64,000 nt of DNA from positions 1-64,000 of the forward strand of contig NZ_BOQP01000051.1 in assembly GCF_018332715.1 (NCBI RefSeq). Reading direction: 5' to 3'. This document shows, piece after piece, positions 1 to 64,000 of this stretch. The position numbers and the translations under genes were made by a program. The stretch is from Winogradskya consettensis. Lineage in GTDB: Bacteria > Actinomycetota > Actinomycetes > Mycobacteriales > Micromonosporaceae. Under the pieces are notes generated by a model. That model had not been told where the DNA came from and made no database searches. It saw only the letters and a program-made list of their open reading frames with translations. Every line of letters begins with the position of its first letter. Within the stretch, counting starts at the first letter, position 1.

Positions 1-182
1 CGGGTGGTGTGGCCGAGAGCTTTCCCGAAAGCCCGCCGAACCTTGTGCTCACGCCGGAACTCTTCGGTTGCCGCGGAGTAGTTCCGGCGCCGTGTCGGGT
101 CACGCATCCACGCCAGTTCAACGGTCGTAAAGATCTCCAGCTGAGCGTATTTCATTCCTTTATCATTCTCAGGGTGTTTCAT
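1..182 (-). CDS. Hypothetical protein, partial (3' end outside window)
   Basis: A minus-strand reading frame starts at ATG 182 (an in-frame ATG also lies at 155) and runs without a stop to the left edge, giving at least 60 residues. The protein begins MKHPENDKGMKYAQLEIF and continues with a charged, probably helical stretch containing several WMRDP- and RRR-type basic residues. I do not recognise the family. The frame has the third-position GC bias of coding DNA from about position 150 leftward, which is why I prefer it to the overlapping plus-strand frame. No strong Shine-Dalgarno is visible before either ATG, so the start is uncertain. Confidence 0.5.
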   Translation of the reverse strand, partial: MKHPENDKGMKYAQLEIFTTVELAWMRDPTRRRNYSAATEEFRREHKVRRAFGKALGHTT

Positions 183-502
183 GATCGGAAGTACGGGTGT
201 GCCATTGTCGGGTTGAGGGGGATCACACAAATTTGAATGGCAGATAGCGAGTATTCGGATAGCCGTAGAGTGGTGGCGGATGGATCCCGGGAGGCGATCC
301 TCGTGCTCATCGCGCCACGAGTTCGTTGGCTGTCTTGTTGTCGTCGGCGGATCAGTGAATACGATCATGATGCGCCGGAGAGTAGTCGGGTGAAACGCTG
401 GGCGGGGGTTGGAGCCGCGTTGCCACGGGCCGGCCGGGTCGCAGAAATAGATCCACGGCAATGGTGAGCGTGTGTGCGTGAGGCGAGCCTTTTGGGGTGG
501 GG
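183..502. other. Intergenic stretch with no convincing gene
   Basis: About 320 bases separate the leftmost hypothetical gene from the stop codon of the reductase gene. Base composition is lower in GC around 190-260 than in the flanking genes, as expected for a promoter of the leftward gene at 182. A plus-strand frame at 237-467 has no ribosome site, no coding codon bias and no recognisable product, so I leave it out. I see no strong hairpin or RNA gene here. Confidence 0.5.
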
Positions 503-1645
503 TTATGGGAGGGCTTTGAGGAGGGCTTCGTCGTGGGTGAGGTCGGGGGCCAGGAGGGTGAGGATGTCTCGGGAGGAGGCTGCTCGCTGGAGATAGGGGG
601 CGGCGGCTGGGTCGTTGAGGGGGGCGCCTGCGCCGCGGAGGTGGTTGATCCAGGCCGAGACGATTCGGAGGGCGGCGGTGGGCATGCGGCCGGCGGAGCG
701 TTCGGCGCGGAGGACGGGGAGGACTCGGATGGGGAGTTTTTGGGAGCCGTCGGTGGCTATCTGGGCGAGGGTGTGGTGGATTCGGGGGTTGGCGAAGCGG
801 GTGAGCAGGGCGGCGCGGTAGGTCAGGAGTTCGGGGGCGGGGAGGGGGACGTGGCGGGAGGCTTCGTCCCACCATTCGTTGAGCCAGGTTCGGCAGGTGG
901 GGTCGGCGACCGCTGATGCCACTGTGGTGTGGCCGAGGGCGCTGCCGGCGTACGCCAAGAGGGTGTGGGCGCCGTTGAGGAGGAAGAGTTTGCGGGTTTC
1001 GTGCGGGCGCACGTCCGTCACGAAGCGGGCGCCGGCGGCTTCCCAGGTGGGGCGGCCCGCGGGGAAGGTGCCGCTGAGGATCCACTCGGTGAAGGGTTCG
1101 GTGATCACGTCTACGCCGGGGGTGGGGTTGCGAGGGGTTATGCGGTCGACCATCGTGGATACGAAGCTGACGTTGTCGGTGATCCAGGTGGCCAGGGCGG
1201 GGTCCGCGAGGGCTGCCACTGCCTGCGCGGTGGTGGAGCCGTTGGCGGGGATGTTGTCGCAGGGGATGATGGCGATCGAGCCTGCTCCGGCTGCGCGGCG
1301 GGCGGCGAGGCCGGCTACCAGGCGGGCGGGGACGAAGTCGGCGTAGGCCGCTTCGGTGACCGTCAGGGTGAGGACGGCGACCGAGGGGCGGGACATCCAG
1401 GAGCGCCACGCCGTGAGGTCGGTGCCGGGTAGCGCTGTGGTGATCGCGGTCTGGGGTTCGGTGCGGTCTTCGGACGGGCCTCGGACCACCAGGTTGTAAC
1501 GGCAGTCCCGGCGGGTCAGCTCGTCCGCCAGGTCGGGTGAGCGGCCGGTGAAGGCGGTGATGCTCCAGCGGGGGTCCGCGCCGGTGTACCAGGCCTGGTG
1601 GGCCCGGAAGAAGTTGCCCAGGCCGAGGTGGAGATGGTGGTTCAC
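503..1645 (-). CDS. Mannitol dehydrogenase family protein, probable fructuronate reductase
   Basis: This 380-residue protein belongs to the polyol/hexuronate dehydrogenase family that reduces D-fructuronate to D-mannonate (UxuB) or tagaturonate to altronate with NADH. The N-terminal Rossmann start reads HLGLGNFFRAHQ, and the family catalytic set is visible as Lys219, Asn224 and His227 in KLFLLNGAHTLL, with the spacing K-x4-N-x2-H. It is about 100 residues shorter than E. coli UxuB, so the exact substrate is inferred. The GTG start overlaps the uxaC stop as GTGA, showing translational coupling. Pairing with glucuronate isomerase makes fructuronate reduction the most likely role. No mannonate dehydratase (UxuA) follows it. 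Confidence 0.8.
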   Translation of the reverse strand: MNHHLHLGLGNFFRAHQAWYTGADPRWSITAFTGRSPDLADELTRRDCRYNLVVRGPSEDRTEPQTAITTALPGTDLTAWRSWMSRPSVAVLTLTVTEAAYADFVPARLVAGLAARRAAGAGSIAIIPCDNIPANGSTTAQAVAALADPALATWITDNVSFVSTMVDRITPRNPTPGVDVITEPFTEWILSGTFPAGRPTWEAAGARFVTDVRPHETRKLFLLNGAHTLLAYAGSALGHTTVASAVADPTCRTWLNEWWDEASRHVPLPAPELLTYRAALLTRFANPRIHHTLAQIATDGSQKLPIRVLPVLRAERSAGRMPTAALRIVSAWINHLRGAGAPLNDPAAAPYLQRAASSRDILTLLAPDLTHDEALLKALP

Positions 1646-3027
1646 AGTTTGAACACCTTCCGGGGCTGGTCGCGGACGAGTGCGGTGAGGGCGTCCAGGG
1701 CTTCGTCCTCGTCCAGGCGGTGCGACGTGACCAGGCCGGCGAGGAAAGCGGCGTCTAGGCGGCGGGACATGTCGTGGCGGGCGGGGATGGAGCAGAACGC
1801 GCGGGTGTCGTCGACGAAGCCGGAGAGGCGGCTGAGGCCGGCGATCTCGGTGATCGCGTGCTGGAAGTGGGCGATCGAGGCGGGGTTGTCGAGGAACCAC
1901 CAGGGGGCGCCGGCGTAGACGGACGGGTAGAAGCCAGCGAGCGGGGCGATCTCGCGGGTGTAGACGTCCGGGTCCACGGTGAACAGGACCAGGTGGAAGC
2001 CGGGGTGGGTGCCGAACTTTTCGAGCAGCGGCTGCAGGGAACGGGTGTATTCGGCGGTGACGGGGATGTCGTGGCCGGTGTCGGGGCCGAAGCGGTGCAG
2101 GGTCGGCGGGTGGTGGCCGCGGTGGACGCCCGGGTGCAGTGTCATGACCAGGCCGTCGTCGCAGGACATCCGGGCCATCTCGAAGGTCATGTGGCGGCGG
2201 AACGCGGTGGCCTCGGCGGAGGTGACGGTGCCGGCGAGCGCGGAGCGGTAGATGCGCGAGGCCTCGCCCGTGGAGAGCGGTTCGGTGCCGGCGTCGAGGT
2301 GGCCGTGGTCGGCGGAGACCGCGCCGTGGTCGGCGAAGTAGCGTCTGCGGTCCTCGAGCCACGCGATGTAACCGGCGTAGTCGCCGAACTCCTTCGCGAG
2401 CAACGGCCAGCCGGGGCGGCCGATCTCCAGGTAGCGGTCGGGGCGGAACGTCGGCGCGACCACGGTGGAGACCGCGGGGTCGGCGCGCAGGGCCCGGTGG
2501 GCGGCGAGGTCGTCGGCCGGGTCGTCGGTGGTGGCCAGGAACTCGATGGTGAAGCGCGAAAGCAGGGCCCGGGGGCGATGGGTGTCCATCGCCAGTTGTC
2601 CGGCGATCACGTCGTACAGATCATCGGCGTTGGACGCGGACGGCCGTGAGGTGATGCCGAAGATCTCCGCGAGCTCGCTGTCGAACCAGTACCTGACGGG
2701 CGTACCTCTCAGCAGGTCCCAATGTGCACAGAGCAGGCGCCACGCCTCGCGGGCCCGGGCCTCCGGCATCGGCGGCTCCCCCACCCCCAGAGCGTCCAGC
2801 GGTACGCCGCCCGCGTGCAACAACCGCGTCACGTAGTGGTCGGGCTGGATGAACAGGCTGGCCGGGTCGGCGAACGGGGTGTCGTGCAGGAGCAGGCCCG
2901 GGTCGACGTGGCCGTGCGGGCTGATGATCGGCAGATCGCGTACGCCCTGGTAGAGGCGGCGGGCGAGGGAGCGTACGCCCGGGTCGGCGGGCAGCAGCCG
3001 GTCGGGGTGCAGCGTCAGGGCAGCCAT
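1642..3027 (-). CDS. uxaC: Glucuronate isomerase
   Basis: UxaC interconverts D-glucuronate and D-fructuronate (or galacturonate and tagaturonate), the entry step of hexuronate breakdown in the cytoplasm. The 461-residue length is normal for the family (about 470). The amidohydrolase-fold metal site begins with SPHGHVDP (His38, His40), followed by the typical pattern of a pDhYv.RlL segment (QPDHYVTRLLHAGG) and an RYWF/H-rich middle. I start at ATG 3027 because the open frame upstream has no family similarity and overlaps the divergent operator region. It is first in a two-gene leftward operon with the reductase and is transcribed divergently from the transport operon, so both units probably answer to the same regulator. 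Confidence 0.92.
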   Translation of the reverse strand: MAALTLHPDRLLPADPGVRSLARRLYQGVRDLPIISPHGHVDPGLLLHDTPFADPASLFIQPDHYVTRLLHAGGVPLDALGVGEPPMPEARAREAWRLLCAHWDLLRGTPVRYWFDSELAEIFGITSRPSASNADDLYDVIAGQLAMDTHRPRALLSRFTIEFLATTDDPADDLAAHRALRADPAVSTVVAPTFRPDRYLEIGRPGWPLLAKEFGDYAGYIAWLEDRRRYFADHGAVSADHGHLDAGTEPLSTGEASRIYRSALAGTVTSAEATAFRRHMTFEMARMSCDDGLVMTLHPGVHRGHHPPTLHRFGPDTGHDIPVTAEYTRSLQPLLEKFGTHPGFHLVLFTVDPDVYTREIAPLAGFYPSVYAGAPWWFLDNPASIAHFQHAITEIAGLSRLSGFVDDTRAFCSIPARHDMSRRLDAAFLAGLVTSHRLDEDEALDALTALVRDQPRKVFKL

Positions 3028-3066
3028 CGCCCGAGCGTTCGCGGGCGCCCGGCGCGGCAGCAAGTG

Positions 3067-3129
3067 GTTGCCACCTGTTGCCGCGACGCCCCTGGCAACA
3101 AACGGCAACTCATTGTGCCGCCGGTTGCC
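3067..3129. promoter_or_regulatory. Multi-copy GTTGCC operator array between the divergent operons
   Basis: Directly visible: GTTGCC at 3067-3072 and 3077-3082, its reverse complement GGCAAC at 3094-3099 and 3104-3109, and a fifth GTTGCC at 3124-3129. The first four copies form a mirror arrangement: two direct copies 10 bp apart, an 11-bp centre, then two inverted copies 10 bp apart. The array lies in the 139-bp gap between uxaC (start 3027) and the binding-protein gene (start 3167). Such placement suggests binding sites for a dimeric regulator controlling both operons. No regulator gene lies beside it. Confidence 0.65.
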
Positions 3130-3166
3130 GCGAGGAAACCATCGCGTAACAAACGAAGGAGACCAC

Positions 3167-4486
3167 ATGCGCTCCAGAAAAACCTTGGCCTTCACGTCGA
3201 TCCTGGGCCTTACGCTCGCCATGGCGGCGTGCGGTGGCGGGGACGACAGCGGCGGCAGCAAATCGATCAACGTGCTGATAGCGGCGAACACGCAGTATCC
3301 CCAGGAGCAGCAGGCCTGGCAGAAGTCGATAGCCGAGCAGTTCAGGACGCAGACCGGCGCCGACGTGAAGTGGGAGACGTTCGCGAGCGCCAACGACGAG
3401 CTCACGAAGATCCAGACGTCGGTGGTGTCCGGCTCCGGCCCGGACGTGTACGCGGTCGGCACGACGTTCACGCCCACGGCGTACTCCACCAAGGCCTTCG
3501 TGACCCTGGGTGACGAACAGTGGAAGCAGGTCGGCGGCAAGGAGAAGTTCATCCCGTCCGCGCTGGGCATCTCGGGGCCGGACGCGCAGAACCAGATCGG
3601 CATCCCGTGGGTGGGGCGCCCGTTCGTGATGGTCTACAACACCGAGCTGCTCAAGGCGGCGGGCATCGACAAGCCCGCGACGACCTGGGACGAGCTGACC
3701 GCGCAGGCGAAGAAGCTGACCACCGGCGATCAGCACGGGCTGGCGGTGGCGTACAAGGACAACTTCGACCCGTGGAAGTTCATCTGGGGCATGTCCGCGC
3801 AGGCCGGCAACCCGATCGTGGACGGGAGGACGGCGCGCATCCAGGATCCTGCGGTACAGAAGGCGTACCAGACGTATTTCGGCTGGCTGGCCACCGACAA
3901 GGTGGTCGATCCCGCGGCGGTGGGCTGGACCAACTCGCAGGCGATCGCCGCGTTCGCGGAGGGCAAAACCGGCTACATGGCGCTCACCTCGGCGCTGGCG
4001 ACCAAGGCGCTCGACGCGGGCGCGGTCAAGGGCAAGTGGCAGTTCGCGCTGCTCCCGACCGTGCCGCCCGGCGCGACGAGCCGCCCGGCGAACGGGGTCG
4101 AGGCGGCGAGCATCCTCTCCGGCGACAATTTGCTGGTCGCGGACTACTCCAGGAACAAGGATCTCGCGTTCCAGTTCGTCAAGCTGATCACCGATGAGCC
4201 GGCCCAACTGGAGATCTACCAGCAGCTCGGCCAGCTGCCGTCGAACGCGGCGGCGGCGCAGAGCCTGCAGTCCGACCCGAAGCTCAAGGTGGTGGTCGAG
4301 GCGCAGCAGAAGTCGGTGGCGACGCCGTTCTCCGGGGCGTGGGCCGACGTGCAGCTCGCGCTGACCAACGCGGTGGTGCAGTCCATCCCGGACCTGTCGA
4401 AGGGCTCGATCAGCACCGCCACGATCGACGGCCGGCTCGCCGACGCGCAGAAGAAGGCGCAATCGGCACTCGACCGGGCCAAGTAG
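3167..4486 (+). CDS. ABC transporter sugar-binding lipoprotein (CUT1 type)
   Basis: This 439-residue extracytoplasmic solute-binding protein should capture a carbohydrate or uronide for the two downstream permeases. Residues 1-22 form a lipoprotein signal: basic start, hydrophobic core, then MAAC with the lipidated Cys22, followed by a Gly/Asp/Ser-rich linker. The mature part shows the family 1 binding-protein pattern, including GSGPDVYAVG near residue 90 and a Gly-Ile-Pro-Trp stretch. ATG 3167 is preceded by a good GAAGGAGA site. It is the first gene of a tightly packed plus-strand operon. The transporter has no ATPase gene in the window, so it probably uses a shared MsmK/UgpC-like ATPase. 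The ligand is inferred from the uronate enzymes nearby. Confidence 0.9.
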   Translation: MRSRKTLAFTSILGLTLAMAACGGGDDSGGSKSINVLIAANTQYPQEQQAWQKSIAEQFRTQTGADVKWETFASANDELTKIQTSVVSGSGPDVYAVGTTFTPTAYSTKAFVTLGDEQWKQVGGKEKFIPSALGISGPDAQNQIGIPWVGRPFVMVYNTELLKAAGIDKPATTWDELTAQAKKLTTGDQHGLAVAYKDNFDPWKFIWGMSAQAGNPIVDGRTARIQDPAVQKAYQTYFGWLATDKVVDPAAVGWTNSQAIAAFAEGKTGYMALTSALATKALDAGAVKGKWQFALLPTVPPGATSRPANGVEAASILSGDNLLVADYSRNKDLAFQFVKLITDEPAQLEIYQQLGQLPSNAAAAQSLQSDPKLKVVVEAQQKSVATPFSGAWADVQLALTNAVVQSIPDLSKGSISTATIDGRLADAQKKAQSALDRAK

Positions 4487-5352
4487 TGCGCCAGCGGCCG
4501 CTGTGGCTCCTCGCGCCGGGCGGGGCGCTGATGATCCTGGTCATCCTGCTCCCGCTCGGCCTGGCGGGGTGGATCTCGACGATCGACCTGGACCAGTACA
4601 CGCTGCGCCGGTGGGTGCAGGCGCCGTTCATCGGGCTCGGCAACTACACGGAGTCGCTCGGGTCGGGGCTGCTGCACTCCATCTGGATCAGCGTGTCGTT
4701 CGCGGTGCTGTCCACGCTCGCCACGATCCCGATCGGCATAGCGGCCGCCCTGGTCACCCAGAACGCGTACCGAGGCCGCGCTCTGGTCCGTGCGGTCTTC
4801 CTGATCCCGTACGTCCTGCCGTCGTTCGTGGTCGCCACCGTCTGGCGGACCATGCTGCAGCCCGACGGGGTGGTGAACAACTGGCTCGGCGCGGACGGTT
4901 CGCTGTGGCTGAGCGGGCCCCGGTCGTACTGGGCGCTGATCCTGGTGGAGATCTGGGCGGCGTGGCCGTTCATCTATCTGATGGCGCTCGCCGCGCTGCA
5001 GTCGGTCGACCACGAGGTGCACGAGGCGTCGGCGGTCGACGGCGCGACGTGGTGGCCGAAGCTGACCCGGGTGGTGCTGCCGTATCTGCGCGGCCCGGTG
5101 CTGCTGGCCTGCCTGCTCGCCACGCTCAACCACATCAACAATTTCACGCTGCCGTTCGTGCTGTTCGGGGCGCCCGCACCGGACGACGTCAACGTGATGC
5201 CGATGCTCGTCTACGTCACCAGTTTCCAGAGTCTGCGGTTCGGGCTGAGCGCGGCGATGGCCGTCGTGTCGCTGATCATCATCGCGATCCCGCTCTTCGC
5301 CTATCTGCGCGCCGTACGCCTGGACGTCCACGAGGAAGGAGGCCGCCGATGA
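4486..5352 (+). CDS. ABC sugar transporter permease (MalF type)
   Basis: This 288-residue membrane protein has six predicted hydrophobic helices and the permease EAA loop around EASAVDGATWWPKLTRVVLP, which contacts the ATPase. The start is assigned to GTG 4486, which shares one base with the stop of the binding-protein gene (TAGTG), so translation is coupled; no separate Shine-Dalgarno is evident. A longer in-frame extension upstream would lie entirely within the preceding gene and lacks family similarity. It ends with an ATGA overlap on the second permease. Together the two permeases form the membrane channel of the CUT1 importer. Confidence 0.88.
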   Translation: MRQRPLWLLAPGGALMILVILLPLGLAGWISTIDLDQYTLRRWVQAPFIGLGNYTESLGSGLLHSIWISVSFAVLSTLATIPIGIAAALVTQNAYRGRALVRAVFLIPYVLPSFVVATVWRTMLQPDGVVNNWLGADGSLWLSGPRSYWALILVEIWAAWPFIYLMALAALQSVDHEVHEASAVDGATWWPKLTRVVLPYLRGPVLLACLLATLNHINNFTLPFVLFGAPAPDDVNVMPMLVYVTSFQSLRFGLSAAMAVVSLIIIAIPLFAYLRAVRLDVHEEGGRR

Positions 5353-6212
5353 GCGCGTCGACGGAGGCCACCCGGCTGCTCCCCCGGCCGTTGATCGTGA
5401 CGCTGACCGCGGTGCTGTGCGCGATCGTGCTGGCGCCGATCCTCTACATCGTGCTGGCCTCGCTGAACAGCGACGTGGGCGTGGCGTCCGGGGAGTTCTG
5501 GCCGAGCTCGTTCAGCCTGGACAGCTACTCCCGGGTGTGGACGACCGCCGACCTGGCCACCGGGATCGTCAACAGCCTGCTCGTGTGCGCGCTGACCGCG
5601 GTCGCGTCGGCGCTGCTCGGGACGACGACGGCGTACGTCCTGGTCCGCTACACGTTCACGGGCCGGCTGACGATCCTGCGGGGCCTGGTCGGGTTGCAGA
5701 GCATCCCGGGCACGCTGATGCTGCTGCCGGTGTTCGTGCTGTTCTCGTCGGCCGGCAACTATCTGGGGCTGACCGTGATCGGCACCCGGTGGGGGCTGTT
5801 CGTGGCGTACCTGACGTTCGCGTTGCCGTTCTCCACCTGGGTGATGGTGACCTATCTGCGCGGGCTGCCCCGCGAGCTGGAGGAGGCGGCCCGCACCGAG
5901 GGCGCGTCCACGCTGGTCATCCTGCGCCGCATCATCATCCCGCTGAGTCTGCCGGCGATCGTGGTCGCCGGGATCTTCGCGTTCCTGCTCGGCTGGAACG
6001 ACGTCCTGTTCGCCTCGGTGCTGACCCGGCCCGACACGCACACCGCCGCCGTGGCGCTGCAGGTCTTCGGCTCGTCGCAGGAGGGCGGCGCGGTGCCGGT
6101 GTACTCGCAGATGATGGCCGCCGCGCTGATCTGCGCCGTCCCGGTGGTCGTGCTCTACCTGGTCTTCCAGCGCTACCTGGTGGGCGGGCTGACCACGGGC
6201 GGCGTGAAGTGA
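5349..6212 (+). CDS. ABC sugar transporter permease (MalG type)
   Basis: A 287-residue inner-membrane permease that pairs with the preceding MalF-type subunit. It has an N-terminal transmembrane segment, a periplasmic stretch with LASLNSD typical of MalG-type subunits, and a conserved EAA loop EEAARTEGASTLVILRRIII near residues 180-200. ATG 5349 overlaps the previous stop (ATGA) and is preceded by a strong GGAAGGAGG site at 5334-5342. The last bases overlap the next gene as GTGA. Confidence 0.9.
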   Translation: MSASTEATRLLPRPLIVTLTAVLCAIVLAPILYIVLASLNSDVGVASGEFWPSSFSLDSYSRVWTTADLATGIVNSLLVCALTAVASALLGTTTAYVLVRYTFTGRLTILRGLVGLQSIPGTLMLLPVFVLFSSAGNYLGLTVIGTRWGLFVAYLTFALPFSTWVMVTYLRGLPRELEEAARTEGASTLVILRRIIIPLSLPAIVVAGIFAFLLGWNDVLFASVLTRPDTHTAAVALQVFGSSQEGGAVPVYSQMMAAALICAVPVVVLYLVFQRYLVGGLTTGGVK

Positions 6213-7087
6213 CCCGGGTGGCGGTGATCGGGCGCGGTGACGTGTCGGTGGTGCATCTCGCGGCGATCTCCCAGTTGGGCGTCGAGCTGGTCGACGCCGG
6301 CGACCAACCGGACGTGGTGCATGTGTGCACGCCGCACGACCAGCACGTACCCGTCGCCCTCGAAGCACTTCGCAACGGCGCGCACGTGCTGCTGGAGAAG
6401 CCGGTGGCGAACACGGTCGCGGAGGCGGAGAAGCTCGTCGGCGCCTACCCCGGCAGGAAGATCGGGGTGTGCCTGCAGAACCGCTACAACCCCACCTCGA
6501 TGGCGGCTCATGACCTGATCGCCTCGGGGAAGGTCGGCGCGGTCCGGGGTGCTTCGGCGTCGGTGTTGTGGCACCGCGACGAGGCGTACTACCGGGCCCG
6601 GCCGTGGCGCGGGCAGCGCAGACGCAGCGGCGGCGGGGTGCTGATCAACCAGGCGATCCACACCCTGGACCTTCTGCTGTGGCTGGTCGGGGGTGTTACC
6701 CGGGTACGCGGTGACCTCGGCGGCTATCTCGACATCCCCGGCGTCGACGTGGAGGACACCGCGCACCTGATCCTCGACCACGCCGGCGGGGCACGCAGCA
6801 CGTTCTTCGCCACGCTCGCCAATGCCACCGATGCCCCGGTCACCATCGAGATCGTCGCCGAGCAGGCCACCCTGCTGATCCGCGGCGACCTGACCGTCAC
6901 GTGGTCCGACGGGCGCACCGAGGTCATCGCCGAGCAGGCGGCGAGCGGCGGTGGGCGTACCTATTGGGGCGCCTCCCACCAGCTGCTCATCGCCGATTTC
7001 TACCGCCGCCTGCACGATCCGGAGCCGTTCTGGATCGGCCCGCAGGAGGCGTTGAAAGCACAACGGCTCATCGAAGGGCTCTACTGA
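6209..7087 (+). CDS. Gfo/Idh/MocA family oxidoreductase, shortened Rossmann domain
   Basis: This 292-residue NAD(P)-dependent oxidoreductase would oxidise or reduce a hydroxyl of a sugar or cyclitol. The nucleotide loop reads VAVIGRGDVSVVH, and the family signature EKP appears in HVLLEKPVANT at about residues 61-71; a C-terminal alpha/beta substrate domain follows, with GGGVLINQAIHTLDL. Compared with the paralogue at 7911-8951, roughly 25-30 residues are missing between the second strand (VELVDAGD) and DVVHVCTPHD, where the adenine-ribose-binding acidic strand normally lies. The gap is in frame and the rest is well conserved, so it may be a genuine variant. The GTG start overlaps the previous stop (GTGA). 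Confidence 0.85.
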   Translation: MTRVAVIGRGDVSVVHLAAISQLGVELVDAGDQPDVVHVCTPHDQHVPVALEALRNGAHVLLEKPVANTVAEAEKLVGAYPGRKIGVCLQNRYNPTSMAAHDLIASGKVGAVRGASASVLWHRDEAYYRARPWRGQRRRSGGGVLINQAIHTLDLLLWLVGGVTRVRGDLGGYLDIPGVDVEDTAHLILDHAGGARSTFFATLANATDAPVTIEIVAEQATLLIRGDLTVTWSDGRTEVIAEQAASGGGRTYWGASHQLLIADFYRRLHDPEPFWIGPQEALKAQRLIEGLY

Positions 7088-7914
7088 TGTGGACGCTGTC
7101 CGGTTTCATCGACGAGATCTCCCCCGACTTCACCGAGCAGTGCGAGGTCGCCGCGGGGCTCGGCCTCACGTTCGCCGAGGTGCGCAGCGCCTGGGACATC
7201 AACATCCTCGACCTCTCCGCCGAGCAACTCGACACGGTCAAGAAAACCCTCGCACGGTACGGGCTCCAGGTGTCCAGCATCGGCTCGCCGATCGGGAAGA
7301 TAGGCGTACGTAAGGACTTCGCGCCGCACCTCGACCGCATGCGCCACGCCGCGGAGGTGGCCCACCTGCTCGGCGCGCCGTACATCCGGATCTTCTCGTT
7401 CTTCCTGCCGCCCGGCGCCGACCCCGCCGAGCACCGCGGTGAGGTGATCGACCGGATGCGCGCCCTGACCCGCGTCGCCGAGGAGAACGACCTGGTCCTG
7501 CTGCACGAGAACGAGAAGGAGATCTACGGCGACGTGCCGGAACGCTGCCTCGACCTGGTCCGCTCGGTGGACTCGCCGTACCTGCGGCTGGCCTGGGACC
7601 CGGCGAACTTCGTCCAGGTCGGGGTCCGGCCCTACACCGACGGGTACGCGATGCTGCGGCCGCACGTGGAATACGTACAGATCAAGGATGCCTTCGCCGT
7701 CGACGGCACGGTGGTGCCGGCCGGGCAGGGCGACGGTGAGGTCGCCGCGACGATGCGGGCGCTGCACCACGACGGGTTCGACGGCTTCTTCTCCCTCGAA
7801 CCGCACCTCGCCGCCGGCCACACCACCGGCGGTTTCTCCGGACCGGACCTGTTCCGCACCGCCTGGCAGTCGTTCACCGACCTGCTGACAGCCGAGGAGA
7901 TCGAGTTCCAGTGA
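7087..7914 (+). CDS. Sugar phosphate isomerase/epimerase family TIM-barrel protein
   Basis: A 275-residue AP-endonuclease-2/xylose-isomerase-like TIM barrel. Probable divalent-metal ligands are seen in LLHENEKEIYGD, the Asp of LAWDPANF, the Asp of VQIKDA and the Glu of FSLEPHL. Family members include isomerases, IolE-type dehydratases and lyases acting on 3-keto sugars. It starts at ATG 7087, sharing one base with the previous stop (TGATG), and overlaps the next gene by GTGA. The immediate pairing with a Gfo/Idh oxidoreductase on both sides suggests that the two enzyme types act in sequence on one ligand. The exact reaction cannot be read from sequence. Confidence 0.85.
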   Translation: MWTLSGFIDEISPDFTEQCEVAAGLGLTFAEVRSAWDINILDLSAEQLDTVKKTLARYGLQVSSIGSPIGKIGVRKDFAPHLDRMRHAAEVAHLLGAPYIRIFSFFLPPGADPAEHRGEVIDRMRALTRVAEENDLVLLHENEKEIYGDVPERCLDLVRSVDSPYLRLAWDPANFVQVGVRPYTDGYAMLRPHVEYVQIKDAFAVDGTVVPAGQGDGEVAATMRALHHDGFDGFFSLEPHLAAGHTTGGFSGPDLFRTAWQSFTDLLTAEEIEFQ

Positions 7915-8951
7915 CCACGAAGACGAAGTTCGCCCTGGTCGGCGCGGGAGTGATCGGCAGACACCACGGGTCGGTCATGCAGGCGCTCAGCGATCGCATC
8001 GAGCTGGTCGCGGTCGCCGACGTTGATTCAGTACGCGCGGAGCGGCTGACCTCCGAGCACGGCGGCCGCCCGTACCCGTCGCTGCGCGCGGCCCTGTCCG
8101 CCGAGGACGTCGACGTCGTGGTGGTCTGCACGCCGACCGGCAGGCACGGCGAGGTCGCGATCGAGGCGCTGAACGCGGGCAAGCACGTGATCCTGGAGAA
8201 GCCGGCGGAGATCACGGTCGCGCGTACCGACGAGATCATCGCGGCCCGGCAGCGGGCCGGCACCCTCGTCACGGTGATCTCGCAGCACCGCTTCGACCCG
8301 GCGACGGAGCAGACCCTGACGGCGATCGGGCGCGGCGAGTTCGGGCGGCTCACGTCGGGCATCGCGGCGATCGACTGGTGGCGCGGGCAGAGCTACTACG
8401 ACTCCGGCGACTGGCGCGGGACGTGGGACCTCGACGGCGGCGGCGCGCTGATGAACCAGGGGGTGCACACCGTCGACCTGCTCATCGCCGCGCTCGGACG
8501 GCCTGTGGAAGTGTTCGCGTACACCGGGACTCTCGCCCACGAACGCATCGAGGTGGAGGACGTCGCGGCCGGGGTGGTGCGGTTCGCGTCGGGGGCGCTC
8601 GGGGTGCTGCACGCGACGACGTCGGCGTATCCGGGGCTGAGCGCGCGCCTCCAGGTGCACGGCGACCGCGGCTCGGCGGTGATCGACAACGACCGGATGG
8701 CGTTCTTCCATTCGACGCCGGCCGGAACCTCACCGGTCGAGATGCAGATGGGCGGCACCCGGGTGACCTCCGGTTTTGTGGATCCGGTGGGACTTGGTGA
8801 CACCCATCAGCGCCAGTATCTCAACTTCCTCGGGGCGCTGGCCGGGACCGAGAAGCTGCGGGTCGACCTGGAGACCAACCGGCAGTCGATCGGGGTCATC
8901 GCCGGGGCGTACGAGTCGGCCCGCACCGGCCGTCCGGTGGCCCTGTCATGA
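7911..8951 (+). CDS. Gfo/Idh/MocA family oxidoreductase
   Basis: This 346-residue protein has the full family architecture: Rossmann motif VGAGVIGRHHG at residues 10-20, the acidic strand VAVADVD, the VVVVCTPTGRH turn, and the signature HVILEKPAE, followed by the C-terminal substrate domain with GGGALMNQGVHTVDLL, whose Asp and His are typical catalytic positions. It starts at GTG 7911 in a GTGA overlap. It is the complete-length counterpart of the oxidoreductase at 6209 and is followed by a second TIM-barrel protein, so the operon has two oxidoreductase/TIM-barrel pairs. Confidence 0.9.
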   Translation: MTTKTKFALVGAGVIGRHHGSVMQALSDRIELVAVADVDSVRAERLTSEHGGRPYPSLRAALSAEDVDVVVVCTPTGRHGEVAIEALNAGKHVILEKPAEITVARTDEIIAARQRAGTLVTVISQHRFDPATEQTLTAIGRGEFGRLTSGIAAIDWWRGQSYYDSGDWRGTWDLDGGGALMNQGVHTVDLLIAALGRPVEVFAYTGTLAHERIEVEDVAAGVVRFASGALGVLHATTSAYPGLSARLQVHGDRGSAVIDNDRMAFFHSTPAGTSPVEMQMGGTRVTSGFVDPVGLGDTHQRQYLNFLGALAGTEKLRVDLETNRQSIGVIAGAYESARTGRPVALS

Positions 8952-9799
8952 GCCGTATCGCCGCGAACCCCATCCCCTACTGGGCCAGGGCCGGCAAGAC
9001 CCGCGAGGTCCTCGCCGAGGCGTTCGCCGACTTCCAGGAGATCGGCTTCACCGCGGTCAAGGCGGACGTGCCCGACGACATGACCGCAGGTCAATACCAG
9101 GACTGGATCGCAGGGTACGGCCTGAGCCCGGCCCTGAGCCTGTTCAACTCCCCGTTCGACGAGACCGTCGTGCTCGCCGATGAGCTCGAGCGGGCCAAAC
9201 GGTTCGCCGCCGTCCAGGTCGCGCTCGGCCTCGACCGCACGATGGTCTCGTCGATGGGCCGCCCGGAACGGCTCGCCGCACCGGCCGTGGGAACCGGCTT
9301 CGACGCGGGCCGCCTCGACCGGGCGATCGACGCCTGCGGGCAGGTCAGCCGGGTCCTCGCCGCCGAGGGGCTGCGGCCGCTGCACCACTCGCACGTCGGC
9401 GGCGTCTTCGAGACCGAGCACGAGATCACCACGCTGCTCGACGACCTCGGCCCGGACGTGATCGGCGTCGGACCGGACACCGGGCATCTGCGCTGGGCGG
9501 GCATCGACCCGGCCGCGTTCATCACGCGCTACGCCGACCGGCTCGGCGGGATCCACCTCAAGGACTGCTTCGCCGACCTGCTCGATCGGCGCGACCTGTC
9601 GTACCGTGAGGCGACCGACAGCAAACGACTCTGGGCCGAACCGGGTCTCGGCGTGGTCGACTTCGACGCCGTGCGGGCCGCGATCCCGGCGGACTACGAC
9701 GGCGACTACATGATCGAGGTCGACGAGCCCAGTGTCGCGTCGAAGAAGGAGTCCCACCGCATGTCGTACGCCTGGGCCCAGCAGTGGACAGCGTCATGA
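8948..9799 (+). CDS. IolE-like sugar phosphate isomerase/epimerase TIM-barrel protein
   Basis: A 283-residue TIM-barrel protein resembling inosose dehydratase IolE and related epimerases. The N-terminus (NPIPYWARAGKTREVLAEAF) and the segments PLHHSHVGGVFETEHE, GVGPDTGHLRWAGID and GGIHLKDC carry the His, Glu and Asp residues expected of the metal site. ATG 8948 overlaps the previous stop (ATGA), and its own stop overlaps the LarA-like gene. It may dehydrate, epimerise or cleave the keto product of the neighbouring oxidoreductase; which one is not decided by the sequence. Confidence 0.87.
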   Translation: MSRIAANPIPYWARAGKTREVLAEAFADFQEIGFTAVKADVPDDMTAGQYQDWIAGYGLSPALSLFNSPFDETVVLADELERAKRFAAVQVALGLDRTMVSSMGRPERLAAPAVGTGFDAGRLDRAIDACGQVSRVLAAEGLRPLHHSHVGGVFETEHEITTLLDDLGPDVIGVGPDTGHLRWAGIDPAAFITRYADRLGGIHLKDCFADLLDRRDLSYREATDSKRLWAEPGLGVVDFDAVRAAIPADYDGDYMIEVDEPSVASKKESHRMSYAWAQQWTAS

Positions 9800-11019
9800 G
9801 GGTCGGCGGTCCCGAGCGTGTTCTCACCGACGACGAGGTCACCTCCTTTGTCGTGGAGCAACTCGGCGCCCTGGATGCCGACGGGTGCAGCGTCTGTGTG
9901 CTCGTGCCGGACGCCACGCGTACCTGTCCGCTCCCGCTCCTGATCCGGGCCGTGCACCGGGCCCTGCACGGCCGGGTGTCGCGGCTGACGATCCTCGTCG
10001 CGCTCGGCACCCACCGCCCGATGACGACTCCGGAGCTCGACGCCCACCTGGGGACACCGCTGCCCGGCACCGAGGTGATCAACCACGAGTGGTGGAAACC
10101 GTCGACGTTCGCGAACCTCGGGACCATCCCCGGCGCGCGGATCGAGGAGCTCTCCGAGGGCCGGATGAGCGGCGACGTCGAGGTGCTGCTCAACCGCGCG
10201 GTCCTCGACCACGACATCGCCCTGGTCGTCGGCCCGGTCCTGCCGCACGAGGTGGTCGGCATGTCCGGCGGCAACAAGTACTTCTTCCCCGGCGTCGGCG
10301 GCCAGACCATCATCGACGTGTCGCACTGGCTCGGCGCGCTCATCACCTCCGCCGAGATCATCGGCACCACCGGCCTCACCCCCGTCCGCGCCCTCATCAA
10401 CGACGGCGCCGCCCTCATCCCCGCCGAGAAGTACGCCCTCAGCGTGGTCACCGCCCCCGGCGGCGGCCTGCACTCCGTCTCGTTCGGCGACTGCCTGACC
10501 TCCTGGGCGAGCGCCGCCGAGGTCAGCGCCGCCACCCACGTCACCTATCTCGACACCCCCGTCCGCCGCGTCCTGTCCCTGATCCCCACCATGTACGACG
10601 AGATCTGGACCGGCGCGAAAGGCTTCTACAAGGTCGAGCCGATCGTCGCCGACGGCGGCGAGGTCATCCTCTACGCCCCGCACATCCGTGAGATCGCCAC
10701 CAGCCACCCCCAGATCCACGAGATCGGCTACCACTGCCGCGACTACTTCGTAAAACAGTGGGACACGTTCAAACACGTCCACTGGGGAGTACTCGCCCAC
10801 TCCACCCACCTGCGCGGCGCCGGCACCTACGACCCGGTCACGCGCGAGGAACACCTCCGCGTCCAGGTCACCCTCGCCACCGCCATCCCTTCAGCGGTCT
10901 GCCGAGCCGCCAACCTCGGCTACCGCGACCCCGCCACCATCGACATCGCCGCCTTCACCGCCGACCCGGACACCCTCGTCGTCCCCGACGCCGGCGAAGT
11001 CCTCTTCCGCCTGCGCTGA
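9796..11019 (+). CDS. LarA-type nickel-pincer racemase/epimerase homologue
   Basis: A 407-residue protein of the lactate racemase LarA family, which uses a nickel-pincer nucleotide to shift a hydride at the carbon beside a carboxylate. All four key positions of Lactiplantibacillus LarA (His108, His174, Lys184, His200) have counterparts: His73 in GTHRPMT, His151 in LPHEVVG, Lys161 in SGGNKYFFPG and His177 in VSHWLG. The last three keep the exact 10- and 16-residue spacing. I chose ATG 9796, which forms an ATGA overlap like the other junctions, over GTG 9784. It ends the operon. In a uronate/aldonate locus the substrate is probably a sugar acid rather than lactate. The cofactor genes larB, larC and larE are not in the window. 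Confidence 0.85.
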   Translation: MRVGGPERVLTDDEVTSFVVEQLGALDADGCSVCVLVPDATRTCPLPLLIRAVHRALHGRVSRLTILVALGTHRPMTTPELDAHLGTPLPGTEVINHEWWKPSTFANLGTIPGARIEELSEGRMSGDVEVLLNRAVLDHDIALVVGPVLPHEVVGMSGGNKYFFPGVGGQTIIDVSHWLGALITSAEIIGTTGLTPVRALINDGAALIPAEKYALSVVTAPGGGLHSVSFGDCLTSWASAAEVSAATHVTYLDTPVRRVLSLIPTMYDEIWTGAKGFYKVEPIVADGGEVILYAPHIREIATSHPQIHEIGYHCRDYFVKQWDTFKHVHWGVLAHSTHLRGAGTYDPVTREEHLRVQVTLATAIPSAVCRAANLGYRDPATIDIAAFTADPDTLVVPDAGEVLFRLR

Positions 11020-11039
11020 TAACCCCGCCTACCCTTTCA

Positions 11040-11567
11040 CCCCGCCTGTTCGGCTCCTCGGCGTCGACGAGCTGAAGGATCACCTTCACGGTCACCTCCG
11101 GGCCGGCCGGCGTACGGGCAGCGGCACCGGCCCGGCGTGCCTCACGCACCGGCTCGTAGGCCGCGTTCGGCGCGCCGTGCACAGCCGATCCGCCGGACCA
11201 GTCGGTGCCGAACGGGCCCGGTTCGACGATCGAAGAAGTTGGTCTCCATCTGCGCGCGGGCCTGCTCCTCGGTCACCTCCTCGACCATGCCGAACAACCC
11301 GTAACCCGCGTTGTTGACCACGACGTCCAGCCCGCCGAACGCCGCCACGGCCGACGCCACCGCCGCGAACACCGCCGGGCGATCCGTCACGTCCAGGGTC
11401 AGGGGCAGGACGCGGTCGCCGTACGCATCGCTCAGGTCCTGAAGGTCCCGGGGGTTTCGTGCCGTCGCGGCGACCCGGTCGCCGCGATCGAGGGCCGCCC
11501 GGGCCCAAACGTGCCCGAAGCCGCGGGAAGCACCCGTGATGAACGGGCCTGAGCGTGCAGTCGTCAC
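11040..11567 (-). pseudogene. Decayed short-chain dehydrogenase/reductase (SDR)
   Basis: A GTG at 11567 opens a clear SDR N-terminus: cofactor motif FITGASRGFG, then LDVTD and VVNNAGYGLFG, up to QMETNFF. The frame then breaks near 11235. A different minus frame continues with a matching SDR C-terminal part, IVEPGPFGTDW...AVHGAPNAAYEPVR, down to about 11050. The stretch between (about 70 residues in intact relatives, holding the catalytic Tyr-x3-Lys) is missing. The protein therefore cannot be a working reductase. The usual C-terminal end is also lost. It sits head to head with a decayed MmyB-type regulator. Confidence 0.8.
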
Positions 11568-12062
11568 CGGGCACGAGGTGTCCGACGACGTGCGGCGGCT
11601 CCTCGATTCCTGGGGCCGGACCCCGGCGTACGTCCGCAACCGTCGTTTCGACGTGCTGGCGGCCAACAAACTCGCCATGGCGCTCGCCCCGCTCTACACC
11701 CCCGGGCAGAATCTCGTCCGCGGCATGTTCTCGAGCCCGCCACCCGCGATCTGTTCCCCGACTGGGCACAGATCGCCGCACAGACCGCCGCCGCGCTGCG
11801 TGCCGAGGCCGATCCGCGGGATCCCGCAACGGCCGCCCTCATCGCGTCGATGCTCGCCGACGACGATTTCCGGGTGGCGTGGGCCGATCACGACGTCCGG
11901 CGTACGCGCGACGAGCTCAAACGCTTCGACCATCCCGCGGTGGGCCCGTTGACGCTGCGCCGCCAGTCACTCGCCGTCGCGGGCGCCGGGGGTCAGGTGA
12001 TCATCACCTACCTGCCCGCACCCTCCTCCCCCTCGGCGGACGCCCTCGCGCGACTCCTCTGA
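11568..12062 (+). pseudogene. Decayed XRE/MmyB-type regulator, ligand domain only
   Basis: Plus-strand frames reproduce an MmyB-like ligand-binding domain in two pieces. The first frame gives TPAYVRNRRFDVLAANKLA and PGQNLVRGMF; after a one-base loss at about 11733 the next frame gives LFPDWAQIAAQTAAALRAEA, then WADHDVRRTRDELKRFDHPA and a stop at 12062. The N-terminal helix-turn-helix domain (about 100 residues) is absent; the remnant begins where the divergent SDR remnant starts. Intact actinobacterial MmyB regulators are often divergent from an SDR gene, so one deletion may have removed both promoters. Confidence 0.75.
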
Positions 12063-12097
12063 GGTTTACCGATGATCAAGCCGGGAACGTCGAAGTG

Positions 12098-12277
12098 ATG
12101 TCTATCTGGAGCAAGCTTCGCAGCAAGCGACAGGCACGACTCGACGAGGTCCGGCGTGATGCGACGCTGAAGGCCGCGGCCCAGGGTGCCACCCCGGAGC
12201 AGGCCCGGCGTGCGGGCGACCGGGCGGCCAGCCGCGGCAACACCAACGCCGCCATCACCAGCGCGATCAGCAGCTGA
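12098..12277 (+). CDS. Small basic hypothetical protein
   Basis: A 59-residue frame from ATG 12098, beginning MSIWSKLRSKRQARLDEV, followed by a helical Ala/Arg-rich stretch (ATLKAAAQGATPEQARRAGD) and a Ser/Ala tail. It has coding-like third-position GC and ends just before a strong hairpin at 12288. No domain is recognised. The short frame and weak ribosome site leave some doubt. Confidence 0.5.
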   Translation: MSIWSKLRSKRQARLDEVRRDATLKAAAQGATPEQARRAGDRAASRGNTNAAITSAISS

Positions 12278-12287
12278 CCCCCGTGTG

Positions 12288-12324
12288 CCCCCGGAGAGCT
12301 ACGGGAAAGATGGCTCTCCGGGGG
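12288..12324 (+). terminator. Hairpin terminator
   Basis: CCCCCGGAGAGC at 12288-12299 pairs perfectly with GCTCTCCGGGGG at 12313-12324 around a 13-base loop. It lies 10 bases after the small basic gene and 40 bases before the secreted hydrolase. No U-tract follows, which is usual in actinobacteria. Confidence 0.75.
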
Positions 12325-12363
12325 TACGCGCCGGGCGACACCTGACTCTTAGCGTCGCCCGGT

Positions 12364-13533
12364 ATGAGATATCGGAAAACGCTTGCCGCCGCGGTCGCAG
12401 CGGCGATGGTGGCCGTGGGCATTCCCGCACGGGCCGAGGCGCGGGTGTCACTGCCGGCACCCACCGGGCGCTATCGCGTGGGTGAGACGACGCTGAATCT
12501 GATCGATCGCGGACGGCAGGACCGCGAGCTCATGGTGAGCCTCTTCTACCCCGCCGCCGTCGCGCGACCCGGACCGGCGGCGCCCTACATGCTCGACGCC
12601 GCTGCCGCGCATTTCGATGCCGTGACCGCCAACGACTACCTGGGGCTCGGGCTGCCTGCTGGGAAGGTGGACTGGGCGTCGATCGGCACTCACGCGACGC
12701 TGAACGCGCCGGTTGATCCGCGGGCCGGGAAGCTGCCCGTGGTGCTGTACTCGCCGGGGCTGGGCGAGCCGCGTACCTGGTCGACGACGCTCGTCGAGCA
12801 GCTGGCCGCAGCGGGCTATCTGGTGGTGACCATCGACAACACGGGCGAGTCACCCGAGGTGGAGTTTCCCGATGGGCGGCTGGTGCTGCTCAGCGGTGCC
12901 GAGCCGACCGTCGCCTGGGTCAGCGGGATGATGGCGACCCGGGTCGCCGACACGTCGTTCGTGCTCGACCAGCTCGGCGGCGTGACCGCGGCCGGGCTGC
13001 GCGGGCGGGTCGACCTGAGCGCCGTGGGGATGTTCGGGCATTCGGCGGGCGGGTTCGCCACGGCCGCGGCGATGGCGGCCGACCCGCGGATCAGGGCCGG
13101 CATCAACCTCGACGGCACGATGGGCCTCGACCCGCTCGACCCGGAGGTCCTGTCGCCGGTGGCGCAGCGCGGGCTGGATCGGCCGTTCCTGCTCGTGGGC
13201 AGCGACGGGACGGGCGAGACGATCACCAACGATCCGTCGTGGACGTCGTTCTGGGCGCACAGCACCGGATGGAAGGCGGCCCTGACGCTGACCGGTTCCC
13301 GGCACGCGTCGTTCACCGACGCCGAGGTGGTGCTTCCGCAGGTGGCGGGTCCGCTGCGGCTCGACCCGGCGACCGTACGCGACGACATCGGCACCCTCGA
13401 TCCCCGCCTCGCCCTGCGCACCCTGGACCGCTACCTGAGCGGCTTCTTCGACCGGTTCCTGCGCCACCGCGGCGGCGGGTTCCTCGACGACCCGGAGCCC
13501 GCGTACCCGATCGCGCGGCAGCGGGCCCGCTGA
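12364..13533 (+). CDS. Secreted alpha/beta hydrolase (PAF-acetylhydrolase/lipase-like)
   Basis: A 389-residue serine hydrolase with an N-terminal Sec signal (basic MRYRK, Ala/Val core, probable cleavage after AEA near residue 26). The nucleophile elbow is GHSAGG with Ser227. An Asp in INLDGT and the His in GSRHASFTD complete a plausible triad. The LPVVLYSPGLGEPRTW oxyanion region resembles the platelet-activating-factor acetylhydrolase family of secreted lipases. It stands alone behind the hairpin at 12288-12324 and appears unrelated to its neighbours. The natural substrate is unknown. Confidence 0.82.
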   Translation: MRYRKTLAAAVAAAMVAVGIPARAEARVSLPAPTGRYRVGETTLNLIDRGRQDRELMVSLFYPAAVARPGPAAPYMLDAAAAHFDAVTANDYLGLGLPAGKVDWASIGTHATLNAPVDPRAGKLPVVLYSPGLGEPRTWSTTLVEQLAAAGYLVVTIDNTGESPEVEFPDGRLVLLSGAEPTVAWVSGMMATRVADTSFVLDQLGGVTAAGLRGRVDLSAVGMFGHSAGGFATAAAMAADPRIRAGINLDGTMGLDPLDPEVLSPVAQRGLDRPFLLVGSDGTGETITNDPSWTSFWAHSTGWKAALTLTGSRHASFTDAEVVLPQVAGPLRLDPATVRDDIGTLDPRLALRTLDRYLSGFFDRFLRHRGGGFLDDPEPAYPIARQRAR

Positions 13534-13631
13534 CCGGAATCTCAACCTGCTTCGAACCTTTAAGGCTCTCTTATGAAAGTCCCGGCTAACGTCCAGCCTG
13601 TCAGTGGCCCGACTCGCCGATAGAGGTACTC

Positions 13632-14045
13632 ATGTTGTCAGTCCTGGACGCCGACACGGACGCCGGGCGCCGCCCGCGGCAGGCGCGGCGGGTCGAGCTG
13701 CTGGACGGGCGCAAGCTGGAGTACGTGCAGCTGGGGCATGCCGTCGAGCTGGGTTTCTCCGGTGGGTTCCGGGTGCTGATCGAGAGCCTCGCCCACCTGA
13801 ACACGCCCCGCGGCCGGGTGGAGGTCGAGCCGGGTGCCGACGCGTCGGACGTCGTGGCGACGCTGCTCGGGGATGATGTCCGGTCGGCGCGTACGGGGGC
13901 GGGCAACGAACTGCGGATCTGCTTCGTCAGCGGCTCGGAGCTGGTGGTCGGTGCGGATGCCGACGTGGAGTCGTGGGCGATCACCGGCCCGGACGGGTCG
14001 CTGACCGTATGCCTGGCCCGGGGCGAGCTTGCCTGCTGGGGTTGA
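13632..14045 (+). CDS. Hypothetical protein, DUF6188-like
   Basis: A 137-residue soluble protein starting at ATG 13632 with a GAGGT site 5 bases upstream. It is mostly beta-strand in character (VELLDGRKLEYVQLGHAVEL, then GFRVLIESLAHL), with two tryptophan/glycine-containing strands at the end (ESWAITGPDG, ELACWG). The pattern resembles small actinobacterial DUF6188-type proteins, but I assign this only by general appearance. No function can be inferred from context. Confidence 0.65.
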   Translation: MLSVLDADTDAGRRPRQARRVELLDGRKLEYVQLGHAVELGFSGGFRVLIESLAHLNTPRGRVEVEPGADASDVVATLLGDDVRSARTGAGNELRICFVSGSELVVGADADVESWAITGPDGSLTVCLARGELACWG

Positions 14046-14118
14046 GCCCAGCAGCTCTGAGCAGGTAAAACGCGGGCCGGGGCAGCCCACCTGATGGCCG
14101 GGGACTAACTTGTCTGGC

Positions 14119-14835
14119 ATGCATCCAGCGGAACCGATGCCGGTCACGCCGCCGGCAACAGTGCGTCTCTCCAGCGCGCTGTTGTTCGGCGTCGCCGGTC
14201 TGACCCTGCTCGGGGCCGTCCTCGACCTGGTCTTCACCAACACGGGGCTCAGCGTCTACCGCGATTCCTACACCGGCGAGACCGGCTCCGGGTTCGCGAG
14301 CGTGGCCGGAGCGACATTCGACCTTCTCGTCGCGGCGGGTGTCTCCATCCTCGCCATCCTGAACCGGCACGGCCGCAAGAACGCCCGCATCACCACGCTG
14401 GTGCTCGGTGGCATCTTCCTGTTCTGCGGCGGCTTCGCCACGATGACCAACGGGCTGCACCGCCCGGCCGGCTACTTCGTCGAGACCGGCAGCACCACGC
14501 TCGCCCGGACCCTGCCCGCCGCGTACGGCATCAGCGCCGGCGTCCTCGACATCCTGGTCGTCCTCGCGGGGCTGGCGGCCCTGATCCTGCTCGTGGTGCC
14601 ACCGTCGAACCGCTACTTCCACGCCCGGCTGCTGATGCGCGCCCAGCAGATCCTCGGACCGGCCTACCCGCCGATGCAGCACCAGACCGGTTACAACCCG
14701 TACATCACCCCGACCCCGCCGCCGTACGGCAGCCCGACCCCGCCGCCGTTCAGCTTCCCGCCGCAGCCCGAGCCGTCCCCGCACACGGGCAGCATGCCGG
14801 CGATCGACCCCTGGGCCGAGCCGACCGAAAAGTAG
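14119..14835 (+). CDS. Four-helix integral membrane protein with proline-rich tail
   Basis: A 238-residue protein from ATG 14119 (an in-frame TTG lies at 14110). Four hydrophobic segments are visible: one near the N-terminus (LLFGVAGLTLLGAVLDLVF), one at LLVAAGVSILAIL, one at TTLVLGGIFLFCGGF and one at LDILVVLAGLAALILLVV. The last 70 residues form a cytoplasmic tail rich in Pro, Tyr and Gly (TPPPYGSPTPPPFSFP). Such tails are common in actinobacterial membrane proteins of unknown role. It converges on the GyrI-like gene with only three bases between stops. Confidence 0.75.
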   Translation: MHPAEPMPVTPPATVRLSSALLFGVAGLTLLGAVLDLVFTNTGLSVYRDSYTGETGSGFASVAGATFDLLVAAGVSILAILNRHGRKNARITTLVLGGIFLFCGGFATMTNGLHRPAGYFVETGSTTLARTLPAAYGISAGVLDILVVLAGLAALILLVVPPSNRYFHARLLMRAQQILGPAYPPMQHQTGYNPYITPTPPPYGSPTPPPFSFPPQPEPSPHTGSMPAIDPWAEPTEK

Positions 14836-14838
14836 CCC

Positions 14839-15429
14839 TCAGACCGCTCCGACCGGCTGCCTGAGGATGGTACGGAGCTTCTCCGGCGCGACTTTGCGAG
14901 CATCGCTGAGGTAGATCTCGTGATGCTTCCCGGTCATCCGCAGCCCGTTGCCCGGGATGAACTCGTCGTGCATCCGCGCCAGCACGCCGGCCTCGTCGTC
15001 GTACGACCCGATGTGCAGGGTCTGCACGCACCGCCCCTCGCTCAGCGAGCCCAGCCGGACCGCGCCCCACTCCCCCGCACCGGCCAGCAGGTCGTCGCCG
15101 ATCCACTCCGGGACCAGGATCATCAGCGTCCAGTCCCATCGGGACTTGTCCCGCGCCGCGGTGAACGTCTCCATGTCATCCGACCACCACAGCCCCTCCA
15201 GGGGCATGACGACATAGTCGCGCCCCAGGACCTTCTTACTGGCGAACTTCAGCCGGTACGCCAAGGGGTAGAGCGCCGCCGTCGCGTCCGCGAACGCCGT
15301 GCCGGTGTTCGGGTCGCCGTGCCCGTCGATCATGAGGTAGCGCAGCTCGGGCACGTCCACGAGCTCGAACCGGCCACGCGGTGCCCGGTAGGTGCTGATG
15401 TCGCGTTTGAGGTCGGCCTTGTCGGTCAT
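14839..15429 (-). CDS. GyrI-like small-molecule-binding domain protein
   Basis: A 196-residue stand-alone GyrI/SOUL-fold effector-binding domain. Typical elements are the start LVDVPELRYLMIDGHGDPN, the central LEGLWWSDD and the repeat-like GAVRLGSLSEGRCVQTLHIG and DEAGVLARMHDEFI. Proteins of this type bind or hydrolyse small hydrophobic or cationic compounds; no DNA-binding domain is attached. It starts at ATG 15429 and converges with the membrane-protein gene. Its role here is unknown. Confidence 0.82.
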   Translation of the reverse strand: MTDKADLKRDISTYRAPRGRFELVDVPELRYLMIDGHGDPNTGTAFADATAALYPLAYRLKFASKKVLGRDYVVMPLEGLWWSDDMETFTAARDKSRWDWTLMILVPEWIGDDLLAGAGEWGAVRLGSLSEGRCVQTLHIGSYDDEAGVLARMHDEFIPGNGLRMTGKHHEIYLSDARKVAPEKLRTILRQPVGAV

Positions 15430-15494
15430 CGGCCCACGTTACCCAGTGACCGAGGTGAGGGAGAAGCCTCGTAGGGCGTACCAGGAAATTGATG

Positions 15495-15531
15495 TTGACA
15501 GGGTTGGCTAATAGGCTTAGCTTATAGCTAA
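15495..15531 (+). promoter_or_regulatory. Promoter with TetR-type operator
   Basis: A TTGACA -35 hexamer at 15495-15500 is followed after 17 bases by TAGCTT at 15518-15523 (TAnnnT -10 pattern). The perfect palindrome TTAGC-TTATA-GCTAA at 15517-15531 covers the -10 box. A weaker outer pair GGCTAAT (15506-15512) and ATTAGCC (15536-15542) surrounds it. The downstream operon ends with a TetR gene, so autoregulation at this site is likely. Confidence 0.75.
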
Positions 15532-15558
15532 CGCAATTAGCCGCACCTGGAGGTAGTC

Positions 15559-16389
15559 ATGACCGAGTTCCTGAACGTCGACGGTGGCCGCATCGCTTAC
15601 GAGGTGTCCGGCGAGGGACCGCTCGTCGTCCTCGCACCGGGGATGGGCGAGAGCCGCGACGCCTACCGGTTCGTCGTCCCGCAGCTGGTGAGCGCGGGCT
15701 ACCGGGTCGCGGTGACCGATCTGCGCGGTGCCGGGGAGTCCGACCTGAGCTTCACGAGCTTCACGCGTACGGACATCGCGGGTGACCTTGTCGCCCTGAT
15801 CCGTCATCTGGGCGGGCCGGCCGTGCTGGTCGGGCACTCGATCTCCGGTGGCGCGGTCACCATCGCCGCGGCCACCGCACCCGAGCTGGTCAGCGCGATC
15901 GTCGAGCTCGCCCCGTTCACCCGCGCGCAGGCCTTCAGCGTCGCCGCCCTGAAGGTCAAGCGGGTCCGGCAGGGTTCGCTCCACCTCGCCGGCGCCATGT
16001 TCGGCAGCGTCAAGCAGTGGCTCGCGTACCTCGAGGTCTCCTACCCCGGTCAGCGGCCCGCCGACTGGACCGGCCAGCTCGCCCGGATCGAGGCCAACCT
16101 GCGCGAGCCCGGCCGGATGAAGACCCTGCAGAAGATGACCCAGTCGACCCCGGCCGACGCGGGCGCCCAGCTCGGCTCGGTGCGCTGCCCCGCGCTGATC
16201 ATCGAGGGCACCCTCGACCCCGACTGGGCCGACCCGAAGGCCGAGGGCGAGGCGATCGTCGCCGCGATGCCCGCCGGCGTGGCGACCCTCGCGCTCGTCG
16301 AAGGCGCCGGGCACTACCTGCACACCCAGTTCCCCGACCAGGTGGTGACCCACATGCTCCCGTTCCTGGCCGCGGCCGTCCGTGCCTAG
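15559..16389 (+). CDS. Alpha/beta-fold hydrolase
   Basis: A 276-residue cytoplasmic hydrolase with the canonical fold: LAPGMGESRDAY oxyanion loop, VTDLRGAGESD, and the nucleophile elbow VGHSISGG with Ser94. A charge-relay Asp in EGTLDPDW and a His in GAGHYLHTQ complete the triad. ATG 15559 has a GGAGG site at 15550-15554. The last 8 bases overlap the TetR gene, so both are one operon under the operator-bearing promoter at 15495. The substrate may be the inducer sensed by the regulator, but this is inference. Confidence 0.87.
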   Translation: MTEFLNVDGGRIAYEVSGEGPLVVLAPGMGESRDAYRFVVPQLVSAGYRVAVTDLRGAGESDLSFTSFTRTDIAGDLVALIRHLGGPAVLVGHSISGGAVTIAAATAPELVSAIVELAPFTRAQAFSVAALKVKRVRQGSLHLAGAMFGSVKQWLAYLEVSYPGQRPADWTGQLARIEANLREPGRMKTLQKMTQSTPADAGAQLGSVRCPALIIEGTLDPDWADPKAEGEAIVAAMPAGVATLALVEGAGHYLHTQFPDQVVTHMLPFLAAAVRA

Positions 16390-16957
16390 GGCCGGGCTCG
16401 ACCGGGCCACCGTCGTCGCCGCCGCGGCCGAGCTCGCCGACGAGCGCGGCTTCGGCCAGGTGACGATGAGCCTGGTCGCCGAGCGGCTCGGCGTACGCAC
16501 CCCCTCGCTCTACAAACACATCGACAGCCTCGCCGAGCTCCACCAGGACCTCGCCACCCTGGCAGCGACCGAGCTCGGCGACGCCCTGCGGGACGCCACC
16601 CAGGGCTACGCCGGCCGCGACGCCCTGGCGGCGGCCGCCCGCGCCATGCGCTCCTACCTGACGGGCCACCCCGGCCGCTACGCCGCCACGATCGGCATCT
16701 TCACCGGCCCCGAACTCGGCGCGGCGAGCGCCAGGGTGATCGAATCCCTCGCCGCGGTGCTGCGCGGATACCGGATCGCCCCGGCCGACCGGACCCACGC
16801 CCTGCGCACACTGCGCAGCACCCTGCACGGCTTCGCCACCATCCAGAACGCCGCGGGCTTCCAATGGAACGCCGACACCGACCAGAGCTTCGAATGGCTG
16901 ATCGACTTCCTCGACCGCGGCCTCGCTCAGAAGTCGCTTTCGTCAAAGCCGATATAA
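16382..16957 (+). CDS. TetR family regulator (WHG-type C-terminal domain)
   Basis: A 191-residue repressor starting at GTG 16382, inside the end of the hydrolase gene. The N-terminal helix-turn-helix reads GFGQVTMSLVAERLGVRTPS, followed by LYKHI. The C-terminal half carries LRSTLHGFATIQNAAGFQW and DQSFEWLIDFLDRGL, the pattern of the TetR WHG ligand-binding domain. It most likely represses its own operon through the TTAGC/GCTAA palindrome at 15517. Its 3' end overlaps the convergent small membrane-protein gene by about 30 bases. Confidence 0.88.
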   Translation: MPRAGLDRATVVAAAAELADERGFGQVTMSLVAERLGVRTPSLYKHIDSLAELHQDLATLAATELGDALRDATQGYAGRDALAAAARAMRSYLTGHPGRYAATIGIFTGPELGAASARVIESLAAVLRGYRIAPADRTHALRTLRSTLHGFATIQNAAGFQWNADTDQSFEWLIDFLDRGLAQKSLSSKPI

Positions 16958-17310
16958 CCGGGCGGGAACAGCTTGAAAGCCATCACGACACCGGCGATCA
17001 GTCCCGCCGGCACCAGAGTCCACAGCAGAACGTCGTTGGTCACCGTCACCCACAGCACGATCGCCACCGCGATCAGGCCGGCGGCCCAGCCCGCGTAGAA
17101 GAACCGGGAATGCGACCGCGGAGCCGGTTGGCGGCCGGTCACCACCCCCGGATTGAGCCGCACCCATTCCTCCGCCACCTCCACCGGGACATGCCGGATG
17201 CGCAGGTCACCGCCGCGGTCACGGGACGGCGTCTGCGGGGGCAGCTCACCACCCACGACCGGCAGGGTCCAGACGAAGAACGAGATCGGAGCGAGGAGGT
17301 GGGCCACCAT
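16927..17310 (-). CDS. Small membrane protein
   Basis: A 127-residue protein from ATG 17310. It has a hydrophobic N-terminus (HLLAPISFFVWTLPVVGG), a central hydrophilic part (RHVPVEVAEEWVRLNPGV) and two adjacent hydrophobic helices (GWAAGLIAVAIVLWVTV and LLWTLVPAGLIAGVVMAFKL), ending in an acidic DESDF tail. No family is recognised. The 5' side adjoins a regulator remnant, so the true N-terminus may have been altered. It converges on and overlaps the TetR gene end. Confidence 0.65.
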   Translation of the reverse strand: MVAHLLAPISFFVWTLPVVGGELPPQTPSRDRGGDLRIRHVPVEVAEEWVRLNPGVVTGRQPAPRSHSRFFYAGWAAGLIAVAIVLWVTVTNDVLLWTLVPAGLIAGVVMAFKLFPPGYIGFDESDF

Positions 17311-17334
17311 GCCGAGGCGCCCCGGCGGATCGGT

Positions 17335-17520
17335 GGGTGGAGCAGGGACATGTCCTCGTGGAGGCAGGCTCGGACGTCGTGGGCTTGCCAGAGGGCGGCG
17401 AATTCGGGGCTGCGGCTGGTCAGGAGCGTGACCAGTTCGGCGGCGTCGGGGTGGACGTCGGTGGCGGCGCGGATCCCGAAGGCCGCGAACCGGGCGGCCA
17501 ACGCCCAGTTCGCCGCCGGG
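17335..17520 (-). pseudogene. Fragment of an MmyB-type regulator
   Basis: On the minus strand the frame gives NWALAARFAAFGIRAATDVH, then ELVTLLTSRSPEFAALWQAH followed by DVRAC and LLHPP. This matches the middle of the MmyB ligand-binding domain (compare DWAQIAAQTAAALRAE and WADHDVRR in the remnant at 11568-12062). There is no helix-turn-helix part and no proper C-terminus, so it is a relic. It directly abuts a glycosyltransferase remnant read in the opposite direction. Confidence 0.65.
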
Positions 17521-17979
17521 ATGCGGCCGGCGCAGGACCGGATGAACGAGTTGCTGCGCGAGATGGGTGTCGGCGAGGGGGTGGCCGAGCTGACCGACGG
17601 CGTCTACACCCTGCCGGACCAGACCGCGATCCTGACGGTTGCCGGGTTCGAGTTCGAGCGCGGTGACCTGCCGAAGAACGTCCACCTCATCGGGGTCCTG
17701 CCCGCCGAGGCGCCGACCTGGATGTCACCGTCGTCGCGGCCCTCGGCGGACAGGACCCGAGCCCTCATCTCGATCCCTGTCCCCGCCAACGCCGCCCGCG
17801 TCGCCCATCACCGGCTCGGCATCGACCTGGCGACCGGCACACCCGGCCCGGAGGCCGTCCGCGCCGCAGTCGAGACCCTCTTGCGGGACGGCGCGATCCG
17901 GGCGAACGTGGACCGGCTCGCGCGGGTGTACGCCGGGCACGACCCGGTCCTCGAGATCGAACGCCTCGTTCTCAGCTGA
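17521..17979 (+). pseudogene. Internally deleted glycosyltransferase (MGT/GT1 type)
   Basis: One open frame of about 152 residues holds two blocks of a macrolide-type glycosyltransferase. The first (LTDGVYTLPDQTAILTVAGF and RGDLPKNVHLIGVLPAEAPTW) is the mid-protein region that normally precedes the sugar-nucleotide site. The second (PANAARVAHHRLGIDLATGT and VETLLRDGAIRAN, ending DPVLEIERLVLS) is the far C-terminus. The N-terminal half and the central HAG/DQ donor-binding region (about 100 residues) are missing. An ATG at 17521 could still start translation, but the product would not be catalytic. Confidence 0.7.
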
Positions 17980-18005
17980 CCGTGAACGTGGTGGTGTATT
18001 GCAGC

Positions 18006-18030
18006 GGCGCCCGGACGAGGTCCGGGCGCC
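18006..18030 (-). terminator. Hairpin terminator
   Basis: GGCGCCCGGAC at 18006-18016 pairs perfectly with GTCCGGGCGCC at 18020-18030 around a GAG loop. It lies 13 bases beyond the stop of the small gene at 18044-18244 and could also end transcription from the left. Confidence 0.8.
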
Positions 18031-18043
18031 GTCACGGGGCGGG

Positions 18044-18244
18044 TCAGGCGTCGGCGGCGACGGCCATGTTGAACCGTTCGAGCGCCTCCTTCTTGTCGTC
18101 GGGGAGGTCGTCGATGTTGACGGAGTGGGTGCGCTCGGAGCTCTCGTGCAGGTTCACGCCGTGCAGGAGGGCCTGGACGACGCCTTCCGCCTCGTCGCTC
18201 GTGAAGCCCGCGTCGGTCAGGATGTGGGTCGGTAGCTCAGCCAT
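18044..18244 (-). CDS. Small acidic hypothetical protein at the cluster border
   Basis: A 66-residue acidic protein from ATG 18244 with a GGGGAA site about 10 bases upstream. It begins MAELPTHILTDAGFTSDEAE and ends DKKEALERFNMAVAADA, predicted mainly helical. There are no cysteines and no signal or membrane segment. I do not recognise the family. It has its own hairpin terminator (18006-18030). A CCCCTATG box upstream matches the box found before the polyketide genes, which suggests co-regulation with the cluster. Confidence 0.65.
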   Translation of the reverse strand: MAELPTHILTDAGFTSDEAEGVVQALLHGVNLHESSERTHSVNIDDLPDDKKEALERFNMAVAADA

Positions 18245-18304
18245 GCCGGCGGTGTTCCCCGCCCGGGTGGGCTTGATGCGTCACGGCGGGGGAACAGGGG
18301 TGTC

Positions 18305-18315
18305 CATAGGGGATG
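18305..18315. promoter_or_regulatory. TAGGGG box before the small acidic gene
   Basis: CATAGGGGATG lies 61-71 bases upstream of the small gene's ATG (18244) and just beyond the crotonase stop. It is one of six places in the cluster where TAGGGG (or a close variant) lies in a promoter-sized gap. Confidence 0.4.
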
Positions 18316-18328
18316 CCGCGGCCGGCGT

Positions 18329-19105
18329 TCAGTGACCGGAGAAGTGGGGGCGGCGCTTCTCCATGTAGGCCCGCTGACCCTCGACGGCGTCGGCGGAGCC
18401 GCGGCAGGCCCGGATGGCGCGCTCGGCGTCCGGGATCATCTCCGGCCAGTCCACCGTGCGGATCGCGAGCTTCGCGGCGCGCAGGGACAGCGGCGCGTTG
18501 GCGGCGATCGACTCGGCCAGGCGTTCGGTTCGCGGGAGCAGTTCGCCGGTGGGGACGACGTGGTTCACCAGGCCGATCCGGGCGGCTTCGGCGCTGTCCA
18601 CGTGGGCGCCGGTGAGCAACAGCTCGGCGGCGTACGCGGGGCCGACGGTGCGGGCCAGCACCCGGCCCTGGGACAGCGGGTAGCCGAGGCCCAGGCGGAC
18701 CGCGGGGATGGCGAAGGCGCTGCGGTCGTCGGCCAGGCGGATGTCGGCGCCCAGCGCGATGGCCAGGCCCGCGCCGAGACAGAAGCCGTGAATCATCGCG
18801 ATCATCGGGGTGTCGGAGCGGAAGAGGCTGGTGACGACGCCGTCCAGTGCCTCGTCGGCGGTCCGCTGCACCTCCTCGGAGCGCTGCTGGGCCGCGAACT
18901 CGCTGATGTCGGCCCCGGCGGCGAACGCCGTCGTGCCCTCGCCGCGCAGGACGATCACGCGGACCTCGTCGTCGGCGGTCAGCTTGTTCAGGCTCTCGGA
19001 CAGGTCGGCCAGCATCCGCATGGTGAGGGCGTTGCGCCGCGCCGGGTTGTCGATGGTCAGCCAGCCCACTCCGGCGCGGATCTCCGTACGGACAGAACCG
19101 GTCAT
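18329..19105 (-). CDS. Enoyl-CoA hydratase/isomerase (crotonase) family protein
   Basis: A 258-residue crotonase-fold enzyme acting on an acyl-CoA thioester. The oxyanion-hole motifs are AFAAGADISEF and HGFCLGAGLAIALGADIRLA. Of the two catalytic glutamates of true hydratases, the first is replaced: the usual PE before the glycine-rich loop reads PAVRLGLGYP (Ala), while the second survives in YAAELLLTG. The enzyme may therefore be a decarboxylase, isomerase or thioesterase rather than a hydratase. ATG 19105 has a strong GGAGGT site. It is divergent from the carboxylase epsilon/alpha genes, suggesting a role in precursor supply. Confidence 0.85.
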   Translation of the reverse strand: MTGSVRTEIRAGVGWLTIDNPARRNALTMRMLADLSESLNKLTADDEVRVIVLRGEGTTAFAAGADISEFAAQQRSEEVQRTADEALDGVVTSLFRSDTPMIAMIHGFCLGAGLAIALGADIRLADDRSAFAIPAVRLGLGYPLSQGRVLARTVGPAYAAELLLTGAHVDSAEAARIGLVNHVVPTGELLPRTERLAESIAANAPLSLRAAKLAIRTVDWPEMIPDAERAIRACRGSADAVEGQRAYMEKRRPHFSGH

Positions 19106-19170
19106 CGTGGGAATACCTCCGCGCGCGTTTCACGAGTGTTCCGTCCGGTCTACCGTGCGGGCTCCCGCGG

Positions 19171-19258
19171 CGGAACCCCTACCCGCCTCCTCAGAGCCCG
19201 CAGCAGCCCGGCCTCGGTGGTCGAGCCTCCCTTAGGGGGTGGCTAGGGGCTTCCCGGC
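19171..19258. promoter_or_regulatory. Divergent promoter region with TAGGGG/LAL-like boxes
   Basis: Two boxes lie between the crotonase and carboxylase genes. CGGAACCCCTACCC (19171-19184; reverse GGGTAGGGGTTCCG) faces the crotonase. TTAGGGGG (19232-19239), followed by CTAGGGGCTTCCCGGC (19243-19258), faces the carboxylase. The latter matches 12 of 16 positions of the published PimM-type LAL consensus CTVGGGAWWTCCCBAG. Confidence 0.5.
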
Positions 19259-19337
19259 GGGGGTGGTGACCGTACGGTGCTCGTTTGAAGGTCCGGACCG
19301 GCGGCGGGAGGACCACGAGGGTGAAGGAGGCGCCGGC

Positions 19338-19577
19338 ATGACGGCTGTCGTCCCGGAGCAGGGTCAGGGGCTCGTCGACGTCGTCCGGGGCCGGCTCGAC
19401 GAGAGCCAGCTCGCCGCGTTGCGGCAGGCCCTCGGCGAGTACGCGGCCGAGCGCACCACCGCTCCCGCGCACACCCCGGACGGGAACACCCCGGCCGAGA
19501 AGACCCGCCGGCAGGTCTGGCCCGGCCCGATGTACGGCGACCGGCGCCCCTCGCCCTGGCGGCGTGCCGCGGGCTGA
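19338..19577 (+). CDS. Acyl-CoA carboxylase epsilon subunit
   Basis: A 79-residue protein of the small epsilon subunit family that stabilises actinobacterial acyl-CoA carboxylases. The N-terminal helix GLVDVVRGRLDESQLAALRQ and the C-terminal WPGPMYGDRRPSPWRRA are typical; the latter resembles the conserved basic/Trp end of AccE/PccE proteins. ATG 19338 follows an AAGGAGG site. The alpha subunit gene follows 54 bases later, but the matching beta subunit lies 13 kb away at the end of the PKS operon (32574-34244). Confidence 0.82.
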   Translation: MTAVVPEQGQGLVDVVRGRLDESQLAALRQALGEYAAERTTAPAHTPDGNTPAEKTRRQVWPGPMYGDRRPSPWRRAAG

Positions 19578-19631
19578 TCCGTGCCCGCATCCGGCGGGCC
19601 GGTCCTGCTGACACGAGGAGACTGATCCGCC

Positions 19632-21389
19632 TTGCGCAAGGTACTCATCGCGAACCGGGGCGAGATAGCCGTCCGGGTCATCCGCGCCTGCCGCGACGCC
19701 GGCCTCGGCAGCGTCGCCGTCTACGCCGACCCGGATCGGGACGCGCCGCATGTACGCGCCGCCGACGAGGCGTACCGCCTGGGCGGTACGACGCCGGCCG
19801 AGAGCTACCTCGACATGGCCAAGGTGCTGGCGGCGGCCGCCGCGACGGGCGCCGACGCCATCCACCCGGGCTACGGGTTCCTGTCGGAGAACGCCGCGTT
19901 CGCGCAGGCGGTCATCGCGGCCGGGCTGACCTGGATCGGGCCCCCGCCCGAGGCGATCCGCCTGCTGGGTGACAAGGTCTCCGCGCGGACCATCGCGCGG
20001 CGCGTCGGCGCGCCACTGACACCCGGCACGGCCGCGCCGGTGCGGGACGCGGACGAGGTCGTCGCGTTCGCCCGTGAGCACGGGTTGCCGGTGGCCATCA
20101 AGGCGGCGCACGGCGGCGGCGGCCGCGGGCTCAAGGTGGCGCGCACGCTCGAGGAGATCCCGGCGCGTTACGAGTCGGCGGTCCGCGAGGCCGTGGTGGC
20201 GTTCGGGCGCGGCGAGTGCTTCGTCGAGCGCTACCTGGACCGGCCCCGGCACGTCGAGACGCAATGCCTCGCCGACTCGCACGGCGCCGTCGTCGTGGTG
20301 TCCACCCGCGACTGCACGCTGCAGCGCCGGCACCAGAAGGTCGTCGAGGAGGCGCCGGCGCCGTTCCTGACCGCCGAGCAGAACGCCGAGCTGTACCGCG
20401 CGTCCAAGGCGATCCTCGCCGAGGCCGGCTATGTCGGAGCCGGCACCTGCGAGTTCCTGATCTCGGCGGACGGCGCCATCTCGTTCCTCGAGGTGAACAC
20501 CCGGCTTCAGGTGGAGCACCCGGTGACCGAGGAGGTCACCGGCATCGACCTGGTGCAGGAGATGTTCCGGATCGCCGAGGGCGAGGAGCTGGGATACACC
20601 GATCCGCCCGTCCGCGGTCACGCGTTCGAGTTCCGGATCAACGCCGAGGACGCCGGCCGTGGCTTCCTGCCCGCGCCGGGAACGGTGGGCACCTGGGAAC
20701 CGCCGTCGGGCCCGGGCGTGCGGCTCGACGCGGGCGTGACCGCCGGCACGGTGGTCGGCCCGGAGTGGGACTCGTTGCTGGCCAAGCTCGTCGTGGTCGG
20801 CGCGGACCGGGAGCAGGCGCTGCGCCGGGCCCGCCGGGCGCTCGCCGAGTTCGAGGTCTCCGGCCTGGCCACACTGCTGCCGTTCCACCGCATCGTGGTC
20901 AGCGATCCCGCGTTCGCGCCGGCGCCGGGCGAGCCGTTCGGGGTGCACACCTCGTGGATCGAGACGGAGTTCGCCACCCCCGTCGAGTCTTTCGCCGGGC
21001 CCGCGGGTGCCGGGGCGGGGAGCGCCGAGCTGCGTACGCTGGTGGTGGAGGTCGACAGCCGCCGGGTGGAGGTGCGGATACCCGCCCTGCTCGGTGCCGG
21101 ATCCGGATCCCAGGGTGCCCCGCGGCTGCCCGCTCGGCGCGCCGAGAACACCGGCCGGGCCTCCGGATCGTCGGGCAGGACGCTGATCGCGCCCATGCAG
21201 GGCACCATCGTGTCGGTCGCGGTCGAGGCCGGGCAGCAGGTCGCCGAGGGCGATCCGATCGTGGTGCTCGAGGCGATGAAGATGGAGCAGCCGCTGCTCG
21301 CGCATCGGGCGGGCACCGTCTCCGGGCTCACCGTCGGCGTCGGCGCGCAGGTCAAGGCCGGCGGCATCATCTGCACCATCGAGGACTGA
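19632..21389 (+). CDS. Acyl-CoA carboxylase alpha subunit (biotin carboxylase + BCCP)
   Basis: A 585-residue alpha subunit that carboxylates biotin with ATP and bicarbonate and carries it to the beta subunit. The order is: biotin carboxylase N-domain ([19 protein letters not shown]), ATP-grasp with [11 protein letters not shown] near residue 160, [18 protein letters not shown], the C-domain, a Pro/Ala/Gly-rich linker and the biotinyl domain with EAMKME (biotin on about Lys550). Translation probably starts at TTG 19632, with GAGGAGA upstream. A perfect hairpin follows the stop. With epsilon and the remote beta gene it should supply malonyl-type extender units to the PKS. Confidence 0.93.
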
Positions 21390-21402
21390 ACCCCATCGGT
21401 GC

Positions 21403-21430
21403 TTCCCGGCCCGCCGCGGCGGGCCGGGAA
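21403..21430. terminator. Bidirectional hairpin terminator
   Basis: TTCCCGGCCCGC (21403-21414) pairs perfectly with GCGGGCCGGGAA (21419-21430) around a CGCG loop. It sits between the convergent carboxylase alpha gene (stop 21389) and the LAL regulator (stop 21439), so it can end both transcripts. Confidence 0.88.
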
Positions 21431-21438
21431 CACCCGCG

Positions 21439-24180
21439 TCAGGCTGTGGCCGGCCGGTTCATGTCCAGGCTCGGCGGCAGGTCCGAGCGGTTGGACACGT
21501 TGAGTTTTCGGTAGATCCGGGTCAGGTGCTGCTCGACCGTGCTGAGCGTGACGAACAGCTTGTCGGAGATCTCCCGGTTGGTGTAGCCGACCGCGGCCAG
21601 CGACGCCACCCGCCGCTCGGCGTCGCTGAGCAGCTTCGCGGGGCTGTCCGCCCCCGCCGCGGCCTGGGTGTCGGCGGACTCCGCGTCACCGAGCGGGATG
21701 TGACATTCCTGGGCCAGGCCACGGGCCCGCCGGCTGATCATCGCCGCCCGGCGGGACTCCCCGAGCGCCTCATGGGCTTCCGTGAGCATGGTCAGTGTCC
21801 GCGCCAGCTCGTAGCGGTCGCCGCTGCGCTGCAGCAGGTCCCCGGACTGGCGCAGCAGCATCGGCCGGTGGCGCAGGGCGCTGGTCGCGGCGAGCAGCCG
21901 CATCGCCACGCCCTGGACCCGGGTCAGCGCGGCCGAGCGGGCCAGCTGCTCCTCGATGAGCCTGGTCGCCTGCTCGGCGCGGCCCAGCGCCAGGCAGGCC
22001 TCGGCGATGTCGTTACGCCAGGCGACCAGGCCCGCGGCGTCGATGCGCCACTCGGTCATCAGGTCCCCGCACCGGGTGAAGTCGCGCAGGGCCAGCTTCG
22101 GGTGTCCGGCTGCCAGGCTGTAGTGCCCGCGGGCCTGCAGGTACAGCAGCCCGGCGCGGCTCTGGAACATGCCCTCCGGCACCGGCTCGTCGACGTACGC
22201 CTGGACCTCGCCGAACTCCCCCATCGCCGTCCCGGCCATGATCAGGCTGGACAGCGGCGCGCCGATGGCCGCACCCCAGCTGCCCTTGGGCATCAGTTCC
22301 AGCGCGGTGCGGGCGTGGTCGCGGGCGCCGCGAAGGTCGCCGAGACGCAACGCCGCTTCGGCGCTGATCGACAGCAGCCGGGCCTGCCGGGACGGGGCCG
22401 CGCGCCGGCCGGCCTCCTCGGCGAACTTGTCGCACCACGGCAGCGCGATGTCGGCGTGCCCGCCGTACACCAGCGCGAGCAGCGCCGATTCGACGGTGTC
22501 CAGTGTCGTCTCGTCGAGGCTGACACTGCGCAGGATGCGTTCGGCGACGGCGACGATCTCGCCGGGCACGCCGCGTTCGAGCACGCGGCAGAGCAGGGTG
22601 ACGGCCTTCAACCGGCGGCTGGAGGCCACGCTGTGCACGGGGGCCGGGCCACCCGCGGCGGGCAGGTCGGCGGCTTCGCTGATGCCCGGGTAGGTGGCGC
22701 GCATCCAGGGCTGCAGCACCGCGAGCTCGGCGGCGGTCCCGGGGGTGCAGTCGGCGGCCCGGGGCAGAGCTCCCAGCACCGTACGCGCCTCGTCGACCCG
22801 GCCCTGCCAGAGCAGCGTCCTGGTCAGCACGGCCGCGTCGGCGCCCCGCAGCTCGCCCCGCTCGCTGCCGGTGAGCAGACCGCCGATCAGGTCGCTCGCC
22901 ATCGCCGGGCTGACCCGCCAGCGGGCACGCAGCAGCTCCGTCGTGACCGCGTTGCGCCGCACCGGTTCGGTGCTCTGCCGACGTACGCATTCCAGCAGGG
23001 TCAGGCCCCGGTCCACATCGCCGTCGCGCAGCGCCGTGCGGGCCGCTTCCTCGAGCGCACTCGTCGCCCACGGCGCGTCGACCGGTGTGGCCTGGCGCAG
23101 GTGCTCGGCGATGACGGCCGAGCTGGCGCCCCGCTCGTGAGCCAGGCAGGCAGCCCTCCGGTGCAGGTCGGCCTGGTGGCTGCCGTCCATGTCGGACAAA
23201 ACGGCGTCGCGGGCGGCCTGGTGCCGGAATCCACCGTGGTCGAGGACGCCGGCGCCGGTCAGCGAGCGGAGCAGCCGGTCGGCGGCGACGGGGTCGAGGT
23301 CGTACAGCTGGCGCGCCAGCCGGGGGTCGGAGGACAGCGCCAGCGCCTGGGCCACGCTGCGCAGGTCGTCGCCGCCGCTGCTGACCGCGCGCAGCACGGC
23401 CCGCCCGTAGCCGGTGCCTGCCACCTCGCCGGCGGGGGCGTTGTCGCCGGCCGCCACGTAGTCCTCGATGAGGCCGTCGAGCAGCAGCGGGTTACCCCCG
23501 GTGAGCCGGTACCACTCGGCGGAGTGCTGCCGGCTGGTCGCGGCGCCGAACCGGGCGCTCACCACCTCCCCGACCGCCTCCGGGGTGAACGGCGCGAGCC
23601 GTAGCCGGGTGTGCTGCGGCAGGCTCACCACGTCGTCCTGCAGCGGGTCCAGCTCGGAGTGGCTCATGACGATCAGCATGTTCGCGTGGCGCGCACGCCG
23701 GCAGAGGTAGACCAGGCACCACAGCGACGCCTCGTCGGCGTGGTGGACGTCGTCGACGACGATCGCGAGTGGATAGCGCTCGCTGAGGTCGAGCATGATC
23801 GTGCCGATCTCGTGCATCACCGGCACGTCGAGCGGGGCGGGTCCGCCGGCGCCGACCGGGCTCGACCGGCCGACCGGGCTCGACCGGGCAACCTCCGAGC
23901 AGAGCCGGCGGGTCCGTTCGCGGGTCGGCAGCGGCAGCGGCGCGGCACGCAGCAACTGGTTCATCAGGCCCAGGGAAAGGTGGCGCTCGGCGGCCGAGCC
24001 GTAGCCGACCACCGCCAGCGCGCCGTTGTCGATGACCCGGTTGGCGAAGGTGTCGAGCAGCTTGCTCTTGCCGGTTCCCACCGTGCCCGCCACGGTGGCC
24101 GTACTCCCCCGGCCGGCCACCGCCTCGGCGAGCAGCCCCTCCAGGACGGAAAAAGCGCGGCCCCGATCGTCCGACTGCAT
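21439..24180 (-). CDS. LAL-family LuxR transcriptional regulator
   Basis: A 913-residue large ATP-binding LuxR regulator, the class that activates many macrolide and polyene clusters. An N-terminal AAA/NTPase domain has Walker A GTVGTGKSK (residues 33-40) and Walker B LAIVVDDVHHAD. A long helical TPR-like middle follows. The C-terminal LuxR helix-turn-helix, in about the last 60 residues, reads VGYTNREISDKLFVTLSTVE followed by QHLTRIYRKLNVSNRSDL. ATG 24180 follows a GGAG site. Its upstream region carries both a TAGGGG box and a SARP-type direct repeat, suggesting control by itself and by the neighbouring SARP. It is probably the direct activator of the PKS genes. Confidence 0.92.
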   Translation of the reverse strand: MQSDDRGRAFSVLEGLLAEAVAGRGSTATVAGTVGTGKSKLLDTFANRVIDNGALAVVGYGSAAERHLSLGLMNQLLRAAPLPLPTRERTRRLCSEVARSSPVGRSSPVGAGGPAPLDVPVMHEIGTIMLDLSERYPLAIVVDDVHHADEASLWCLVYLCRRARHANMLIVMSHSELDPLQDDVVSLPQHTRLRLAPFTPEAVGEVVSARFGAATSRQHSAEWYRLTGGNPLLLDGLIEDYVAAGDNAPAGEVAGTGYGRAVLRAVSSGGDDLRSVAQALALSSDPRLARQLYDLDPVAADRLLRSLTGAGVLDHGGFRHQAARDAVLSDMDGSHQADLHRRAACLAHERGASSAVIAEHLRQATPVDAPWATSALEEAARTALRDGDVDRGLTLLECVRRQSTEPVRRNAVTTELLRARWRVSPAMASDLIGGLLTGSERGELRGADAAVLTRTLLWQGRVDEARTVLGALPRAADCTPGTAAELAVLQPWMRATYPGISEAADLPAAGGPAPVHSVASSRRLKAVTLLCRVLERGVPGEIVAVAERILRSVSLDETTLDTVESALLALVYGGHADIALPWCDKFAEEAGRRAAPSRQARLLSISAEAALRLGDLRGARDHARTALELMPKGSWGAAIGAPLSSLIMAGTAMGEFGEVQAYVDEPVPEGMFQSRAGLLYLQARGHYSLAAGHPKLALRDFTRCGDLMTEWRIDAAGLVAWRNDIAEACLALGRAEQATRLIEEQLARSAALTRVQGVAMRLLAATSALRHRPMLLRQSGDLLQRSGDRYELARTLTMLTEAHEALGESRRAAMISRRARGLAQECHIPLGDAESADTQAAAGADSPAKLLSDAERRVASLAAVGYTNREISDKLFVTLSTVEQHLTRIYRKLNVSNRSDLPPSLDMNRPATA

Positions 24181-24195
24181 GGTCGCACTCCAAAA

Positions 24196-24208
24196 ATAGG
24201 GGTGATCA
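24196..24208. promoter_or_regulatory. TAGGGG box in the LAL leader
   Basis: ATAGGGGTGATCA lies 16-28 bases upstream of the LAL start codon, overlapping the leader rather than a -35 region. This would fit autorepression or simply a shared motif. Confidence 0.35.
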
Positions 24209-24236
24209 GATCCGCGGTCAGGCTACTGGGAGCGCT

Positions 24237-24253
24237 CTATCGGCACGCTATCG
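24237..24253. promoter_or_regulatory. SARP-type direct repeat upstream of LAL
   Basis: CTATCG occurs at 24237-24242 and again at 24248-24253, separated by exactly 5 bases (11-bp pitch, one helical turn). This is the geometry of known SARP binding sites. On the minus strand the repeats precede a TAGCCT -10-like hexamer by 11 bases. The neighbouring gene encodes a SARP, so direct activation of the LAL gene is plausible. An imperfect inverted repeat (TATCGAGAAT...ATTCGATA) extends from 24249 to 24274. Confidence 0.5.
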
Positions 24254-24274
24254 AGAATTTGGCGGTATTCGATA

Positions 24275-24580
24275 AGCCAGGTACCGGTCGATGCGCGCAG
24301 GACGGCGAACGGCCTGGCCGGGCACGTGCGGGCGGGCTCTACCAACCTCCCGGAAACGCCCCTGACCACGCCTTTCCTGATCGCGTCCGAACAAATCCGC
24401 AGGCCCGGTTCAGTACTTAGATATGTTTCTCAACAGAATTCGGGCACAGTTGCGGGACAAACGGGCATCGGAGCCCACCGCCATTACGTGCCCCGTGTTT
24501 CATCCGGAAGTCGCGAAGACGTCGAATGCAATTCTTGCGTCCAGTTCCCGCCCCGGTCCGGACACCCGGGTCACGGGCGT
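24275..24580. other. Intergenic stretch between SARP stop and LAL promoter
   Basis: About 300 bases of lower GC than the genes around them, including AT-rich segments near 24415-24440 and 24515-24540. I see no credible small gene. GC-rich partial inverted repeats near 24550-24575, just after the SARP stop, may act as a weak terminator, but no perfect stem is present. Confidence 0.4.
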
Positions 24581-26524
24581 TCAGTTCCCGTCGCCCGCAC
24601 CCAGGTGGCAGGGCGGGCAGGTGCGCGCCGTCAGGAGCCAGGCGGCCTCCCTGGATGCGCGATCGGCTGCGGCGGCAAGCTGCTCGGGAGGGATCCGCTC
24701 CTGCCCCTCTGCGCGCGCGCAGGCACCGAACAGGGTATGGAACGCGTACCGCGGATCCCGGTCCGGGCGGGTGACCACGATGTCGATGAGATGGACGTCG
24801 GCGAGGGCATCGAGCAGATCCCCGGCCTCGGCCACGGAGACGTCCAGCAGGGCGGCCCCGATCCGGGCCGAGAACGTGGCGTGGTCCAGCTGCCCCAGCA
24901 GATGGAACAGCCGCCGCGCCGGGGCGCTGAGCCCGTCGGTCGCCGTGCGGACGCTCTCGCGCAGGCTCATCCCACCGTGCGCCAGCTGGGCCGCCGGATC
25001 CTTGTCGGCGGCCAGCCGGTCGGCGAGGCGCCGCAGGTTCCAGTGCGGGCGGCCGGCGATCCGGGCACCCGCGATCCGCAGCGCGAGCGGCAGGTCTCCG
25101 CAGAGCTCGGCCAGGTCGGCGGCGGCGGCGCGTTCCGACCCGACCCGCTGGGCGCCCAGCATCCGGGAGAGCAGCTCGATCGAGGCCGGCCGGTCCAGGG
25201 CCCCGACGGTGATGTGCACGCTTCCGGGCAGGCCCGGCAGCCACCGCCGGCTGGTCACCAGCACCGCGGAGCCACGCGCCCCGGGCAGCAGCGGGCGGAC
25301 CTGCTCCTCGTCGGCGGCGTCGTCGAGGACCACCAGCGTCCGCAGCCCGGCGAGGCGGGCCCGGTACCGCTCGGCACGCTGGTCGAGCCCGCCCGCGACA
25401 CCCGCGCCGGTGTCGCCGAACGCGTGCAGGAAACGGCCGAGGACCGGGTCCGGCGCGACCGGATCGGGCCCGCTGCCGTGCAGGTCGGTGAAGAGCAGGC
25501 CGCCCGGGAACGACTCGGCCAGCGCGTGCGCGGCATGCACCGCCAGCGCCGTCTTCCCCGCTCCGGGCCGGCCGACCACCACGACCACGGGCACCGCCTG
25601 GCGGCCGGTGCCGTCCCCGGCGCCGGTGAGGACCCCGCGGACGGCGGCGAGATGATCGTCGTATCCGGTGAAGTCGGCGATGTCGGTCGGCAGCAGCTGC
25701 GGGCCGACGCCGGCCGGGGCGGGCGGGGCGACCGTGACCACCGGGCGTTGCGCCGGCGCCGCCGGGAGGACGGGCGTACGCAGGGCGGCGTCCGAGACGA
25801 GAATGAGGTGCTGCAGCCGCCGCAGCCACTCGCTGGGCTCCAGGCCGAGATCCTGGACGAGGCTGCGCCGGGCCTGATGGAAGACCTCCAGCGCCTCCGC
25901 GCGCCGGCCGGAACGGTAGAGCGCGAGCATCAGCTGGCCGCGCAGCCGCTCGCGCAGCGGGTGGGCGGCGATCAGCTCGGTGAGCTCGCCGACCAGGTCG
26001 CGGTGCAGGCCGAGACCGAGCTCGATCTCGATGCAGTCCTCGGTCGCGGCGATCCGGCGTTCGTCGACCACCTCGGCCGCGCCCTGCAGCGCCACGCTGC
26101 CCAGGCCCTGGAGCGCGGACCCCCGCCAGAGCGCGAGCGCTGCCCGGTAGTCGCGGGCGGCGGTTCCCGGCCGGTCCGCCTCGGCCTCGGCCCGGGCGCG
26201 CGTGACGAGGCTGTCGTAGCGGGTGAGGTCGAGGTCTGCCTGATCGAGCTGGAGCAGGTAGCCCTGCGACCGCGTCTGGATCGCATCCGGGCGGCCGTGC
26301 GACGCGAACAACCGGCGCAGCGCGGATATGCAGATCTGGGTCTGGGCGCGCCCCGTGGACGGCACGTCGATGCCGTAGATCGCGTCCGTCAGGCGCGCTA
26401 TCGGCACGACGCGGTTCGCCTCCAGCAGCAGGCTGCCGAGAACGATCTGCTGACGGGTCCCTCCGGACGGCACCCGGTCGGAGCCCGCCACAATTTCGAG
26501 CGGGCCCAGAATGCGGAACTCCAC
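24581..26524 (-). CDS. AfsR/SARP-family transcriptional activator with NB-ARC domain
   Basis: A 647-residue pathway activator. Residues 1-95 form the OmpR-like winged-helix DNA-binding domain (FRILGPLEIVAGSDRVPSGG and a downstream ISALRRLF). Residues 100-250 form the bacterial transcriptional activation domain, with SLVTRARAEAEADRPG and QLMLALYRSGRRAEALEVFH. An NB-ARC-like ATPase follows: Walker A VVGRPGAGKTAL near residue 318, LVVLDDAADEEQ, and GDLPLALRIAGARI. No TPR region follows, so it is shorter than AfsR (about 990). It starts at GTG 26524. It probably sits above the LAL in the regulatory cascade. Confidence 0.9.
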   Translation of the reverse strand: MEFRILGPLEIVAGSDRVPSGGTRQQIVLGSLLLEANRVVPIARLTDAIYGIDVPSTGRAQTQICISALRRLFASHGRPDAIQTRSQGYLLQLDQADLDLTRYDSLVTRARAEAEADRPGTAARDYRAALALWRGSALQGLGSVALQGAAEVVDERRIAATEDCIEIELGLGLHRDLVGELTELIAAHPLRERLRGQLMLALYRSGRRAEALEVFHQARRSLVQDLGLEPSEWLRRLQHLILVSDAALRTPVLPAAPAQRPVVTVAPPAPAGVGPQLLPTDIADFTGYDDHLAAVRGVLTGAGDGTGRQAVPVVVVVGRPGAGKTALAVHAAHALAESFPGGLLFTDLHGSGPDPVAPDPVLGRFLHAFGDTGAGVAGGLDQRAERYRARLAGLRTLVVLDDAADEEQVRPLLPGARGSAVLVTSRRWLPGLPGSVHITVGALDRPASIELLSRMLGAQRVGSERAAAADLAELCGDLPLALRIAGARIAGRPHWNLRRLADRLAADKDPAAQLAHGGMSLRESVRTATDGLSAPARRLFHLLGQLDHATFSARIGAALLDVSVAEAGDLLDALADVHLIDIVVTRPDRDPRYAFHTLFGACARAEGQERIPPEQLAAAADRASREAAWLLTARTCPPCHLGAGDGN

Positions 26525-26962
26525 CCCTCGTTCACCTCGCGTTCTCGGGGCGGACCCGCCGCGCCCGCCGGTTCGCCAAGCTCCCGTGAAATGGCTTTAT
26601 TCAAATCGGGTCGTCTCGCGCCCTCGCCGCGATCGGACCATCGCGATCAATTTTCCCTGGATCTATGTCTGAAGATCAAGTATCTGGCTACTTCTACCCT
26701 CAAAAACAGTGAACGCTGCCCCTTTTGGATTCCACTGTGCACATCCACTGAACCGGGTAATCGCCGGAGCACTTTTTGCCCCGAGATGCCGGATGTAAAG
26801 AAGGGCAAGGTGAGCGTTTCTCACGCTTCGCACATATGCACGCCAATGCATGCCTACATTCACCGCCGTCGTCAGCAGAGCCGCCGCCCGCGGAGCCCGG
26901 CAACGACGCCGGGCGCCGGTGCGGCCACGGTGTCACCGGCCGCACCGACGCCCGGTCGCGGA
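26525..26962. other. Low-GC regulatory intergenic region upstream of SARP
   Basis: About 440 bases markedly richer in A+T than the genes (for example 26640-26720), as expected for a promoter region of the SARP gene. Visible elements are CGCGATC at 26643-26649 with a near copy just before it, and two overlapping inverted repeats at 26810-26824: GTGAG-CGTTT-CTCAC and AGCGT-TTCTC-ACGCT. Short open frames here lack codon bias and ribosome sites. The secreted-protein gene ends at 26963. Confidence 0.5.
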
Positions 26963-27316
26963 TCAGACGGGCTTACAGGTGTACGAGATGAAGATGCCCC
27001 AGTTGATCGACAGGGTGGTGCCGGGCAGGCAGTAGCCGTACTCCGGGTCCAGGGCGATCGGCAGCAGGTAGCCCTGCGGCAGGAACGCGTGGCACCACAT
27101 CCCGGTCTGGCTCGGGGCCCCGCCGTAGAGGTTCGTGATGCCGGCGCCACCGGCCTGCACGCACTGCCACAGGTAGACGGTGCCGTCCTCGGCGGTGGCC
27201 GCGGTCTGCACGGATGCGGCCCGCTGAGGCGCGGCCTGGGCGACGGAGCCGGGCAGCACCGACGCGACGGTCAACGCGACCGCGACACCCACGCCGGCGA
27301 GCAGTTTGCGAATCAT
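26963..27316 (-). CDS. Small secreted cysteine-containing protein
   Basis: A 117-residue protein from ATG 27316 with a strong GAGGAGAA ribosome site. A Sec signal peptide (MIRKLLAGVGVAVALTVASV...AQA, cleavage near residue 28) is followed by a short Ala-rich segment and an 80-residue domain with four cysteines (LWQC, MWCHAF, YGYCLP, YTCKPV) and several aromatic residues, consistent with two disulfides. I do not recognise the family. It lies between the SARP and the PPTase inside the biosynthetic cluster, an unusual place for a small extracellular protein. A role in export, self-protection or binding is possible but unsupported. Confidence 0.8.
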   Translation of the reverse strand: MIRKLLAGVGVAVALTVASVLPGSVAQAAPQRAASVQTAATAEDGTVYLWQCVQAGGAGITNLYGGAPSQTGMWCHAFLPQGYLLPIALDPEYGYCLPGTTLSINWGIFISYTCKPV

Positions 27317-27368
27317 CTGTTCTCCTCACTTACCTCCCGCCACGGTCGTGGCGGAGCAGAGAGGCGGG

Positions 27369-28013
27369 TCAGACCACGACGGCGGTGACGATCAGCCCGC
27401 CGCGCGCGGCCCACCTGCCGGAGAAGCCGGAGAGCGTCGTCCCGTTGACCCGCGCCGGCGCGACGAGCTGCCGGGCCTCGAACGTGCCGTCCGGCTCGAT
27501 GCGTACCACCACGTCGGTGAAGTCCAGCGACCGGTGGGTGATCGGATACCAGGCCTTGTAGACCGATTCCTTCGCGGAGAAGAGCAGGCGGTCCCAGGCC
27601 ACGCCGAGGTGCCCCAGCCGGACCCGGTCGGCACGCTCGCGGGCGCACGACACCGCCTCGTACACCCCGACCGGCAGCGGCTCGTTGGGCTCGGCGTCGA
27701 TACCTACCGACAGGACGTCGGCACGCAACGCCAGCGCAGCGGCGCGGAACCCGGGGCAGTGGGTGATGCTGCCGACCACCGGCGGCGGCCAGCCCGGGGC
27801 GCCGCGCTCCTGCGGCACGACCGCCGCGGCGGGCAGCCCCAGCCGGGACAGTGCCTGCCGGACGCACCAGCGGGCAGTGGTGAACTCGGCCTGCCGCTTG
27901 GGCACCGCCCGCTCGATCGCGGCGCGCTCCTGGGGATACAGCTCGATGTCACGGTCGGTGGTCGTCTCCACACACACCACCGAGGACGGGAGCAGCGCCT
28001 GCAGCCCGGTCAT
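27369..28013 (-). CDS. 4'-phosphopantetheinyl transferase (Sfp/EntD type)
   Basis: A 214-residue enzyme that moves phosphopantetheine from CoA to the serine of carrier proteins, making the PKS ACPs active. The Mg-binding motif VGIDAEP (Asp106, Glu108) and the motif FSAKESVYKAW (Glu149, Lys153) are intact, as is GSITHC near residue 81. ATG 28013 overlaps the ligase stop (ATGA), so the two are co-translated. Presence of a dedicated PPTase beside the ligase suggests that it also charges the ACP receiving the ligase-activated starter. Confidence 0.92.
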   Translation of the reverse strand: MTGLQALLPSSVVCVETTTDRDIELYPQERAAIERAVPKRQAEFTTARWCVRQALSRLGLPAAAVVPQERGAPGWPPPVVGSITHCPGFRAAALALRADVLSVGIDAEPNEPLPVGVYEAVSCARERADRVRLGHLGVAWDRLLFSAKESVYKAWYPITHRSLDFTDVVVRIEPDGTFEARQLVAPARVNGTTLSGFSGRWAARGGLIVTAVVV

Positions 28014-29758
28014 GCCGGAATCGGCGCCTCGACCCGCTGCGCGACCGCCGGGCCGAACACGGTCAGCTCACCGTCCAGGTACGCGTCGCGGCAGGCCCGG
28101 CGCTGTACCTTGCCGCTGGTGGTCCGGGGCAGCGTGCCGCGGCGGATCAGCAGGACGTCGGTCACGGGAACACCGTGCCGGTTCTCGACCGCCGTGCGTA
28201 CCAGGTCGCGCAGCACGTCGGCCGGCGTCTCGCGGACCACCCGGCCGTTCACCTCCAGGACGATCACCAGGCCGGCGTCGGGGTCCGTCCCGAACGCCGC
28301 CGCGCACGCCGGGAACAGGCCGGGGGCGGCGAACTCGACGGTGTGCTCGATGTCCTGGGGGAACAGCCGGCGACCCCGGTGGTGGATGACGTCCCGGTGC
28401 CGGCCGACGACGAACAGCTCGCCCTCGTGCAGGAAGCCGAGGTCACCGGTGCGCAGGAAGGTCTGCTCGGGATATCCGTCGCGGACGCGGGCCCGGAACG
28501 TCTCCGCCGACTCGCGCGGGCGGCCGAGGTATCCGGTGGCGACGCAGGGACCGCAGATCCAGATCTCGCCGACCGTCGCGGCGTCGCAGGCCGAGCCGGT
28601 GTCGGGATCCACCACGACGACCTCGGAGCGGCCGTCCGGCCGGCCGCAGCTGATCAGCGGCACCGCCGCGGGGTCGTCGGCGGCCCGGACGTCGACCCGG
28701 CCCAACGACAGTTCGTGGGCGGAGACCCACAGCGTCCGGTGCGGCTCACCGGCGCGGCTGCCGGAGACCTTCAGCGTGTTCTCGGCCAGCCCGTAGGCCG
28801 GGCAGACCGCCGCCGGGTCCAGCCCGTACGGCGCGTACGCCGCGACGAACCGCTCGATCGTGTGCAGCCGCACCGGTTCCGCGGCGATCAGTGCCACCCG
28901 CCACGACGTCAGGTCCAGGTCCGGCGGCGCCGTGGACGCGGCCCGCAGCGCCATCTCGTACGCGTAGTTGGATCCGGCGGAGTGGGTCGCACGTTTGCGG
29001 GCGATCTCGGTCAGCCAGCGGATCGGGCGGCGGCCGAACTCGTCGGACGGGATCAGGTGCGACGGCACCGAGGTCCACAGCGGAAGGATGACGCTGCACA
29101 GCAGACCCATGTCGTGGTAGATCGGCAGCCACGAGACGATGCCGCCGTCCTCGCCGACGCGGAACGACCACCGGTCGTCCATGTCGGCGGCGTTGGCGCA
29201 GAAGTTGCGATGGCTGACCTGGACGCCCTTGGGGGAACCGGTCGAGCCGGAAGTGTACTGCAACATCGCGGTCGAGTCCGGGTCGATCCGCCGGTCCCGG
29301 AAGCCGGCGGCGTCGTCGTCGGGGATCTCGTCGGTGCAGATCCAGTCCAGCCGGGCCAGCTCGCCCAGGTCGCCGAACGTCGCGAGCAGTTCGTCGCGCA
29401 CGACGGTGGTGGTCAGCACCGCGCCGGCACGCGCGTCGCGGGCGATCGCGAGAACCCGGTCCAGGCCGCTGCCGCGGCTCGGCACCTTCACCGGTGCGCC
29501 GGCCACCCCCGCGAGGTGGGTGGCGAGCAGCGTACGCGGGAACTCCAGGCCGGTCGGCTGCAGGATCACCGCGGAGGCGCCGGTCAGGCCCCGGTCGACG
29601 AGCGTCGCGGCCCTGGCCCGGGCCGCGACGTCGAGCTCGCCGGCGGTGAGCACCTCGTCGGCCGGGTCACCCGCCATCGTGCAGACCACCGAGGACGGGT
29701 CCGCGGCGACGCGCTGCGCGAGCACCGCCGGCAGGTCACTGAGCCCGCTCATCGTCAT
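28010..29758 (-). CDS. Fatty acyl-AMP ligase (FAAL)
   Basis: A 582-residue adenylate-forming enzyme that activates a fatty acid as acyl-AMP and passes it to an ACP. The P-loop YTSGSTGSPKGV lies at about 168-179, SWLPIYHDMGL follows, and YGLAENTLKVSG is the FAAL-type A5 region. LRTGDLG and the C-terminal catalytic lysine in LPRTTSGKVQRR are present. FAAL-type ligases, unlike acyl-CoA synthetases, hand the acyl group to a carrier protein. In this cluster it most likely supplies the PKS starter, but the loading ACP is not visible in the window. It is followed by the PPTase with a 4-bp overlap. Confidence 0.9.
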   Translation of the reverse strand: MTMSGLSDLPAVLAQRVAADPSSVVCTMAGDPADEVLTAGELDVAARARAATLVDRGLTGASAVILQPTGLEFPRTLLATHLAGVAGAPVKVPSRGSGLDRVLAIARDARAGAVLTTTVVRDELLATFGDLGELARLDWICTDEIPDDDAAGFRDRRIDPDSTAMLQYTSGSTGSPKGVQVSHRNFCANAADMDDRWSFRVGEDGGIVSWLPIYHDMGLLCSVILPLWTSVPSHLIPSDEFGRRPIRWLTEIARKRATHSAGSNYAYEMALRAASTAPPDLDLTSWRVALIAAEPVRLHTIERFVAAYAPYGLDPAAVCPAYGLAENTLKVSGSRAGEPHRTLWVSAHELSLGRVDVRAADDPAAVPLISCGRPDGRSEVVVVDPDTGSACDAATVGEIWICGPCVATGYLGRPRESAETFRARVRDGYPEQTFLRTGDLGFLHEGELFVVGRHRDVIHHRGRRLFPQDIEHTVEFAAPGLFPACAAAFGTDPDAGLVIVLEVNGRVVRETPADVLRDLVRTAVENRHGVPVTDVLLIRRGTLPRTTSGKVQRRACRDAYLDGELTVFGPAVAQRVEAPIPA

Positions 29759-29836
29759 TCGATCAACCCGTCTCGTCGGCTGCGGACCCCGGCACGAAGG
29801 TCGCGACCCAAAGTCAATGACGGTCGATCTGTGTTG

Positions 29837-29856
29837 CCTACCCCTACCGGACCCCT
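29837..29856. promoter_or_regulatory. TAGGGG box upstream of FAAL
   Basis: CCTACCCCTACCGGACCCCT (reverse: AGGGGTCCGGTAGGGGTAGG) ends at the TEII stop and lies 79-98 bases upstream of the FAAL start. It contains two AGGGG cores spaced 10 bp apart on the ligase coding strand. Confidence 0.45.
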
Positions 29857-30629
29857 CAGCGCGCGGAGGGAACCGGGCGGCCCGAGGTGAGCTGCTCCTT
29901 CATCACGCCGAGCACCCCGGCCTGGTGCTGGGTCAGGAAGAAGTGGCCGCCGGGGAAGGCCCGGAAGTCGAAGTCCGCGGTGGTGTGGGCCTGCCACGAG
30001 CGCGCCTCGTCCAGGCTGACCTTGGGGTCGTCGGAGCCGGTGAAGACGGTGATCGGGCAGGACAGCGGGCCGCCGGAGGAGGCGCGGTAGGTCTCGGCCG
30101 CGGTGTAGTCGGCGCGGACCGCCGGCAGGATGAGCCGGATCATCTCGTCGTCGGCGAGCATGCCGCCGCCGGTGCCGTTGAGCTTGCGCAGCTCGTCGAT
30201 GACGCCCTGGTCGTCCATCAGGTGCACCCGCTCGTCGCGGTGGGTCGACGGCGCGCGGCGGCCCGAGGCGAACAGCCGCCGCGGCACCACCCCGGCCTCG
30301 GTCTCCAGCAACCGGGCCACCTCGAACGCCAGGCTCGCACCCATGCTGTGCCCGAACAGCGCCATCGGCCGGTCGGTGCGCGGCCGCAGCACGGTGAAGA
30401 TCTGCCGCGCCAGCACGTGCAGGTCCTGCACGCTCGGCTCCGACCGGCGGTCCTGGCGCCCCGGGTACTGGATCGCCAGCACGTCCACCGCGGGCGACAT
30501 CGCCTGCGACACGGGGAAGTAGAAGCTTGCCGAGCCGCCGGCGTGGGGCAGGCACACCAGTTGCGTGCTGCCGGCCGCTCCCGGGTGGTAGTTGCGGATC
30601 CACAGGTCCGCGTTCAGATTGCTGGACAT
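29856..30629 (-). CDS. Type II thioesterase
   Basis: A 257-residue external thioesterase that removes wrongly loaded acyl groups from PKS ACPs. The alpha/beta-hydrolase fold shows LVCLPHAGGSASFYF (oxyanion), the nucleophile elbow LFGHSMGAS with Ser95, the Asp in TGSDDPK, and the catalytic His in FPGGHFFL. I prefer ATG 30629, which gives the usual family length; ATG 30641 is possible. It is divergent from the exporter genes and upstream of the ligase on the same strand. Confidence 0.92.
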   Translation of the reverse strand: MSSNLNADLWIRNYHPGAAGSTQLVCLPHAGGSASFYFPVSQAMSPAVDVLAIQYPGRQDRRSEPSVQDLHVLARQIFTVLRPRTDRPMALFGHSMGASLAFEVARLLETEAGVVPRRLFASGRRAPSTHRDERVHLMDDQGVIDELRKLNGTGGGMLADDEMIRLILPAVRADYTAAETYRASSGGPLSCPITVFTGSDDPKVSLDEARSWQAHTTADFDFRAFPGGHFFLTQHQAGVLGVMKEQLTSGRPVPSAR

Positions 30630-30679
30630 GCGGCTCAGCATCACCGAGGTCACCCGCGCCCACAAGACTCCGGGACCGC

Positions 30680-30704
30680 TATAGGGGTGGCCTACGGGTT
30701 CCCG
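30680..30704. promoter_or_regulatory. TAGGGG box in TEII/exporter divergent promoter
   Basis: TATAGGGGTGG (30680-30690) and CTACGGGTTCCCG (30692-30704) lie between the type II thioesterase (start 30629) and the exporter ATPase (start 30772). The same pair in the same order occurs before the carboxylase genes at 19232-19258, which supports a shared regulator. Confidence 0.5.
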
Positions 30705-30771
30705 CTGCCACCGGGCGTCGCCACGATCGACCAGGCCTGTTGCGTGCGCGAACCGACCGGGAGTTGTCGAC

Positions 30772-31725
30772 ATGATTGAGGTACGCGGCCTGCGCAAGAC
30801 CTACAAGCTGCGCATCGGCGGGCAGAAGACCTCCGTCGACGCGGTCAAGGGAGTCACGTTCTCCGTGCCCCAGGGCGGGGTGCTCGGGCTGCTGGGCTCG
30901 AACGGCGCCGGCAAGACCACCACGATGCGCATGCTCACCACGCTCATCCGGCCCGACGGTGGCGAGGCGACGATCGCCGGCGCGGACCTGATCCGCGACC
31001 CCGGACGGGTACGCCGTCAGATCGGCTACGTCGCGCAGGGCGGCAGCACCTGGGACGAGGCCACCGTACGCGAGGAACTGCTCATGCACGCCCGGATGTA
31101 CGGCCTCAGCAAGGCCGAGGCACAGACCCGGGTGGCGCGCACCGTGGACGCGTTCGGGATGACGGCCTACGCCGACCGCCGCTGCCGCACCCTCTCCGGC
31201 GGCCAGCGGCGGCGCGCCGACATCGCCATGGGCCTCATCAACGAGCCGCGGGTGCTCTTCCTCGACGAGCCGACCGCGTCGCTGGACCCGGCCGGTCGCA
31301 TCGAAATCCGCGACCAGGTACGGGCCCTGCGCGAGTTCGGCGTCACGGTCCTGATCACCACCCACTACCTCGAGGAAGCCGACGCGCTCTGCGACCGGAT
31401 CGCCATCGTCGACAAGGGTTCCGTCGTCGCCGACGGCACCCCCGCCGAGCTCAAGAGCGAGGTGGCCGGTGACGTGGTGACGCTGGGCTTCGACGGCGGC
31501 CTCGACGCCGCGGTCAAGGTGCTCGACGGCGCGCCGTACGTCAACGCGCTCCGCACCGGCGAGGACAAGCTCCGGCTGAACGTCTCGTCGGGCTCCCGGA
31601 CCGTACCGGCCATCCTCCGGGACCTGGAGGCGGCGGGCATCACCCCCGCGACCATCGAGGTGCACCGGCCCACGCTCGACGACGTCTTCCGCGCCCGCGC
31701 CGGGCGCCCGTTGCAGGAGTCCTGA
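30772..31725 (+). CDS. ABC exporter ATP-binding protein (DrrA type)
   Basis: A 317-residue ATPase of the daunorubicin-resistance family. Walker A LGSNGAGKTTT (41-51), signature LSGGQRRRADIAMGL, Walker B VLFLDEPTASLDP and the H-loop ITTHYLEEAD are intact, with the DrrA-type C-terminal extension ending in EVHRPTLDDVFRARAGR. It starts at ATG 30772 and precedes a DrrB-like permease. The pair should pump the polyketide product out of the cell, giving export and self-resistance. Confidence 0.93.
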   Translation: MIEVRGLRKTYKLRIGGQKTSVDAVKGVTFSVPQGGVLGLLGSNGAGKTTTMRMLTTLIRPDGGEATIAGADLIRDPGRVRRQIGYVAQGGSTWDEATVREELLMHARMYGLSKAEAQTRVARTVDAFGMTAYADRRCRTLSGGQRRRADIAMGLINEPRVLFLDEPTASLDPAGRIEIRDQVRALREFGVTVLITTHYLEEADALCDRIAIVDKGSVVADGTPAELKSEVAGDVVTLGFDGGLDAAVKVLDGAPYVNALRTGEDKLRLNVSSGSRTVPAILRDLEAAGITPATIEVHRPTLDDVFRARAGRPLQES

Positions 31726-31752
31726 TCACATCAGTTCGGAAAGGCAGTGCCG

Positions 31753-32508
31753 ATGGCTGTTCTCCAGGGGATCTGGCTGGTGCTGCACCGCCAGCTGATC
31801 CAGCTGATCCGCAATCCGGTGTGGATCCTCGTGGGAATCCTCGACCCGGTGCTGTTGCTGCTGCTCTACGCGCCGCTGCTGCGTCAGGCGCTGGGCCTGG
31901 GTAGCAACGGCGAGGCGTACGCCACGTTCGTACCCGGCCTGCTCGTCATGATCGCCGCGCTGGGCGGGCTGTTCCAGGGCTTCGTCATGCTCACCGAGCT
32001 GCGCGCCGGCGTGATCGAGCGGTCCCTGGTGACCCCGATCCCCCGGGTGTCGCTGCTGCTCGGCCGGTGCCTGCGCGACGTCGTCGTGGTGCTCTGGCAG
32101 GCCGTGATCCTCACGTTGCTCGCGCTGCTGTTCGGGCTGCACATCCACGTCGTCGGCACACTCGTGTCGTACGCGGTCGTGGCCCTGGTCGTGCTCGCCA
32201 TCTCGGCGTTCTCGAACGGGCTGGCCCTGTCGGTGCGCAACGACGCGTCCCTCACGCCGATGCTCAACTCCCTCTCCCAGCCGCTCGTGCTGCTGTCCGG
32301 CATCCTGCTGCCGATGGCGCTGGCACCGTTGTGGCTGCGGGACATCTCCCGCTGGAATCCGCTCAGCTGGGCCGTCGACGCGGTGCGGGCGGCCTTCGCC
32401 GGCCGGATCGGCGACGACATCGTGTGGCAGGGGCTGGTCATCATGGGCGCCGCCGCGCTGCTCGGCCTCGTCTACGGCACCCGGCAGATCCCCCGCAGCG
32501 TGCGCTGA
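31753..32508 (+). CDS. ABC exporter permease (DrrB type)
   Basis: A 251-residue ABC-2-type membrane protein with six hydrophobic segments. Typical features are RNPVWILVGILDPVLLLLLY, the LRAGVIERSLVTPIPRVSLL loop of DrrB proteins and NPLSWAVDAVRA near the end. ATG 31753 has GGAAAGG nine bases upstream; an in-frame GTG 31747 is closer than usual to that site. It partners the preceding ATPase. A perfect hairpin at 32527-32561 follows. Confidence 0.92.
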   Translation: MAVLQGIWLVLHRQLIQLIRNPVWILVGILDPVLLLLLYAPLLRQALGLGSNGEAYATFVPGLLVMIAALGGLFQGFVMLTELRAGVIERSLVTPIPRVSLLLGRCLRDVVVVLWQAVILTLLALLFGLHIHVVGTLVSYAVVALVVLAISAFSNGLALSVRNDASLTPMLNSLSQPLVLLSGILLPMALAPLWLRDISRWNPLSWAVDAVRAAFAGRIGDDIVWQGLVIMGAAALLGLVYGTRQIPRSVR

Positions 32509-32526
32509 CGGTCACCACAGCCCGAA

Positions 32527-32561
32527 GAACGCCCAGCCGGACGGGATCCGGCTGGGCGTTC
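32527..32561. terminator. Bidirectional hairpin terminator
   Basis: GAACGCCCAGCCGG (32527-32540) pairs perfectly with CCGGCTGGGCGTTC (32548-32561), a 14-bp stem with a 7-base loop. It separates the convergent exporter operon (stop 32508) and PKS/carboxylase operon (stop 32574), and marks the end of the PKS transcript. Confidence 0.93.
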
Positions 32562-32573
32562 GGCGTACACGGA

Positions 32574-34244
32574 TCAGAGCGGCATGTTGCAGTGCTTGCG
32601 CGCCGGGAACTCGACCTTCTTGTGGCGCAGCGCGTCGAGCGCGGCAGCGACCTGCAGACGCGTCTCGCGCGGCTGGATGACCGCGTCGAGGTAGCCCCGC
32701 TCAGCGGCGAAGTACGGGTTGCTGAACTTGGTGCGGTAGCTCTCGGTCAGCTCGCCGATCACGCGCCGCCGGTCTGCGGGCTCGGCCTCCGCGATCTCCC
32801 GGCGGTGCAGCACGTGCACGCCGGCCTGGGCACCCACGACGGCGATCTCGGCGGTCGGCCACGCGAGGTTGATGTCGGCGCCCAGGTGCTTCGAGCCCAT
32901 CACGCCGTACCCGCCGCCGTAGGCCTTGTTCACGACCACCGTGACCATCGGGGTGGTGGCGTCGGCGTAGGCGAAGCCGAGCTTGGCGCCGTGCCGGATG
33001 ATGCCGTCGCGCTCCTGCTGCACGCCGGGCAGGTAGCCGGGCACGTCCACCACTGTCAGGATCGGGATGTCGAACGCGTCGCAGAAACGCACGAACCGCG
33101 CGCCCTTGCTGGACGCGTCGATGTCGATCGCGCCGCTGAGCATCAGCGGCTGGTTCGCCACGACACCGACCGGGCGGCCGTTGACGAAACCGAAGCCGCA
33201 GATCAGGTTGGTCGCGAAGCCACGCTGGATCTCCAGGAACGAGCCCTCGTCGATCACCCGGTCGATGATGCGCCGCATGTCGTACGCCTGGGTCGCCGAG
33301 TCCGGGATGATCGTGTCGAGCTCACGGTCGCGGTCGGTGATCTCCGGCTGCGCCTCGTACGCGTACGACGGCAGCCCGGACATGTTGTTGGTGGGCAGGT
33401 ACGACAGCAGGTCGCACACCCACGCGATGGCCTCCTTGTCGTCGGCCGCCACGTGGTGGACGTTGCCGGAGACCTCGCTGTTGACCGCGGGCCCGCCGAG
33501 CTCGGCCAGCGTGGTGCGCTCGCCGGTGACCGCGGCGATCACCTCCGGGCCGGTGACGAACATGAAGGACGTCTCCTCGGCCATGACGATGATGTCGGTG
33601 CCCTGCGGCGTGTAGGCGGCACCGCCGGCGCACGGCCCGAGGACCAGCGAGATCTGCGGGATCACACCGGACGCGCGGGCGATACGCCGGCCCAGCTCGG
33701 CGTACTGGCCCAGGGAGACGACGCCCTCCTGGATCCGCGCGCCGCCGGAGTCGTTGAGACCGATGACCGGGCAGCCGATCGTCGTCGCGAAGTCCTGGAT
33801 CTTGTTCATCTTGGCGCCGAACGCCTCGCCCATGCTGCCGCCCAGGACCGTGAAGTCCTGGCTGAACGCGCACACCCGGCGGCCGTTCACCAGCCCGTGG
33901 CCGATGATCACGCCGTCGCCGTACGGGCGGTCGCGGTCCATCCCGAAGTCGGTGACGCGGTGCCGGACGAACGCGTCGAGCTCGATGAACGTGCCCTCGT
34001 CGAACAGCAGGTCGATCCGCTCGCGGGCGGTGAGCTTGCCCTTGGCGTGCTGTTTGGCCACCGCTCGCGCCTCGGCCTTGCCCGAGATCTCCTGGCGCCG
34101 CTCGTCGAGCCCGGCCAGACGCTCGGCGGTGGTGGGCGCCGGCTCACCGACCCCGGCCACCGCCAGGGCCGCCCGCGCCAGGGTGGCCCGGTCGGGCCCC
34201 GCCGACTCGGTGTTCGGCGGAGACAGGACTTGGTTGTCTGTCAT
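32574..34244 (-). CDS. Acyl-CoA carboxylase beta subunit (carboxyltransferase)
   Basis: A 556-residue carboxyltransferase that moves the carboxyl group from biotin to an acyl-CoA. Both crotonase-fold halves are present: GLNDSGGARIQEGV and GPCAGGAAYTP in the first, VDVPGYLPGVQQE and KAYGGGYGVMGSKHLGADIN in the second. The residue that sets acyl-chain choice in characterised relatives (Asp422 of Streptomyces PccB, in AYDVMGSKH) is Gly447 here (GYGVMGSKH, codon 32904-32906), which could admit longer acyl groups. ATG 34244 lies 13 bases after the PKS C stop with a GAAAGG site between, so it is the last gene of the PKS operon. Confidence 0.93.
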   Translation of the reverse strand: MTDNQVLSPPNTESAGPDRATLARAALAVAGVGEPAPTTAERLAGLDERRQEISGKAEARAVAKQHAKGKLTARERIDLLFDEGTFIELDAFVRHRVTDFGMDRDRPYGDGVIIGHGLVNGRRVCAFSQDFTVLGGSMGEAFGAKMNKIQDFATTIGCPVIGLNDSGGARIQEGVVSLGQYAELGRRIARASGVIPQISLVLGPCAGGAAYTPQGTDIIVMAEETSFMFVTGPEVIAAVTGERTTLAELGGPAVNSEVSGNVHHVAADDKEAIAWVCDLLSYLPTNNMSGLPSYAYEAQPEITDRDRELDTIIPDSATQAYDMRRIIDRVIDEGSFLEIQRGFATNLICGFGFVNGRPVGVVANQPLMLSGAIDIDASSKGARFVRFCDAFDIPILTVVDVPGYLPGVQQERDGIIRHGAKLGFAYADATTPMVTVVVNKAYGGGYGVMGSKHLGADINLAWPTAEIAVVGAQAGVHVLHRREIAEAEPADRRRVIGELTESYRTKFSNPYFAAERGYLDAVIQPRETRLQVAAALDALRHKKVEFPARKHCNMPL

Positions 34245-34257
34245 GGGTCAGCCTTTC

Positions 34258-37200
34258 TCAGGGGGTCTCGAACTCGCTGTCGATCAGTGCGAAGATGTCG
34301 TCCGCCGTGGCGGACGCGATGTCGTCGTCGGCGCCGCCACCGGTCGGTGCGGGGTCGTCCCGCAACCGCTCCAGCAGCACCTCGATCCGCATCCGGGCCC
34401 GGGCCCGCTCGTTCGAGCCGAGACCGCCGAGCACCGCCTCGACATCGTCGAGCCGGCGTTCCAGCACCGCGGCCGGGTTGGCCCGCTCGGGCAGTACCTG
34501 CGCGCGCAGATGGTCGGCCAGCGCCTGGGGCGTCGGGTGGTCGAAGACCAGGGTCGCGCTGAGCCGTACGCCGGTCGCGGCGGACAGCAGGTTGCGCAGC
34601 TCGACCGCGGTGAGCGAGTCGAAGCCGAGGTCCTTGAACGCGCGGTCGGCACCCACCGCCTCGGTGCCGCCGTGGCCGAGCACCGCGGCGGCGTGCCCGA
34701 CGACCAGGTCGAGCAGGAAACGGTCCTGTTCGGCGCCGGTCATCGCGGCCAGCCGGTCGCCCAGCGTCGCCGCTCCCCCGGCGCCGTCGACCGCCCGGCG
34801 GATGGCCGGGCGCACCAGCCGCCGCAGCAGCGGCGGTACCTGCGGGCCGGACAGCGCGGCGGCGCTCACGGTCGCCGCGACCAGGTGTGCGTCGGCACCG
34901 GTCAGGGCGGCGTCGAACAGCGCGAGGCCGAGCTCGGTCGACAGTGCGGCGCCGGCACGCGACGCCCGGACGAGGTCGGTCTCGTCCAGGTGGGCGGTCA
35001 TCGTGCTGGCCCGCGCCCACAGCCCCCAGCCGACCGAGACGGCGGCCAGGCCCGCGGCGCGGCGGCGGGACGCCAGCGCGTCGAGGAACGCGTTCGCACC
35101 CGCGTAGTTGGCCTGACCGGCGGAGCCGACGGTGGCCGAGACCGACGAGTACAGCACGAAGAATGCCAGGTCGAGATCGCGGGTGAGCTCGTCCAGGTGC
35201 ACCGCGGCGTCCACCTTGGGCCGGTAGACGGTGGCGACGCGGGCGGGTGTCTGGGTCGCGAGCACCCCGTCGTCGAGCACGCCGGCACAGTGCACCACGC
35301 CGGTCAGCGGATGCTTCTGCGGGATCGACGCCAGCAGGCCCGCCAGCGCGGCGCGGTCGGCCACGTCGCACGCCACGACGGAGACCTGCGCGCCGAGCCC
35401 GGTCAGATGCGTGACCAGTTCCTCGCCGCCGCCGGAGCGGCCGGCCAGGATCAGCCGGCGCACGCCGTGCGCGGTGACCAGCCGCTCGGCGACCAGCCCG
35501 CCCAGCGTGCCGGCACCGCCGGTGATCAGCACGGTGCCGTCCGGGTCCGGCGCGGCCGGCAGGACCAGCACGTTCTTGCCGACGTGCCGGGCCCGGCTGA
35601 TGTGCCGGAACGCGCTCACCGCGTCGCGGATGTCCCAGCCGGTGATCGGCAGCAGCCGCAGCTCGTCCCGGTCGAACAGGGCGAGCAGCTCGGTGAGGAT
35701 CTCGCCGACCCGGCCCGCACCGGCCTCCGTCAGGTCGAACGGCTCGTAGCGCACGCCCGGGTGGTCGACGGCGATCCGGGCGGCGTCGCGCTGGTCGGTC
35801 TTACCCATCTCCAGCAGCCGGCCGCCACGGCCCAGCAGGCCCAGCGACGCGTCGAGCAGTTCGCCGGTGAGCGAGTTGAGCACGACGTCCATGCCCGGGA
35901 AGGCCGTGGCGAAGCCGGCGTCGCGGGACGAGGCGATGTGGGCGTCGTCCAGGCCGAGCTCGCGCAGCGTGCGCCACTTGCCCGGGCTCGCGGTGCCGTA
36001 GACCTCGGCGCCCCAGAGCCGGGCCAGCTGCACGGCTGCCATGCCGACACCGCCCGCGGCGGCGTGCACCAGCAGCTTCTCGCCGGCCCGCAGCCCGCCA
36101 CGGTCGCGCAGGCCGTACCAGGCGGTCAGGAACACCGTCGGCACGGACGCCGCCTCGGCGAACGTCCAGCCGGCCGGGATCCGGGCCACCAGCCGGCGGT
36201 CGACGACCGCGACCGGCCCGAAGGCCAGCGGGACGGCGCCGAACACCCGGTCACCCGCGACCAGATCGGTGACGCCGGCGCCCACCTCGGTGACCACGCC
36301 GGCGGCCTCGATGCCCATGTCGGTGTGCCCGGGGATCATCCCGAGCGAGATCGCCACGTCGCGGAAGTTGACGCCGGCCGCGCGGATCGCGATCCGGACC
36401 TCGTCCCGGCCGACCGGGCGGGCCGCGTCGGGCGCCGGGCGCAGGCCGAGCGAGTCCAGCGTGCCGTCACCGGTCGCGTCGAGGCGCCACGGCCCCTCCT
36501 TCGGCACCGCGAGGGCGGTACCGGGCAGCGCCCGGACCAGTCGCGGCGCCATCGGCGCGCCCTCCCGGAACGCGAGCTGCGGCTCGTCCGGGAGCGGCCC
36601 GGTCACGGCGGTCAGCGAGGCCTCGCTGTCGTCCAGGTCCGCCAGGACGAAGCGGTCCGGGTTCTCGGTCTGCGCACTGCGCAGCAGACCCAGGGCGGCG
36701 GCCGCGGCGGCGTCGGAGATCGGTCCGGTGGCCGGCGTCGCGTACCGGGTGAGCAGCACCAGGCGGGACGCGGCGAACCGGTCGTCGGCCAGCCAGCGCT
36801 GGGCCAGGTCGAGCGCGTGGGCGGAGAGCCGCGCGACGTCCCCGGGCCGGTCGCCGTCGTCGCCGGTGGACAACCAGGTCAGCACCGTCGGCGGCACCGG
36901 GTCGGGCAGATCCTTGAGGGTCGCGCCGGCATCCAGGAAGGACACCGCATCATCCGGGTACGCAGTGCCGGACGTGGGCGCCGGGACCGGCTCCCAGTCG
37001 ACGCGGAACAACGAGTCGTCGAGGCGCGGCGTCGAGCCCGACTCGAGCCGGTCCGCCGACACCGGCCGGAACACGAGCTGCTCCACCGCGGCGACCGGCA
37101 TCCCGGTGCTGTCCGCGGCGACCACGGCCAACGCGTTCTCCCCCGCCGGGGTCAGCAGCACGCGCAGCATCGCGGCACCGGAGGCGTGCAGTGTGACGCC

Positions 37201-40200
37201 CGTCCAGGCGAACGGCACCCGGGCGGCGTCGGCCCCCTCGGAGACCAGGCCGGCGGCGTGCAGGGCGGCGTCGAGCAGCGCCGGGTGCAGGCCGTACGTG
37301 TCGCCCTCCGCGGTCTGCGGCAGGCTGACCTCGGCGGCGACCCCGTCGGCCGTACGCCACGCGCGCTGCAGGCCCTGGAACACCGGACCGTAGTCGTAGC
37401 CGGCAGCCCGGGCGGTCTCGTAGACGGTGTCGACCGCGAGCGGCGTCGCCCCGGCCGGGGGCCAGACCGTCGCGGCGGACGGCGAAGCCGTGGAACCGGC
37501 GCCGAGGAGGCCCTGGGCGTGCAGCACCCAGTCGCCGTCCTCCTCGGCGCGTGACGCGACGCTGATCTCCCGGTCGCCGCTGCCGTCCGGGGCGCCCGCG
37601 CGTACCTGGACCTGCACCCCGCCGAAGGCCGGCAGGACGAGCGGCGCGGCCAGCGTGAGCTCGCGCAGCGTGTCGCAGCCCACCCGGCGGCCGGCGTGCA
37701 GGGCCAGCTCGACGAAGCCGGTGCCGGGGAACAGCGTGCTGCCGAGCACGACGTGGTCGGCGAGCCAGGGGTGGGTGGCGACGGAGATGCGGCCGGTGAG
37801 CACGATCCCGTCACCGCCGGCCAGGCTCAGCTCGGCGCCGAGCAGCGGGTGACCGCCCGCGGCGAGGCCGGCGTAGCCCATGTCGCCGGCCACGGGCCGC
37901 GGTTGCGGCCAGAACCGGGTGCGCTGGAACGGGTAGGTCGGCAGGTCCGCCCTCGGTCCGTCGCCGAGCAGGACCCGCCAGTCGAGGTCCGCACCGGCCG
38001 CCCAGGCCGCCCCGAACGAGCGCAACAGCCGGGCCCGGTCACCCTCGCCGCGGCGCAGCGTGGTCACCGAGACGCCGCCGCGGTCCTCCACCCCGGCGTT
38101 GAGGACCGGGTGCGGGCTGCACTCGACGAACAGGTCGTGCCCGGCGGCCACGAGGTCGCGGATCACGGGATCGAACAGCACCGGCTCGCGGACGTTGGCG
38201 TACCAGTAGGCGGCGTCGAGTTCCTCCGTGCCCGTGCGGGTCCCGCGTACGGTCGAATAGAACGGCAGCACCCCCGGCACGGGCGCGACCGGCGCCATGG
38301 CCGTCAGGAACTCGTCGCGGACCCGGTCGACGTGCGCGGAGTGGGAGGCGTACTCGATGGGTACCCGCCGCGACCACACGTTCAGGGCGCCGCAGTGCTC
38401 CTCCACGGCGATCAGCCCGGCCTCGTCGCCGGAGACGACGGTCAGCGACGGCCCGTTGTAGGCGGCGATCCCGATGCCGGGGACGTCCTCGCACAGCCGC
38501 CGGGTGACGTCCGCGTCCGCACCGACCAGCAGCATGCCGCCGAGGTGGGCGAGGCTGCGCAACAGCTTGCTGCGCAGCACGACCATCCGCGCGGCGTCGC
38601 GCAGGCTCAGCCCGCCGGCCACCACCGCCGCGGCGATCTCGCCCTGCGAGTGGCCGACCACGCCGTCGACGCGGACGCCGGAGGCCCGCCACACCGCGCC
38701 GAGCGCGACCAGCACCGACCACCAGACCGGCTGCAGGACGTCGTCGCGGCCCAGCCAGGAGTCGTCGGCGCCGCGCAGCACGTCCGCCACCGACCAGTCG
38801 ACCAGCTCCGCGAGCACCTCGTCACACTCGGCCAGGCGCGCCGCGAACACCGGGTCCTCGTCGAGCAGCCCGGCGGCCATGCCGGCCCACTGCCCGCCCT
38901 GGCCGGGGAAGACGAGGATGACGCCGTCCGAGGAGGCGCGGGCGGCCGGGGCCACCCCGGACAGTCCGGCGCGGAACGCGTCCGGTCCGGTGGCCACCAC
39001 GACGGCACGGTGCTCCAGGGCGGCCCGGCCGGTCGCGAGGGTACGGGCGACCGCGAGCCGGTCCCCGTCCACCACCGCGGCGAGCCGGCCGGCCTGCGCG
39101 TGCAGCGCCTCGGGCGTACGCCCGGACAGCAGCCACGGCAGCGGCCCGGCCGGCGGGGTGACCCGGTCGTCCTCCTGGGCGACGACCGGGGCCTCTTCGA
39201 TGATCACGTGGGCGTTGGTGCCGCTCATCCCGAACGAGGAGACGCCGGCGCGGCGCGGCTCGTCACCGGCCGGCCACGGGCGCGGCTCGGTGAGCAGCTC
39301 GACGGCGCCCGCCGTCCAGTCGACCTCATGGGTGGGAGAGTCGACGTGCAGCGTACGGGGCAGCATGTTGTTGCGCAGTGCCATGACCATCTTGAGCACG
39401 CCGCCGATGCCCGCGGCCGCCTGGGTGTGCCCGATGTTCGACTTGAGCGAGCCCAGCCACAGGGGCCGGTCCCGGTCCTGGCCGTACGTCGCCAGCAGCG
39501 CCTGCGCCTCGATCGGGTCACCGAGCCGGGTGCCGGTGCCGTGGCCCTCGACCGCGTCCACGTCGGCCGGTCGCAGGTCGGCGTTCGCCAGCGCCTGCCG
39601 GATGACGCGTTGCTGGGCGGGCCCGTTCGGCGCGGTCAGCCCGTTGCTCGCGCCGTCCTGGTTGACCGCGGACCCCCGGACCAGCGCCAGCACGTCGTGG
39701 CCCCGGCGCCGGGCGTCGGACAGCCGCTCGACCAGCACCAGGCCGACGCCCTCGGACCAGCCGGTGCCGTCGGCGGCCGCCGCGAACGCCTTGCAGCGCC
39801 CGTCCGAGGTGAGGCCGAGCTCCTTGCTGAACGACACGAACGCGGACGGCGTGGCCATCACGGTGGCGCCGCCGGCCAGGGCCAGGTCGCAGTCGCCGGA
39901 GCGCAGGGCCTGCACGGCGAGGTGCAGGGCGACCAGCGAGGCCGAGCAGGCGGTGTCGACGGTGAGCGCGGGGCCTTCCAGGCCGAACGTGTACGCGAGC
40001 CGTCCGGAGAGGACCGCGGCGGCGTTGCCCGTACCCTGATGCCCGTCGTTGCCGTGCGCGGTCGCCGTGAGCAGCCCGAGGTAGTCCTGGCCGGTGGTGC
40101 CGACGAACACGCCGGTACGGCTGCCGCGCAGCCCGGCCGGATCGAGGCCACCCCGCTCGAACGCCTCCCACGCGGTCTCCAGCAACAGGCGCTGCTGCGG

Positions 40201-43200
40201 GTCCATCGCGAGCGCCTCGCGCGGCGAGATGGCGAACAGGTCGGCGTCGAAGAGCGGGGCGCCGCCGAGGAAGCCGCCGAGGCGGACGGACGGCGCGCCC
40301 TCGGCCTCGTGCAGCGCGTCGACGTCCCAGCCCCGGTCGGCGGGGAACGTGGTGAGACCCTCGGCGCCGCTCTCCACGAGCCGCCAGAGATCCTCGGGGG
40401 ACTCCACGTCACCCGGGTAGCGGCAGGCCATCGCGACGATCGCGATCGGGTCCTCGGCCATGCTCCCGGCCGGGGCGGTCGGTGCCACGCCCGTCGCCGC
40501 GGCGCCGCTGCCGGGTTCGGCGCCGAAGAGCCTGCCACCGAGCTCGGTGGCGAGCGCGAGCGGCGTCGGGTGGTCGTAGATGAGGGTGGCGCTCAGCGAC
40601 AGGCCGGTCGCGGTGACGAGCAGGTCGCGCAGCTCGATGGCGGTCAACGAGTCGAAGCCGAGGCTCTGGAACGTGGCTTTCGCGCTCACCGCGTCGAGGC
40701 TGTCGTGGCCGAGCAGCCGGGCGGCGGTGGTGCGGACGAGCTCCAGCAGGTGCCGGTCCCGGTCCGCGGGTGCGAGCCCGGCGAGCCCGGCCGCGAACGC
40801 GCTGAGCCCGGCGGTGGCCGCGCCGGCGCCACCGGCCGGGACGACGGGCAGCTCGGCGAGCAGCGGCTGCGGGCGGGCCAGGGTGAAGGCGGGTACGAAC
40901 ACCGGCCACTCGACATCGGCGACCGCCACGCAGGTCTCGTCGTGGTCGACGGCGTCCAGCAGTGCCGCGACCGCGAGCGCGGGGTCCATCGCCCGCAGAC
41001 CGCGCAGGCGCAGGTACTCCTCGGTCTCGGCGGAGCCGACCATGCCCGCGCCGGACCACGGTCCCCATGCGACGGACGTGCCGGTCTCGCCCCGGCCGCG
41101 GCGGTGCTCCACCAGGCTGTCGAGAGCGGCGTTCGCGGCGGCGTACGCGGCCTGCCCGCCGCTGCCCCAGACACCGGCGACCGAGCCGAACACGACGAAG
41201 AAGCCGAGGGGGAGGCCCGCGGTCAGCTCGTCGAGGTGCCGGGCGCCGGCCACCTTCGCCCGCAGCACGGCCGCGAAGCCGGGCAGGTCGCTGGTGAGCA
41301 GCGCGCCCGGGTCCCCGGCGCCGGCCGCGTGGACGACACCGCTGAGCGGCAGGTCGGCCGGGACCCCGGCGAGCAGCTCCTCGACGGCCGCCCGGTCGGC
41401 GACGTCGCAGGCCACGACGCTCACCCGGGTGCCGGCCGCGGTCAGCTCGGCGGCGAGCTCGCTCACGCCGGGAGCGTCCGGGCCGCGTCGCCCGGTCAGG
41501 ATCAGGTGGGGTACGCCCCGGCCGGCCAGCGCGCGGGCGACGTGGGCCCCGAGCGCGCCGGTGCCGCCGGTGACCAGCACCGTCCCGGACGGGACGACGG
41601 CCGGGACGGCGGGGACGGGACCGGGTGCCCGGACGAGCCTGCGTGCGGCCACCCCGCCCGGACGGATCGCGACCTGGTCCTCGTCCGCGGCGGCCAGCAC
41701 GGCGACGAGGCGGCCCGCCCCGGCCGGGCCGAGCGTGGCGGGCAGGTCGATCAGGCCGGCCCAGCGGCGCGGCAGCTCCAGCGCGGCGACCCGGCCGAGA
41801 CCCCAGACCTGCGCCTGGCCCGGGTCGGGAACGACGGCGCCGGGCTCGGTGGCGACCGACTGCCGGGTCAGCGACCACATCGGTGCGGTCAGGTCCGCGT
41901 CGTCGAGCGCCTGCAGCAGCGCGACGGTGAGCGCCGCGCCCCGGGTCAGTGCGGTGTCGGCGTAGTACCCGGGTGCGAGCGGTGCGAGGGAGACAATGGT
42001 GTCCGGGGCCGGGAGCTCGGCCAGGCGGTCGACGAGCCCAGCCCTGTCCAGCTCGGCCCGGTCGAGCGCGGTCCCGTCGAGGTCGAGCACGGACACGACG
42101 GCGCCGGCGTGGGACAGTGCGCGGATGATCTCGCCGGCGTCGACCTCGGCCGGGCGGACGACCAGCCACGAGCCGGACAGCGTCGCGGCGGGCGGGGTGA
42201 CCGGGCGCCACGCGATCCGGTAGCGCCACTCGGCGAGGGTGGCGCTGGTGCGCCCGGCCCGGCGCCACGCGGCGAGCGCGGGCAGGACGGCGGCCAGGTC
42301 GCCCGGGTCGTCGATGCCGACGGTGCCGGCGACCGACTCGGCGTCGGCGTCCTCGACGGCGGCCCAGAACGACGCCTCGGCCGCGTCGGTGCCGGAGACC
42401 GGGGCCACGGGGTGCGGCTCGGGCCAGAAGCGCTCGTGCTGGAACGCGTAGGTGGGCAGGTCGGCGGCGTGCGCGGGCGGGCAGGGGCCGACCAGCGCGG
42501 CCCAGTCCACGGCCACGCCCGCGGTCCACAGCCGGCCGACGGCCTCCAGCAGCGCGGCGGGCTCCTCCCGGCCGGTCCGGGCGGCCGCGGCCAGCACCGG
42601 CTCCGGCTCGCCGGGCGGCGCCGTGACGATCTGCCGGGCCAGGCCGGTGAGTACGGCGGCGGGGCCTATCTCGAGGTACCGGGTGACGCCGAGCGCGGGC
42701 AACGCGGCCACGGCGTCCTGAAAACGGACCGTCTCGCGCACGTGCCGTACCCAGGTGGTGGCGTCCACGGTGGTGAGCTGCTCGCCGGTGCGGTCGCAGA
42801 CGATCGGGACGCGGGCCGGGGCGTACGCGACGCGTTGCGCGACGGCGGCGAAGTCGTCGAGCATGGGATCCATCAGCGCCGAGTGGAACGCGTGCGACAC
42901 GCGCAGCCGCCGGGTACGCCAGCCGAGCCGGTCGGCCTCCGCCTCCAGCTCGGTCACCTGGTCCGCCGGGCCGGAAACCACGGTGGCGGCCGGGCCGTTG
43001 ACCGCGGCGATGCCGAGTCCGGGGCGGTGCTGCAGCGCGGCGAGCACTTCCACCTCGGAGGCGGCGACGGACAGCATCGCGCCACCGGCGGGCAGCGCGG
43101 CCATCAGCCGGCCCCGTGCCGCCACGAGGGTGACGGCGTCGTCCAGGGTGAGTACGCCGGCCACGTGCGCGGCGGCGAGCTGGCCGATCGAGTGGCCCAG

Positions 43201-45108
43201 CACCGCGTCGGGCACCACACCCCACGACTCGACAAGGCGGAAGAGGGCGATCTCGTACGCGAACAGCGCCGCCTGCGCGTAATCGGTGCGTTCGAGCAGC
43301 GGCCCCCCGGCGTCGATCACCTCGCGCAACGGCCCGTCGGGCAGCGCGCCGAACCGCTCGCACACGTCGGCGAAGGCCTCGGCGAACACGGGGTACGTCG
43401 CGCGCAGCTCCGCGCCCATACCGGTGTGCTGGGCGCCCTGCCCGGTGAACAGGAACGCGACCTTGCCCGGGCCCGTGGCCCCGCGGACCACGCCGGGCCC
43501 GCTCCGGCCGGCTTCGAGATCGGCCAGCAGCCCGGCCAGCGTGGTGTCGCCGGCGACGACGACCGCTCGGTGGTCGAGCGCGGACCGGGTTCCGGCCAGC
43601 GCCGCGGCGACCGCGGCCGGGGCGGGGGCTCCCGGCGCGGCGAGGTGTTCGCGCAGGCGGGCGGCCTGGTCCCGCAGCCCGGCGGCGGTGCCGGCGGAGA
43701 TGAGGAACGGGGCCGGGGCGGTGAGCGGCGGCGCGGCCGGGGCGGCGTCGGCGGCCGGCGGCTCCTGCAGGATGACGTGCGCGTTGGTGCCGCTCACGCC
43801 GAACGATGAGACACCGGCGTAGCGGGGACGCTCCCCCGCCGCCCAGGCCACCGGCTCGGTGAGCAGCTCCACCGCGCCGGCGGTCCAGTCGACGTGCGAG
43901 GTCGGGGCGTCGACGTGCAGGGTGCGCGGGATCCGGCCGTGCCGCATCGCCATGATCATCTTGATGACGCCGGCGGCGCCCGCGGCGGCCTGGGTGTGCC
44001 CGATGTTCGACTTCACCGAGCCGAGGTGCAGCGGACGGTCGGCGGGGCGATCCCGGCCGTAGGTGGCGAGCAGTGCCTGGGCCTCGATCGGGTCACCCAG
44101 CCGGGTGCCGGTGCCGTGCGCCTCGACGACGTCCACGTCGGCCGCCCGCACACCGGCGTCGGCCAGCGCGGCCCGGATGACCCGCTGCTGCGAGGGGCCG
44201 TTCGGGGCGGTCAGGCCGTTGCTGGCGCCGTCGGAGTTGACCGCGCTGCCGCGCAGCACCGCGAGCACCCGGTGCCCGAGGCGGCGGGCGTCGCTGAGCC
44301 GCTCGACCATGAGCAGGCCGGAGCCCTCGGACCAGCCGGTGCCGTCGGCCGCGTCGGCGAACGGCTTGCACCGGCCGTCGGACGCGAGGCCCTGCTGGCG
44401 GGCGAAGGCGCCGTACGCGTCCGCCGTGACCATGACGGTGACGCCGCCCGCGACGGCCAGCGAGCACTCGCCCCGCCGCAGCGCCTGGGCCGCGAGATGC
44501 AACGCGACCAGCGACGACGAGCACGCCGTGTCGATGGTGACGGTCGGGCCCTCGAAGCCGAACGCGTACGCCACCCGGCCGGAGAGGATGCTCGCGGCGT
44601 TGCCGGTCAGCGCGTAGCCCTGCGCCTCGCCGGGCACCAGATACTGGTAGCCGGACGTGGACGCACCGAGGAAGACGCCGGTCCGGCTGCCGCGCAGCGC
44701 GCGCGGGTCGAGCCCGGTGCGCTCCAGCAGCTCGTAGGTGGTCTCCAGGACCAGGCGCTGCTGCGGGTCCATGGCCAGCGCCTCACGCGGCGAGATCCCG
44801 AAGAACGCCGGGTCGAACGCGGTGGCGGCGGGGACGAAGCCGCCCTGCGCCGCGTAGGTCGAGGTGCCCGGGTCGACCACCCAGCCGCGGTCGGCGGGGA
44901 ACCCGGTGATGCCGTCGGCACCCGTGTCGACCAGGTGCCACAGCGTCTCGGGCGAGTCGGCGCCGCCGGGCAGCCGGCACGCCATGCCGACCACGGCGAC
45001 CGGTTCGGTGGCGGCGTCGGTGAGGGCCTTGTTCTCCGAGCGCAGTCGGTCGTTGTCCTTCAGGGAGGAGCGCAGCGCGGCGACGTACTCATCGATCGTG
45101 GCAGACAT
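34258..45108 (-). CDS. Modular type I PKS C (two modules)
   Basis: A 3616-residue polyketide synthase with two extension modules. Residues 1-36 are an N-terminal coiled-coil docking helix (MSATIDEYVAALRSSLKDND). Module 1 is KS-AT-KR-ACP, module 2 KS-AT-DH-ER-KR-ACP. The last ~100 residues form a C-terminal docking region ending DDIFALIDSEFETP; no thioesterase follows. I start at ATG 45108 (GGAG upstream, 25 bases after PKS B stops) because the frame above it overlaps PKS B. It should accept the chain from PKS B, add a malonyl and a methylmalonyl unit and pass it to a PKS outside this window. Carboxylase beta follows in the same operon. Confidence 0.95.
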   Translation of the reverse strand: MSATIDEYVAALRSSLKDNDRLRSENKALTDAATEPVAVVGMACRLPGGADSPETLWHLVDTGADGITGFPADRGWVVDPGTSTYAAQGGFVPAATAFDPAFFGISPREALAMDPQQRLVLETTYELLERTGLDPRALRGSRTGVFLGASTSGYQYLVPGEAQGYALTGNAASILSGRVAYAFGFEGPTVTIDTACSSSLVALHLAAQALRRGECSLAVAGGVTVMVTADAYGAFARQQGLASDGRCKPFADAADGTGWSEGSGLLMVERLSDARRLGHRVLAVLRGSAVNSDGASNGLTAPNGPSQQRVIRAALADAGVRAADVDVVEAHGTGTRLGDPIEAQALLATYGRDRPADRPLHLGSVKSNIGHTQAAAGAAGVIKMIMAMRHGRIPRTLHVDAPTSHVDWTAGAVELLTEPVAWAAGERPRYAGVSSFGVSGTNAHVILQEPPAADAAPAAPPLTAPAPFLISAGTAAGLRDQAARLREHLAAPGAPAPAAVAAALAGTRSALDHRAVVVAGDTTLAGLLADLEAGRSGPGVVRGATGPGKVAFLFTGQGAQHTGMGAELRATYPVFAEAFADVCERFGALPDGPLREVIDAGGPLLERTDYAQAALFAYEIALFRLVESWGVVPDAVLGHSIGQLAAAHVAGVLTLDDAVTLVAARGRLMAALPAGGAMLSVAASEVEVLAALQHRPGLGIAAVNGPAATVVSGPADQVTELEAEADRLGWRTRRLRVSHAFHSALMDPMLDDFAAVAQRVAYAPARVPIVCDRTGEQLTTVDATTWVRHVRETVRFQDAVAALPALGVTRYLEIGPAAVLTGLARQIVTAPPGEPEPVLAAAARTGREEPAALLEAVGRLWTAGVAVDWAALVGPCPPAHAADLPTYAFQHERFWPEPHPVAPVSGTDAAEASFWAAVEDADAESVAGTVGIDDPGDLAAVLPALAAWRRAGRTSATLAEWRYRIAWRPVTPPAATLSGSWLVVRPAEVDAGEIIRALSHAGAVVSVLDLDGTALDRAELDRAGLVDRLAELPAPDTIVSLAPLAPGYYADTALTRGAALTVALLQALDDADLTAPMWSLTRQSVATEPGAVVPDPGQAQVWGLGRVAALELPRRWAGLIDLPATLGPAGAGRLVAVLAAADEDQVAIRPGGVAARRLVRAPGPVPAVPAVVPSGTVLVTGGTGALGAHVARALAGRGVPHLILTGRRGPDAPGVSELAAELTAAGTRVSVVACDVADRAAVEELLAGVPADLPLSGVVHAAGAGDPGALLTSDLPGFAAVLRAKVAGARHLDELTAGLPLGFFVVFGSVAGVWGSGGQAAYAAANAALDSLVEHRRGRGETGTSVAWGPWSGAGMVGSAETEEYLRLRGLRAMDPALAVAALLDAVDHDETCVAVADVEWPVFVPAFTLARPQPLLAELPVVPAGGAGAATAGLSAFAAGLAGLAPADRDRHLLELVRTTAARLLGHDSLDAVSAKATFQSLGFDSLTAIELRDLLVTATGLSLSATLIYDHPTPLALATELGGRLFGAEPGSGAAATGVAPTAPAGSMAEDPIAIVAMACRYPGDVESPEDLWRLVESGAEGLTTFPADRGWDVDALHEAEGAPSVRLGGFLGGAPLFDADLFAISPREALAMDPQQRLLLETAWEAFERGGLDPAGLRGSRTGVFVGTTGQDYLGLLTATAHGNDGHQGTGNAAAVLSGRLAYTFGLEGPALTVDTACSASLVALHLAVQALRSGDCDLALAGGATVMATPSAFVSFSKELGLTSDGRCKAFAAAADGTGWSEGVGLVLVERLSDARRRGHDVLALVRGSAVNQDGASNGLTAPNGPAQQRVIRQALANADLRPADVDAVEGHGTGTRLGDPIEAQALLATYGQDRDRPLWLGSLKSNIGHTQAAAGIGGVLKMVMALRNNMLPRTLHVDSPTHEVDWTAGAVELLTEPRPWPAGDEPRRAGVSSFGMSGTNAHVIIEEAPVVAQEDDRVTPPAGPLPWLLSGRTPEALHAQAGRLAAVVDGDRLAVARTLATGRAALEHRAVVVATGPDAFRAGLSGVAPAARASSDGVILVFPGQGGQWAGMAAGLLDEDPVFAARLAECDEVLAELVDWSVADVLRGADDSWLGRDDVLQPVWWSVLVALGAVWRASGVRVDGVVGHSQGEIAAAVVAGGLSLRDAARMVVLRSKLLRSLAHLGGMLLVGADADVTRRLCEDVPGIGIAAYNGPSLTVVSGDEAGLIAVEEHCGALNVWSRRVPIEYASHSAHVDRVRDEFLTAMAPVAPVPGVLPFYSTVRGTRTGTEELDAAYWYANVREPVLFDPVIRDLVAAGHDLFVECSPHPVLNAGVEDRGGVSVTTLRRGEGDRARLLRSFGAAWAAGADLDWRVLLGDGPRADLPTYPFQRTRFWPQPRPVAGDMGYAGLAAGGHPLLGAELSLAGGDGIVLTGRISVATHPWLADHVVLGSTLFPGTGFVELALHAGRRVGCDTLRELTLAAPLVLPAFGGVQVQVRAGAPDGSGDREISVASRAEEDGDWVLHAQGLLGAGSTASPSAATVWPPAGATPLAVDTVYETARAAGYDYGPVFQGLQRAWRTADGVAAEVSLPQTAEGDTYGLHPALLDAALHAAGLVSEGADAARVPFAWTGVTLHASGAAMLRVLLTPAGENALAVVAADSTGMPVAAVEQLVFRPVSADRLESGSTPRLDDSLFRVDWEPVPAPTSGTAYPDDAVSFLDAGATLKDLPDPVPPTVLTWLSTGDDGDRPGDVARLSAHALDLAQRWLADDRFAASRLVLLTRYATPATGPISDAAAAAALGLLRSAQTENPDRFVLADLDDSEASLTAVTGPLPDEPQLAFREGAPMAPRLVRALPGTALAVPKEGPWRLDATGDGTLDSLGLRPAPDAARPVGRDEVRIAIRAAGVNFRDVAISLGMIPGHTDMGIEAAGVVTEVGAGVTDLVAGDRVFGAVPLAFGPVAVVDRRLVARIPAGWTFAEAASVPTVFLTAWYGLRDRGGLRAGEKLLVHAAAGGVGMAAVQLARLWGAEVYGTASPGKWRTLRELGLDDAHIASSRDAGFATAFPGMDVVLNSLTGELLDASLGLLGRGGRLLEMGKTDQRDAARIAVDHPGVRYEPFDLTEAGAGRVGEILTELLALFDRDELRLLPITGWDIRDAVSAFRHISRARHVGKNVLVLPAAPDPDGTVLITGGAGTLGGLVAERLVTAHGVRRLILAGRSGGGEELVTHLTGLGAQVSVVACDVADRAALAGLLASIPQKHPLTGVVHCAGVLDDGVLATQTPARVATVYRPKVDAAVHLDELTRDLDLAFFVLYSSVSATVGSAGQANYAGANAFLDALASRRRAAGLAAVSVGWGLWARASTMTAHLDETDLVRASRAGAALSTELGLALFDAALTGADAHLVAATVSAAALSGPQVPPLLRRLVRPAIRRAVDGAGGAATLGDRLAAMTGAEQDRFLLDLVVGHAAAVLGHGGTEAVGADRAFKDLGFDSLTAVELRNLLSAATGVRLSATLVFDHPTPQALADHLRAQVLPERANPAAVLERRLDDVEAVLGGLGSNERARARMRIEVLLERLRDDPAPTGGGADDDIASATADDIFALIDSEFETP
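34490..40465 (-). other. PKS C module 2: KS-AT(methylmalonyl)-DH-ER-KR-ACP
   Basis: KS active site DTACSAS near 39950. AT: FPGQGGQWAGM near 38890, GHSQGE near 38650, YASH near 38348, predicting methylmalonyl-CoA. DH: HVVLGSTLFPG near 37740 and LLDAALHAAG near 37265, both catalytic residues intact. ER: complete, with NADPH loop HAAAGGVGMAA near 36055. KR: ITGGAGTLGG near 35520, VLDDGVL (B type) near 35278, NYAGANA near 35105. ACP: LGFDSL near 34620. All reductive steps appear active, so the unit should be a fully saturated methyl-branched carbon pair. Confidence 0.87.
40530..45000 (-). other. PKS C module 1: KS-AT(malonyl)-KR(A type)-ACP
   Basis: KS: active-site DTACSSS at about 44505-44530, ending before GTNAHVIL near 43785. 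AT: FTGQGAQHTGMG near 43440, nucleophile GHSIGQ near 43190 and the specificity motif HAFH near 42890, which predicts malonyl-CoA. No DH or [15 protein letters not shown] near 41560, Trp-containing GVWGSGGQAAY (41140-41170), no LDD motif, so A-type (probably A1, L-hydroxyl), with Tyr and Asn present. ACP: LGFDSL near 40655. The module should add an acetate unit and leave a beta-hydroxyl. Confidence 0.85.
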
Positions 45109-45133
45109 CAGGAGCTCCAGTCGTGGGGCACGG

Positions 45134-48100
45134 TCAGGACGTCCACTCGCCACGTGCCAGGCGGAGCAGGTCTTCGCCGTTCAGGTCGTCGATGGCGACC
45201 GGGGTGGTCGCGGTGGGGTCGTCCGGGTCGGTGCGGCCCTCGGCGAGCCGCAGCATCACGTCGAGCAGGCCGGCGGCGCGCAGCTGGGCCGTGGTGATCC
45301 GGGCGAGCGACGCCCGCAGCCGGGTGTCCTCGTCGTCCTCCCCGGTCTCCGCACCGAACAGCTCCGCCTCGAGATGCGCGGCGATCGCCTGCGCGCTCGG
45401 ATAGTCGAAGACGAGCGTGGCGGGCAGGGCGGCGCCGGTCGCCGCGGCGAGCCGGTCACGAAGCTCGACCGCGGTGAGCGAGTCCAGGCCCAGGTCGCGC
45501 AGGGCGCGCTCGGGGGCGACGGCGTCCGGGCGGGTGAACCCGAGGACCGCGGCGGCGTGCTCGCGCACCCCGTCCAGCAGGACGTCCCGGCGGTCGGCGC
45601 CGGTGAGCGCGGCGGCCCGGTCACGCAACTCGCCGCCGGGCACGTCGGGGCCACCGGCGGGGGCGGGTGCCGTGTTCAGCGCGGTGAGCAGCGGCTGGGC
45701 GCGTACCGAGGAGAACGTCGCCGCGAACCGGGCGGGGTCGAGATCGGCCACGGTGACCTCGGTGTCGCCACCGGCCACCGCCCGTTCCAGCGCGGTCAGG
45801 GCGAACGCCGGGTCCATCGGGCGCAGCCCACGGCGGGCCAGGTACGCGACGGCGGCCTCGTCCGAGGCCATGCCGTCACCGCCCCACGGGCCCCAGTGCA
45901 CACAGGTCGCTACCGCGCCGCGGGCCCGGCGTGACCGGGCCAGCGCACCGAGGTACGCGTTGGCCGCGGAGTACGCCGGCTGCCCGCCCGCGCCCCACAC
46001 CCCGGCGATCGAGCCGAACAGCACGAACGCGTCGAGCGGAACCCCGGAGAGCAGCTCGTCGAGCACCGCGGCGCCGCGTACCTTGGCGTGCATCGCGGCC
46101 TCGAACGACGCCGCCGTCGCCTCGCTGATCGGCTCGACGCTCCCGGTGCCGGCGGCGTGGACCACCGCGCTCAGCGGCCATCGCGCCGGCACCCCGGCGA
46201 GGACGGCCGCGACCGCGGCGGGGTCGGTGATGTCGGCGGCGACGACGGTGACCTCGGTCCCGGCGGCACGAAGCTCCTCGCGGAGCCCGGCGACGCCGGG
46301 GGCGTCCGGGCCGCTGCGGCTGGTCAGGATCAGATGCGGGACGCCGCGCTCGGCGAGCCGCCGGGCGAGATGGGCACCTAGCGCACCGGTGCCGCCGGTG
46401 ATGAGCACGGTGCCGGACGGCCGCCACCCCGCTCCGGGGGCGGCCGTGGCGGGGGCGGGGTGCAGGCGGGCGGCGCGGACCCGGTCGCCGCGGATGACGA
46501 CCTGGTCCTCGGTGCCGTCGGCGAGCACCGCGACGAGCCGGTCGGCCGCGGCGGCGTCGAGCGTCGCCGGCAGGTCGATCTGGCCGCCCCAGCGCTGCGG
46601 CAGCTCCAGTGCGGCCGCCCGGCCGAGGCCCCGGGCGAGCTCCTGCTCCGGGTCGCCGGGCTCGTTGTCCACGGCGACCGCGCCGCGGGTCAGGTGCCAC
46701 ACGGCCGGGCCGGTCGCGGGCAGCGCCCGCAGCTGCGTGAGCAGGCCGGCCGCGCCCGCGCAGGTGAGCACGCCCGCGATGGCCGCCGACGGGTCGGTCG
46801 TGGTGGTGGCGCCGGCGTCGTGCAGGGCCGCGACGACGTCGTCGGGGACCGGGCCGGCGAGCAGCCAGGCGCCGGACAACGTCGCGGACGGCGGGCCGGC
46901 GGGTTCCCAGCTGACCTCGTAGCGCCAGCCGTCGCTGACGGTCGCGGCCTGCGAGCCGCGGTGCCAGGCGGCCATGGCGGGCAGCACCGGTGCGAGCGCG
47001 GCGCCGTCGGCCAGGCCGAGCAGCCGGCCCAGCACGTCCGCGTCGCCGCCGGCCACGTGGGTCCAGAAGTCGCCGTCCGCGGTGCTGCCGGGGACGGCGG
47101 CCGGTGCCACGGGGAGATCGGGCCAGTAGCGGTCGCGCGCGAACGGGTACGTGGGCAGCGTGATCCGCCGCCCGCCCGCCGGCTCGACGACCCGGGCCCA
47201 GTCCACGGACCGGCCGTCGGTGTGCAGCCGGGCCACGGCCGCGAGCAGCGCCTCGTCGTCGGCGCGGTCCTTGCGCAGGGCGGGCACCGCGAGCGCTTCG
47301 GCGCGCAGGGCCCGCACCATCGGCGTGAGCACCGCCTGTGGTCCCAGTTCGAGGAACCGGGTGACCCCGAGCGCGGCCAGCCGGTCGACGGCGGCGCCGA
47401 ACCGCACGGCCTCGCGGGCGTGCCGGACCCAGTGCGCGGCGTCGAGGACCGTCACGGGCTCGCCGGTCAGGGTGGAGACGACGGGGATGCGCGGCGGCGC
47501 GTACGTGAGCGGGGCGGCAACCGCGCCGAACTCCGCCAGCATCGGCTCCATGAGCGCGGAGTGGAACGCGTGCGACACCTGGAGCCGCTTGGTGCGCTTG
47601 CCGGTGACGAGGGCTACGATCCGCTCCTGCGGGCCGCTCACCACGACCGACTGCGGTCCGTTCACCGCGGCGATGTCGAGGGAGTCGCCGATCAGGGTGC
47701 GTACGGTCGCCTCGTCGGCCTCGATCGCCAGCATCGCCCCACCGGCGGGCAGCGACCGCATGAGCGTGCCCCGGGCGGCGACCAGCGTGACGGCGTCGCC
47801 GAGGTCGAGCACGCCGGCGACGTGTGCCGCGGCGATCTCGCCGATCGAGTGGCCCGCGACGTGGTCCGGCGTGACGCCCCAGCTCTCGAGGAGCCGGTAC
47901 AACGCTACCTCGACGGCGAAGATGCCCGCCTGCGCGTAGTCGGTGCGGTCCAGCAGATCCCCGCCGGCCGTGACGACCTCCGCCAGCGGGCGGTCCAGCT
48001 TGCCGGCGAACGCCGCGCAGACGGCGTCGTAGGCCTCGGCGTACGCGGGGAAGCGCCGCAGCCCGGTCCCCATGCCGCCGCGCTGCGCGCCCTGCCCGGT

Positions 48101-49771
48101 GAACAGCACGGCCAGCCGGCCGGTGCGGGCGGTCCCACGCACGACCGCGGGGTGTTCCTGACCGGCGGCGAGCGCGGTGAGCCCGGCCTTCAGCGCTGCC
48201 GTTCCATCGGCGAGCACCACGGCCCGCTCATCCATCACGCCACGGGTGGTGGCCAGCGAGAACGCCACGTCGGCGGGAACGGCAGCGGGCAGGTCACGCA
48301 ACCGGGCGGCCTGGGCCACAACAGCCATGGGGGTACGCGCGGACACCGCGAACGGCAGCACCGCAGGCCCCGCACCGTCCGTCCCGATCGGTGGTTCCGC
48401 GACGGCCGGAGGCTCCTCCAGGATCACGTGGGCGTTCGTGCCGCTGACCCCGAACGACGACACCCCGGCCCGGCGCGGACGCCCGTTGACCTTCCACGCC
48501 CGCGGCTCGGTGAGCAGCCGGACAGCGCCGGCCGCCCAGTCGACCTGCGGCGTCGGCTCGTCGACGTGCAGCGTGCGCGGCAGCGTCTCGTGCCGCATGG
48601 CCAGCACCATCTTCATGATGGCCGCCACGCCCGCGGCGGCCTGGGTGTGGCCCAGGTTGGACTTCACCGAGCCGAGCCAGAGCGGGCCGGCGTCACCGCG
48701 GCCCTGCCCGTACGTCGCCAGCAGCGCCTGCGCCTCGACCGGGTCCCCGAGCCGGGTGCCGGTCCCGTGCCCGTCGACGGCGTCGACGTCCCCCGCGCGG
48801 AGCCCGGCACCGGCCAGCGCCTGCGCGATGACGCGCTGCTGCGAGGGCCCGTTCGGTGCCGTGAAGCCGCTGGAAGCGCCGTCCTGGTTGACCGCGCTGC
48901 CACGGATCACGCCGAGTACCGGGTGCCCGTGGCGGCGGGCGTCGCTGAGCCGTTCGAGCAGCAGCACGCCGGCGCCCTCGGACCAGGAGGTGCCGTCGGC
49001 CGCGGCGGCGTAGGACTTGCAGCGCCCGTCCCCGGCGAGCCCGCTGCCCGCGGTGAACCCCGCGATCGCCGACGACGTCGCCATCACCGTGACCCCTCCG
49101 GCGAGGGCCAGCGAGCACTCCCCGCGGCGCAGTGCGGTGGCGGCGAGGTGGGCGGTCACGAGCGACGACGAGCACGCGGTGTCGACGGTGACGGCCGGGC
49201 CTTCGAGCCCGAACGTGTAGGAGATGCGGCCGGAGATGGCGCTGCCGGCCGTACCCGTGGCCCGATAGCCTTCTCCCCCGTCGCCGGAACCGGCGCCGAG
49301 ATAGCCGTAGTCGTGATACATCGCGCCGACGTAGACGCCCGTGCGGCTGCCGCGGACCGCGGCCGGGTCGAGACCCGCCCGCTCGAACGCCTCCCAGGCG
49401 AGCAGCAGCATGAGCCGCTGCTGCGGGTCCATCACCACCGCCTCACGCGGGGAGATGCCGAACAGCTCGGGGTCGAAGTCGCCGACGCCGGGCAGGAAGC
49501 CGCCCGCGAGCGCGGCGCCCTCCCCGGCACCGAGCTCGGCGAGGTTCCAGCCACGGTCGGCGGGCAGCGCACCGATGGCGTCACCGTCCGCCGCGACCAG
49601 TTCCCACAGCTGCTCGGGGGTCTCGATGCCACCGGGGAACCGGCACGCCATCGCCACGATCGCGATCGGCTCGCGGTCCCGGCCGCGCAGCTCGCCCAGC
49701 TCCTGGCGGCTCTGCTGGAGCTCGACCGACGCCTTCTTCAGGTAGTCGAGCAGTTTCGCCTCGTCGGCCAT
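45134..49771 (-). CDS. Modular type I PKS B (one module: KS-AT-KR-ACP)
   Basis: A 1545-residue single-module PKS. Residues 1-33 form a docking coiled coil ([20 protein letters not shown]). KS active site DTACSSS lies near 49175; AT has [12 protein letters not shown] near 48090, GHSIGE near 47842 and HAFH near 47570, so malonyl-CoA; KR has [11 protein letters not shown] near 46390 and [11 protein letters not shown] near 45985 (A type, Tyr present), no DH; ACP LGLDSL near 45480. The C-terminus ([18 protein letters not shown]) is a different docking class from that of PKS A. ATG 49771 overlaps the PKS A stop (TGATG). It should add one acetate unit and leave a hydroxyl. Confidence 0.95.
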
Positions 49772-52700
49772 CAGCTGATCGGCTCCTGGGTTGTGCCGTC
49801 GATGAAGTCGAACAGTTCCTCGGCGCTCGCGTCGCCGATCTCCACGGTGGCCCGCGGTTGCAGGTCCCCGAGCAGCTCCCGCAGCCGGTCGCCGAGCCGT
49901 TCCCGGTCGTCGTCGCCCACGCCGGCGAGGGTCCGGGCGAGCGCGTCGAGCTGGTCCAGCGCCTCGTCGGCGGCGGGCCGGGCCGGCGGCACCAGCTCCC
50001 GCTCCAGGTGCCGGGCCAGCGCGACCGGGCTCGGGTGGTCGAACACCAGCGTGGCGGGGAGCCGCAGTCCGGTGATCGCGGCCATCCGGTTGCGCAGCTC
50101 GACGCCGGTGAGCGAGTCCATGCCCAGGTCCAGGAAGCCGCGCTCGACGCGGATCTCCTGCGCCGACGCGTACCCGAGCACGGCGGCGATCTGGTCCCGG
50201 ACCAGCGTGAGCACCGCGTCGCGGCGCTCCTGCTCGCCCAGTCCCCGCAGGCGCTCGCGCAGCGCCCCGGGATCGTGGGCCGCCGTGGTGGTGCCCGCCG
50301 GTCCCGCGGTGGTGCGGATCAGCGAGCGCATGAAGTGCGGCACGGGCCCGGCGACCGGGCGCAGCGCGCCGGGCTCGAACGAGATCGCCACCACCACCGC
50401 GGCGCCGTCGGCCCGTCCGGCGTCCATCAGCGCCAGGCCCTCGGCGGTCGGTAGGGGCCGCAGACCGGCGCGGCGTACGCGCAGCACGTCCGCCTCGGTC
50501 AGCTCCCCGGTCATCCCGGTGGCCTGGGCCCACGGCCCCCAGGGCAGGGACACCGCCGGGAGGCCGTCAGCCTGCCGTCGCTGGGCGATCGCGTCCAGGG
50601 CCGCGTTGGCGGCGGCATAGTTGGCCTGCCCGGCACCACCGAGCGTGCCGGCGGCCGAGGAGAACAACACCAGCGGCACCGGGTCGCCGCCGCGGGTCAG
50701 CTCGTCCAGGTACATCGCACCGAGTGCCTTGCCGGTCAGCACCCGGTCGAGGCGCTCGGGGGTCAGGCCGCCGATGACACCGTCGTCGACGATGCCGGCG
50801 GTGTGCACGACCGCGCCGAGCGGCCGGTCCGCGGGGATCGCGGCGAGCAGTGCCGCGAGCGCGTCCCGATCGCCGGTGTCGCACGCGGCGACCGTGGCCT
50901 CGGCGCCGAGCCCGCCCAGCTCCGCCACCAACTCTTGCGCGCCGGGTGCGGACGGTCCGCGCCGGCTCGTCAGCAGCAGATGCCGGACGCCGTGCTCGGT
51001 GGCCAGGTGGCGGGCCACGGCGGCGCCCAGCGTGCCGGTGCCGCCGGTGACCAGCACGGTCCGGTCCGCGTCCAGGGCCGGTCGGCCGGTCTGCGATGCC
51101 CTTGCCCGCACCAGCCGTGGCGCCAGGACCCGGCCCGCGCGGACGGCGGTCTGCGGCTCGCCGCTGCGCACCGCCTGGGCCAGCCGGCCGAGCTCGGTCT
51201 CCGGGATGTCGGTGAGCACGATGCGGCCGGGATGTTCGAGCTGCGCCGACCGCAGCAGGCCCCAGGCAGCCGCGCCGCCCACGCCGGGCCGCTCGCCCGG
51301 TCCGGTCGCCACCGCGCCCGAGGTGAGCACGACGAGCGGAACGTCGGCGGCGCGCTCGTCGGCGGTCCACTCCTGCGCCAGGCGCAGCGCCTCGTGCGTG
51401 GCGCCGGTGAGGTCGTCGACGCTCGCCACGGGCCGGACAACGACGCCGTCCACGACGGCGCCGGCGGCCAGGGCCTCGACGGCGCCGGCGAGGGTGTCCG
51501 CGACGGTGACCGTCGCGCCGGCGGCGGTCAGGGCGTCCGCGACGGCGGGTGCGCCGGTGACCAGCCACGTGCCGGGGCTCGGCGACGCGGCGGCCACCGG
51601 GGTCCAGTCGACGTGGAACAGCGCGTCCGAGGTGGGTACGGCGGCGCCGAGACCGGCCGGGACCGGGCGGCCCACCAGTGAGGAGATGACGGCGACCGGG
51701 GTCCCGGCGGCGTCGGCCAGCGTGGCGCCGACGCCGTCGCCGGTGCGGGCCAGGCGGACGCGGAGGGCGGAGGCGCCGGTCGCGTAGAGCCGTACGCCGG
51801 TGAACGCGAAGGGCAGCTGCGGGACGGCTGCGGCGTCGCCCTGGACGGACCCGATCGCGGCGATGCCGTGCAGGGCGGTGTCGAGCAGGGCCGGGTGCAG
51901 ACCGTACGCGCCCGCCCCGTCGCCGCCGTCGTCCTCGAGCTCCACCTCGGCGAAGATCTCGTCGCCGCGCCGCCACAGCGCCCGGGTGCCCCGGAACGCG
52001 GGACCGTAGGCGTAGCCCCGATCGCGCAGCCCGTCGTAGAAGCCGTCGAGGTCGACCGGGGTGGCACCGGGTGGCGGCCACTCCTTCATGGCGTCGTCCA
52101 CGGCCGCCGGGGTCTCCGGGGCCGCACTCAGGATCGCGGTGGCGTGGCGGGTCCACGGGCTGTCCGGGTCACCGTCCGGGCGGGCGTGCACGGTGACGTC
52201 GTACCGTCCCGGATCCGCCGCCGCCGGGCGCAGCGTGACCTGGAGCTGGACCGCGCCCTCGGCCGGCAGCACCAGCGGGGACTCCAGCGTCAGCTCCTCG
52301 ACCGCGAGCGGCTCACCGGTCTGCCGGCCGGCCTGCCACGCGAGCTCGATGAACGCGGTGCCGGGCAGCAGCGTCGCCCCGGCCACCGCGTGATCCGGCA
52401 GCCACGGCTGACCGGTGGCGGAGAGCCGGCCGGTGAGCAGGGTGCCGGAGCCGTCCGCGAGCGGCACGGCCGCGCCCAGCATCGGGTGCCCGGCCCGGGT
52501 CAGGCCGGCGGCGGTCACGTCGCCGAGCAGTGCGGACGGGCTGGGGATGAGCCAGTAGCGGCGGCTCTGGAACGCGTACGTCGGCAGGTCCACCGGCACT
52601 GCGGGCCGCGCGCCGAGCACCGCGGTCCAGTCCACCGGTACGCCGTGGATGTGCAGCTCCGCGGCGGCGCGCCGGAGCCGGTCCGTGGTTCCCTCGCCAC

Positions 52701-55700
52701 GGCGCAGCGACCCGGTCACCACGGTGTCGTCGCGCTCGTCGAGTGCCGCGTTCATCGGGACGGTGAGCACCGGGTGCGGGCTGACCTCCAGGAAGCGGCG
52801 GTGTCCCGCGGCTGCCAGCTCCCGCACGGCGGACTCGAACAGCACCGGCCGGCGCAGGTTGCGGAACCAGTGCCCGGCGCCGAGTGTCGTGGTGTCGGTC
52901 CAGCCGCCCTCGGTGGTGGACCAGAACGGCACCCGGCCCAGCCGGGGCGTGAGGCCGTCGAGCGCGGCGAGCAACGGCTCCCGCAGCGCCTCCATGCCGG
53001 CGGTGTGCGAGGGGTAGTCGATGTCGACCCGGTGCACCCGGATGTCCTCGGCGCCGCACCCGGCTGCGAAAGCGTCCAGCGCCGCGGACGGGCCGCCGAC
53101 GACCGTGACACCCGGCCCGTTCAGCGCGGCGATCTCCAGCTCGGGGTGGGGTGCCAGGCGGTCGCGTACCCGTTCGGCCGTGAGCCACACCGACAGCAGG
53201 CCGCCCGTCCCGGACACCTCGCGCAGCAGGCGGGCGCGGACGGCGACCACGGTGGCGGCGTCGTCGAGGCTGAGCGCGCCGGCGACGTACGCGGCGACGA
53301 GCTCACCCTGCGAGTGCCCGACAACGGCGTCCGGTTCGACGCCCCACGAGCGCCAGAGCGCGGTCAGGCCCACCATCACGGCGAACAGGGCCGGCTGCAC
53401 CACGTCGACGCGCTCCAGCGGGGCAGCACCGGGAAGCCCGCGCAGCGTGTCGTGCAGGGACCAGTCGAGGTGCGGCGCGAGGGCCAGCGCGACCGCGTCC
53501 ACGGCGTCGGCGAACACCGGCTCGGTGTCGAGCAGACCGGCCGCCATGCCCGTCCACTGGCCGCCCTGTCCGGGATAGACGAAGACGGTCCGGCCCTCGC
53601 CCGCGGCGCCGGTGCGCACCCCCTCCGCCGGGCGTCCGGCGGCGAGATCGTCGAGCAGGGTGAGCAGGCCGGCGCGGTCGGAGGCGGCGAGCGCCGCCCG
53701 GCGGTGGAAGGAACTGCGGGTGGTGGCCAGCGCGTGGGCGGCCGAGGCGAGGTCGGTGTCCGGTGCCGCGGTCAGCCGCTCGCGCAGCCGCCCGGCCTGG
53801 GCCCGCAGCGCCGCCTCGGTACGCCCCGACAGCAGCACCGGCGGCATGCCGGCGGGGGCGGCCGGGGCCGGGCGCGGCGCGGCGGCTTGCGGAGGCTGCT
53901 CGATGATGACGTGCGAGTTGGTGCCGCTGCCGCCGAACGAGGAGATGCCGGCGCGGCGAGGGCGCCCGGTCGCGGGCCACGGCCGGTTCTCGGTGAGCAG
54001 TTCCACCGCCCCGGCCGACCAGTCGACGTGCGGGGTGGGCTCGTCGATGTGCAGCGTCCGGGGCAGCTCGCCGGCCCCCATCGCCATCACCATCTTGATC
54101 AGGCCGGCCGCGCCGCCGGCGGCGGTGGTGTGGCCGATGTTCGACTTGACCGAGCCGAGGTAGAGCGGGCGGGCCGGGTCCCGGTCCCTGCCGTACGTGG
54201 CGATGAGGGCCTGCGCCTCGATCGGGTCGCCGAGTGTGGTGCCGGTGCCGTGCGCCTCGACCGCGTCCACCTCGTCCGGGGTCACCCCGGCGGCGGCCAG
54301 CGCGGCCCGGATGACCCGCTGCTGCGAGGGCCCGTTCGGGGCGGTCGGGCCGTTGGACGCGCCGTCCTGGTTGATCGCGGAGCCGGTGACCACGGCGAGT
54401 ACGGGGTGACCGAGGCGCTGGGCGTCGGACAGCCGCTCGACGAGCACCATGCCGGCGCCCTCGCTCCACACCGTGCCGTCGGCGGCCGCGGCGAACGGCT
54501 TGCACCGGCCGTCCGCGGACAGGCCCCGCTGACGGCTGAACTCGATGAACGACACCGGGCTGGACAGCACGGTCACGCCGCCGGCGAGCGCCAGGTCGCA
54601 TTCCCCGGAGCGCAGCGCCTGCGCGGCGAGGTGCAGCGAGACGATCGCCGACGAGCACGCCGAGTCGACGGTGACCGCCGGGCCCTCGAGGCCAAGCGCG
54701 TACGCGACCCGGCCGGAGATCGCCGCGGTGCCGGTGCCGGAGAGGAAGAAGCCCTCGAGGTCCTCGCTGAGGTAGTGCGCGCCGAGGCCGTACCCCTGGA
54801 AGGCGGAGCCGGCGAACACACCGCAGCGGCTGCCGGCGAGCGACAGCGGGTCGATGCCACCGCGCTCGATGGCCTCCCACGACGTCTCCAGCAGCATGCG
54901 CTGCTGCGGGTCGGTGGCCAGCGCCTCACGCGGGCTGATGTTGAAGAACTCCGCGTCGAAGTCGCCCGCGTCGTGGACGAAGCCGCCTTCGCGGGCGTAC
55001 GTGGTGCCGCGCCGGTCGGGGTCGGAGTCGAACAGCGAGCCGAGGTCCCAGCCGCGGTCGTCCGGGAAGCCACCGATCGCGTCGGTGCCGGAGCGGACCA
55101 GCTCCCAGAGGTCCTCGGGGGTCCGCACGCCACCCGGGAACCGGCAGGCCATGCCGATGATGGCGATCGGCTCCGTGGCGTCACCCGGGCCGGAACCGCC
55201 CGCCGCCGGGGCCGGGTCCGCCTCCGCGCCGTACAGCTCGGCGTGCAGGTGGTCGGCGAGCCGGGCCGGGGTGGGGTGGTCGAAGACGACGGTGGCCGTG
55301 ATCGGCAGGCCGGTCGCCGTACGCAGCCGGTTGCGGATGTCGACCGCGGTCAGCGAGTCGAACCCGAGTTCCTGGAACGCGCGGGCCGGCTCGATGTCCT
55401 GCGGTCCCTGATGGCCGAGCGCCGCGGCGGCGTGCGTGCGGACCAGGTCGAGCAGGCGGCGCCGGCGCTCGGGCACGGAGAGGCCGGCGAGCTCGGCGGT
55501 CAGCTCGCCGCCACCGGCACCCGGCTCCTCCTGCTTCTCGGCGTCGAGGACGGCGCGCGCCTGCGGGATCTCGTCGATCAACGGCCGGGCCCGGGTCGCG
55601 GTGTACGCGGTGGTGAACGACTCCCAGTCGATGTCCGCGACGGTCAGCCAGGTCTCCCCCGCGCCCTGCGCCTGCATCATCGCGTCGACGGCAAGCTCGG

Positions 55701-58700
55701 GATCCATCACGCGCATGCCACGCCGGCCCAGGTAGTCCATCGCCGCGTCGGAGACCATGCCGCCGCCGCCCCAGCCGCCCCACGAGATCGACAGGGCGGC
55801 CCTGCCACGGGCCCTGCGGTGCTGGCAGAGCGCGTCGAGGTGGGCGTTGGCGGCGGCGTACGCGGCCTGCCCGGCGCTGCCCCACACGCTGGACCCGGAC
55901 GAGAAGACGATGAACGCCTCCAGGTCGTCGCCGGTCAGCTCGTCGAGCAGGGTGGCGCCGACGGTCTTCGCGCGGACCGTGCCGGCGAACTCCGCGGGCT
56001 CCATCATGGCCACACCGGTCGACTGGGGTACGCCCGCCGCGTGGACCACCGCGGTCAGCGGCGGCCCGTCCGCGAAGCCGGCGAGCAGTGCGCGTACGGC
56101 GTCGCGGTCGGCGATGTCGCAGGCCTCGATCCGTACGTCCGCGCCCAGCTCGCGCAGCTCGGCGAGCAGGTCCTGCGCTCCCGGCGCGTCCACACCCCGC
56201 CGCCCGGTGAGCACCAGCCGCTCGGCGCCGTCGCGGATCAGGCGCCGGGCCACGTGCGCGCCGATGTTGCCGGTCCCGCCGGTGATGAGCACAGTGCCGT
56301 GCGGCCGCCACGGCCCGGCGTCCGCCGCGGTGCCGGTGGCGCGCACCATCCGCCGGGCGAACACGCCGCCGGCGCGGATCGCGAGCTGGTCCTCCTCGTG
56401 GTCGCCACCGAGCACGGCGGTGAGCCGGTCGGCGGCCCGCGCGTCGAGCTCGGCGGGCAGGTCGAGCAGGCCGATCCGGTGCCCGGCCAGCTCCAGGCCC
56501 GCGACCAGGCCGAGACCCCAGACCTGCGCCTGCGCCGGGGCGGGTACGCGGTCGGCGCGCTGGGCCGCGGTCGCACCGCGGGTGGCCAGCCACACCGGCC
56601 CCGCGAACCCGGTACGGGCGACGGCCTGCAGCGCCGCGAGCGTGCCGGTGAGGCCGGCGGTGAGCTCGGGGTGCCCGGTGTGCGGGCGCTCGTCGAGGGC
56701 GCGCAGCGACAGCACACCCCGGGGCGGGTCAGCCGGGTCGAGCAGGGCGATGAGATCCGCGTCCGGGCCGGCCTGCACGACGATAGCGCCGCTCGCGCCG
56801 AGCAGGGCGGCGTACTCCCCGTCTGCGTCCCCGCCGGCCGTGAGCAGCAGCCAGGTGCCGTCGAGCCCGGCGGGCGCAAGCGTGGCCGGGCGCCAGGAGA
56901 TGCGGTAGCGCCAGCTGTCCAGGGTGGAGCTTCGCTGCTGACCGGCACGCCACGAGGCCAGCGCGGGCAGGGCCTCGGCGAGCCTGCCGGTCTGCTCCTC
57001 GTCCAGCACGCCGGTGAGCGCGGAGAGGTCGGCGCGGTCGACGGCGTCCCAGAACAGGCTGTCCCCGGCCGGCGCGGCGCCGGTCGCGGCGAGGCGCAAC
57101 GGTTCGAGCCAAAAGCGGCGGCGCTGGAAGGCGTACGTGGGCAGCGCGACCCGCGGGCCGGGGCCGTGCGGCAGGGCCGGCCAGGCGAAGGGCACCCCAC
57201 CGGCGTACGCGGTGGCCACGGACAGCAGGAACCGGCCCCGGTCGCCCTGCTTGCGGCGCAGCGTGGCGAGCGCGGTGACCTCGGTGCCGGCGTGGTCGGC
57301 GGTGTCCTGCACGGCCGGGAGCAGCACCGGGTGCGGGCTGCTCTCCACGAACACGTCGTAGCCGTCCCGCAGCATCGACTCCACGGTGGGCGCGAAGCGG
57401 ACCGGCCGGCGCATGTTGCGGAACCAGTACTCGGCGTCGAGGCCCTCGGTGGGGTACGGCTCGCCGGTGACGCTGGAGTAGAAGACCACGTTCCCGCCGG
57501 GCAGCGGGCGCACGTCGGCGAGCTCGGTCAGCGTCTGCTCGCGCAGCACCTCGATGTGCGGTGAGTGGCCGGCGCCGGGGACCCGTACCTTGCGGGCCCG
57601 GACCCCGTTGGCGGTCAGCTCGGCGGTGAACGCGTCGATCAGGCTCTCCAGGCCGGAGACCGCCACCGACCGGGGGCTGTTGATCGCGGCCAGGAACAGG
57701 CCCTCGCGCTCGGCGAGCAGCTCCTCGACCTTGGCGACGGGCAGCGGCACGGCGACCATCGCGCCGTGGTCGGAGCCGCCCTGGTAGCCGGTGTCGGCGA
57801 GGTGCCCGAGCATCCGGCTGCGCACCGCGACGATCTTGGCGGCGTCGCGCAGGGTGAGCCCGCCCGCGAGGTACGCCGCCGCGGTCTCGCCCTGGGAGTG
57901 CCCGACAACCGCGTCGGGGACGAGGCCGTGGGAGCGCCAGAGCGCCGCGAGCGAGACCATGAGGGTGAACAGCAGCGGCTGCACGTCGGCCATGCGGTCG
58001 CTGTAGGTGTCGTCCGGGGCTGCCAGCGCCTCGGCCACCGACCAGCCCAGGAACGGCTGCAGCGCCGCGTCGCACTCCTCGACGGAGGCGCGGAACACCG
58101 GCTCGGTGGCGAGCAGGGCGCGGCCCATGCCGGGCCACTGGGAGCCCTGGCCGGGCAGGACGAACGCGACCTTGCCCCGCGGGTCGGCGACGCCCGTGGC
58201 CAGGCCCGGCACGGACCGTTCCTCGGCGAGCGCGGCCAGCAGGCCGGCGTAGCCGTCGCGGTCACCGGCGAGCAGCACCGCGCGGTGCGGCATCCGGGCC
58301 CGGGTGGTGCTCAGGGCGTGGCCGATCGCGGCGATGTCCTGGCCGGGGTTGCCGTCGAGAAACTCGCGCAGCCGGCCCGCCTGGGCGCGCAGGGCGGCCG
58401 CCGTACGCGCGCTCAAGAGCCAGGGGCCGGGGCGCGCCGCCGGGGCGGCCGGCTCGGCTGGCGCCTCTTCGAGGATCAGGTGGGCGTTGGTGCCGCTCAT
58501 GCCGAACGACGACACCGCCGCGCGGCGCGGGGTCTCCCGTGCCGGCCAGGGCTCGGCGGCGGTGAGCAGCCGGACGGTGCCGCCGGACCAGTCGATGTGC
58601 TCGGACGGGCGGTCGGCGTGCAGGGTCGCGGGCAGCACCCCGTGCCGCATCGCCATGATCATCTTGATCACGCCGGCGACACCCGCGGCGGCCTGCGTGT

Positions 58701-61700
58701 GGCCCAGGTTGGACTTCACCGAGCCCAGCCGGAGCGGCTGCGCGGTGTCGCGGTCCCGGCCGTACGTCTCCAGCAGCGCCTGCGCCTCGATCGGGTCGCC
58801 GAGGGCGGTGCCCGTGCCGTGCGCCTCCACCGCGTCGACGTCGGCGAAGCCGAGCCCGCCGTGCTGCAGGGCGCTGCGGATGACCCGCTGCTGCGACCCG
58901 CCGTTCGGGGCGGTCAGGCCGTTGCTCGCGCCGTCGTGGTTGATCGCCGAGCCGCGCAGCACCGCCAGCACCGGGTGGCCGTTGCGGCGTGCGTCGGAGA
59001 GCAGCTCCAGCACCACCACGCCGACACCCTCGCCCCAGCCGGTGCCGTCCGCGTCGGCCGCGAACGCCTTGCACCGCCCGTCGCGGGCGAGCGCCCCGCC
59101 GCGCATGCTGTCCACGAACATGTCCGGCGTCGGCATCACGGTCGCGCCGCCGGCCAGCGCCAGGTCGCACTCGCCGGACCGCAGCGCCTCGCCGGCCAGG
59201 TGCATGGCGACCAGCGACGAGGAGCACGCGGTGTCGATGGTGACCGCCGGACCCTCCAGCCCGAACGTGTACGACAACCGCCCTGACAGCACGCTCGTCG
59301 CCATGCCGGTCAGCAGGTACGGCGCGCTGCCCTCGGGCACCTCCACCGGCCCGAGCGAGTAGCCGGTGGTCGCACCCCCGACGTAGACGCCGGTGCGGCT
59401 GCCGCGCAGGCCCTCCGGGTCGATCCCGGCCCGCTCGAACGCCTCCCAGGAGGTCTCCAGCAGCAGCCGCTGCTGGGGGTCCATGCCGACGGCCTCACGC
59501 GGCACGATCGAGAAGAACGGCGCGTCGAAGTCGGCCGCACCGTCGACGAAGCCGCCCTCGAGGGTGTACCCCGCCGCGCCGAGCCGGTCCAGGTCCCAGC
59601 CGCGGTCCGCGGGCAGGGCGCCCACCGCGTCGGCGCCGTCGGCCAGCAGTTGCCAGAACTCGTCCGGTCCGGCCACGCCACCCGGGAAGCGACAGCCGAT
59701 GCCGACGATCGCCACCGGCTCCGTGGTACGGGTCGCCGTGGGCGCCGGCGCGGGCGCTGCCCGGTCCTCGCCGTCCAGCTCGGCGAGCAGGTGCCCGGCG
59801 ACCGCCGTGGCGGTGGGGTGGTCGAACGCGAGCGTGGCGCTCAGTCGCAGGCCGGTCGCGGCGGCGAGGCGGTTGCGCAGCTCGACGGCGGTCAGCGAGT
59901 CGAGGCCCAGCTCGCGGAACGGCCGGTCGGCGGCGACGGCGGTGGCGCCGCTCAGCCCGAGGATCGCGGCGGCTGCGGCGCGGACGCGGTCCAGCACCAG
60001 ACGGAGCCGGTCGGCGGGGGCCAGGCCCGCGAGCAGGGCGGCCAGGCCGGTGCCGCTTCCGCCCCGGACGACCGTACGCCGGGCGGGCGTGCGGACCAGC
60101 GAGCTGAGCAGCGGCGGCAGCTCGGCCGCGTGCGCCTGCAGCCGGGCGAGGTCGAGGCCGGTCGGCACGAGCACCGGGCCGGAACCGCGCAGCGCGGCGT
60201 CCAGCAGTGCCAGGCCCTGCTCGTCGGTGACGGGCGGGAATCCGGAGCGGGCCATCCGGGCCCGGTCGCCCTCGGCGAGGTGGGCCAGCATGCCACCGCT
60301 CGCCCACGGACCCCAGGCGAGGCTGAGTGCGGGCAGTCCGGCTGCCTGCCGCCGGGCGGCGAGCGCGTCGAGCGCGGCGTTCGCGGCGGCGTAGCTGCCC
60401 TGGCCGGCGCCGCCCAGCAGCCCGGAGAGCGAGGAGAACAGCACGAACGCGGCGAGGCCGGTGTCGCGGGTCAGCTCGTCGAGGAGCAGCGCCGCATCGA
60501 TCTTGGGGCGCAGCACGACTCCGAGCCGCTGCGGGGTCAGCGACGCCACGACGCCGTCGTCGACCACGCCGGCCGCGTGGAAGACCGCGGTCAGGGGACG
60601 GTCGGCGGGCAATGCCGCGAGCAGGGCGGCGACGTCGTCACGGTCGGAGACATCGCACGCGTACGCCGTGACGACCGCCCCCAGCCCGGCCAGCTCGGCG
60701 ATCAGCTCGGCGGTGCCCGGCGAGCCCGCGCCACGACGGCCGGCCAGGGCCAGATGACGGGCGCCGTACACAGTGACCAGATGGCGTGCCACGAGCGAGC
60801 CCAGCCGTCCGCTGCCCCCGGTGATCAGCACCGTCCCCTCGGGATCAAGGACGGGGCCCTCGGGGTCGAGGACCGGGTGCCCGCCGTTTTCCGAGCCGGC
60901 CCGGCGCAGGCGTGCCGCGAACAGCGCGCTGTCCCGGACGGCCACCTCGGGCTCGCCGGTGGCCGCCGCGGAACGCACGTCGCCGGAGCCGTCGGCGGGC
61001 AGGTCGACGAGCTGGTACGCCCCGGGGCTCTCGGTCTGTGCACTGCGGACCAGCCCGTGCACGGCAGCGCCCGCGAGGTCGATGTCCCCGGCCGCGGCGT
61101 CGGTGGCGCCGTGCGTGACGAAGACCAGGCGCGCGCCGGCGGGATGCTCCTCGGCGTCCCAGCGGTGCAGCAGATCCAGCGCCTCCGCGGTGGCGGCCCG
61201 GATGCCCGCGGCGGTCGCGGGGTGCCCGATGACCGGTGCCAGGACGAGGTCGGCGGTGTCCCCGGCGGTGGCCGGGATGGGCAGCCAGGCCGGTTCGAGC
61301 AGCGGCAGGGCCTGGCCGTTCCCGCCTGGCAGCACGACGTCCGCGACGGGGGTCAGCTCAAGCCGGCCGGCGCTCAGCACCGGCTCGCCGTCGAGGTCCG
61401 TGGCGAGGACGGCCACCGAGCCGGGGTCCGCGGGCAGCGGGCGCAGCCGGACGCGCAGGGCTTCCGCCCCGGTGGCGTGCAGGATGATGTCCGTGGCCAG
61501 CACCGCCAGCGCCGGGTCGCCGGGCAGCGTGCTCAGCGCGGCGGTGAGCAGGGCGGGGTGCAGGCCGTAGCGGGGTGCGTCGCGGGCCTCGGCCTCGTCC
61601 AGACGTACCTCGGCATAGGTGTCCTCGCCGTGCCGCCACACCCCGGTCGCCCCCGGCAGGGCCTCGGCGCCGGTGGGCGGCCAGACCCGCAGGTCGCCGA

Positions 61701-64000
61701 GGTCACCGGCGTCCGACCCGGCGGGGGCGAGTACGCCGGTGACGTGCTCGGTCCACGGCCCGTCGGTCCAGCCGTCGGGCCCGTCCGCGGGGCGCGAGTG
61801 GACGGTCAGCGTCCGCCAGCCGTCGTCGTCGGGTGCGCCGACGCGTACCTGCAGGTGCAGCGCGGCGTCGTCGGGCAGCACGACCGGCGTCAGCACGGTG
61901 AGCTCGGCAACCGCCGGGCAGCCGGCCCGGTCACCGGCGCGCACGGCGAGATCGATCAGCGCCGCCGTGCTGAGCGCGGGGCGCCCGTGCACGAGGTGCC
62001 CGGTGAGGAACGCGTGGGTGTGCACCGAGAGCCGCGCGGTGAACAGCAGCTCGTCGCCGGTGGCCAGCGTGACGCCGGCGCCGAGCAGCGCGTGGCCGGT
62101 GGACCCGAGGCCGGCGGCGGTGATGTCCCCCGCGGCGCCCGTGATCGTGGGCCAGTAGCGGTCCCGCTCGAACGGGTACAGCGGCAGGGCCACCACCCGC
62201 CCGCCGCCGCCGTGCGGGGCCGTGAGGTCGGCGACGGCGCCGGCCACGTGCAGCGCGGCGAGCGCGTGCCGGGGCATGGTCCGCTCGTCGCGGCCGCGGC
62301 GCAGAACCGGGATCACGGCGGGACCGGCGTCGGACGCCTCGGCGGCCAGCGCGGCGAGCACGCCGTCCGGCCCGATCTCCGCCGCGACGGTAACGCCGTG
62401 CTCGCGCAGCCAGCTCAGGCCGTCGGCGAAGCGGACCGCCTCGCGGGCGTGCCGCACCCAGTAGTCCGCGTCGAACGCGTCGACCGGCTCCCCGGTCAGG
62501 TTGGACACCACCGGGATCCGCGGCGGTGCGTAGGTCAGGGACGCCGCGAATCGGCGGAACTCCGCGAGCATCGGCTCCATGAGCACCGAATGGAACGCGT
62601 GCGAGACGCGCAGCCGGCGGGTCTTGACGCCTCGCTGCTCCCAGGCGGCGGCGAGCTCGGTCACGGCCTCGCCGGCCCCGGAGACCACGACGGCCTCGGG
62701 GCCGTTGACCGCGGCGATGCCGGCGCGGCCCGCGTACGGCTCCAGGGCCGCCCGGACGTCGGCCTCGCCGGCCCGGACGGCGAGCATCGCGCCGCCTGCC
62801 GGGAGGGAGCCCATGAGCCGGCCCCGCGCGGCGACCAGCGCGCACGCGTCCGCGAGGCTCAGCACGCCCGCGAGGTGCGCGGCGGCGATCTCGCCGATGG
62901 AGTGGCCGAGCAGGTAGTCGGGGGTGACACCCCAGTGGCCGAGCAGCCGCGCGAGCGCGACCTCCAGCGCGAACAAACCGGCCTGGGTCCACGCGGTCTC
63001 GTCCAGCTCGCCGTCGGCGCCCTCGAACACCACGTCGCGCAGCGGGCGGTCCAGGTGCGGGTCGAGCAGCGCCGTGACCTCGTCGAACGCGGCGGCGAAG
63101 ACGGGCTCGGCGGCGTACAGCTCGCGTCCCATCCCGGTGCGCTGAGCGCCCTGGCCGGAGAAGAGGAACGCAAGCTTCCCGGGCCGCGCGAGAACGGGCT
63201 CCTCGGTGCCGGCGGTCAGCGTGGCGAAGCCGGCGAGCAGCTCATCGCGGTCGCCCGCCACCAGGGCGGCGCGGTACTCCAGCGCGGTGCGGGTCCCGGC
63301 GAGCGAGCGGCCGAGGTCGGCGGGGGTGAGCGCGGGGTCGGCCAGGAGAGCCGCGTGCAGCCGGTCGGCCTGACGGATCAGGGCTTCGGGCGTACGCGCG
63401 GAGAACGCCACCACGACCGGCCCGCTCACCGGCGCCCCGGCCGCCGCGGGCGGTTCCTCGTCGGGGGCCTGCTCCAGGATCACGTGCGCGTTGGTGCCGC
63501 TGACCCCGAACGCCGACACGGCGCCCCGGCGGGCCCGGCCGGTCTCCGGCCAGTCGCGTTGCTCGGTGAGCAGCCGCACGTCGCCGGCGGTCCAGTCCAC
63601 GTGCGGGGTGGGTTCGTCGACGTGCAGGGTGCGGGGCAGCACCCCGTGCCGCAGCGCCTGGACCATCTTGATGACACCGGCGACACCCGCGGCGGACTGC
63701 GCGTGGCCGATGTTCGACTTGACCGAGCCGACCCAGAGCGGCTCGGCCTGCTCCCGGTTGCTGCCGTACGTCGCCAGCAGCGCCTGCGCCTCGATCGGGT
63801 CGCCGAGCACGGTGCCGGTGCCGTGCGCGTCGACGGCGTCCACGTCCGCGGGTGACAGCCGGGCCTGCGCGAGCGCGTCGAGGATGACGCGCTGCTGCGA
63901 CGGGCCGTTCGGGGCGGTCAGGCCGTTGGAGGCGCCGTCGGAGTTGACCGCGGAGCCGCGGACCACGGCGAGCACCCGGTGACCGTTGCGGCGGGCGTCG
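49771..64000 (-). CDS. Modular type I PKS A, partial (at least three modules)
   Basis: The 5' part of this gene lies beyond the right edge; the window holds the last ~4740 residues. It enters in the middle of a KS ([20 protein letters not shown] at 63920-63980) and continues as KS'-AT-DH*-KR-ACP, KS-AT-KR-ACP and KS-AT-DH-KR-ACP. It ends in a docking tail with [19 protein letters not shown], matching the class of the PKS B N-terminus. It shares one base with the PKS B start. The missing part may carry the loading module that receives the ligase-activated starter. The three AT domains differ in their specificity motifs (HAFH, GAGH, YPSH). Confidence 0.95.
50000..55180 (-). other. PKS A module iii: KS-AT(YPSH)-DH-KR-ACP
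   Basis: KS active site is DSACSSA near 54655, with Ala in place of the third Ser but Cys intact. [13 protein letters not shown] near 53560, GHSQGE near 53310, DYPSHTAG near 53010; YPSH is a methylmalonyl-like variant. [14 protein letters not shown] near 52380 and LLDTALHG near 51880, catalytic residues present. [12 protein letters not shown] near 51045, IVDDGVI near 50780 (B type), NYAAANA near 50620. ACP: LGMDSL near 50120. The product should be an alpha-methyl trans-alkene unit. Confidence 0.85.
55225..59735 (-). other. PKS A module ii: KS-AT(GAGH, unusual)-KR(A type)-ACP
   Basis: KS active site DTACSSS near 59230. [14 protein letters not shown] near 58140, GHSQGE near 57895, and [11 protein letters not shown] near 57570 where YASH or HAFH is normal. 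GAGH resembles TAGH/VAGH motifs of ATs that load ethylmalonyl or larger extenders. [13 protein letters not shown] near 56275, [11 protein letters not shown] near 55875 (A type; no LDD). ACP: LGFDSL near 55355. The module should leave a hydroxyl and an alpha substituent other than the usual methyl. Confidence 0.82.
59770..64000 (-). other. PKS A module i (partial): KS-AT(malonyl)-DH(degenerate)-KR-ACP
   Basis: Only the C-terminal KS half is present ([25 protein letters not shown]). [14 protein letters not shown] near 63150, GHSIGE near 62905, HAFH near 62603, so malonyl. DH: the His motif reads [12 protein letters not shown] near 61990, without the usual proline, and the catalytic Asp motif reads LLTAALST near 61537, where intact DHs have LLDAALH. 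The domain is therefore probably inactive. [11 protein letters not shown] near 60815, VVDDGVV near 60558 (B type), SYAAANA near 60390. ACP: LGLDSL near 59900. Expected output is a beta-hydroxyl despite the DH. Confidence 0.82.

Follow-up and report, generated by a model that had tools for sequence, protein, structure and literature searches.

What does a LarA homologue do at the end of an operon that diverges from uxaC and a gene for a fructuronate reductase-like enzyme? The question is raised by one end of a 64,000-nucleotide stretch of DNA from Winogradskya consettensis, a member of the Actinoplanes group; the whole stretch is termed the window here. In our judgement it is very likely that these genes form a glucuronate (glucuronide) operon whose GntE-type LarA homologue makes D-gluconate from D-mannonate, feeding 6-phosphogluconate. 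UxaC would convert glucuronate to D-fructuronate and the UxuB-like reductase would turn D-fructuronate into D-mannonate. The LarA homologue would then produce D-gluconate through a reversible hydride transfer that inverts C2, and a gluconokinase would phosphorylate this product to 6-phosphogluconate for entry into the pentose-phosphate pathway. The evidence consists of the genes present, the residues of the LarA homologue, its predicted fold, and the neighbourhoods and co-occurrence of the genes; every reaction in Winogradskya consettensis is inferred from it.

Organization of the locus

The genes are arranged in two divergent groups:

503..1645, minus strand: UxuB-like reductase, mannitol dehydrogenase family (PF01232 and PF08125, on 503-1639)
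1642..3027, minus strand: uxaC, uronate isomerase, predicted to convert D-glucuronate to D-fructuronate (PF02614, 225 bits; NCBIfam glucuronate isomerase NF002794, 499 bits, above the cut-off of 387)
3067..3109, divergent intergenic region: inverted pair GTTGCCACCTGTTGCC / GGCAACAAACGGCAAC, putative operator
3168..4486, plus strand: ABC transporter substrate-binding protein (PF01547)
4339..5352 (listed open reading frame), plus strand: ABC permease 1 (PF00528)
5349..6212, plus strand: ABC permease 2 (PF00528)
6209..7087, plus strand: Gfo/IDH/MocA oxidoreductase 1 (PF22725 and others)
7084..7914, plus strand: xylose-isomerase-like TIM barrel 1 (PF01261)
7911..8951, plus strand: Gfo/IDH/MocA oxidoreductase 2 (PF01408 and others)
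8948..9799, plus strand: xylose-isomerase-like TIM barrel 2, IolE-like (PF01261; TIGR04379, 82 bits, well below the cut-off of 290)
9784..11019, plus strand: GntE-type LarA homologue, putative D-mannonate/D-gluconate 2-epimerase (4NAR match, residues and fold)

Profile searches and the order of the open reading frames agree with a previous sequence-only reading, in which uxaC and the reductase gene diverge from an operon ending in the LarA homologue. The listed frame of the first permease overlaps the gene for the substrate-binding protein, so that translation probably begins near 4500 instead. Repeats of GTTGCC that face repeats of GGCAAC are found in the divergent region here and in that of four other loci (L046, L048, L049 and L050). 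The substrate of the ABC transporter and the role of the two Gfo/TIM pairs are inferred as well; the pairs may process the incoming glycoside.

The GTG start of the UxuB-like gene overlaps the uxaC stop codon. Its description as fructuronate reductase-like holds as far as the domains of the mannitol dehydrogenase family are concerned, but the match to UxuB is weak: the protein reaches 162 bits against the fructuronate reductase profile and 177 bits against that of D-arabinitol 4-dehydrogenase, with NCBIfam cut-offs of approximately 600. The translation contains a K-x4-N-x2-H pattern, which we take to be the typical motif of mannitol-family dehydrogenases. Gene context points to the reduction of fructuronate to D-mannonate as its role.

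Base 1 of the window is also base 1 of contig C51, whose end lies just behind uxuB. The intervening 502 bases hold no open reading frame of at least 100 amino acids wholly inside them, frames open at the end being outside this list. Neither gluconokinase nor Gnd was detected in positions 1-22000 of the window.

Identity of the LarA homologue

The four residues that had been singled out as His73, His151, Lys161 and His177 correspond to H77, H155, K165 and H181 if numbering starts with the GTG codon at 9784. They comprise the two catalytic histidines and the lysine and histidine of the nickel site, and they are invariant in 22 aligned sequences. The same holds for three further sets. R46, K165 and H181 match the NPN-binding R41, K164 and H180 of Thermotoga maritima GntE2, a correspondence counted by hand on the alignment with 4NAR. 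The catalytic residues D43, H77, H155 and K279, placed relative to LarA through 4NAR, correspond to D72, H108, H174 and K298 of LarA. Finally, the GntE selectivity residues E156, V157, A338 and H339 are present, the A338-H339 pair being placed by motif against 4NAR rather than by direct alignment with LarA; E, V, A and H constitute the GntE signature as given in PMC11770544.

Sequence and fold lead to the same relative. The closest solved structure by sequence is 4NAR (E 7e-66, 226 bits), with LarA-type chains reaching 39 bits at most. The AlphaFold model (mean pLDDT 93.5) superposes on 4NAR with Z 50.9 and 1.8 Å over 401 residues at 33% identity, and the next structure follows at Z 36.6. 4NAR is T. 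maritima GntE2 (LarAH20), for which epimerisation between D-mannonate and D-gluconate was demonstrated in 2020 according to PMC7583248. The protein scores 170 bits against NF052594, the profile of the putative hexonate epimerases of LarAH group 18 (cut-off 500), and 70 bits against NF033504, the LarA lactate racemase profile (cut-off 460). Identity as a lactate or malate racemase was rejected: the profile scores fall far below the cut-offs and those structures rank lower in the fold comparison. Judged from sequence and model, the LarA homologue probably converts D-mannonate to D-gluconate.

Cofactor, kinase and dehydratase genes elsewhere in the genome

The nickel-pincer nucleotide of the enzyme would be made by LarB, LarC and LarE. 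The assignment to the nickel-pincer enzymes is borne out by larE, larB and larC, which lie together on contig C23 behind a LacI gene, with LarE, LarB and both LarC models above cut-off. Five loci of the Actinoplanes group (L046, L048, L049, L050 and L055) carry, close to the LarA gene, a LacI that scores 523-533 bits to this regulator. A candidate for the kinase step is an FGGY gluconokinase-like protein on contig C9 (401 bits, below the cut-off of 648), beside which no uronate gene was recognised; no GntK-type kinase exceeds the cut-off in the genome.

The previous reading had placed the epimerase where a mannonate dehydratase would be expected, and had noted that no uxuA follows the reductase. 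What follows the reductase is unreadable from the window, where the contig ends, but the absence of uxuA is upheld by PF03786, with 0 matches genome-wide. The wider notion of an enzyme standing in place of mannonate dehydratase needs qualification, as the genome encodes ManD, the enolase-superfamily mannonate dehydratase, on contig C8 (716.5 bits, cut-off 550). Furthermore, a second uxaC-UxuB locus, near a pectate lyase gene, includes an enolase-superfamily dehydratase. With a full-score ManD and this second locus, mannonate could also leave by dehydration.

Neighbourhoods and co-occurrence

The survey of gene neighbourhoods covered 80 named actinobacterial relatives, the top-ranking of 586 confirmed matches. 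Near the LarA gene, uxaC is found in 47 of these 80 loci, a uxuB-like gene in 48 and either of the two in 53. The remaining 27, including 8 from Kribbella, have neither in the available locus DNA, and several loci end at contig ends. At least one of larB, larC and larE is present in 36/80, beta-glucuronidase in 16/80 and Gnd in 16/80, 'Gnd' being a label that, like 'GPH transporter', was assigned by reading sequences and is presumed here. An FGGY gluconokinase-like gene occurs in 15/80, a GntK-type gene in 5/80 and either kinase in 20/80. The counts for the FGGY kinase, beta-glucuronidase and LarE/LarB are based on one reference protein each with fixed score thresholds; a cross-check with NCBIfam covered one example each of FGGY, beta-glucuronidase, LarE and LarB, and the reference LarE, LarB and LarC. 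UxuA was found near the LarA gene in 0 of the best 80 of 586, in a search that recovered the query's own locus at 866 bits.

Together these counts (uxaC/uxuB, kinase, Gnd, beta-glucuronidase, NPN genes and no UxuA) support a course from glucuronide through glucuronate, fructuronate, mannonate and gluconate to 6-phosphogluconate. In five loci (L051, L057, L068, L072 and L100), uxaC, uxuB and the GntE-type gene are joined by Gnd and an FGGY gluconokinase-like gene. Three of the five also have beta-glucuronidase and two have cofactor genes, L057 (Knoellia) having both. Their hosts are organisms in which single deletions could test the route.

The idea that Gfo/TIM modules replace beta-glucuronidase was considered and dropped: over 81 loci (the 80 plus the window), 16 have beta-glucuronidase, 12 have Gfo plus TIM barrel and 1 has both (P 0.26), which leaves exclusion unsupported.

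The recurrence of Gnd and gluconokinase-like kinases is compatible with either order of phosphorylation and epimerisation. Were the kinase to act first, mannonate would be phosphorylated and the LarA homologue would epimerise 6-phospho-D-mannonate to 6-phospho-D-gluconate. To our knowledge, no nickel-pincer enzyme acting on a sugar-acid phosphate is known so far, and this one would be the first. The Corynebacterium glutamicum enzyme GntE1 lends this order some appeal: PMC7583248 gives a KM for D-mannonate of 120 mM, and its authors doubt mannonate as the native substrate. Against it, GntE2, the closest solved relative, uses free D-mannonate (PMC7583248), and in the available portions of PMC7583248 and PMC11770544 the substrates described are hydroxyacids that carry no phosphate. 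We regard this order as improbable, and give an equally slim chance to 6-phospho-D-mannonate being the native substrate of the actinobacterial GntE clade. If it were, the poor KM of GntE1 could be accounted for and the clade would supply a candidate for the missing gene behind an activity of Lactobacillus suebicus.

The preferred reading, with free D-mannonate as substrate, was also set against whole-genome distributions. The enzyme is encoded in 18 of 394 genomes of the class, a nineteenth, distant match having been dropped, and an order-wide search located it in 13 of 278 genomes. uxaC accompanies it in 15 of the 18, compared with 54 of all 394 (hypergeometric P 1e-11, kinship ignored). uxuA is present in 0/18 enzyme-bearing genomes, for which the chance P is 0.35 genome-wide and 0.018 among uxaC-bearing genomes. 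Of the 54 class genomes with uxaC, 28 have neither uxuA nor the LarA-type enzyme. Both results tell against the preferred reading, as do the 27 loci that have neither uxaC nor uxuB.

The three enzyme-bearing genomes without uxaC fit a different substrate, in that the enzyme might epimerise another aldonate or aldarate (for example altronate/allonate or glucarate/mannarate) while ManD handles mannonate. The presence of ManD in the genome and the distance of the UxuB-like protein from model UxuB are in keeping with this, and for GntE1 a uronic or aldaric acid is put forward in PMC7583248 by its authors. However, among the best 80 of 586 the gene is repeatedly accompanied by Gnd and gluconokinase-like kinases, beta-glucuronidase in the neighbourhoods indicates glucuronate, and a ManD-like gene lies nearby in 1 of those 80. 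Another acid as substrate is unlikely, and conversion of D-mannonate to D-gluconate, as the sequence-only reading had supposed, is the best-supported reading given the 4NAR match, the fold and the neighbourhoods. The novelty attached to it has to be withdrawn, as the chemistry was already known.

Comparison with known systems

The statement that no pathway of this form is established does not hold. Thermotoga had been credited with a GntE-GntK-Gnd route in a 2012 proposal, and PMC3750489 described the T. maritima genes gnd-uxaRED-gntEK in 2013. GntE activity was demonstrated in 2020, for the C. glutamicum enzyme as well as for GntE2 (PMC7583248); according to PMC6978723, in vivo proof of the route was still absent in January 2020. 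Nickel-pincer mannonate/gluconate epimerases are therefore already known, and the locus adds a well-supported actinobacterial case, not a new kind of pathway. Among the matches listed in the open-licence literature, no description of the actinobacterial locus was found.

The enzyme resembles T. maritima GntE2 in fold, in NPN-binding and catalytic residues and in its link to uronate genes, and gluconokinase and Gnd lie nearby in the T. maritima gene group as in relatives of the window locus. It differs in having V157 after the catalytic His, where GntE2 has S156, and shares 33% identity with it. T. maritima also possesses uxuA, whereas none was found in the window genome or in the loci of the best 80 of 586 relatives. 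GntE1 of C. glutamicum (LarAH19) is likewise actinobacterial and has a uronic-acid-linked context (PMC7583248); the C. glutamicum control genome gave matches for uxaC and LarC and none for Lar_N or NF052594. The 6-phosphomannonate 2-epimerase route of L. suebicus similarly proceeds by UxaC and UxuB reactions to 6-phosphogluconate without UxuA, but there the kinase precedes the epimerase and the gene is not known, as stated in PMC6978723.

The proposed route may account for glucuronate use by some uxaC-bearing actinobacteria that lack UxuA. With the canonical UxaC-UxuB-UxuA route the window locus has the first two steps in common, and the dehydration to KDG by UxuA would here, at the level of the locus, be replaced by epimerisation at C2.

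Identity of the LarA homologue

The LarA homologue of the window is proposed to be a GntE-type D-mannonate/D-gluconate 2-epimerase. Among solved chains its best match in a sequence search is PDB 4NAR (E 7e-66, 226 bits), the GntE2 enzyme of T. maritima, which epimerises D-mannonate to D-gluconate with the nickel-pincer nucleotide (NPN) cofactor (PMC7583248); LarA-type chains score no more than 39 bits. The AlphaFold model (pLDDT 93.5) aligns with 4NAR at Z 50.9 and 1.8 Å over 401 residues, the remaining LarA-family entries reaching at most Z 36.6. The residues named in the literature for catalysis and NPN binding are retained. Those that mark GntE enzymes, E, V, A and H (PMC11770544), are present as E156, V157, A338 and H339, invariant across 22 aligned sequences. 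The top NCBIfam model is the group 18 hexonate epimerase, yet a score of 170 bits against a cut-off of 500 places the protein outside that named group. It is the single Lar_N match at E 0.001 in the 10.6 Mb genome (112 contigs, rated 100% complete).

Organization of the locus and its regulation

The divergent arrangement described in the sequence-only reading, with uxaC and a reductase-like gene facing away from an operon that ends in the LarA homologue, is borne out by the gene layout.

Gene layout of the window locus
503-3027, minus strand: UxuB-like reductase and UxaC, stop and start overlapping
From 3168, plus strand: substrate-binding protein, two permeases, Gfo/IDH/MocA, TIM barrel, Gfo/IDH/MocA, TIM barrel, LarA homologue
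9784-11019, plus strand: LarA homologue, 411 residues, at the end of the plus-strand run

In the window sequence, the uxaC stop and the UxuB-like start overlap as GTGA at 1645-1642. The Gfo/IDH/MocA and TIM-barrel genes lie at 6209-9799 and perhaps represent a 3-keto (oxidative) route releasing glucuronate from glycosides.

The expected cofactor genes were located: larE, larB and larC are consecutive on contig C23, all over cut-off, immediately behind a LacI gene. A homology scan of window 1-22000 found no LacI. In four close relatives with a window-type operon (L046, L048, L049, L050) a LacI gene scoring 523-527 bits to that of C23 stands behind the LarA gene, and in L055 a 533-bit LacI adjoins larE-larB-larC, which in turn adjoin the LarA gene. 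This likeness suggests one regulator common to cofactor synthesis and the operon. The divergent region between uxaC and the substrate-binding protein gene bears GTTGCC-type repeats as an inverted pair (3067-3109), a probable operator; a similar arrangement is present in L046, L048, L049 and L050. A look at the 220 bases preceding the LacI gene of C23 showed no repeats of the GTTGCC/GGCAAC type.

Gene neighbourhoods in relatives

Neighbouring genes were called by homology scan at fixed score thresholds around the best 80 of 586 confirmed matches; as several loci are short, the counts are lower bounds. The nearest named relatives are from Paractinoplanes and Actinoplanes, which makes it probable that the organism belongs to this group. 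Near the LarA gene, uxaC occurs in 47 of the 80 loci, a uxuB-like gene in 48 and either in 53; LacI is found in 41. LarC and LarE are each encoded in 31 and LarB in 27, with any of the three in 36 and all three in 25. 6-Phosphogluconate dehydrogenase (Gnd) and beta-glucuronidase are each present in 16, and an FGGY gluconokinase-like gene in 15, GntK-type kinases adding five loci to give a kinase in 20. In a family search on one example each, taken from loci of other genomes, the FGGY protein is closest to gluconokinase (469 bits, under the cut-off of 648) and the GH2 protein is a beta-glucuronidase (870 bits against 544). Of the 42 loci combining uxaC, uxuB and the LarA gene, 18 carry a kinase, a number that rises to 24 when Gnd is counted as well; L051, L057, L068, L072 and L100 hold uxaC, uxuB, the LarA gene, FGGY kinase and Gnd together.

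Gfo/IDH/MocA and TIM-barrel genes recur in 11 of the 80 (L046, L048-L050, L055, L057, L068, L088, L100, L107, L110), and their mutual exclusion with beta-glucuronidase is not significant. Eight Kribbella loci (L059, L062, L063, L064, L066, L069, L070, L074) have the enzyme at 66-67% identity; uronate, kinase and cofactor genes were not found within the locus DNA examined. In L079, G558 (L143/L145) and G683 (L144/L146) the match is split into two pieces, possibly through frameshifts or sequencing errors.

Mannonate dehydratases and other uronate genes

The idea of an epimerase in place of mannonate dehydratase is supported at the level of the locus: the homology scan found no UxuA in the 80 best relatives, window 1-22000 or L126, a second uronate locus of the genome, and only L090 among the 80 has a ManD-like gene nearby (485 bits). 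For the genome as a whole it is weakened by a ManD on contig C8 (716.5 bits against a cut-off of 550), behind LacI and ABC transporter genes. L126 (C8:238001-258000) encodes a pectate lyase, GH43, a second UxaC, UxuB2 (302 bits to fructuronate reductase, above the window's UxuB-like reductase) and an enolase-superfamily acid-sugar dehydratase, which reaches no NCBIfam cut-off and perhaps stands in for UxaA/UxuA. The organism thus has other uronate routes, possibly including other ways of using mannonate. Its FGGY kinase is unlinked to the window locus, on contig C9. A close beta-glucuronidase was not found in the genome; the top match scores 113 bits and covers the query in part.

In a survey of 394 genomes of the class, the enzyme was matched in 19 at E 1e-20, or 18 once G438 (28% identity) is left out; uxaC occurs in 54 and uxuA in 22, two of these under cut-off. 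Relatedness is uncorrected, and the P values that follow are therefore not to be taken literally: 15 of the 18 enzyme genomes carry uxaC (P 1e-11) and none carries uxuA (P 0.35 genome-wide), and the 54 uxaC genomes divide into 15 with the enzyme, 11 with uxuA, none with both (P 0.018) and 28 with neither.

Comparison with known pathways

A pathway of this form, of which the sequence-only reading knew no established case, has precedents: PMC3750489 describes the T. maritima gene group gnd-uxaRED-gntEK, the route was proposed in 2012 by Rodionova et al., as reported by PMC6978723, and at least three GntE enzymes have been shown to have the activity in vitro (PMC7583248, PMC11770544). The most interesting alternative is an order in which the kinase acts first, as found in Lactobacillus suebicus extracts (PMC6978723); it is regarded as quite improbable here. 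Epimerisation of D-mannonate to D-gluconate is the preferred reading. The new element may be an actinobacterial glucuronide locus that lacks UxuA and often has the cofactor genes close by; no description of such a locus was found in the open-licence papers searched.
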